DNA of 32,821 bases from an uncultured Verrucomicrobiota bacterium (GTDB lineage Bacteria > Verrucomicrobiota > Verrucomicrobiia > Opitutales > Seribacteraceae): assembly GCA_902612125.1 (NCBI GenBank), contig CACMBV010000024.1, forward strand, positions 1 through 32,821, written 5' to 3'. Position numbers and translations under genes: made by a program. Below, in pieces: positions 1 through 32,821 of this stretch. Below the pieces are notes generated by a model that had not been told where the DNA came from, ran no database searches, and was given only the letters and a program-made list of their open reading frames with translations. The stretch's first letter is position 1. Every line of letters begins with the position of its first letter.

Positions 1-190
1 GCCTTTTTTCATCGTCTTTGAGGACCTCAAATGCATTTGAAATCTCTTTAAATTTTTCTTCAGCTTTTTTGTCGCCTGGATTTTTGTCAGGATGATATTT
101 TATCGCAAGTTTGCGATAGGCTTTTTTGATTTCATCTGAGGTGGCATTATTCTCAACTCCAAGAACTTCATAAAAGTCTTTTTCTGGCAT
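1..190 (-). CDS. dnaJ: Chaperone protein DnaJ, N-terminal fragment cut by window edge
   Basis: This is the first 63 codons of DnaJ (Hsp40), the co-chaperone that delivers unfolded clients to DnaK and stimulates its ATPase. The visible part is a typical J domain: it opens [12 protein letters not shown], has the basic helix II ([11 protein letters not shown]), the invariant HPD tripeptide at residues 33-35, and then helix III ([17 protein letters not shown]). The ATG is at 188-190. The reading frame is open to base 1, so the Gly/Phe linker, zinc fingers and substrate-binding domains lie outside the window. It starts 12 bases after the grpE stop on the same strand, so the two are almost certainly cotranscribed. 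Another J-domain protein such as CbpA cannot be excluded from the J domain alone, but grpE linkage favours DnaJ. Confidence 0.9.
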
Positions 191-202
191 GCTTATGTTT
201 AA

Positions 203-790
203 TTAGATTTTTTCTTCTTCTATACCCTGAGAAATGATAACCGATGCAGGCCGGAGTAATTTGTCTTTGATTTTATATCCAGTTCGAATTGTCTGAATAA
301 CCAAGCCCTCTTCAATTTCTTCGCTTGGCTTATAACTTAGTGCTTCATGAAGTTTGGGATCAAACTCGACTCCGAGGGGATTAATTACTTCAAGACCATA
401 TTCTCCAAGAATATTTTCCATTTGCTTAAAGGCCATCGAAATTCCAATAAATATATTTTTGGTCGATTCTTCCTTTTCAACTTCTTGCATTCCCATTTGA
501 AAAGCATCGAGGGAAGGCAGTAAATCTCCAATAATTTGAGACCTGGTGCGCTGAACAGCCTCTTCCCTTTCTTTAATTTGCCTTCTTTTTAGGTTTTCAA
601 GGTCTGCAAGGACTCGAATATATTTATTCTGAAAATCCTCATTTTTTGAATATGCTTCCTGAACTTTTTTCGTTAAGTTTTCCTGAGTCTTCTTTTCAAC
701 TTCGGATTCAGCAGTTATGTTTTCAGGACTCTCCTGAGTATCAGAGTCATCTGGGTTATCTTTTTTGATATTTTGCGTATCTTGATCCAT
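203..790 (-). CDS. grpE: Nucleotide exchange factor GrpE
   Basis: GrpE (195 aa) releases ADP from DnaK and so completes the DnaK-DnaJ-GrpE folding cycle in the cytoplasm. The first 55 residues or so are acidic and low in complexity. A long coiled-coil helix follows, including YIRVLADLENLKRRQIKERE, a hallmark GrpE stretch that forms the dimer stalk. The C-terminal beta-wing domain carries EVINPLGVEFDPKLHEALS and ends with the GYKIKDKLLRPASVIIS signature. Length is normal for the family. The ATG start is at 788-790, the stop is TAA, and dnaJ follows 12 bases later. The 67-base gap to the upstream phosphomannose isomerase gene could hold the promoter, but I see no clear -35/-10 pair or CIRCE-like inverted repeat there. 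Confidence 0.95.
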   Translation of the reverse strand: MDQDTQNIKKDNPDDSDTQESPENITAESEVEKKTQENLTKKVQEAYSKNEDFQNKYIRVLADLENLKRRQIKEREEAVQRTRSQIIGDLLPSLDAFQMGMQEVEKEESTKNIFIGISMAFKQMENILGEYGLEVINPLGVEFDPKLHEALSYKPSEEIEEGLVIQTIRTGYKIKDKLLRPASVIISQGIEEEKI

Positions 791-857
791 TTTTTAAAGA
801 GTTGTAATTCAGTAAATTAAATAAGTAGAAGGAGTAATCTATGCTTTATGATTAAAT

Positions 858-1805
858 TTAAAATCTGTCAGTGATTAACATGCAACAATCTTCATGAGAT
901 GCAATTTTACAGGCTGATTTATAGGGAGAAATATAGGAAATTCCTGGTTCAAGCAACTGATTACCGCAAAATGATTTCCCTAAGAAAGGGCTCAAGATTG
1001 CACATTCGATAGATGGATCTTTGATTTTGTAATGCGAATTTTTCTTTAGATTTAACCTGCGAATTCTGAAATGCTTGCAATCCGCAATGGTTGTAACTCC
1101 ATATTCGTTACTTGTTTTTATGGAAGAAGGCTTGATGTCATTAAACTTAATTGACTCCAAACTTTCTTTTACATGCAAATCTCTTGGTCTCCCGTCCAAA
1201 CCTATCCGTCCCCAGTCGTATACACGATAAGTCGAATCTGAATTTTGCTGAATTTCGAGAATCAGGTTACCGGCATCGATGGCATGTATTCTTCCGCTTT
1301 CAACGAGTACTGAATCATTGGGGCATGACTTAATCCTGTGACACAGACTTTCGGCACGGGAATTCTCCAATGCTCTCTGCAGTTCATTTTTCGAAGTTCT
1401 TTGATTAAAACCCAAAAAAAGCCCTGAATCCTCAGAGCATCTTACCACATACCAATTTTCGGTTTTAGGTTCGCTTCCGAGTTTTTCGGCAAGTTTAGCA
1501 GGTGGATGTACTTGTAGGCTCAATCTTTCCCGGCAGTCCAACCACTTGATTAAGATAGGGAATCTCATTCCTTTTTCCCATTTTTGACCCATAATTTCAA
1601 AACCCCTTTTTTCAAGAATTTTCCTTATTGAAGACTTTTCTCCATGGCCTAAATGGCAAATTGATTGATCCTCGTCCCGGTCCACGATGTTCCAAGATTC
1701 ACCAAATTTTTCATTCTTTTTTATTTTCGGATCAAACAATTCACTGAACTGATTTCCTCCCCAAACTCTTTTTTTATATATTGGTTCAAACTTGAAAATA
1801 CTCAC
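858..1805 (-). CDS. manA: Mannose-6-phosphate isomerase, class I (short ManA type)
   Basis: A 315-residue type I phosphomannose isomerase, a zinc enzyme interconverting fructose-6-phosphate and mannose-6-phosphate and linking glycolysis to GDP-mannose and glycan synthesis. It matches the short Bacillus-type ManA in length and motifs: KRVWGG near residues 12-17, FGESW at 34-38, then LSLQVHP with putative zinc ligands Q98 and H100, E117 within KTENWYVV, and H174 in GRIHAIDAG. EIQQNSDSTYRVYDWGR at 184-200 is the usual catalytic-cupin signature. The start is a GTG at 1803-1805. It is well supported because an in-frame TAA lies two codons upstream, and the nearby ATG at 1807-1809 is in another frame. 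The gene diverges from ftsK. In this setting it may also help feed mannose from glycan catabolism into central metabolism, which is inference. Confidence 0.9.
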   Translation of the reverse strand: MSIFKFEPIYKKRVWGGNQFSELFDPKIKKNEKFGESWNIVDRDEDQSICHLGHGEKSSIRKILEKRGFEIMGQKWEKGMRFPILIKWLDCRERLSLQVHPPAKLAEKLGSEPKTENWYVVRCSEDSGLFLGFNQRTSKNELQRALENSRAESLCHRIKSCPNDSVLVESGRIHAIDAGNLILEIQQNSDSTYRVYDWGRIGLDGRPRDLHVKESLESIKFNDIKPSSIKTSNEYGVTTIADCKHFRIRRLNLKKNSHYKIKDPSIECAILSPFLGKSFCGNQLLEPGISYISPYKSACKIASHEDCCMLITDRF

Positions 1806-1879
1806 GCATTACCTTTTAGTAAAGATGTGTGGATGTGTAAATGATTGTTGTGCGGGGGAATTTCTAACTTTTGATTTAG
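1806..1879. promoter_or_regulatory. Divergent intergenic region between manA and ftsK
   Basis: These 74 bases separate the divergent GTG start of manA and ATG start of ftsK, so promoters for both genes are expected here or overlapping the ends. The sequence is AT-rich with one G run (cgggggaa near 1853-1860). I cannot identify a convincing -35/-10 pair or operator by eye. Confidence 0.35.
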
Positions 1880-4498
1880 ATGAGTAAATCTAATCTAAAC
1901 TTGAGTGTCGTTTCTCCAAAAAGAAGTTCTTATCTGGGTGGTTTAACAGCCGTAGTAGCAGCTTTCAGTTTAGTTGCTTTGGTTGATTATGATCCCCTGT
2001 TTGTGCATCAATCACCACAAATAAGCGACTCACCAGTTCTGGGAAAAACCGGAGTTTTTTTGGCAAGATGTTTTAACGGGTGGTTTGGCATTTCCTCATG
2101 GTTGCTACCTTGGTTTTTTTTAAATCTGTCAATTTCCTGTTTCAAGCAAACCACAACTCAACTAAAGTTGACCCAGTTCTGTTCAACTCTGGCATGCGTT
2201 CTGTTCGTAAGTATCCTTGGTAATGTCATTGATCACTCCAATTTGGAATCAAAGAACATTTCAGTTTTTGTAAAGGATCTTTACGAACACGGAGCTGGGG
2301 GCTCATTGGGAGCAATTTTGTATTCTGGTATGCCCTTCGTAGATTCCATCAGCAAAACACTAGGAAACGCGGGCCCACTTAAAATTTGGCTCGGAAGTGC
2401 GGGTACGATTCTTTTATCATTAGCAGGCCTATTGATCGGACTCTTTTATCATGTCCGTTGGTATTTCAATCTGAAGAACCCTTTGACCAAATTCACGGAT
2501 ATCTTGTCCAAGCAAAAGAATAAACAAAAAGCCTTCAATGGAGAATTCAAAAGAGATGATAAAGCAGAAAAAAACCAGAAGTTAGTTTCGAAGCAGAAAA
2601 AAACCAAGAAATGGAGTTTTAATTTCATTAATTCCAAGGATGAAGACGATTTATTGTTTGAGGATGTCTCTCTTCAACAAAGTGATTTCCCTGCCGGAGA
2701 TTGGCTCACGAATAAGTCAGGCTACCGAGCAAAAACCTCGATGAAAAAAGAATCAAGAGTGAAGGAAGAGTCTTCCGATCCAATTGTTGACAACGGAGTT
2801 GCAGCAGTGCCTGCCCAATCTACTCATAAGGGGAATCCTGCGAACGATGAAAAAACTGAGGAAAATGAGCTTCTTGTCAATAGCTCTGTGAATCAGAGTG
2901 AAGTGGATTTGGACGGCTTTAAAGTAGTTCGAGCTGCTAAAACTGAAAAAGCCGGAAATCTCTTTCCTGAACGTAAGGGAGACTATCATTTCCCAATCCT
3001 TGACCTGCTGATGGAGCCACCAGAGGAAGAATCCAATGAAGACGAGGATCACATGATCAAGGCTCGTAATCTCAAGGAAACTCTTGCTCAATTTAAGGTA
3101 GAAATTGAATTAGGTGAGGTTCACACCGGACCCGTGATCACTCGTTATGATGTTCATCCAGCGGCAGGCGTTCGCGTAGAAAAAATTGCCAATTTAGATA
3201 AGAATCTGGCGATGGCACTAAAAGCTGATAGCGTCAGAATTCTAGCTCCCGTCCCAGGAAAGGGTTGTGTTGGCATTGAGGTTCCAAACCAAAAGCCAAC
3301 ACCCGTTTGTCTCAAAGAAATCCTTCAATCCAAAGCTTGGGCGGATGCCGGTGCGGAAATTCCCATCGTCCTGGGCAAAGAAGCTAGTGGCAAGGCTTTG
3401 GTCGCAGATCTTACCAAAATGCCCCATTTACTGGTCGCAGGTTCCACAGGTTCGGGAAAAACAGTTTGTATAAATGCGATAATTGCATCCCTTTGCTATC
3501 ATTCAAGCCCTGAAGATGTAAGGTTTATCATGGTGGATCCAAAAATTGTGGAAATGAAAGTCTACAATGATTTGCCACACATGTTAATTCCTGTGGTCAC
3601 CGAGCCAAAGAAGGTTCCGGGTGCATTGAAATGGCTCTTGGTAGAGATGGAAAGAAGGTATCAAATATTTTCCAAGGTTGGCGTCCGCAATATTGCCGGA
3701 TTCAACGCCAAAATTTTGAAAGACAAGGAAGAAAAGGAGAAAGCTCAACTTCTGGATGCAGAAATGACCGTCGAGGAAAGAGCTGCCCTTTCTTCGATTG
3801 AAGTACCTCGCGATGATGATGTGCTTGAAATTCCAGATAACAAACTTCCTTACATAGTATGCATCATTGATGAGCTTGCCGACTTAATGATGGTTGCACA
3901 GGCTGATGTCGAGACGGGTATCGCCCGATTGGCCCAACTGGCAAGAGCTGCAGGCATTCACTTAATCATTGCCACGCAAAGACCATCGGTAAATGTGATT
4001 ACGGGAGTTATAAAAGCGAACCTTCCAAGCCGTATATCTTTTCGCGTCGCCTCCTACAGAGACAGTCAGACTATTCTTGACGGAAAAGGAGCAGAAGCCC
4101 TTATAGGTAAGGGGGATATGCTTTTTATTCCGCCTGGTAGTGCAACTTTTCTTAGGGCTCAAGGTGCATTTGTAAGTGACGATGAGATTAACGGTATCGT
4201 CGATTATTTAAAGATTAATGGGCCACCACAAATTATTGAAGAAGTCCGCGAACAAATTGAGTCTGCAGGGGAGGATGACGTTCTTGGGAGTGAATCGGAA
4301 GATTCGGATGAAGATCCGATGGTTAGAAAAGCAATTGAGATAATTCGTTCAACCAAGAGAGCTTCCACATCTAATTTACAAAGAAAATTAAGTATTGGTT
4401 ATAATCGAGCAGCCCGTATTATGGATGATTTGGAGGATCGCGGTTTAGTGGGACCCGATATACCAGGACAAGGCAGGGAAATTCTAATGGATTTGTGA
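1880..4498 (+). CDS. ftsK: DNA translocase FtsK/SpoIIIE family
   Basis: FtsK (872 aa) is the septum-anchored hexameric ATPase that pumps chromosome ends through the closing division site and activates dimer resolution. About four N-terminal membrane segments are visible (approximately residues 18-36, 65-87, 98-113, 170-190). A charged Lys-rich then acidic linker covers roughly 195-375, followed by the RecA-like motor: Walker A GSTGSGKT at 521-528, Walker B IVCIIDE with D664/E665, then LAQLARAAGIHLIIATQRPS and ANLPSRISFRVAS. The C-terminal gamma winged helix (about 808-872, VRKAIEIIRSTKRASTSNLQ and GRAARIMDDLE-like sequence) is the KOPS-reading domain. The gene is complete with a normal ATG. 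A RodZ-like gene follows 43 bases later, probably in the same transcript. I see no missing catalytic residue. Confidence 0.96.
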   Translation: MSKSNLNLSVVSPKRSSYLGGLTAVVAAFSLVALVDYDPLFVHQSPQISDSPVLGKTGVFLARCFNGWFGISSWLLPWFFLNLSISCFKQTTTQLKLTQFCSTLACVLFVSILGNVIDHSNLESKNISVFVKDLYEHGAGGSLGAILYSGMPFVDSISKTLGNAGPLKIWLGSAGTILLSLAGLLIGLFYHVRWYFNLKNPLTKFTDILSKQKNKQKAFNGEFKRDDKAEKNQKLVSKQKKTKKWSFNFINSKDEDDLLFEDVSLQQSDFPAGDWLTNKSGYRAKTSMKKESRVKEESSDPIVDNGVAAVPAQSTHKGNPANDEKTEENELLVNSSVNQSEVDLDGFKVVRAAKTEKAGNLFPERKGDYHFPILDLLMEPPEEESNEDEDHMIKARNLKETLAQFKVEIELGEVHTGPVITRYDVHPAAGVRVEKIANLDKNLAMALKADSVRILAPVPGKGCVGIEVPNQKPTPVCLKEILQSKAWADAGAEIPIVLGKEASGKALVADLTKMPHLLVAGSTGSGKTVCINAIIASLCYHSSPEDVRFIMVDPKIVEMKVYNDLPHMLIPVVTEPKKVPGALKWLLVEMERRYQIFSKVGVRNIAGFNAKILKDKEEKEKAQLLDAEMTVEERAALSSIEVPRDDDVLEIPDNKLPYIVCIIDELADLMMVAQADVETGIARLAQLARAAGIHLIIATQRPSVNVITGVIKANLPSRISFRVASYRDSQTILDGKGAEALIGKGDMLFIPPGSATFLRAQGAFVSDDEINGIVDYLKINGPPQIIEEVREQIESAGEDDVLGSESEDSDEDPMVRKAIEIIRSTKRASTSNLQRKLSIGYNRAARIMDDLEDRGLVGPDIPGQGREILMDL

Positions 4499-4541
4499 AC
4501 TCTCCGCTTGCCAAAGTAGCTAAGTTTAATTTGCTAAAAAA

Positions 4542-5345
4542 ATGCCTGTAGGTCAAAAGTTGGAAGAAGCGCGAAAGAGAAAAGGAGTTTCACTGCGTGA
4601 AGTTTCTGAAAGCACAAAAATCCGTGGTGACTATCTTTCCGCGATCGAATCTGGTAATTATGAAATAAACCTTCCCGAAGTTTACTTGAAAGGCTTTGTT
4701 AGGCTTTACGCCAAATTTCTCGGGCTTGATCAGGAAGCCATTGTATCAGACCTTGATAGTGATCTCGGAAAATTCGGAAACAAATCTTCTAAAAAAACTT
4801 TAGGTTCGATTGTTTCACAGGATAGCTCTGAAACTCTTAGTAAATCAGCCAAACCTCCTCATTCGTCTACAAATCATCCAAGAGATATTTCATTACGGGG
4901 AAAAAAGATATCTTTGCCTGTAATCCTTTCCTTAGCAGGAGTGGGAAGCTCTGCGGTTATTGTCTTATTGATGTATCTACTTTCAAGTGAATCTTCGAAT
5001 AAAACTGATGATCAACAACTAACGATATCTGAAGTTTCAGCGGTTACATCCGAAGGGGCACAAAATAGTAAAGATCCTATTTCCACTTCCCATTTACTGA
5101 AAATTTCTATCATTGCGGATGTAAAAAAATTAATCGTATGTGATGAGGGTAAAAGCCCTCCTGTTTTTCATGAATATGACAATTTAGTGAGTGGATGGAA
5201 TGAAGATATCGAGTTTGTAAAATCTTTCAGGTGTTATTCCACTGAGCTCGAGAACTTACTTATTTCAGTGGATGGAACTAAGGCCCAAAAAGTTGGTGGG
5301 GATCGTAAAGGAGTAGGAACTTTTAGTTGGAAGCCAACGAATTAG
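4542..5345 (+). CDS. RodZ-like HTH membrane protein
   Basis: A 267-residue single-pass membrane protein. Residues 1-70 are an HTH_25-type domain like that of RodZ (QKLEEARKRKGVSLREVSE, then IRGDYLSAIESG and LPEVYLKGFVRLYAKFLGLD), which in RodZ binds MreB rather than DNA. A Ser-rich linker follows. One hydrophobic helix at about 123-147 precedes a roughly 115-residue C-terminal part, presumably extracytoplasmic, ending in a beta-rich segment like the DUF4115 region of RodZ (GTKAQKVGGDRKGVGTFSWKP). The start is the ATG just after an A run. Position behind ftsK agrees with a cell-shape or division role. I withhold the symbol because the C-terminal domain is only weakly recognisable. It converges on the M28 peptidase gene with a 23-base gap and no visible terminator hairpin. 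Confidence 0.75.
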   Translation: MPVGQKLEEARKRKGVSLREVSESTKIRGDYLSAIESGNYEINLPEVYLKGFVRLYAKFLGLDQEAIVSDLDSDLGKFGNKSSKKTLGSIVSQDSSETLSKSAKPPHSSTNHPRDISLRGKKISLPVILSLAGVGSSAVIVLLMYLLSSESSNKTDDQQLTISEVSAVTSEGAQNSKDPISTSHLLKISIIADVKKLIVCDEGKSPPVFHEYDNLVSGWNEDIEFVKSFRCYSTELENLLISVDGTKAQKVGGDRKGVGTFSWKPTN

Positions 5346-5368
5346 AGATTCCGATTTATTTTTTTCAC

Positions 5369-8212
5369 TTATCTAGTCTTTGGTATGATACTTAAAGTTT
5401 TAACTTTACCGTTACGTATAACCTTGATCATCTCTTCGTTCCCTGCCTTTATTTTTCCAATTGCGTCTGTGTAGTCGTAGATGTTTTCGATCTTCGAGCT
5501 AGAAAGTTCGATAATGACATCACCGCTTTTCAGTCCAGCAAGATCGGCGGGCCCTTGTTGCGTTACCCCAGACAATAAAACTCCCATTTGATCAGTTTGA
5601 GAATAATTTGGTATGGTACCCAAATAGGCTCTCAATCTGGTTCTGCTGGTTGACGAGGGAGCAGGTTGGCTTTGATAATCTATGGACCCATGTTCAGACA
5701 GGGTATGTATGATATGGGAAAACAATCTGGCACACTTTCCTATCCCTTGATAGTTTATCTTTTCAGCAGTATCAGTCGGTGAATGATAATCATCATGAAG
5801 TCCTGTAAAAGCACTTAAAATAGGTACACCTTTTGAATAAAAGGAGGTTGTGTCAGTCGGAACATGACTATCATTTTGAAGATTTAGGTTTATGCGTAAA
5901 GGTACATTTGCTTGCTGGATTATTTTTCTCCAGATTGTTGAGGAGCCCACACCGTGAATGGTAATTTTATCCTGCAGTCTTCCAATCATATCCATGTTTA
6001 GATAGGCTAGGACTGGGCGTTTTGAATTGTCTTTTGGAAATCTTAGTTGATTGGCAAAGAATGAAGATCCAACCAGTCCGATCTCTTCGCCAGACCAGGT
6101 GGCAAAAACAATGTCGATTTTATGCTTCGGGTTCTTTTTCAATAATCTTATAATTTCCAATAGAGCACTTACCCCGGATCCGTTATCATCAGCACCCGGG
6201 TGGATTTTCCCTTTGTCCTTTTTTCTGGCCCTCGAACTTGATTCACCGTATCCGACATGATCCAAGTGGGCTCCGACCAGTATGTAAGGAAAATCCAACT
6301 GCCTGTTGCCGTTGCGATCAAGATAACCAATAGTGTTTTGACATATTCCCTTGTTCCGAAGAATTTTTATTTGGGATTTCATTTCTTGAGATTTTAAAGA
6401 AAAACCCATTTCTAATTTACCACTTGCCAAAGACTTTAACACAAGCTTGAAATCCTTGGAATTTTCTTCAAAAATTTTAGAGGTCAATTCATAACTAATC
6501 GATATCGCTTGGATGGAAATCTTTTCCCTTGTTGACTGATCGAAAGGAATGATTTTACCGTCAGAATTACTTTTATCAGATATAAACATAATTCCTTTCG
6601 CTCCAAGGTCTCGGGCAACGGAGGCTTTCTTCCTGAGGGTAGAGTGATAAAAATATTTGTCTTTGGTTTCTTGTTCCCATTTTTCTGGAAGATTTCTCAG
6701 GCATAGCACCCATTTGTCTTTAATATCTAAATGCGTGTACGAATCATAGCCTTCAAAATTATTTTTTTCAGGTAATCGTAATCCATACCCTACAAAGATT
6801 AACTGGCCTATTTGACTTTCCCCTGATTCGCTGAAGGCTAGGGGGCTCCAATCTATTCCAAGCTTATACGATTCATTAAGTGAATTTTTGAGATAGGATT
6901 CATCCGCGATTGAAGCACTTTTAAAAAAAGGGAAATTTTGATGCCAGCTTTCTAGATAAACTTTCTCTAAATTGTATTTTTCGAAAGTATTTGCCACATA
7001 TTTATTGGCTTTTTTCATACCATCAGAACCAGTGTATCGACCGCCCAAACTATCAGAAGTAAGATATGCTACATGTTGTTCGAGTTTATTTTCAATATTT
7101 TCGACTGTTCTGTTATCTTCAGATTTGCAGTCCTGAGGAAGTTTCTCAGTAAAATCTGCATCTTCAAGAGCATTTAATGCAAGTTTATGGTTCCAATCGG
7201 CTATAAAAATTTGAGATTTTTTGGTAGGTGTGGCATTGCTAGTCCAAGAGATAGTTTTACCATCAGGTGAGAATGCAGGTAGACTGTCGAATCCTTCTCT
7301 ATTGGTGACACGAACTGGTTTTTTGGAGCCCTTGTTATCCACAATGTATAGCTCAAAGTTCTGAAAACCATGCAGGTTTGTGGAAAAGACAATGTATTCA
7401 TTTGATGGGTGGAAAAAGGGAGCCCACGACATGGCACTTAATTGAGTCACTTTTCTTTCTTTCTTTGTATCCAAAGACATGACAAAAATTTCCGCTTCAT
7501 GTCCATCTTCCGAAAATCTTCTCCAGCAAATTTGATCCCCACTTGAATTAAAAAAAGGTCCTCCATCGTACCCCAACTGGTTGGTTAATCGATCTGTATG
7601 ACCGGATTCAACATCCATCATGTAAATCTCATTGTGAATCGAAATATTATTGGTTTGAATTGGTTCACTTTCTTCATAGGCACTACGGTTTGAAGTAAAC
7701 ACGATTTTCTTACCGTCTGGGGAGAAGGCACATTCGGCATCATATCCGAGTGTATTTGTTAGTCTTGTCTCTAATCCAGTTATTAAATTTTTGGAATAAA
7801 GTTCATAGTGTTCATCATAATCCCAACTATATTTTTTCTTTTTGCCGTCTCTTCTATTTCTTAGTTCTTCTTCTTGTTTTTGTAATGATTCGGGATCGTG
7901 ATGTGTGGACGCGTACAGTATGATTTCTTTGTTAGGATGAAACCACGCACAAGTAGTTTTTCCTACTCCAGAAGAAACCAATTTGTTGCTACCATCCGTT
8001 AAATCCAAATGATAAATCTGATAAAACGGATTTCCAGGGAAAGCTTCTGATTGGTAACACAATTTATTTCCCGATGAGGAAAAGTAACCTTCGCCAGATC
8101 TGTTCCCTTCAAATGTTAGCTGTGAAACATTGCTGATGAAATCATTTGAGTCGGCAAAAACATATTGTGCAATTAGGAATAAAAAAAGGGACACTGAATG
8201 TTGATGAATCAT
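5369..8212 (-). CDS. Secreted M28 family metallopeptidase with TolB-type propeller, PA-like and PDZ regions
   Basis: A large exported zinc aminopeptidase-like protein (947 aa from the preferred start). I chose the ATG at 8210-8212 over an in-frame TTG 27 bases upstream because it gives a compact signal peptide (MIHQHSVSLFLFLIAQYVFA). After it come PD40/TolB-like propeller repeats to about residue 360 (FSPDGKKIVFTSNRS and FSPDGKTISWTSN). A PA-like segment lies at roughly 450-550. The M28 domain has all co-catalytic zinc-site motifs: AHLDHVGYG, GADDNGSG, WSGEEIGL, NMDMIGR and YHSPTD. A C-terminal PDZ domain (GLKSGDVIIELSSS) covers about 860-940. It probably degrades peptides in the periplasm or outside; substrates are unknown. 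The AraC-PAS regulator gene ends 50 bases upstream on the same strand, suggesting cotranscription or local control. Confidence 0.88.
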   Translation of the reverse strand: MIHQHSVSLFLFLIAQYVFADSNDFISNVSQLTFEGNRSGEGYFSSSGNKLCYQSEAFPGNPFYQIYHLDLTDGSNKLVSSGVGKTTCAWFHPNKEIILYASTHHDPESLQKQEEELRNRRDGKKKKYSWDYDEHYELYSKNLITGLETRLTNTLGYDAECAFSPDGKKIVFTSNRSAYEESEPIQTNNISIHNEIYMMDVESGHTDRLTNQLGYDGGPFFNSSGDQICWRRFSEDGHEAEIFVMSLDTKKERKVTQLSAMSWAPFFHPSNEYIVFSTNLHGFQNFELYIVDNKGSKKPVRVTNREGFDSLPAFSPDGKTISWTSNATPTKKSQIFIADWNHKLALNALEDADFTEKLPQDCKSEDNRTVENIENKLEQHVAYLTSDSLGGRYTGSDGMKKANKYVANTFEKYNLEKVYLESWHQNFPFFKSASIADESYLKNSLNESYKLGIDWSPLAFSESGESQIGQLIFVGYGLRLPEKNNFEGYDSYTHLDIKDKWVLCLRNLPEKWEQETKDKYFYHSTLRKKASVARDLGAKGIMFISDKSNSDGKIIPFDQSTREKISIQAISISYELTSKIFEENSKDFKLVLKSLASGKLEMGFSLKSQEMKSQIKILRNKGICQNTIGYLDRNGNRQLDFPYILVGAHLDHVGYGESSSRARKKDKGKIHPGADDNGSGVSALLEIIRLLKKNPKHKIDIVFATWSGEEIGLVGSSFFANQLRFPKDNSKRPVLAYLNMDMIGRLQDKITIHGVGSSTIWRKIIQQANVPLRINLNLQNDSHVPTDTTSFYSKGVPILSAFTGLHDDYHSPTDTAEKINYQGIGKCARLFSHIIHTLSEHGSIDYQSQPAPSSTSRTRLRAYLGTIPNYSQTDQMGVLLSGVTQQGPADLAGLKSGDVIIELSSSKIENIYDYTDAIGKIKAGNEEMIKVIRNGKVKTLSIIPKTR

Positions 8213-8262
8213 CAACCCGAGATATTGCAAAAAATGCAAAGACTCAAGCTAGTGTAGATGGG

Positions 8263-9417
8263 TCAAGCTTCAATTAATTGTTTCTTAGCAAACCAGAACC
8301 ACGAATCACCTTTGGATAAAGCTGAAAACTCTATTCTTACAGATTCACCGCTTTTACAAGTAAGACCCAACGCCACATCAAAAACACTGTTTCCTTGTAC
8401 TATGTGATTTACGGTATCTGTCGCTAGATCCAAATCTTCAGGGGATATGAAATTAATGAAAGGCTTATCTCGAAGTTCTTGCGAGGTGTAACCGATGTAA
8501 TTGGTCCACGCTGTGCTATTACCAAGGAAGACAATTTCACCGTTTACAATTTCCATTGTTCCTGAAAAATCTGAATTCAATGATAAAGCGTCGAGGGAAA
8601 AATTGTTTTCCTGCGAAGGAACCGAACCTTTCATCGAAAGCATATGATTCTGAAAATGTTTAGGTGTAATATTCATTCTTTTTTTGAAAGCACGATGAAA
8701 ATAATGTACACTTTCAAACCCGCAAGCTGTAGAAACTTTCTTTACACTAACTTTGGTGGTAGAAAGCATTTTCTTTGATTGATCAATCCTCGTTTTGATC
8801 AAATCTTCCGTAGGACTTGTGTTAAAGACTTGCTTATACAAGGAGGCAAACCTGCTAGAACTTAAACCCATCATTTCTGCCATGTTTCCAATAGTCCAAT
8901 GTCTAGAAAAATTTTCATGTACTTCTGATCTCAATTCGCGTAGGCGCTGAGCATGATCAGGCATAGAAAGTACAAAGTCTTGTTTGGAAAACCTAACTAA
9001 TTTTGTGAGCAACTCGTCTAGTGAAGAGGCAACAACCCTGTCCCAAAGAAGATCGTTGGCGTTACATTCTTTGGAAATTTTGTCCATGATTGCGTCAACG
9101 AAGTATATTTGTACAGGACTGCAAACCGTGTTTAGCCCGAAGCCTATTTGTGATACAAGACGAGTGGCGTCAGAACCCTTAAATTCGATGAGATCGTAAT
9201 AGATCTCATCTTTTTTTGGTTTGATAAAGATTGGTGAAGAAGGAGAAATTAAAATACAATCTCCTGTGTTGACATCATTTATACCCGCATTTGATCTCGT
9301 CAAAGCCTGAGATTTGAAAAGAAAAAGGGAATAGTTTTGCTTGCCTTTCGGAAAGTCGATGGAGTCACCTTGTTTGACCGAAAGGGATTTATTTAGACTT
9401 ACAATACGGATTTTCAT
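8263..9417 (-). CDS. AraC-family transcriptional regulator with C-terminal PAS domain
   Basis: A 384-residue regulator. Residues 1 to about 150 are a beta-rich cupin-like sensing region as in AraC-type proteins. Residues 158-258 form the double helix-turn-helix: the first helix pair around WTIGNMAEMMGLSSSRFASLY, the second around VKKVSTACGFESVHYFHRAF, ending with NITPKHFQNH, the usual AraC C-terminal signature. Unusually the protein continues. Residues 286-380 look like a PAS domain (EIVFLGNSTAWTNYIGYTSQ, then KPFINFISPEDLD and later VRIEFSAL). Most AraC proteins end at the HTH, so this one may integrate two signals. ATG start at 9415-9417. Its likely local target is the peptidase gene 50 bases downstream; this is inference, since no operator was recognised. 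Confidence 0.85.
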   Translation of the reverse strand: MKIRIVSLNKSLSVKQGDSIDFPKGKQNYSLFLFKSQALTRSNAGINDVNTGDCILISPSSPIFIKPKKDEIYYDLIEFKGSDATRLVSQIGFGLNTVCSPVQIYFVDAIMDKISKECNANDLLWDRVVASSLDELLTKLVRFSKQDFVLSMPDHAQRLRELRSEVHENFSRHWTIGNMAEMMGLSSSRFASLYKQVFNTSPTEDLIKTRIDQSKKMLSTTKVSVKKVSTACGFESVHYFHRAFKKRMNITPKHFQNHMLSMKGSVPSQENNFSLDALSLNSDFSGTMEIVNGEIVFLGNSTAWTNYIGYTSQELRDKPFINFISPEDLDLATDTVNHIVQGNSVFDVALGLTCKSGESVRIEFSALSKGDSWFWFAKKQLIEA

Positions 9418-9508
9418 TATTTTCTTTTGTTAACAATCAAAGAATTAGTCAATAAAATTAGACCAACAAATGACTTACACTCTTTTATTGCCCAAAACAA
9501 CAAATGCA
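9418..9508 (-). promoter_or_regulatory. Upstream region of the AraC-PAS gene
   Basis: These 91 bases lie between the ferredoxin stop and the AraC-PAS start on the same strand. The AraC-PAS promoter, and a terminator for the glutaredoxin-ferredoxin pair, would be expected here. The stretch is AT-rich. I see no hairpin with a T tail and no convincing promoter hexamers, so readthrough from the upstream pair remains possible. Confidence 0.25.
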
Positions 9509-9811
9509 TCATTGGTCTGCATCAGGATTTGAGCACTTAGGACCTTTTAAGGCTTCTTTTTGACCAATTATCTGAGGAAAGTCTTCAGCTTTTTCATTGA
9601 GTTCAATCCATTCCTGTAGTTCTTCGGGAACATCCATATCAGGATAGATAGCTTCTACTGGACATTCGTCCATGCAAGCATTGCAGTCAATACAAGTTTC
9701 AGGATTTATATAGAGTCTATCCGGGGTTTCATGGAAGGCATCAACTGGGCAAACTGATACACAACTTGTAAATTTACAATCAACGCATGTTTCAGTAACT
9801 ACATAAGTCAT
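9509..9811 (-). CDS. fdxA: 7Fe ferredoxin, FdxA type ([3Fe-4S][4Fe-4S])
   Basis: A 100-residue soluble electron carrier. The cysteine pattern matches Azotobacter ferredoxin I with a one-residue offset: C9-x2-C12-x4-C17-x3-C21-P, then C40-x2-C43-x2-C46-x3-C50-P. By analogy C9, C17 and C50 would bind the [3Fe-4S] cluster, while C21, C40, C43 and C46 bind [4Fe-4S]; C12 corresponds to the free cysteine. The N-terminus MTYVVTETCVDCKFTSC and the tail VPEELQEWIELNEKAEDFPQ are also FdxA-like. The tail is shorter than in the Azotobacter protein and acidic. The start lies 2 bases after the glutaredoxin stop, so the two are one transcription unit. Redox partners are not evident nearby; glutamate synthase is divergent, and a donor role to it would be speculation. 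Confidence 0.9.
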   Translation of the reverse strand: MTYVVTETCVDCKFTSCVSVCPVDAFHETPDRLYINPETCIDCNACMDECPVEAIYPDMDVPEELQEWIELNEKAEDFPQIIGQKEALKGPKCSNPDADQ

Positions 9812-9813
9812 GG

Positions 9814-10173
9814 CTAGAAGAACCTTATTGGTGAACTATCTGGAGATTGCCTTTTCATGGCTTCATGTTCTTCGTCAGAGCAAGGGGAATTAAGTGGAAC
9901 ATTGGTATTTATTTTATTTTTTTCGACAAGTTTATTTTTCAAAAAATATTCCTCCACTTCTTCTCCACTTACATCTGCAAGCATTACTCCATCCACCTCG
10001 ACGCAAGGAGACAACGGTTGACCTGATTTCATAACCATTTCTTCGTACAATTCTCGTCGGTTGATAATATCGAGATCTTCATAGCTAAGAGAATATTTTT
10101 CCATGATTGCCCGAACGCCCATACTCCATCCGCAGTGTGGTTTTAAATATGCCTTAATTTTCATACCAATCAT
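9814..10173 (-). CDS. Monothiol glutaredoxin-like protein with C-terminal extension
   Basis: A 119-residue thioredoxin-fold protein. The active site near the N-terminus is CGWS (in KPHCGWSMGVRAIMEKY), a one-cysteine motif like the CGFS of Fe-S-handling glutaredoxins. It is followed by a central LSPCVEVDGVML segment, where the cis-proline (SPCVEVDG) and the glutathione-site region are expected, then VSGEEVEEYF. Residues from about 85 are a polar tail with another cysteine (SPCSDEEHEAMKRQ). The annotated ATG is at 10171-10173; a second in-frame ATG at 10162-10164 gives MKIKAYLK, the more usual glutaredoxin opening, and is equally plausible. Tight coupling to a 7Fe ferredoxin suggests a role in iron-sulfur or redox homeostasis (inference). 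Monothiol chemistry is inferred from the motif only. Confidence 0.75.
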   Translation of the reverse strand: MIGMKIKAYLKPHCGWSMGVRAIMEKYSLSYEDLDIINRRELYEEMVMKSGQPLSPCVEVDGVMLADVSGEEVEEYFLKNKLVEKNKINTNVPLNSPCSDEEHEAMKRQSPDSSPIRFF

Positions 10174-10391
10174 TCAATGCAAGATTGCGGATAATTGCAA
10201 ATACATCTGAACAAAGATCAGTAATTCCACTTGCTGATTGTTCTAAAGTAAAATCATTTGCAGAAATATTAAATGCGATCAGTTTCGGAGGCTAGTAACT
10301 GTTCTTATAACCTTGACCGAAATGAGTCCTAATTCAAAATAAATGAATTCGTTTTCTTGCAGGTTAACTGTGTACGAATAAGTTTATTTTC
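10174..10391. promoter_or_regulatory. Divergent promoter region between glutaredoxin and gltB
   Basis: This 218-base stretch separates the divergent glutaredoxin and gltB genes and should hold promoters for both. Toward gltB there is a TTGACC at 10313-10318 and, 16 bases on, CAAAAT at 10335-10340 (4 of 6 to the -10 consensus), a possible sigma-70-like promoter. There is also an imperfect inverted repeat at 10209-10243: GAACAA plus TCAG on the left with a 3-base bulge (AGA), pairing with CTGATTGTTC on the right around a 12-base loop. No T run follows it, so an operator or attenuator fits better than a terminator. No protein-coding ORF of note is present. Confidence 0.4.
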
Positions 10392-13300
10392 ATGAGTATA
10401 CCCCAAAAACAAGGCTTGTACGATCCGTTCAACGAACACGAGAACTGCGGAATTGGTTTGATTGTCGATATGAAGGGCCGTAAATCCCATGACATAGTTG
10501 CCGGTGCACTTGAAATATGTGTAAATTTAGATCATCGTGGCGGATGTGGATGTGATCCAATCACAGGAGATGGTGCTGGCATATTTATACAAACACCGGA
10601 CAAGTTTTTTCGCAAAATTATTAAATATACTGAGGGCATAGATTTACCTGCTGAAGGGAATTACGGTGTGGGTTTTTTCTATCTTTCAAAAGATGAAAAG
10701 CATTACGCAAATGAGTTCAATACTGTGAAGGGAGTATTGAATGAACTTTCACTCAGATTAATTTGTGTTCGCGATGTCCCGGTCAAAAGCTCGATCTTGG
10801 GCAAAGCTTCCGCAGCTTGTGAACCAAAGATGCAACAATTCTTTGTTGAACGTCCCGAAAGTTGTGACAAGGGACTCCCCTTTGAGAGAAAACTCTATCT
10901 GGCAAGAAGGATGATTTCTTTTCGCTTGCGTTATTCATCAGATGTTTCGGATGCAGACTTTCACGCCAGTTCGTTTTCTTCCCGTACTTTAGTTTACAAA
11001 GGCATGCTTACTACTGAACAGTTAAGTGATTATTTCCCTGACCTCATTGATCCTGATATGGATTCTGCATTAGCGCTTACTCACTCCCGCTTCTCCACCA
11101 ATACATTCCCTAGTTGGCCCAGAGCCCAGCCATTTCGGTACCTTTGTCACAATGGTGAAATCAACACCGTAAGAGGTAATGAAAATTGGTTGTATGCTAG
11201 GCAGATGCAACTTGCAAGTGAAGTTTTCGGAGATGATGTGGAAAAACTTTTCCCCATTATTCGTGCAGACGGTTCAGATTCACAGAAATTTGACAATTGC
11301 TTAGAGTTTTTAATTCTTTCTGGAAGAAGTCTCGCCCATGCAATGATGATGATGATTCCAGAACCTTGGGAGAAACATCAAAACATGAGCCAGGCAAAAC
11401 ATGATTTTTACAAATTCCACGCCTGCCTTATGGAACCATGGGATGGACCAGCATCCATTGCTTTTTCAGATGGGGTGCAAATTGGTGCAGTTTTGGACAG
11501 GAACGGCCTTCGTCCGTCGAGATATTATGTTACATGTGATGATCGTGTTATTCTTGCCTCTGAAGTCGGAGTGTTATCCAACATTGAATCTTCCAAAATC
11601 ATCAAAAAAGGAAGGCTAGAACCTGGTAGAATGTTTATGATTGATATGCAGGAAGGGAAAATTGTCGGAGACAAGGAATTGAAAGAAAAGATTGCCAAAG
11701 AAGAAAGTTACGGCGATTGGCTCAAACAAAGCTTGTTGGAATCAAATCAACTCAAAGCTTGTGCTCCTCACCACACAGACGATTTTAACTCGCTGATTAC
11801 CCGACAGAAGGCTTTCGGATATACATTTGAAGACATGAGATTTTTGATTGGACCAAGTGCTCAATCTGGAAAGCAACCGCTCGGTTCAATGGGGAATGAC
11901 TCACCATTAGCTGTACTATCTGATAAGTCTCAGCTTATTTATAACTATTTCAAACAATTGTTTGCCCAAGTGACGAATCCTCCAATTGATCCCATCCGAG
12001 AAGAGATTGTAACTGCTTCTATATCTTTTATCGGCTCTGAGGGTAATCTCACTAAACCTGGTCCGGGAAGTTGTCGGATGATCAAATATGACTCTCCCCT
12101 GGTCGATGATATTGAGATTTCAAAATTGCGGGGAGAATTACCCAAAGGTTTCAAAGCCAGTTTGCTTAATATTTTATTTGATCCAGATCAGAAAGATGTA
12201 GAGGGAAGTAACCTTCAGGATTCGTTAAAGGTTCTCTTTGAGTCTGCTGATCAAGCAATTCATGATGGTTCAAATATACTCATTCTATCCGACCGTGGAA
12301 TTGCAGATCACAAAGCAGCCATACCATCTCTCCTAGCTTGTGCAGGCGTTCATCATCATCTCATTCGTAAAGGAACCCGAACTAAAGTTTCTTTGGTCGT
12401 TGAGTCAGGGGAGCCCAGGGAGGTTCAGCATTTTGCACTCTTGTTGGGTTACGGTGCTGATCTTATCAATCCTTATTTAAGTCTTGAAACCATTCGTTTC
12501 ATGATTTCTGAGGGTAACCTCGACCTTCCTGCTGATATAGCTTGTAAAAATTTCTTAAAAGCAAATCTAAATGGTGTTATAAAAACAATGTCCAAAATGG
12601 GCATATCCACAATCGCATCTTATCGGGGAGCTCAAATTTTTGAAGCGATAGGATTGAATCAAAGCATAATCGATAAATATTTTACAAAAACTGCATCTAG
12701 AATCGAAGGAATTGGTATAGAAACAATTGCCTCGGAAGCTAGGCACAGGCACAATTTTGCCTTTTCACCAAGACCGGATGAACGGGCCCTTCCACTCGAT
12801 CCTGGGGGTGTCTATCAATGGCGTGCATCCGGTGAAAAACACCTGTTCAATCCAACCACAATTCACAAGTTACAAAAAGCTACACGACTCGGCGATTATC
12901 AGGTTTTTAGAGATTATTCTGACGCCATTAATGATCAGTCACGGGAAATGTACACCCTTCGAGGTCTAATGGAGTTTAATTTTGAAGAGAAACCAATACC
13001 TATTGAAGATGTTGAGCCTGCTACTGAAATTGTTAAACGGTTTAAAACTGGCGCAATGTCCTACGGTTCTATTTCCAAGGAAGCTCATGAAAGTTTGGCT
13101 ATCGCAATGAATCGACTTGGTGGAAAATCAAACACCGGCGAAGGCGGAGAGGATATTGATCGTTTCACCCCTGATAAAAACGGAGACTCCCGCAGATCTG
13201 CAATAAAGCAGGTAGCCAGTGGAAGATTTGGAGTTACCAGTTTTTATTTGGTCAATTCAGACGAGATACAAATCAAAATCGTACAGGGAGCCAAGCCCGG

Positions 13301-14990
13301 AGAGGGAGGCGAGCTACCTGGACATAAGGTTTTGCCTGCAATTGCCAAGACGCGTGGAACCACGCCTGGCGTTGGATTGATTTCCCCTCCTCCTCATCAC
13401 GACATATATTCCATTGAGGACTTGGCCGAGCTCATTCACGACCTTAAAAATTCAAATGTTCATGCTCGAGTCAATGTCAAGCTGGTGTCTGAAGTTGGAG
13501 TGGGTACCGTGGCGGCAGGAGTTGCTAAAGCCAAGGCCGATGTTATTTTGATTTCAGGATATGATGGCGGTACGGGAGCCTCTCCTCGATCTTCGATTCA
13601 GCATGCAGGTGCTCCATGGGAATTGGGAGTTGCAGAGACCAATCAAACTTTGTTGCTTAATGATCTACGAAGCCGAGTTGTTCTTGAGACAGATGGACAG
13701 CTCAAAACAGGTCGCGATGTCGCAATAGCTTGTTTGTTAGGTGCAGAAGAATTTGGTTTTGCAACAGCCCCCTTAGTTACCTTGGGGTGTCTCATGATGC
13801 GGGTGTGTCACAAAAATACCTGCCCGGTCGGTATTGCCACCCAAGATCCTCGCCTGCGAAAAAAATTTGGTGGGGGAGCCGATGCAGTTGTCAATTTCAT
13901 GAATTTTGTGGCTGAAGAAATGCGCGAGACTATGGCCAAGCTAGGCTTTAGAACTGTAAACGAAATGGTCGGTCGGGTCGATAAGCTCGAATTAAATTCA
14001 GCCCTGGACCATTGGAAGGCTAAAGGTTTGGATTATTCTAAAATACTTTACAAACCAGAGGTCGGACCAGAAGTAGGGACTTATTGTCAGATGAAACAGG
14101 ATCATCTAATACAAAAATCTCTTGACCAGCGTTTGATTTTAAAGGCTGCAAAACCCGCAATTGAAGATGGTAAATCAGTCGTGATTGATTCTGAAATCGT
14201 AAATACTGACCGTGTTGTTGGAACAATCACTGGAGCGGAAGTTTCCCGGAAAAACGGTCCTAATGGTTTGCCTGATGATACCATTCGAATCAATTTAACT
14301 GGTTCTGCGGGACAAAGCCTGGCAGCTTTTTGCCCAAAAGGCATGACATTTACGGTTACAGGTGACACCAACGATTATTGCGGAAAAGGATTGTCTGGTG
14401 CCAAGGTAATTGTTCGTCCCCCAGAAGACTCACAATTTGTAGCCCATCAAAACATCATAACCGGTAATGTCTGTTTCTACGGTGCCACATCCGGAAATGC
14501 TTATATAGCTGGGGTTGCCGGTGAAAGATTTTGCGTCAGAAATTCTGGAGTACATGCAATTGTGGAAGGACTGGGTGATCATGGTTGTGAATATATGACG
14601 GGCGGTTCGGTGCTTTGCATAGGTAATACGGGAAGAAATTTTGGAGCAGGAATGTCTGGAGGTGTAGCGTACATACTTGACGAGGCTGGAGATTTTGTTT
14701 CCAAGAGGCTAAATTCGGAGATGGTAAAGGTTTATCCTTTAATTGAATGTAGTGATCAGGAAATACAAGACCTCAAAGATAAAATAACTGACCATCAGAG
14801 ATACACATCCTCGGTCCGAGCACAAAATATTCTCGAGAATTGGGACAAATTTTTAAATAAATTTTTAAAAATTATGCCCGAAGATTATGAACGCGTACAA
14901 AATGCCCTTCAAAGAGCTGAAAAGCGAGGTTTAAAGGGAGATGAAGCCATACAAGCAGCGTTCGAAGAGAATGTAGCAGCAGGTCACTAA
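10392..14990 (+). CDS. gltB: Glutamate synthase (NADPH) large subunit
   Basis: The alpha subunit of GOGAT (1532 aa) transfers the glutamine amide to 2-oxoglutarate, making two glutamates with electrons from GltD. The N-terminal class II amidotransferase domain would start at C19 ([12 protein letters not shown]) after removal of an 18-residue leader; [18 protein letters not shown] and HNGEINT are typical of this domain. The FMN-binding synthase domain has [14 protein letters not shown] and [10 protein letters not shown], then [13 protein letters not shown] and [16 protein letters not shown]. The [3Fe-4S] cysteines are C1133, C1139 and C1144 ([11 protein letters not shown]). A GXGXG-repeat C-terminal domain follows. 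Length and order are standard. gltD begins 20 bases downstream, then thrH and a flavin reductase gene. Possible promoter elements and an inverted repeat lie upstream. I see no defects. Confidence 0.97.
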
Positions 14991-15010
14991 TTTTATAACA
15001 GATTGTAATT

Positions 15011-16492
15011 ATGGGAAAACCTACAGGATTTTTAGAACACGCAAGATCTCCCATCCCAGATCGTGCTCCTCTTGACAGGATTAAAGACTGGAATGAGATC
15101 CACGAAGACTTTCAGGAGCAGAAATTAAAACAACAGGGTGCCCGATGCATGGATTGCGGTACGCCTTATTGCCACACAGGAATGACCCTGAGCAATATGG
15201 CAAGTGGCTGTCCAATTAATAATTTAATCCCAGAATGGAATGACCTTGTTTATCAAGATAAATGGAGAGATGCGCTTGACCGCCTGCACAAGACCAACAA
15301 TTTTCCAGAATTTACTGGAAGAGTTTGCCCCGCACCTTGTGAAGGTTCATGTGTGCTTGGGGTCATCGAGCCACCTGTTACGATCAAGAGTATTGAATGT
15401 TCAATCATTGACAAAGGATTTCAGGAAGGGTGGGTAAGTCCTAATCCCCCAAAATCTAGATCTGGAAAGAAAGTGGCAGTTGTGGGGTCTGGACCTGCTG
15501 GTTTGGCTGCCGCTGACCAGTTGAACAAAGCCGGACATTCAGTTACCGTTTATGAACGTGCTGACAGGATAGGTGGACTTCTGGTTTATGGCATACCAAA
15601 TATGAAATTGGACAAAAAATATGTTCAGCGAAGGGTCGATCTCTTAGCGGAAGAGGGAATTGAGTTCGTGGTATCCACAGAAATAGGCAAAGACCTTCCC
15701 GCTAAAAAGCTAGTTGATGATTTTGACTCTGTTGTTTTATGCTGTGGCGCAACCAAGCCAAGAGATCTGCCTGTTGAAGGTCGTGAGCTCAACGGGGTTC
15801 ATTTTGCAATGGAGTTTTTAACCAAGAACACGCAAGGATTATTGGAACTCAAGGACATTACCGCCTTTGAAACAGCTGCCAAAGGTAAGGATGCTGTTGT
15901 TATTGGCGGTGGTGATACCGGAACCGATTGTGTGGGCACCTCTATTCGTCATGGATGTAGAAGCGTTACTCAACTGGAAATTATGCCCAGACCTCCAGAG
16001 GAACGTGCTGCGGATAATCCTTGGCCCGAATGGCCGAAAGTTTATAAAATGGATTACGGTCAGGAAGAAGCCAAAGAAATCTTTGGATCTGATCCCCGTC
16101 ATTACCTTACTGCTACGAAAAAGTTTATCGGTGATGCGGATGGTAATCTTAAGAGCCTGCTCATCCACGAGATTGAATGGAAACAAGAAAATGGCCGTTT
16201 TACTCCTGCAGAAGTTCCTGGTTCGGAAAGAGAAATACCTGCTCAAGTTGCTTTTTTGGCCATGGGTTTTTTAGGACCGGAGGATGCAATAGCGGATGAA
16301 CTCAGTCTTGGTAGGGACAGTCGGTCTAACATACAAGCTGAATATGGAAAGTTTACCACAAATCTCGAAGGTGTATTTTCAGCAGGTGACATGCGTAGAG
16401 GGCAGTCTCTGGTCGTTTGGGCTATCAATGAAGGCCGAGCTGTTGCCCGAGAGTGCGACCGTTTTTTGATGGGCGAGACTTCTCTCCCTTAA
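15011..16492 (+). CDS. gltD: Glutamate synthase (NADPH) small subunit
   Basis: The 493-residue beta subunit of GOGAT oxidises NADPH and passes electrons through FAD and Fe-S clusters to GltB. The N-terminal Fe-S region has C46, C49, C54 and C67 ([14 protein letters not shown], then SGCPINNL) and C106, C110 and C114 ([11 protein letters not shown]). The FAD-binding Rossmann motif GSGPAG is at 159-164, and the NADPH-binding motif ([11 protein letters not shown]) is near 296-306. The end carries [21 protein letters not shown], the conserved FAD-contacting motif of GltD-like proteins. ATG start, 20 bases after gltB. The thrH ATG follows 8 bases after the stop, so the operon continues. The length matches the long GltD form. 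GltD-like domains also occur in other oxidoreductases, but the adjacent gltB settles identity. Confidence 0.97.
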
Positions 16493-16500
16493 TTGATTAG

Positions 16501-17100
16501 ATGCGTATTGTTTGCCTTGATCTCGAAGGAGTTCTCATTCCTGAGATCTGGATAGCTTTTGCGGAGAAGACCGGGGTCCAAGAACTAACCCGTACGACCA
16601 GAGACGAGTCAAACTACACTATTTTGATGGAATATCGTCTTGATATCCTCAAGAAAAATAATTTCACCCTCAGCCAAATTAAGGAAGTAATCGATTCGCT
16701 TGAGCCCCTTCCAGGTGCTATCGATTTTACCCAGCACCTGAGGGCTAAATTTGAGCTGATTATATTGTCCGACACTTTTCGTGAATTTATTGGCCCTTTG
16801 ATGAAAAAGCTAGGTTTCCCCTGTTTGTTTTGTCACGAACTTGAAGTCTCCAATGACTTGATTCATGGTATTAAGCTTCGTTTACCCGATCACAAGAGAA
16901 AAAGTGTACAGTATCTTCAGAAATTAAACTTTGAGGTTGTTGCCGCGGGAGATAGTTACAACGACTTGGATATGCTTAAGGCAGCAAACCATTGTATGTT
17001 TTTTAATCCGCCTGATCGGTTAATCCAAGAGTATCCCGACATACCGGTCGGGAGAAATTATGAACAACTCATGTCATATATTGAACAGCCAAGTTTATGA
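16501..17100 (+). CDS. thrH: Bifunctional phosphoserine phosphatase/homoserine phosphotransferase ThrH
   Basis: A 199-residue HAD-superfamily enzyme closely resembling Pseudomonas ThrH, which dephosphorylates phosphoserine and can transfer the phosphate to homoserine. The nucleophile motif is CLDLEGVLIPEIWIAFAEKTG with D7; Glu at position 9, rather than the usual Asp, is the ThrH-type variant. Other matches are the motif II region LSDTFREFIGPLMKKLGFP, a basic residue in the PDHKRKSV segment, and motif III AAGDSYNDLDML. The start codon is 8 bases after gltD, and its stop overlaps the next gene's ATG by 4 bases (ATGA), so translation is probably coupled. Placement in the glutamate synthase operon makes sense because glutamate is the amino donor in serine biosynthesis. 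The substrate balance (serine versus homoserine) cannot be read from sequence. Confidence 0.88.
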   Translation: MRIVCLDLEGVLIPEIWIAFAEKTGVQELTRTTRDESNYTILMEYRLDILKKNNFTLSQIKEVIDSLEPLPGAIDFTQHLRAKFELIILSDTFREFIGPLMKKLGFPCLFCHELEVSNDLIHGIKLRLPDHKRKSVQYLQKLNFEVVAAGDSYNDLDMLKAANHCMFFNPPDRLIQEYPDIPVGRNYEQLMSYIEQPSL

Positions 17101-17642
17101 TTACCATTGTCGCTGGAACTAACCGCAGAGGCAGTATAACCTCTGTATTTGCAGAAAATATTTCTTCAATTTATTTGCGACACGAAGTGAAATCTAAAGT
17201 TTTGGATCTCGCTGAATTACCACCGGAAACATTTTCTCCAGATGCCTACCTTGAGAAGCCTCCCAAAGTTTTGGAATTTACCGGCCATATTCTTGATTCC
17301 TCTGGCATCGTAATCGTTGTTCCTGAATATAACGGAAGTATGCCAGGAGCCCTTAAGTTATTTATTGATCTTCTTCCGTATCCTGACAGTTTCGAAGGCC
17401 GTCCTGTTTGTTACATTGGAATCGCATCAGGTCAGTTTGCGGGGTTACGTCCCGTGGAGCATTTACAACAAGTATTTGGTTATCGGAATGCTTATAATTT
17501 TCCAAGGCGGGTTTTTGTTCCTGCTGTCCACGAAGTTGCGGATTTAACCAATGGAATTACGGATCACAAAATTAAGAATCGCCTCTCCGAACAAGCAGAA
17601 CAATTTCTTGCATATTGTCGTTCACTGGGAAAATCATTCTAA
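17097..17642 (+). CDS. NADPH-dependent FMN reductase family protein
   Basis: A 181-residue flavodoxin-fold oxidoreductase of the NADPH-dependent FMN reductase (PF03358-type) family, which reduces flavins, quinones or azo dyes with NAD(P)H. The N-terminal FMN phosphate-binding loop is ITIVAGTNRRGSITSVFA. The central VVVPEYNGSMPGALKLFIDLL motif is diagnostic, and CYIGIASGQFAGLRPVEHLQ is the typical third motif. The ATG overlaps the thrH stop by 4 bases, which fixes the start and indicates translational coupling. The in vivo substrate is unknown. Its stop is only 5 bases from the convergent DUF1501 stop, so transcripts from the two strands must overlap or terminate inside genes. It may simply be a passenger of the glt operon. 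Confidence 0.85.
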   Translation: MITIVAGTNRRGSITSVFAENISSIYLRHEVKSKVLDLAELPPETFSPDAYLEKPPKVLEFTGHILDSSGIVIVVPEYNGSMPGALKLFIDLLPYPDSFEGRPVCYIGIASGQFAGLRPVEHLQQVFGYRNAYNFPRRVFVPAVHEVADLTNGITDHKIKNRLSEQAEQFLAYCRSLGKSF

Positions 17643-17647
17643 TCCTT

Positions 17648-19054
17648 TCAGGTAAGAATGGATTGTATGACCCTACCGTGAACATCCGTTAACCTCAAAT
17701 CTCTTCCTCCATGCCTGTATGTCAGGTTTTCATGATCAAGACCTAGCTGGTGAAGAACGGTCGCCCACAGATCGTAAAAATCACATTTGTTTTCGGTGAC
17801 ATGATATCCGAATTCATCCGTTTCTCCGTAAATAGTTCCTCCTTTTATACCTCCACCTGCCATCCAAATGGAGAACCCAAACGGGTTGTGGTCCCGGCCA
17901 TTACTTCCTTGGGAAAATGGTGTTCTACCAAATTCACCTGCCCAGATTACTAAGGTTTCATCAAGTAATCCACGAACCTTGAGATCCTGAAGTAAACCAG
18001 CGATCGGTTGATCAACTTGGTGAGCCATGGCAGCATGACCTTTTTCAAGCGCTCCATGCTGGTCCCAGGGATTAGCAGCACCACCAGCCCCAATACCCTC
18101 CGTCAAACAACTTAATTCCACAAAACGAACTCCCCGCTCTACCAACCTTCTAGCGAGAAGGCATTGCCTTGCGTATCCAGCAGTTTGAACATCCGTGGAA
18201 TCAAGACCATAAAGCTTTTTGGTAGCATCTGTCTCACCTTTCAAGTTACATAATTCAGGAACGGCAACCTGCATTTTGTAAGCCACTTCATGGTTACGGA
18301 TGGCAGCCTCAACTTGAGAATTTTTTCCTGATGAATGAAGGAAATCCATATCTAACGATTTATGGAAATTGAGACGGGCTCGTTGTTCTCTGAAGGATTC
18401 TCTAGGATTAACATTTTGAATTGGTTCATCTCGATCTACCTGTAAAATAGACCCTTGATTATTTGCAGGTAAGTATCCACTTCCATACAGTCCTACTCCA
18501 CCATGAGGAGGAACTGATCCTCCACTATGAAGCACGACAAAGCCGGGAAGGTTTTGATTTAAGTTGCCTAATCCATAACTGATCCACGCACCTGCTGAAG
18601 GATGTCCCATAAATGGGAACCCTGTATGAATCGCATAGTTTCCTTGGGCATGTTCATTAACCTTGCTGGTCATGGAACGAATAACGGCCATTTCATCAAC
18701 CATCTTGGCAGTACGGGGAAAAATTGAGCTCACGGGAATTCCGCTTTGACCATGTCTTTTGAACTCATAAGGGGATGGAAAAATATTTCCATTGTTATTG
18801 AACTGAGTTCGTTCAACTTTTACTGGCATGGGTTGCCCGGCAAATTCTTGTAATTTCGGTTTCGGATCAAAAGTATCAACATGGGAAACTCCTCCTGACA
18901 TGTAGCAAAATATCACATTTTTAGCTTTGGGAGTGAAGTGGGGTTTGGCGAAAAGCTGATTTTGCCCTGACAGCCCTTGCAAAGCGAGCATTCCAAAGCC
19001 CGTTGAACATGTGCTTAGCATTTGTCTGCGATTCATGGGAAGGTTCATGATCAT
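17648..19054 (-). CDS. DUF1501 domain-containing secreted protein
   Basis: A 468-residue DUF1501 protein, a family with an alkaline phosphatase/sulfatase-like fold, abundant in Planctomycetes and Verrucomicrobia and of unknown function. A twin-arginine-type signal is present: MNRRQML at residues 7-13 followed by a hydrophobic stretch, so it may be exported folded by Tat. Family hallmarks include [20 protein letters not shown] near the N-terminus, then [40 protein letters not shown], and [19 protein letters not shown] late in the sequence. ATGs at 19054, 19048 and 19036 are all possible starts; I kept the longest, which begins 3 bases after the stop of the cytochrome/DUF1549 gene. That tight order is a classic PVC gene pair. 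An enzymatic role in polysaccharide or sulfate-ester breakdown is inference. Confidence 0.9.
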
Positions 19055-19057
19055 TTT

Positions 19058-22000
19058 TTATTTTAAGTAAATAAATTCTTTCATATTAAACAAGGCCAGA
19101 GCAAGATCCTCAAGTTTTGGTTTATTCGTGGTGCTTGGCCTTTCAAATTCCTGAATTTTTTCCATTATCTCCCCTTTTTGTGCAGATAGTTTATCGAATA
19201 ACTCTTTTTCTTGTGTTGATAACCCCTTGGTTACTTCTTGAAGGGTAATGTAAGATGCTGGATCAAACAGAGTTTTGATTTCATCCTTAGAAAGTTCTCT
19301 GTCAAATATAGTTGCAGAACTAATTTTGCCTTGAAGCATCCGGTTAGGAGCCGCAGGCAGATGGCGTACACCAAATGAGATAACACTATCATTTGGCTCA
19401 AAATGAAAGGTACTTCTTTGATAAGATTTTCCATATGGTTCACCATTCCGGTATCCTGAAATTTTTCCTTTTTTTGAATAAGTAATGACAATATTTACGA
19501 ACTGCTGATCTGCTTTTTGCTCTTGAGGTGCCAGAGGAAAATTTTCCGTTCTGCTAAATCCATTACTTCCAGACATCCAGGTGTTTTGTAATTTTTCGGC
19601 ATAAACAACAGAATCAAAAAAAGCTCCATTTGGGGTTTGTATGGTCATCACTCCACCAGATCTTTGTTTTAAATTGTCAAGCTGCACCCAAGCCGAAAGG
19701 GTTTTCTCGGAAATACCAAAGGGAATCTTTTGGGTTAATGCATAGCCTCCGCCGGTCACATACAAAGCCCCGTTTTCAACCTTTGCGCCTGCCTTTAATC
19801 GACACTTAAGTCCAAGAATTGAATCTTCCAATCCTTGGCTGAAATCCCAATGAAGGGATGGTTTAGGCAAAGAGCTAATCGCGTTTTTTTGGTCAAATTT
19901 TCTTTCCTTTAAAATTTGCTGACGAACAGGTAATTTAACTTTGTAAATACGATTATTTATTTCATTTAAGCTTTGGCGAAGGCTTGCTAATTTGGATTCA
20001 AATTCTTGAGAATTCCTTTCAGTCCTATCCAAGTATTGAAGTGATCTCGAAACTTCATTCTCATTGGGTGCTCTACCCAGTGCTATCCGGAACATTTTAT
20101 GAATTCCATCCTTTATATTTGGTGACTTGTAAAGATTACCAAATTCCCTGGCAGCTTTTAAAACATACGGGTCGTTCATCAGGGTGAGAGACTGAGCAGG
20201 TACATTTGTAACATCTCTACGCCCTTTTGCGGAAGTGGGAACGGGTGCATCAAAAACTGAAAGAAACGAGTCCAGTGAATTTCTTTTGACCTGTCTGTAA
20301 ACTGCCCTACGAGGACTATTTTTACCCTCGGGTTTGCCTTCAGCAATGCGGTTTAGTTGGAGTCGACCAGAGGACAGAAGCATTGCATCACGAATGGGCT
20401 CTGCTTCCATTCTTCGAAGATTTGCATGCGAAAGTAAGATGTTCTGAGGATCCATTTCCCTGGCTCTTAAAGAAGGGGAAGAAGATGAACGGAAGGTTTC
20501 GCTGGTAACCAAAAATCTTATCAATTTTTTGATCGACCAACCGTCATTTCGAAACTTGATGGCCAAGTAATCTAACAATTCTGGGTGCGAAGGTTTTTCT
20601 CCGAGTCGGCCAAAATTATCCGGTGTTCTGACAATTCCATGCCCGAACAAATGATGCCATATTCGATTTACAATAACGCGCGTAGTAAAAGGGTTATCCT
20701 GGCGAAGAAGATCCTGAGCAAGCTCAAGTCTTCCGGATGAGCTTTTGGGGTAAGGGGTTGCGTCTATGGCTTCAAGAAAACGTCTCGGGACTTTATAGGC
20801 AGGTTTTTTATGGTTTCCTCTCTCAAAGAGTGCTTGGTCAAAAGGCTCTCCATCAAGAATACCCGGGGTAAGCTTAGGTACCGGTACTTTTGCTTCGAGT
20901 TCTCTGTATTTTTCCAATGGTTTCCTGGCAGATTGGATTTCCTTGAGATTATTGGGAAGCAGATCATGCTTAAGGAGGGATAAGAGAATGAAGGATTGTT
21001 CGTTTGAAATTGTATTTGATGCCCAAGCTTCAATGCTTTCTTTAATCACTTCTGAATACCTTTGTGCGAGATTTGCCCGATTGATTTCCTCGATTGGTTG
21101 TGAAAATAAGGAAGAAAGCACCTCTGCCATTTCATTTCGTGGATTAGGTTGCCCTGGTTTCGTTTGTATGGCGTCCGTTATTCCAAACCACGATCGTTCG
21201 TTATTCCCGGCTTCCACTGGTTGATCCCGATTGGTGGTAATTTCAATATATCCAGTTTCGCCTGCCCAATAATTAGTCTTAAAACTATACCACTTTAAAG
21301 ATGAGGGTTCCGGTGAAGATTTAGGGTAAACCGTGCCTTTTCTAGGGTAATTCCATACCGAATACCGGAAGGAGGAGTCTTTGTCTCCAATTACACGAAG
21401 CCATACATTTCCTTCATTAAATTTAAACCTTGGAGAAGAAAAGGTTCCATTCTCTTTATTGCTTAAAAGGTGGGTATAAACTCCAGCTGGATAAATATGA
21501 TCAAGAATTTTATTTCCTTTCAGGGTAATTGTAAATGCACCAGCCTTAGCAGTATTTTCTTTCAAACCCGTCCCGCTTTTTTTCCAAGAATTATAAGTAT
21601 TAGGATCATTCATTTTCCATGCTTTAGGATAACCTGTCTTAGTAAAAGCTTTCAGGCGGTTTTGGCTCTGACTCACTTCCGCTTCAAGTTTTTTCCATTG
21701 GGTGTTGAGGTTTTTCTGATCAAGTGAATACAATTGGTCCCATACCATAAGAAAATCGTGCGGATCTTTAGTTGGTTCGCTAGGTTTCCTTTCAAGAATT
21801 TTCGAAATAAGATCCATAGATTGCCAATGTTTGAATACGGCATTTTTAATTTCATCCTTGAGTGTAGCTAATTCATTATCATGCACAGATAAATTGGCTG
21901 GATTATCAATGACCCTCTGGGCAGGTCTTCCATTGGAAAATATACCAAAAAACGCATAGTAGTCATCTTGGCTAATGGCATCAAACTTATGATGATGGCA

Positions 22001-23074
22001 TCGTGCACAGGAGACTGTCAGTCCAAGAAATGTCTTGCTCACAGTATCGATCTGGTCATCCGTAAAACGAACATGCTCATCTAAAGCATCAGTTGGAGCA
22101 AAACCGTGCAGGACAAAACGAAGATGTGCAGTACCAATTGCAGATTCATTAATACCAAGATTTTTGTTTATACGTGGATTATCAAGTAAATCTCCAGCTA
22201 TGTGTTCCTTTATCAATTGATCGTAACCAATATCTTCGTTTAGAGCTCGAATTAAATAATTTCTGTAGCGATAGGCATTTGGGATTTGCGGATCTCCCTC
22301 ACTGCCGTGGGAGTCGGCATAGCGGACCCAATCCATCCAGTGCCTTGCCCATCTCTCCCCAAAATGTGGGCTGTTTAGGAGATCATCAGTGAATGAAGAG
22401 ACTGCTTGATCTAAACCACTTTCTGCCAGCTTGCTAAACCGATCTTGTTGTTCAATGGATGGAGGAAGTCCGATTAGAGAAAATGTAAGTCTCCGTAGAA
22501 TGGTGTGAGGATCAGCTGCATGATTCTGCGAGAGTCCAGCCGCATTCATTTTTTCTCTGAGAAAAAGATCAACAGGGTGGTCTATTTCCCTTTCTTTTTC
22601 CAACGGAACCTTATGTTTTTTTAAAGTCTGAAAGCTCCACCATTCCTTCCTTTTGTCGCGAATTTTTTCCCATGAAGTTTCTTTTGCAAACTGTTCCGCG
22701 GTTGGTGGTTTATCACGTGGGTCAAAGGCTCCTGCATTTATCCAACTTTCAAAATCATTGATGATTTTATTTGTTATTTTAGGTCCGCCTTTCGGCATCT
22801 TAAGGTCACTTATCTCATGTTTTAAAACCCGTAAAAGAAGACTTGCTTTTGGATTTGTTAATGAAATTGCAGGTCCACGTTCACCCCCCTTTATTATTCC
22901 ATGCTTATAATCCAATACTAAGCCGGATTTTGCTTGTTTAATACTATTGTGGCATTCGTAGCAATTTTCGGCAAGTACGGGTCGAATTCGGTTCTCAAAA
23001 AATTCGAGTTTTGATTTTCCTATTACCAGAAATTGTGGAAGGAGTACCAACAACATTATTGAATGAAAATTCAT
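19058..23074 (-). CDS. Planctomycete-type cytochrome c, DUF1549, DUF1553 protein with LamG insertion
   Basis: A very large exported protein (1338 aa from the preferred ATG at 23072-23074; an in-frame TTG 48 bases upstream would spoil the signal peptide). After MNFHSIMLLVLLPQFLVIG comes a planctomycete cytochrome domain with one haem motif CYECH at residues 38-42. The DUF1549 (PSCyt2) domain follows and contains a second CxxCH (SCARCHHHKFDAI, near 354-358). An inserted beta-rich region lies around 490-640. DUF1553 (PSD1) starts near 780 (NRIWHHLFGHGIVRTPDNFG, later NVPAQSLTLMNDPYV). A LamG/concanavalin-like domain at about 1076-1262 is spliced in before the last DUF1553 signature (LALALFNMKEF at the C-terminus). 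DUF1501 follows 3 bases downstream. Role unknown; periplasmic redox or glycan processing is the usual guess. Confidence 0.88.
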   Translation of the reverse strand: MNFHSIMLLVLLPQFLVIGKSKLEFFENRIRPVLAENCYECHNSIKQAKSGLVLDYKHGIIKGGERGPAISLTNPKASLLLRVLKHEISDLKMPKGGPKITNKIINDFESWINAGAFDPRDKPPTAEQFAKETSWEKIRDKRKEWWSFQTLKKHKVPLEKEREIDHPVDLFLREKMNAAGLSQNHAADPHTILRRLTFSLIGLPPSIEQQDRFSKLAESGLDQAVSSFTDDLLNSPHFGERWARHWMDWVRYADSHGSEGDPQIPNAYRYRNYLIRALNEDIGYDQLIKEHIAGDLLDNPRINKNLGINESAIGTAHLRFVLHGFAPTDALDEHVRFTDDQIDTVSKTFLGLTVSCARCHHHKFDAISQDDYYAFFGIFSNGRPAQRVIDNPANLSVHDNELATLKDEIKNAVFKHWQSMDLISKILERKPSEPTKDPHDFLMVWDQLYSLDQKNLNTQWKKLEAEVSQSQNRLKAFTKTGYPKAWKMNDPNTYNSWKKSGTGLKENTAKAGAFTITLKGNKILDHIYPAGVYTHLLSNKENGTFSSPRFKFNEGNVWLRVIGDKDSSFRYSVWNYPRKGTVYPKSSPEPSSLKWYSFKTNYWAGETGYIEITTNRDQPVEAGNNERSWFGITDAIQTKPGQPNPRNEMAEVLSSLFSQPIEEINRANLAQRYSEVIKESIEAWASNTISNEQSFILLSLLKHDLLPNNLKEIQSARKPLEKYRELEAKVPVPKLTPGILDGEPFDQALFERGNHKKPAYKVPRRFLEAIDATPYPKSSSGRLELAQDLLRQDNPFTTRVIVNRIWHHLFGHGIVRTPDNFGRLGEKPSHPELLDYLAIKFRNDGWSIKKLIRFLVTSETFRSSSSPSLRAREMDPQNILLSHANLRRMEAEPIRDAMLLSSGRLQLNRIAEGKPEGKNSPRRAVYRQVKRNSLDSFLSVFDAPVPTSAKGRRDVTNVPAQSLTLMNDPYVLKAAREFGNLYKSPNIKDGIHKMFRIALGRAPNENEVSRSLQYLDRTERNSQEFESKLASLRQSLNEINNRIYKVKLPVRQQILKERKFDQKNAISSLPKPSLHWDFSQGLEDSILGLKCRLKAGAKVENGALYVTGGGYALTQKIPFGISEKTLSAWVQLDNLKQRSGGVMTIQTPNGAFFDSVVYAEKLQNTWMSGSNGFSRTENFPLAPQEQKADQQFVNIVITYSKKGKISGYRNGEPYGKSYQRSTFHFEPNDSVISFGVRHLPAAPNRMLQGKISSATIFDRELSKDEIKTLFDPASYITLQEVTKGLSTQEKELFDKLSAQKGEIMEKIQEFERPSTTNKPKLEDLALALFNMKEFIYLK

Positions 23075-23201
23075 AAATATATGATTTATATAAATGGTAT
23101 TTACTCCATATGTCGAAATCAAGTCGGTTATCTTTTATTATCAGATTTTATTGCTTTAGCTTTCTAGCTTGAACTGTAAGCATCCAGAGAACCATTTAAT
23201 A
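23075..23201. promoter_or_regulatory. Divergent region between cytochrome/DUF1549 and sialidase-like genes
   Basis: A 127-base divergent region expected to carry promoters for both genes. It is strongly AT-rich near the minus-strand start (atatgatttatataaat). A TCGACA on the minus strand resembles a -35 box, but no -10 box sits at a good distance. The nearest plus-strand TTGAAC near 23169 has no convincing partner. No operator repeat was recognised. Confidence 0.35.
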
Positions 23202-24254
23202 ATGATGAATAAAAAGATTTCTGTTGTTGCTACGAATGCATGTGGGTGGCCAAATTTGACAAAACTAAAAAATGGGCAAGTTTTATGTACTTATTTTAAT
23301 GCCCCGAGTCATGGATTAATGAAGGGCGATTTAATTTGCTCAATTTCGGATCGTAATGGTTTGAATTGGAGAAAAAGAGGAATGGTCGCTAAACATCCAA
23401 AGGGCGGAAATCGCATGCACTTGGCCGTTGGTATGGCAAATAATGGCGACTTATTGTGCTTTAGTAGTGGGTTTTATATTAAAGAAGAGAAGTTCGCGGG
23501 CTTTTCTGGCCATTGGCTTTCCAGATCAACAGACCGTGGAAAAACCTGGAAGGAAGATTCATCCCCAGATGTGCCCAAAGTAATTCAATCTGCCATCCCT
23601 TTTGGACGGATCATTTCTATGGGTGGAAAGAAATTGGCTTATTCTTCCTATTGTTCGAAGGGTAGCGGGAAACCAAGTGAATCATGGCTGGTCTCATCTG
23701 AAGATGATGGTAAATCTTGGAATAAAATAAGTAAATTTGGCTCGAACGATTCCAATGAAGCCACGCTTTGCCATTTTTCTGATAAACGCGTACTCGCGGC
23801 TGTTCGAACTCACATTGATCATCATGTAAAACTCTGTGAATTTTCCTTGAATAATAAAAAAAGATGGAAAGAAAAAGGACCTCTTACTCTTCCAATGCAG
23901 CATCCCGCCGATCTTACCCAACTTTCAGATAATTGTCTTCTGTTAACCTATGGAATTCGCAATCGTGGACTTATGGGAATCGGTGCAAGGCTAAGCATTG
24001 ATGCCGGCAAAACCTGGAGACCCCCTTGGGTTATCCATCAGTTTGGCAATGAGGCAAAAGATATTGGTTATCCATCAACTACAGCTGTTGATAAGGAAGG
24101 CACATTACTCACAGCGTTTTATACGGATTACGAGTCAACACTTAAGAAAAAACCAAATTTATACAGAGTCCTGAGTATGAGATGGTCTCTCAAGGATTGG
24201 CTGCATCCAACAATCCTAGGATCAATATCAGATGGTAAGCAGCTAAAGTTATAA
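23202..24254 (+). CDS. Sialidase-fold (BNR/Asp-box) protein
   Basis: A 350-residue six-bladed-propeller protein of the sialidase/neuraminidase superfamily (BNR_2-like). Three clean Asp boxes (S-x-D-x-G-x-T/S-W) are visible: STDRGKTW, SEDDGKSW and SIDAGKTW. A degenerate one, SDRNGLNW, lies nearer the N-terminus. Blade-like sequences such as TKLKNGQVLCTYFNA and TQLSDNCLLLTYG alternate with them. I prefer the ATG at 23202 (or the adjacent one at 23205) over a TTG at 23169, which would add 11 unconvincing residues. No signal peptide is evident, so the protein appears cytoplasmic, unlike its secreted neighbours. Without the active-site arginines mapped, sialidase activity is unproven; such proteins in PVC glycan clusters can be other glycosidases or lyases. 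It converges with the sulfatase gene, 4 bases apart. Confidence 0.75.
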   Translation: MMNKKISVVATNACGWPNLTKLKNGQVLCTYFNAPSHGLMKGDLICSISDRNGLNWRKRGMVAKHPKGGNRMHLAVGMANNGDLLCFSSGFYIKEEKFAGFSGHWLSRSTDRGKTWKEDSSPDVPKVIQSAIPFGRIISMGGKKLAYSSYCSKGSGKPSESWLVSSEDDGKSWNKISKFGSNDSNEATLCHFSDKRVLAAVRTHIDHHVKLCEFSLNNKKRWKEKGPLTLPMQHPADLTQLSDNCLLLTYGIRNRGLMGIGARLSIDAGKTWRPPWVIHQFGNEAKDIGYPSTTAVDKEGTLLTAFYTDYESTLKKKPNLYRVLSMRWSLKDWLHPTILGSISDGKQLKL

Positions 24255-24258
24255 AGGC

Positions 24259-25854
24259 TTATGACTTTTTTCTGTAAAGTTCGATATAATCGGGACGGAC
24301 GGAAACATCGCTATCATCTTCGTAATGCTTGCGTAGATTCTTGAGTCGATTGTTGAGAGTCTTTTGTACTTTTTCAGATTTCTTATTTCCAAAGATATTT
24401 GTGAGTTCATCCGGATCGGTTTTAAGATCATACATTTCCCATTCTTTACCGAATTGGTAGAAATGCATGAGCTTATACCTTTTTGTTCTTATTCCGTAAT
24501 GCCGAGGGATCATGTGAACACTAGGATATTCATAATAATGATAATAAATTTCCTTCCTCCAATTTTTTGGAGTTTCGTCTTTGAGGAGCGGAACTAGTGA
24601 CGAACCTTGCATATCTTTAGGTTGTGGAGCACCAGCAATCTCAAGAAAGGTTTGTGCATAATCCAAATTTTGAACCAAGTCGGTATTTCTGCTCCCTGCT
24701 TTCACCACTCCGGGCCATTTGACAATAAATGGCATTTTGAGAGATTCTTCATACATCCATCTCTTATCATACCATCCATGATCCCCAATATAGAAACCCT
24801 GATCAGAGGAATAAATAACGATGGTATTCTTATCCAGTCCCAATCTCGTTAGTTCCTTTTGCAGTCGGTCAACACTTTCATCAACCCCTTTTACGCAGCG
24901 GAGATAATTTTTTGCATATCTTTGGAATTTCCATCGAACAAGGTCTTTATCTCTAAGTTTAGCTTCGTGAAAAGCTTTATCCCGGGGAGCATAGTGGTCC
25001 CTCCATGCATTAAGTTGTTCGGCAGACATTCTTTTCATGTTATGCCATGCTGATCGGTCTTGTCTCTTTTGAGAAGGTGGTTGATTAAAATCGGGAGTCA
25101 AATCAACGAACAAATCGTAGTTCAGATCCATATGACGATCGATTTCGAGCTCTTGCACTCTTGCCCCTGGAGCATTGTCCTTCCACTTATCAAAAAGAGT
25201 GGGTGGTTCGGGTATGTCAATATCATCGTAGAGTGATAGATGCCTTAATGCAGGCATCCAGTTGCGATGGGGTGCCTTATGTTGAACCATGAGCATAAAA
25301 GGCTTATCCTTAGATCTCTTGTCATTTAGCCATTCAACTGCAAGATCGGTTACGACATCCGTGCAATATCCATCGATCCTCTTTCTGCCATCAGGAAAAA
25401 TTATGTCCGGATTGTAATACAACCCCTGACCTGGCAGAACCGCCCAATCGTCATAACCTAAAGGCTTACCTTTCAGGTGGCTTTTGCCGTAAATAGCCGT
25501 TTGATATCCTGATTTCTGGAGAAGTTTGGGGAAAGTCTGCTGATTCCAGTCAAAAGTATTACCATTGTTCATAAAGCCATTTTTATGGCTATGTTTCCCG
25601 GTTTGAATGACAGCTCGGCTAGGACCGCATATAGAGTTGGTGCAAAAACTATTTACAAAAACCATCCCTTCTTTAGCCAGTGTATCTATTACTGGTGTTG
25701 GGTTAACTGACTTGAGCCAACCGTTGTATGCACCGATCGCATGAGGTGCATGGTCATCAGTAAAAACAAAAAGTATATTGGGCCGTTCATCTGTTTTACT
25801 GTACAAGAAAATTAGGAAATGTAGTGAGAATAAGCTAAGGATAATTTTTTTCAT
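24259..25854 (-). CDS. Type I (formylglycine) sulfatase, secreted
   Basis: A 531-residue arylsulfatase-family enzyme hydrolysing sulfate esters, probably on a polysaccharide. A signal peptide opens the protein (MKKIILSLFSLHFLIFLYS). All catalytic elements are present: metal-binding D33/D34 in FVFTDDHAPH, the formylglycine motif C76-G-P-S-R80, GKSH with K124 and H126, H196 in QHKAPH, D352/Q353 in SSDQGFYIGDHGW, and H360 and K365. The C76 motif needs a formylglycine-generating enzyme, not encoded in this window. The C-terminal GIRTKRYKLMHFYQFGKEWE and MYDLKTDPDELTN sequences are the usual subdomain. ATG at 25852-25854. A terminator separates it from the upstream paralogue, so it likely has its own promoter. 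The exact substrate cannot be assigned from sequence. Confidence 0.93.
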   Translation of the reverse strand: MKKIILSLFSLHFLIFLYSKTDERPNILFVFTDDHAPHAIGAYNGWLKSVNPTPVIDTLAKEGMVFVNSFCTNSICGPSRAVIQTGKHSHKNGFMNNGNTFDWNQQTFPKLLQKSGYQTAIYGKSHLKGKPLGYDDWAVLPGQGLYYNPDIIFPDGRKRIDGYCTDVVTDLAVEWLNDKRSKDKPFMLMVQHKAPHRNWMPALRHLSLYDDIDIPEPPTLFDKWKDNAPGARVQELEIDRHMDLNYDLFVDLTPDFNQPPSQKRQDRSAWHNMKRMSAEQLNAWRDHYAPRDKAFHEAKLRDKDLVRWKFQRYAKNYLRCVKGVDESVDRLQKELTRLGLDKNTIVIYSSDQGFYIGDHGWYDKRWMYEESLKMPFIVKWPGVVKAGSRNTDLVQNLDYAQTFLEIAGAPQPKDMQGSSLVPLLKDETPKNWRKEIYYHYYEYPSVHMIPRHYGIRTKRYKLMHFYQFGKEWEMYDLKTDPDELTNIFGNKKSEKVQKTLNNRLKNLRKHYEDDSDVSVRPDYIELYRKKS

Positions 25855-25880
25855 TTGTGGGCTGGTGTGAATTAGCTAAT
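25855..25880 (-). promoter_or_regulatory. Short leader between terminator and sulfatase start
   Basis: Only 26 bases lie between the terminator tail and the sulfatase ATG. If the sulfatase has its own promoter, it must overlap the terminator or lie upstream of it (25920-26032, AT-rich, no clear hexamers seen). Alternatively the gene is expressed by readthrough past the hairpin, which would make the hairpin an attenuating element. Confidence 0.25.
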
Positions 25881-25919
25881 CAAAAAAGACGAAAGGCACC
25901 GTCCTCCCAAACGGTGCCT
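25881..25919 (-). terminator. Rho-independent terminator behind the pseudo-sulfatase gene
   Basis: A perfect 9-bp inverted repeat: AGGCACCGT at 25894-25902 and ACGGTGCCT at 25911-25919, with an 8-base loop. Read on the minus strand the stem is followed by TTCGTCTTTTTTG, a T-rich tail typical of intrinsic terminators; on the plus strand there is no T run. It lies 113 bases past the stop of the degenerate sulfatase gene and just before the start of the intact sulfatase. Confidence 0.8.
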
Positions 25920-26032
25920 CTCAGGATATGCATTCCTACGAGGAGTATTAAGCAATAAAAGCATATCTATACAATACTTTTTTTACTTTTCCTTCAGATA
26001 ATAGTAGGAATTTACCAAATTAAACATCGTAC

Positions 26033-27736
26033 TTATTCCATTCTTGCGGATGGCCCACGGTAAATTCTTCGCCACTTTTCTGGCATGATTGATTTGTCAC
26101 CTAGATCAGTGATTTGAAACAGAATTCCCGCAAGGTTTTTTTTAAGATCTTCAATTTCATTGTACGAGTTGATTATATTTTTGGTCTCGGGCAGGTCATT
26201 TTCAATATCAAATAATTCCCATTCTCCGAATTGGTAATAATGAATCAATTTATAAGCCTGTGTCCTGATTCCATAATGTTTAGCGACCATTCCAGAGCCG
26301 GGAAAATCATAGTTGTGAAAGTAAAGCGATTTTCTCTGTTTAACCTCTGTTGAATTCCAACCTTCCGCATTAAGAGCAAGGCCGTGGTTGTTTTCAAAGT
26401 CATCACAATTCGCCAAACTCAAAAGGGTTGGAACAAGATCAATATCCTGAACATTTGTTTCGATCTTTAAGGGAGCGTATTCCTTACTGTTGATAAGGGT
26501 AAAGCTAAGAGGAATTCGCATACTTGGCTCCATTATCCATTTACTTCCAAACCACCCTTTTTCACCAATAAATCTTCCCTGGCTTGCGGTGTAGACAAAG
26601 ATGCATTCTTGATTAGAAAATTGTTCGTAAAAGGACCTGAATCGACCAATATTTTCATCTACGTCCCGAATGCACCGAAGGTAGTTTTTGACAAATCTCT
26701 GGTATTTCCATCTAAGAAGCTCTTCTCCTGTAGGAACTTCTCTAAAGTAAGCTTCATTTTGCGGGCGCCACAAGAGCTGCCAAGTTGAAAATTGCTCCTC
26801 ATTCATCTTGGAGAGATTTTTTTGGTAAACACCTAGTATTTTTGACTTATTAGGATTTGGTTTCTGGGTTGATCCAACAAAAAGGTCGGAAGTGAGGTTC
26901 AAGTCATTACCTATTTCATTCATTTGATACCTTGATGCAGGGGCCAAATCTTTCTGATTGGAAAACAGGGTGGAAGGTTCCGGGAGTAAAATATTGTTGT
27001 ATGTTTCAAGCTGCCTCAAGGATGGCATCCATGGTCTCTGGGTGGCATTATAAAAAACAAATGCTAGGAATGGTTTGGCAGAGGTTTCCCTTCTCCGTAT
27101 CCACTGAATTAGGAGGTCCGTGATGATGTCAGTTGCATGACCCTCAATTTGTCGCTCGCCAGCCGCTGATATGATGGTTGGATTAAAAAATTCATTTCTT
27201 TCTTCCAAGACTTCCCAGTGGTTAAAATCCGCAGGCTCAGTTTTCAAATCCCACCTTCCGAACAAAGCAGTTTCATAACCATTCGCTGCCAATGCTCTTG
27301 GGAGTGTCGGTTGGTTTGGGTCAAATCTATTTCCGTTTAATAAAAGCCCATGCTGATGAGCAAATTTACCAGTAAGCAGCGTGGCACTTCCGGGAGAGGA
27401 ACTGCCATTGGAACAAAATGCATTAATAAAAGAATAACCCGTTTTACCTAAGTTATCTATGTTTGGAGTCGGGTTCATTTCTTTAAATCGGTCACTTTTA
27501 ATTCCCCAGGTGCTCACCGCATGGTCATGCTGTACAAAGATAACAAAACTAAGGGCTTGGTCCTTACCCTGTACGGCTGAAATCATTGGCCATGAAATAG
27601 GCAATAAGAACAAAACTGAATTGAGTACTATCAATGTTGGATGTACCGGGTTGATTAGTTTGCTACCAAAAAGGACCATAAAAGAGAATTTAGCTGAATT
27701 ACGAATAATCGAAAAGAATTTAGTGCGCCCGGCCAT
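26033..27736 (-). CDS. Sulfatase-fold protein with degenerate active site (probable pseudoenzyme)
   Basis: A full-length 567-residue paralogue of the neighbouring sulfatase, alignable by eye from the N-terminal metal motif to the C-terminal YKLIHYYQFGEWELFD region. Yet almost every catalytic position differs (intact to this protein): D33 to H70, C76 to S113, R80 to S117 (CGPSR reads SSPGS), K124 to R161, H126 to D163, H196 to Q233, D352 to S385, H360 to K393, K365 to S398. Only one Asp (D71) and the Gln (Q386) of the metal site remain. The reading frame is intact, so this is not a decaying pseudogene in appearance. The N-terminus is longer and has a hydrophobic segment at about residues 32-53, probably a signal or membrane anchor. 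ATG at 27734-27736; it diverges from glmS. Function unknown; glycan binding or a scaffold role are guesses. Confidence 0.85.
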   Translation of the reverse strand: MAGRTKFFSIIRNSAKFSFMVLFGSKLINPVHPTLIVLNSVLFLLPISWPMISAVQGKDQALSFVIFVQHDHAVSTWGIKSDRFKEMNPTPNIDNLGKTGYSFINAFCSNGSSSPGSATLLTGKFAHQHGLLLNGNRFDPNQPTLPRALAANGYETALFGRWDLKTEPADFNHWEVLEERNEFFNPTIISAAGERQIEGHATDIITDLLIQWIRRRETSAKPFLAFVFYNATQRPWMPSLRQLETYNNILLPEPSTLFSNQKDLAPASRYQMNEIGNDLNLTSDLFVGSTQKPNPNKSKILGVYQKNLSKMNEEQFSTWQLLWRPQNEAYFREVPTGEELLRWKYQRFVKNYLRCIRDVDENIGRFRSFYEQFSNQECIFVYTASQGRFIGEKGWFGSKWIMEPSMRIPLSFTLINSKEYAPLKIETNVQDIDLVPTLLSLANCDDFENNHGLALNAEGWNSTEVKQRKSLYFHNYDFPGSGMVAKHYGIRTQAYKLIHYYQFGEWELFDIENDLPETKNIINSYNEIEDLKKNLAGILFQITDLGDKSIMPEKWRRIYRGPSARME

Positions 27737-27821
27737 TCCCGAAAATAAATCAAAGATTAATGATTTTATTTAAAGTAATTAAATTGAGTTCTTTGGGAGT
27801 TTACATTATTACACTTAAACT
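27737..27821. promoter_or_regulatory. Divergent region between pseudo-sulfatase and glmS
   Basis: An 85-base, very AT-rich divergent region that should hold both promoters. A TTGAGT at 27784-27789 could be a -35 box for glmS, but the best nearby -10 candidates are poorly spaced or weak. It is too short for a glmS ribozyme, and I see none of that ribozyme's features. Confidence 0.3.
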
Positions 27822-29666
27822 ATGTGTGGTATCATTGGTTACATAGGTAAAGGCTTAGCACAAGAATCTCTCATTGATGGTCTGAGAAGGCTTGAATACA
27901 GAGGGTACGACTCAGCAGGAGTTGCTTTTCACGAGGGAAATGAATTCTGCATGTCTCGCGAGACGGGTCGCGTACAAAACCTCGCAGACTCCGTTCAAAA
28001 GAATAGTTCACAATCTTCTCTGGGTATCGCCCATACAAGATGGGCCACTCACGGTGCGGTCACGGTTCCCAACACTCATCCCCATGTCAGTCATGACGGA
28101 AAGTTTGTGATGGTGCATAATGGCGTCATCGAAAATTTTGGGGCTTTAAAACATTTCCTGTCTGGAAAAGGGATTGAATTCAACTCTGAAACCGACTCGG
28201 AAGTCCTTTGTAATTTAATAGCATATAATTACTCAGAATTGCTCAATGAAAAAGACAGACTTATAGACGCTGTTCGTATTGCACTTGCTCAGTGTCGCGG
28301 AGCATACGGTATTGCTGTCCTCTGCTTGGATTATTCGGAAACAATGATAGGAGCCCGCAGGGGTTCACCCCTAGTCGTTGGCCTGGGAGATGACGCTAAT
28401 TTTATTGCGAGTGATGCTTCTGCTTTTGTGGGTCGTGCCAAAGAAGCAGTGTTCTTAAATGATGGTGAATTGGCAATTCTTAAAGGGACTGACTTCCGTA
28501 TTACTACTTTGGAGGGGCAGGAAGCCAAAGCCGTCGCCCATCCGGTTGATCAAATTTCCGAAGAGGTTGAAATAGGAGATTTTGATTCTTTCATGGAAAA
28601 AGAGATTTATGAACAACCGACAGCCCTGAAAAATACTTTGCGGGGACGTTTCGGGGATGACGGAACAACTGCAAAACTTGGCGGTTTGGAGGGGCACGAA
28701 GAGGAACTTCGAAATTTAGACCGAATTATTTTTGTTGCCTGCGGCACAGCGAGGCATGCTTGTATGGTTGGAGAATATTTAATTGAAAGATTGGCGAGGG
28801 TTCCTGTCGAGGTAGAGCATGCCTCTGAATTTAGGTACCGAAATTCTCCTAAAGCTGAGAAATCGCTAGTGATCGCAGTTAGTCAATCAGGCGAAACATT
28901 AGACACTCTCGAAGCTGTTCGTGAAGCTAAGACCAAAGGGCTTCTTACCTTGGGCATTACCAATGTAGTGGGATCATCTTTAGCTCGAGAAACGGACGGG
29001 GGAGTCTATCAGCGCGTTGGTCCAGAAATTGGAGTCGCATCAACCAAAGCTTTTTCTTCCCAGGTTTGCTTGTGTGCTATGCTAGGTCTGGCACTTGGTC
29101 GCATGAGAGACCTTTCGCCCATGGATGGACAAGGTATTGTTGAGGCACTAAACGATCTTCCGGATTTAGTTTCGAGAGTTTTGCAACAAGGAGAACAGAT
29201 CCGGGAATTGGCTTTAAAATACAGCAAAGCAGAGCATCTGCTTTTTATGGGCCGACAGAGTTTATACCCGGTTGCCTTGGAGGGTGCCTTAAAATTAAAG
29301 GAGATTTCTTATGCCCATGCTGAGGGATATCCCGCCGCGGAATTGAAGCACGGTCCGATCGCCCTGATCAATCCTGAATGCCCTTCCATTTTTATAGTTG
29401 AGGGAAGTGAATTGTCAGCCAAGACGATAGCCAATATGCAAGAGGTAAAAGCGCGTCAAGGTCCAGTATTAGCAATTGCACCAGAAGGTGTTGAAATCCC
29501 AAAGGAAGCGGCCGACGATGTTTTTAGGTTGCCGGTTGCCCATGAGGTGGTTCGACCGATTTTAGCAAACCTACCTTTGCAGTTATTTGCCTATCACTTT
29601 GCCCGCTTACGAGGTCTTGATGTAGATAAACCTCGTAATCTAGCAAAGTCAGTGACGGTGGAATAG
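27822..29666 (+). CDS. glmS: Glutamine--fructose-6-phosphate aminotransferase (isomerizing)
   Basis: GlmS (614 aa) makes glucosamine-6-phosphate from fructose-6-phosphate and glutamine, the entry step to UDP-GlcNAc for peptidoglycan and lipopolysaccharide. The N-terminal class II amidotransferase domain starts with C2 after Met removal (MCGIIGYIG) and has RLEYRGYDSAGVA, HTRWATHG and HNGVIENF. Two SIS sugar-isomerase domains follow: VACGTARHACMVGEYLIE then SQSGETLDTLEAVREAK with GVASTKAFSSQ, and further on GRQSLYPVALEGALKLKEIS, EGYPAAELKHGP. The C-terminus DKPRNLAKSVTVE is the canonical GlmS ending that closes the active site. Complete and ordinary. Upstream and divergent is the pseudo-sulfatase. 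A hairpin about 60 bases downstream may end the transcript. Confidence 0.97.
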   Translation: MCGIIGYIGKGLAQESLIDGLRRLEYRGYDSAGVAFHEGNEFCMSRETGRVQNLADSVQKNSSQSSLGIAHTRWATHGAVTVPNTHPHVSHDGKFVMVHNGVIENFGALKHFLSGKGIEFNSETDSEVLCNLIAYNYSELLNEKDRLIDAVRIALAQCRGAYGIAVLCLDYSETMIGARRGSPLVVGLGDDANFIASDASAFVGRAKEAVFLNDGELAILKGTDFRITTLEGQEAKAVAHPVDQISEEVEIGDFDSFMEKEIYEQPTALKNTLRGRFGDDGTTAKLGGLEGHEEELRNLDRIIFVACGTARHACMVGEYLIERLARVPVEVEHASEFRYRNSPKAEKSLVIAVSQSGETLDTLEAVREAKTKGLLTLGITNVVGSSLARETDGGVYQRVGPEIGVASTKAFSSQVCLCAMLGLALGRMRDLSPMDGQGIVEALNDLPDLVSRVLQQGEQIRELALKYSKAEHLLFMGRQSLYPVALEGALKLKEISYAHAEGYPAAELKHGPIALINPECPSIFIVEGSELSAKTIANMQEVKARQGPVLAIAPEGVEIPKEAADDVFRLPVAHEVVRPILANLPLQLFAYHFARLRGLDVDKPRNLAKSVTVE

Positions 29667-29981
29667 TTCCCCATAGCTGAGTCTTAATTGATTAAACCAA
29701 TAGTACCAAAACAAAATTAGAAAAATTCCCAAAATGTAAGTTTATTTTGGGCTTGGTTACTTCAATGGATGGTGTAAGGCCTTGATGCGATACCACATTT
29801 GTTCTTATTGCTTTTCGCCTCATGCCCTCCTACTGGTTATGAGAATACCTATGAGCCTAGAAATTAGCTTAGAAGTTGTCAGATCATGCAATTCTGCCAA
29901 GGATATAAAAAAAATTTTATTCCTGCGAAATTCGAACAATAAACCCTTTGTTTAGCACATGCCAAGGAGTAAGTGCAGGGA
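29667..29981. other. 315-base intergenic region without a convincing gene
   Basis: This gap lies between the convergent glmS and propeller-lipoprotein genes. It holds one clear hairpin near its left end, annotated separately. The longest plus-strand ORF is 29785-29955 (56 codons, ATG to TAG; begins MRYHICSYCFSPH). It has no recognised domain and no visible ribosome-binding site, and could be chance in AT-rich DNA. I saw no tRNA-like T-loop/acceptor pairing and no repeats. Confidence 0.4.
29728..29751 (+). terminator. Hairpin downstream of glmS, possible terminator
   Basis: A perfect 8-bp inverted repeat, CCCAAAAT at 29728-29735 and ATTTTGGG at 29744-29751, with an 8-base loop, 61 bases past the glmS stop. 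It is followed by CTTGGTTACTT rather than a solid T run, and the stem is only moderately GC-rich. Placement supports a terminator, but the tail is weak. Confidence 0.35.
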
Positions 29982-30911
29982 TTATTTTGTGGGAAATCTT
30001 CTTACTCCCTTTCCTCCGCAAACATAGAGGTAATTTTCGAAGTGCCTCAATACATTAGCATGATCTCCCGAGTTAAATATATCGGTTTGCTGGCCTTTCT
30101 TTAAATCAAACACGCGAACTTCCTGATTTTGCCCAAGCCCGACATAAAGTAATCCCTGATCATCAAATGCTAATCCCCTTGGCTCCACTCCGTTGGGGGA
30201 GAAATCAACTAAAGTCCATGATTCAACCGGAATCAGTTCTTCTGGGATGTCAAACACGACTACCCTTGATGCATCGGGTTCGGCGGCAACCAAGCTCTTG
30301 CCATCCGGGCTCACGCTGATTCCTTGTACGCGAACGAGGTTCTCATTGAGTATGCCAATAAACCCTTCCTGCGGTCGAATCCGGTAAATGGTTCCGGAAA
30401 AAGGAGAGCTAACAAAAAGATCGTTCCCTTTCCCAATAGCCAAATCTTTTACGGTGGTGAAACGGTATCCGTCGTATGAGTCAGCGATAACCTCAAGTTT
30501 TCGGGCATCTGGACTTACTCGAAGTAGTTTGCCGGTACCAGATTCAGCAATCAAGAGTCTTTCCTTGTTATCAACCCGCAACCCCTCTGCCTTGGGAACT
30601 GAGTTATCTGGCGGGGAAATCCATTCGGGCAACTTCATGAAGACTGCAGGCTCTGAGAACACATTTAATTTCATACTCTTGATGACTTCCCGTTTTTCAA
30701 GTTCTGTAAAATAAACCAGTCCATTCTTGGAAAATGCAATATTAGAAGCATTACTCAGGTGACTGTTGATGTATTGTTTGAGTTTAGACTCTTTCTGATT
30801 GGGAATGTTCTTATTCTGCCGCTTAGGCGTAACGGATACAGTCACGCATCCTGCATAAAAGAGGAGACAAATCGAAGCGAGCTTGGCTTTAAAAAGAAGT
30901 TTGTGTTTCAA
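29982..30911 (-). CDS. Beta-propeller (NHL/SMP-30-like) putative lipoprotein
   Basis: A 309-residue exported protein. The N-terminus (MKHKLLFKAKLASICLLFYAGC) is a basic, then hydrophobic signal ending at C22 in a lipobox-like YAGC, so it may be a lipoprotein, though Tyr at -3 is not ideal. The rest is propeller-like, in repeated units of a loop plus short strands: ISPPDNSVPKAEGLRVDNKE, RLLIAESGTGKLLRVSPDA, NDLFVSSPFSGTIYRI, GISVSPDGKSLVAAEPDASR and GLAFDDQGLLYVGLGQNQ. These resemble NHL/SMP-30/gluconolactonase-type proteins, but no catalytic metal site is obvious. The start is TTG at 30909-30911; no in-frame ATG or GTG lies between it and an upstream in-frame TAG, and the next Met is internal. 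Function unknown. It diverges from the Sir2 gene. Confidence 0.65.
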   Translation of the reverse strand: MKHKLLFKAKLASICLLFYAGCVTVSVTPKRQNKNIPNQKESKLKQYINSHLSNASNIAFSKNGLVYFTELEKREVIKSMKLNVFSEPAVFMKLPEWISPPDNSVPKAEGLRVDNKERLLIAESGTGKLLRVSPDARKLEVIADSYDGYRFTTVKDLAIGKGNDLFVSSPFSGTIYRIRPQEGFIGILNENLVRVQGISVSPDGKSLVAAEPDASRVVVFDIPEELIPVESWTLVDFSPNGVEPRGLAFDDQGLLYVGLGQNQEVRVFDLKKGQQTDIFNSGDHANVLRHFENYLYVCGGKGVRRFPTK

Positions 30912-31011
30912 AAGTGTTCGTAAAAACTTTTTTACCTAACATCTAGATGAAATTAGTTTCAAAGGAAAAACAGATGGTTTCAAAAAAATTTACACCCAGG
31001 TTGTGATGGTC
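30912..31011. promoter_or_regulatory. Divergent region between propeller lipoprotein and Sir2 gene
   Basis: This 100-base AT-rich region separates the two divergent genes, so promoters are expected. It contains three A/T homopolymer runs of six to seven bases but no hexamer pair I would defend. The Sir2 start is ambiguous here (GTG 31003, ATG 31006, ATG 31012). Confidence 0.25.
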
Positions 31012-31833
31012 ATGGATACAAAAATTGTGCAAGTTAAGGAAGCTTTGCATTCCTCTGAAGCCCTGCTAATCGGGGCAGGGGCAGGAATGGGGGTGGATTC
31101 CGGATTGCCCGATTTTCGGGGCAAGGAAGGTTTTTGGAAGGCCTATCCACCTCTTGCGAAGTTGGGGATCAGATTTGAAGAGATGGCAAATCCCAAATGG
31201 TTTCAGGATGATCCTGACCTGGCATGGGGATTTTATGGTCATCGATTGCATCAATATAGAAACACCAACCCACATGCCGGGTTTTCAATTATTAAAAAAT
31301 GGATGATTCCCCCCAAAACCTCCTTTGTTTACACTTCCAATGTGGATGGGCATTTTCAAAAATCCGGTTTTGAAGATCGAGGTATTTTGGAATGTCATGG
31401 ATCGATTCATTTTCTTCAGTGTATGAGGAATTGCGGAAGGGATGTTTGGTCATTTCCGGAAGACTACAAATTATCAATTGATCAGAATCTTCATGCCAGA
31501 GAACCGCTTCCCAGTTGTCCAGACTGTAATGGAATGGCTAGACCGAATATTCTGATGTTTTCGGATTATGGATGGGATTCTTCGAGAGTGGAAAAACAGA
31601 TGGACGCCTTCAGTTCATGGGTTGAGAGCAATAAATCTAAATCCCTGGTGATTGTTGAAATGGGTGCCGGTTTAGCTGTGCCAACCGTACGCTTGACTTG
31701 CGAAGGTATATTGCATGCGTGGGAAAATGAGGTGACTTTTGTTCGGCTAAATCCAAGAGAGGTAGATCCCACCCACGGAGTTGTGAATATGAGAATGGGG
31801 GCCTTAGCCGCATTGAAACTACTCGATCAATAA
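31012..31833 (+). CDS. Sir2-family NAD-dependent protein deacetylase-like protein
   Basis: A 273-residue sirtuin-fold protein. The NAD-binding motif GAGAGMGVDSGLPDFRG is at about 21-37. TSNVDGHFQKSG, starting at residue 108, corresponds to the TQNIDxLH catalytic strand with Ser in place of Gln. The general base is H129 in ECHGSIHFLQC. A four-cysteine zinc site is C137, C141, C169 and C172. RPNILMFSDYGWDSSR replaces the usual RPxVVxFGE. This is a bacterial subgroup distinct from CobB; deacylase activity is expected from the family but not shown. I chose ATG 31012 because it gives the usual short lead-in, with GTG 31003 and ATG 31006 as alternatives. The Wadjet-type gene begins 143 bases downstream on the same strand. 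That Sir2 belongs to the defence locus is only a possibility. Confidence 0.8.
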   Translation: MDTKIVQVKEALHSSEALLIGAGAGMGVDSGLPDFRGKEGFWKAYPPLAKLGIRFEEMANPKWFQDDPDLAWGFYGHRLHQYRNTNPHAGFSIIKKWMIPPKTSFVYTSNVDGHFQKSGFEDRGILECHGSIHFLQCMRNCGRDVWSFPEDYKLSIDQNLHAREPLPSCPDCNGMARPNILMFSDYGWDSSRVEKQMDAFSSWVESNKSKSLVIVEMGAGLAVPTVRLTCEGILHAWENEVTFVRLNPREVDPTHGVVNMRMGALAALKLLDQ

Positions 31834-31852
31834 ATCTTCATTTTACTGTAAT

Positions 31853-31877
31853 GCTCACCACTTATCTTTGGGTGGGC
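31853..31877. repeat. Short inverted repeat between Sir2 and jetA
   Basis: GCTCACC at 31853-31859 can pair with GGTGGGC at 31871-31877 (seven pairs, one of them G-T when read as RNA) around an 11-base loop. There is no T run after it. It may act as a weak transcript end for the Sir2 gene or be chance. The remaining 100 bases before jetA show a TTGACT at 31927-31932 without a good -10 partner. Confidence 0.25.
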
Positions 31878-31976
31878 GATTCCCCAAGGTTACTCACAGT
31901 TATTAAATACTAAGAATAACTTCTCTTTGACTTGTATTAGGGGCAGTCCAAGGTTGTGAGTTTTTACTTTGTTTGA

Positions 31977-32821
31977 ATGATGGATGAGGATTTCCTTCAC
32001 TTGTTTGAAGAGTCGCCAGCTTTGCGGCTCATGCGTGGTCGTCTAGGCTTTTTTGTTGTCGGGTTTTTTTTTAAAACCTTCAAGAAATGGGGCTCAACGG
32101 AGGCTTCAGAGGAGGAGCTTATCGTAACCCTTTCGGAACATATTGAGCAGGTGCGCGAGTTAGAGGGATTTGATGCCCCTAAGCGTTCGCCTCAGGATTA
32201 CCTGGATGAATGGTGCGATGAGGACCATCGATACTTGACAAAGACCTATGACGAGGACCGGGAGGAATATGTTTTTCGCCTGACCAGGCATTCTGAAAAA
32301 GCCTTAAGTTGGCTCCAAGATTTACTATCCATGCAGCAGCGGGGATATGCCACTACAGAGTCGAGGTTTAATCGAATCCTTCTCGAGATGGAAAGTCTTT
32401 CGCAGGGAGTGAATACCGATCCGGAGTCCCGTATTAAAGACTTATCCAGAAAGCGTGATGAAATTGATGAGGAAATCCAAAGAATCCGGGATACCGGCGA
32501 AGCTCCTATTTTTGGTGAGGATGTCATTCGCGATCAAGTCTACGATTTGTCAGACTTAGTTGAGTATTTCCTTTCTGATTTTCGTGCGATTGAAGAATTT
32601 TTTAAGGTTCATGCCCGGGAAATTTCCAAGCTTTATGCCCAGGGAGATACGTCCAAGGGAGATATCGTGGAGCATGTATTGGATGCCGATGAAGAATTGA
32701 GAAATTGTGATCAGGGTAAAAGTTACTTTGGTTTCCGTTCGATGATGACCAATCCGACCCTTGCCCGCCAATTTAGAAACTTAGCCGAACAAACATCCAG
32801 CATTGCCCGAAGACGCGGATT
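31977..32821 (+). CDS. jetA: Wadjet system protein JetA (DUF3375), truncated by window edge
   Basis: An ATG (31977, with a second at 31980) opens a frame with no stop to the end of the window, giving 281 codons of an incomplete protein. Its sequence matches the DUF3375 family: LRLMRGRLGFFVVGFFF near the start, SPQDYLDEW, FRLTRHSEKALSWLQDLL, TESRFNRILLEMESLSQG then NTDPESRIKDLSRKRDEIDE, LSDFRAIEEFF, and DQGKSYFGFRSMM. DUF3375 proteins are the JetA (MksF/kleisin-like) subunit of Wadjet. JetABCD is an SMC complex that extrudes loops on small circular DNA and cleaves plasmids with the JetD nuclease. JetB, JetC and JetD would follow on the plus strand beyond base 32821. Four 60-base lines I counted in this gene were 48-52% G+C, somewhat above many neighbours, which mildly suggests transfer. 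Confidence 0.88.
   Translation, partial: MMDEDFLHLFEESPALRLMRGRLGFFVVGFFFKTFKKWGSTEASEEELIVTLSEHIEQVRELEGFDAPKRSPQDYLDEWCDEDHRYLTKTYDEDREEYVFRLTRHSEKALSWLQDLLSMQQRGYATTESRFNRILLEMESLSQGVNTDPESRIKDLSRKRDEIDEEIQRIRDTGEAPIFGEDVIRDQVYDLSDLVEYFLSDFRAIEEFFKVHAREISKLYAQGDTSKGDIVEHVLDADEELRNCDQGKSYFGFRSMMTNPTLARQFRNLAEQTSSIARRRG

Follow-up and report, generated by a model that had tools for sequence, protein, structure and literature searches.

The window, by which is meant the whole stretch of DNA analysed here (32,821 bases), ends within the first gene of a block, jetABC, which by sequence comparison encodes a Wadjet-derived complex without detectable nuclease that is kept in most of the family Seribacteraceae, itself without detectable Smc-ScpAB. 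On balance, the product is probably a Wadjet type I complex that works without its nuclease on the chromosome and serves most of the family as their only condensin of the SMC type.

Organization of the jetABC block and its neighbours

The window is the entire contig C24 of a 2.41-Mb genome assembled in 84 contigs and 64% complete. An open frame of 281 aa runs to its last base and shares 91% identity with JetA of the related locus L038, and its profile matches bear out the truncated JetA/DUF3375 protein that the preliminary description of this DNA had placed at the right edge. Because the window is a whole contig, the truncation of jetA is an assembly break. The remainder of the operon was located on contig C45 (locus L004, 9,449 bases), where a DUF4194 search of the window genome gave its single match, beginning at base 77. 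The features of both contigs are as follows.

27822..29666, plus strand: GlmS-like gene with SIS and glutamine amidotransferase domains (PF01380, 179.9 bits; PF13522, 59.5 bits)
29982..30911, minus strand: SMP-30/gluconolactonase-like (SGL) gene, a frequent neighbour and not part of the system (PF08450, 43.9 bits)
31003..31833, plus strand: Sir2-family gene, a frequent neighbour (PF02146, 71.1 bits; no PADLOC match)
31977..32819, plus strand: jetA (DUF3375, kleisin subunit), N-terminal 281 codons (PF11855, 195.7 bits with a cut-off of 28.6, profile positions 2-257 of 474; PADLOC JetA1, 206.5 bits)
C45 3-44: last 14 codons of jetA (match to the JetA C-terminus of relatives)
C45 44-667: jetB, 207 aa (DUF4194, 99.4 bits; PADLOC JetB1, 134.7 bits)
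C45 639-4163: jetC, 1,174 aa (PADLOC JetC1, 842 bits)

In frame from its first bases, contig C45 encodes FVEVEQLIFQKDSL, followed by a stop codon (bases 3-47), and this end of jetA matches the JetA C-terminus of relatives, for example FVEVEQLIFQKTTL in L038. The start of jetB overlaps the stop of jetA by 4 bases, and jetC in turn overlaps jetB. About 190 JetA codons, as estimated from the 485-aa JetA of L038, fall into the gap between C24 and C45; in relatives the middle of JetA is whole and the order jetA-jetB-jetC is uninterrupted. From the JetA C-terminus on C45 and this gene order we infer that the two contigs adjoin. A binning error of C45 is disfavoured, as JetA on C24 and JetB and JetC on C45 share the nearest relatives L038 and L062. 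The Walker A (GxNGxGKST), signature and Walker B motifs were present in all 34 JetC sequences compared (25 from the family, 9 from loci with JetD).

Among the 29 family loci fetched, some of them truncated, an SGL gene was labelled in 24, a Sir2 gene in 23 and a GlmS-like gene in 11. The latter is 82-89% identical across its 11 loci and serves as a left-flank landmark in part of the family; loci without this label either have different genes in that place or do not extend so far. The Sir2 gene, whose position next to Wadjet had been singled out earlier, is thus a recurrent neighbour; it probably does not belong to the system, since no Sir2 gene was found next to jetABC in L059, PADLOC gives no match for it and it evolves faster, with dN/dS of 0.10-0.21 where measurable, several times the jetABC values. 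It is also missing at the corresponding site of genomes G017 and G037. Further to the left (23169-27736), two sulfatases with SGSH_C domains stand beside a BNR-repeat gene, which fits the earlier guess of a glycan-degrading bacterium. Beyond the other end of the block, the minus strand of C45 (8003-9448) carries a 481-aa frame with YQSPGSG/YQTPGGG-type repeats and without Pfam match; several relatives have frames 41-48% identical to it close to the block.

Search for the JetD nuclease and origin of the block

A genome-wide profile search for JetD_C, one of the two domains of JetD (the other being DUF3322), gave no match in any of the 42 Seribacteraceae genomes, the window genome included, and was positive in 1 of 14 controls (Corynebacterium glutamicum). 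A local JetD HMM, built from eight Verrucomicrobiota JetD sequences, recovered jetD after jetC in seven loci outside its training (L152, L154, L155, L156, L158, L161 and L162) and matched nothing in any family locus searched. On C45 the gene directly after jetC is an aldo/keto reductase gene, and the same gene comes next in 23 of the 25 family loci with a downstream gene, the exceptions being L043 and L044. These 25 loci comprise L004 and 24 of the 29 fetched family loci; L039, L040, L041, L046 and L053 were left out because their sequence breaks off at jetC or soon after it, or does not include jetC. In four more partial loci not counted among the 25 (L109 and L120-L122), the reductase comes next in three, and L122 has two other frames in between. 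The reductase was also considered as a replacement effector and rejected: it matches Aldo_ket_red only and is present without jetABC in four genomes (G017, G037, G040 and G041).

The order jetA-jetB-jetC-jetD that the preliminary description had expected downstream therefore holds for jetB and jetC, and jetD was not found after them. Its reading of the locus as a Wadjet anti-plasmid system fails, because JetD, the component that makes Wadjet anti-plasmid, was found neither at the locus nor in the 42 family genomes.

Relatives of the family JetC were collected by scanning genome contigs; the scan with a single JetC sequence returned none and the scan with a JetC alignment returned 40 loci. The named relatives are Opitutales, Opitutia and Verrucomicrobia assemblies, which we take to be marine, names such as AG-430-C07, AH-709-B10 and AM-382-K23 presumably denoting single-cell genomes. 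Outside the family, the closest JetABC proteins belong to other Opitutales/Puniceicoccales, including a Coraliomargarita, with JetC 38-42% identical. As 10 of the 11 closest outside loci carry jetD (L110, identical with L160; L115, identical with L154; L117, L118, L152, L155, L156, L158, L161 and L162), the nuclease was probably lost on the stem of the family. The JetC tree (45 rows) unites the 25 family rows in one JetD-less clade with support 100 and places a mostly JetD-bearing clade as its sister with support 80, the JetD label needing two changes; this tree is a quick-mode tree with midpoint root and carries a long-branch warning that extends to the point where the family meets its sister clade. 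Identity between the two clades drops at JetB residues 101-200 and at JetC residues of about 481-540, which gives only hints of an altered JetD-binding surface.

The sole exception among the 11 closest outside loci, L112/L153 of Puniceicoccaceae NP23, has no jetD. Its JetD-less JetABC (L112:5240-10772 in genome G089, and L153) is 87-93% identical to that of L110, and in L112 a tyrosyl-tRNA synthetase-like gene lies downstream of jetC in place of jetD. Genome G089 also has ScpA, along with a distant JetABCD (L111). This looks like an independent and recent loss of JetD.

Retention of jetABC and absence of Smc-ScpAB matches

JetA was detected in 29 and JetC in 30 of the 42 family genomes, nearly all of which are incomplete and fragmented. 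Each was present in 12 of the 14 high-quality genomes (completeness of 90% or more, contamination of 5% or less), the two without either being G017 and G032. Across genera g1-g3, JetC is absent from 10 of 40 genomes, compared with 7.8 expected from incompleteness alone (P of 10 or more = 0.23), and the JetA, JetB and JetC frames of the family are full-length in most loci. Elsewhere JetA is sporadic, with matches in 10 of the 249 genomes of a phylum-wide sample (the window genome included, and one of the ten below the curated cut-off) and in 7 of 38 genomes of the same order outside the family. The block was found on contigs of up to 248 kb and so appears to be chromosomal. Its retention across most genomes of three genera fits vertical descent, and jetABC looks like a core gene block and not an accessory defence cassette.

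Selection was estimated from the locus pairs L034/L035, L060/L061 and L054/L051, together with JetA of L050/L056. Where dS was estimable, dN/dS of the family jetABC genes was 0.010-0.045, the values for L034/L035 and for JetA of L050/L056 being rough because dS exceeds 1; saturation affected JetB and JetC of L050/L056 and the whole of jetABC in L038/L062. For neighbour genes the range was 0.03-0.21, the lowest value being that of GlmS (0.029, one pair), and the non-family pair L110/L112 gave 0.03-0.09. By these ratios, jetABC is under strong purifying selection, about as constrained as GlmS and more so than most other neighbours. Pairwise JetC distances correlate with those of GlmS (Mantel r = 0.96, n = 10 loci) and of the aldo/keto reductase (r = 0.61, n = 23 loci), with none of 999 permutations as high in either comparison.

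Several members were found without the block. The two genomes of genus g4 (93% and 89% complete), G017 (91%) and G037 (67%) have the right-flank reductase without jetABC beside it and gave no JetA or JetC match anywhere; ScpA and the SMC hinge were likewise not found in them, and part of the family may thus live without any known condensin, which counts against a strict replacement. The site in G037 has neither jetABC nor Sir2. At that of G017 (L105:7843-10764), the GlmS-like gene lies about 50 bp from the reductase, with SGL, Sir2 and jetABC all missing, as if removed in one step. In genome G032 (96%) both jetABC and the orthologous reductase are missing, so that loss and gap are indistinguishable there.

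The search for canonical Smc-ScpAB covered ScpA and the SMC hinge. ScpA was found in none of the 42 family genomes (controls positive in 9 of 14), nor was the SMC hinge (controls positive in 10 of 14). If ScpA were present in all 42 genomes, the chance of missing every copy through incompleteness would be about 10^-34. The phylum-wide sample has ScpA in 137 of 249 genomes, including 38 that belong to the same order but not to the family; of the 112 genomes without match, 20 were listed, and among these the window genome is the only one of that order. In an SMC_N search, all 42 family genomes match something. Among the matches listed, the strongest come mostly from frames about 360 aa long, a length that suggests RecF as a tentative identity. 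Nine of those listed in frames longer than 900 aa coincide with JetC positions, and the remaining one, in a G027 frame of 1,663 aa, is weak.

Genomes without an ScpA match also occur in other families of the class, 98-100% complete and several of them single-contig: at least 14 in genus g31 of family f8, at least three in g35 of f9 and at least two in g34 of f11. They are absent from the JetA-bearing set as well, and other genera of f8 have ScpA. Smc-ScpAB may have been lost several times in the class. For Akkermansia muciniphila, the accessible part of one article states that no condensin homologue was found (PMC10197239).

Proposed function and comparison with known systems

According to the accessible text of a study of Wadjet, a dimeric JetABC motor extrudes the plasmid, and completion of this step activates JetD for cleavage (PMC12647877). 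The JetA kleisin, the JetB KITE protein and the JetC SMC ATPase of the family would together form a complete SMC motor that descends from Wadjet type I and has lost JetD. Its JetC heads would bind and hydrolyse ATP, and the dimeric complex would extrude loops of DNA in the manner of JetABC in known Wadjet systems. Since the ATPase motifs are conserved and JetD is gone, the complex would be expected to extrude DNA but not to cleave it. We infer from the retention of the block and the absence of Smc-ScpAB matches that JetABC acts on the chromosome, which it may compact and help to segregate in place of the missing Smc-ScpAB.

A continued role in plasmid or phage defence, in which JetABC silences or sequesters circular DNA uncut or an unlinked nuclease has replaced JetD, is unlikely, although the ancestry of JetABC lies in a Wadjet I clade that carries JetD, and although the accessible text of PMC10586767 describes an SMC complex, taken here as Smc5/6, that could condense circular viral DNA and prevent its expression. 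Against it stand the wide and mostly vertical distribution of the block in the family, as opposed to the sporadic JetA of other genomes of the order, its recurring neighbours, a constraint above that of most of them, and the lack of any nuclease among the profiled neighbours (frames of the window and C45). That JetABC plays a secondary role, e.g. in DNA repair or replication support, beside another, unrecognised condensin is improbable: members without match to jetABC, ScpA and the SMC hinge do exist and would agree with it, but the listed SMC_N matches in long frames fall at JetC places apart from the weak one in G027. An ordinary, complete Wadjet with jetD elsewhere in the genome or diverged beyond recognition is very doubtful; the incompleteness of the window genome and the restriction of the genome-wide search to JetD_C leave some room for it, but that search was negative throughout the family, the local HMM finds jetD in relatives and in no family locus, and the reductase nearly always occupies the place after jetC. 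A decaying remnant left after JetD loss is scarcely credible given the mostly intact frames, the conserved ATPase motifs, the low dN/dS and the retention in three genera, even with the block missing at its site in some members.

A wider scenario, whose chances we rate as even, is the separate domestication, within the Verrucomicrobiota, of a plasmid-defence SMC complex, which in a marine Opitutales family became the sole condensin of the chromosome, with JetD lost, Smc-ScpAB gone, JetABC become core and JetD-bearing sisters persisting in relatives. The stages lie within one order, namely relatives that have ScpA and JetABCD, the family, where JetABC occurs and Smc-ScpAB is not detectable, and those of its members that lack both, so that the switch from defence to chromosome maintenance could be tested by phylogeny, biochemistry and Hi-C. 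By itself, a DUF3375 match is no evidence of plasmid defence. No prior description of a JetD-less JetABC in Verrucomicrobiota was found in titles and the beginnings of abstracts, a body of text that mostly excludes the subscription literature, where an earlier report is possible; PMC10689801, in its accessible part, mentions Wadjet and Verrucomicrobiota without linking them to such a complex.

The family block resembles Wadjet type I (JetABCD/MksBEFG/EptABCD) in its JetA1, JetB1 and JetC1 families, the order jetA-jetB-jetC, the gene overlaps and the JetC ATPase motifs, and differs from it in that no JetD was found in locus or family and in being widespread and mostly vertical instead of sporadic. 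The closest relatives found, the JetABCD systems of Coraliomargarita and other Opitutales/Puniceicoccales, have jetD after jetC, unlike the family, and ScpA was present in all four of their genomes searched (G080, G199, G213 and G269). MksBEF of Pseudomonas aeruginosa is likewise a JetABC-type complex of SMC, KITE and kleisin subunits without nuclease; P. aeruginosa, however, also has SMC, as stated in the accessible text of PMC7485682, whereas neither ScpA nor the SMC hinge was found in the family, and the JetD loss described here adjoins a Verrucomicrobiota JetABCD clade in a tree that was built without P. aeruginosa MksB. A precedent for an incomplete Mks set is given by Borrelia, where MksB without MksE and MksF affects chromosome contacts (PMC10406323, accessible part). 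MukBEF of enterobacteria apparently replaced Smc-ScpAB, if the accessible passage of PMC10586767 is read as referring to MukBEF, and is in this respect alike; the family JetC is nevertheless distinct from it, scoring 842 bits with JetC1 and just 26.6 bits with the MukB N-terminal model. If the proposed scenario is true, the route suggested for MukBEF and MksBEF would have another example in the Seribacteraceae, one that can be traced.
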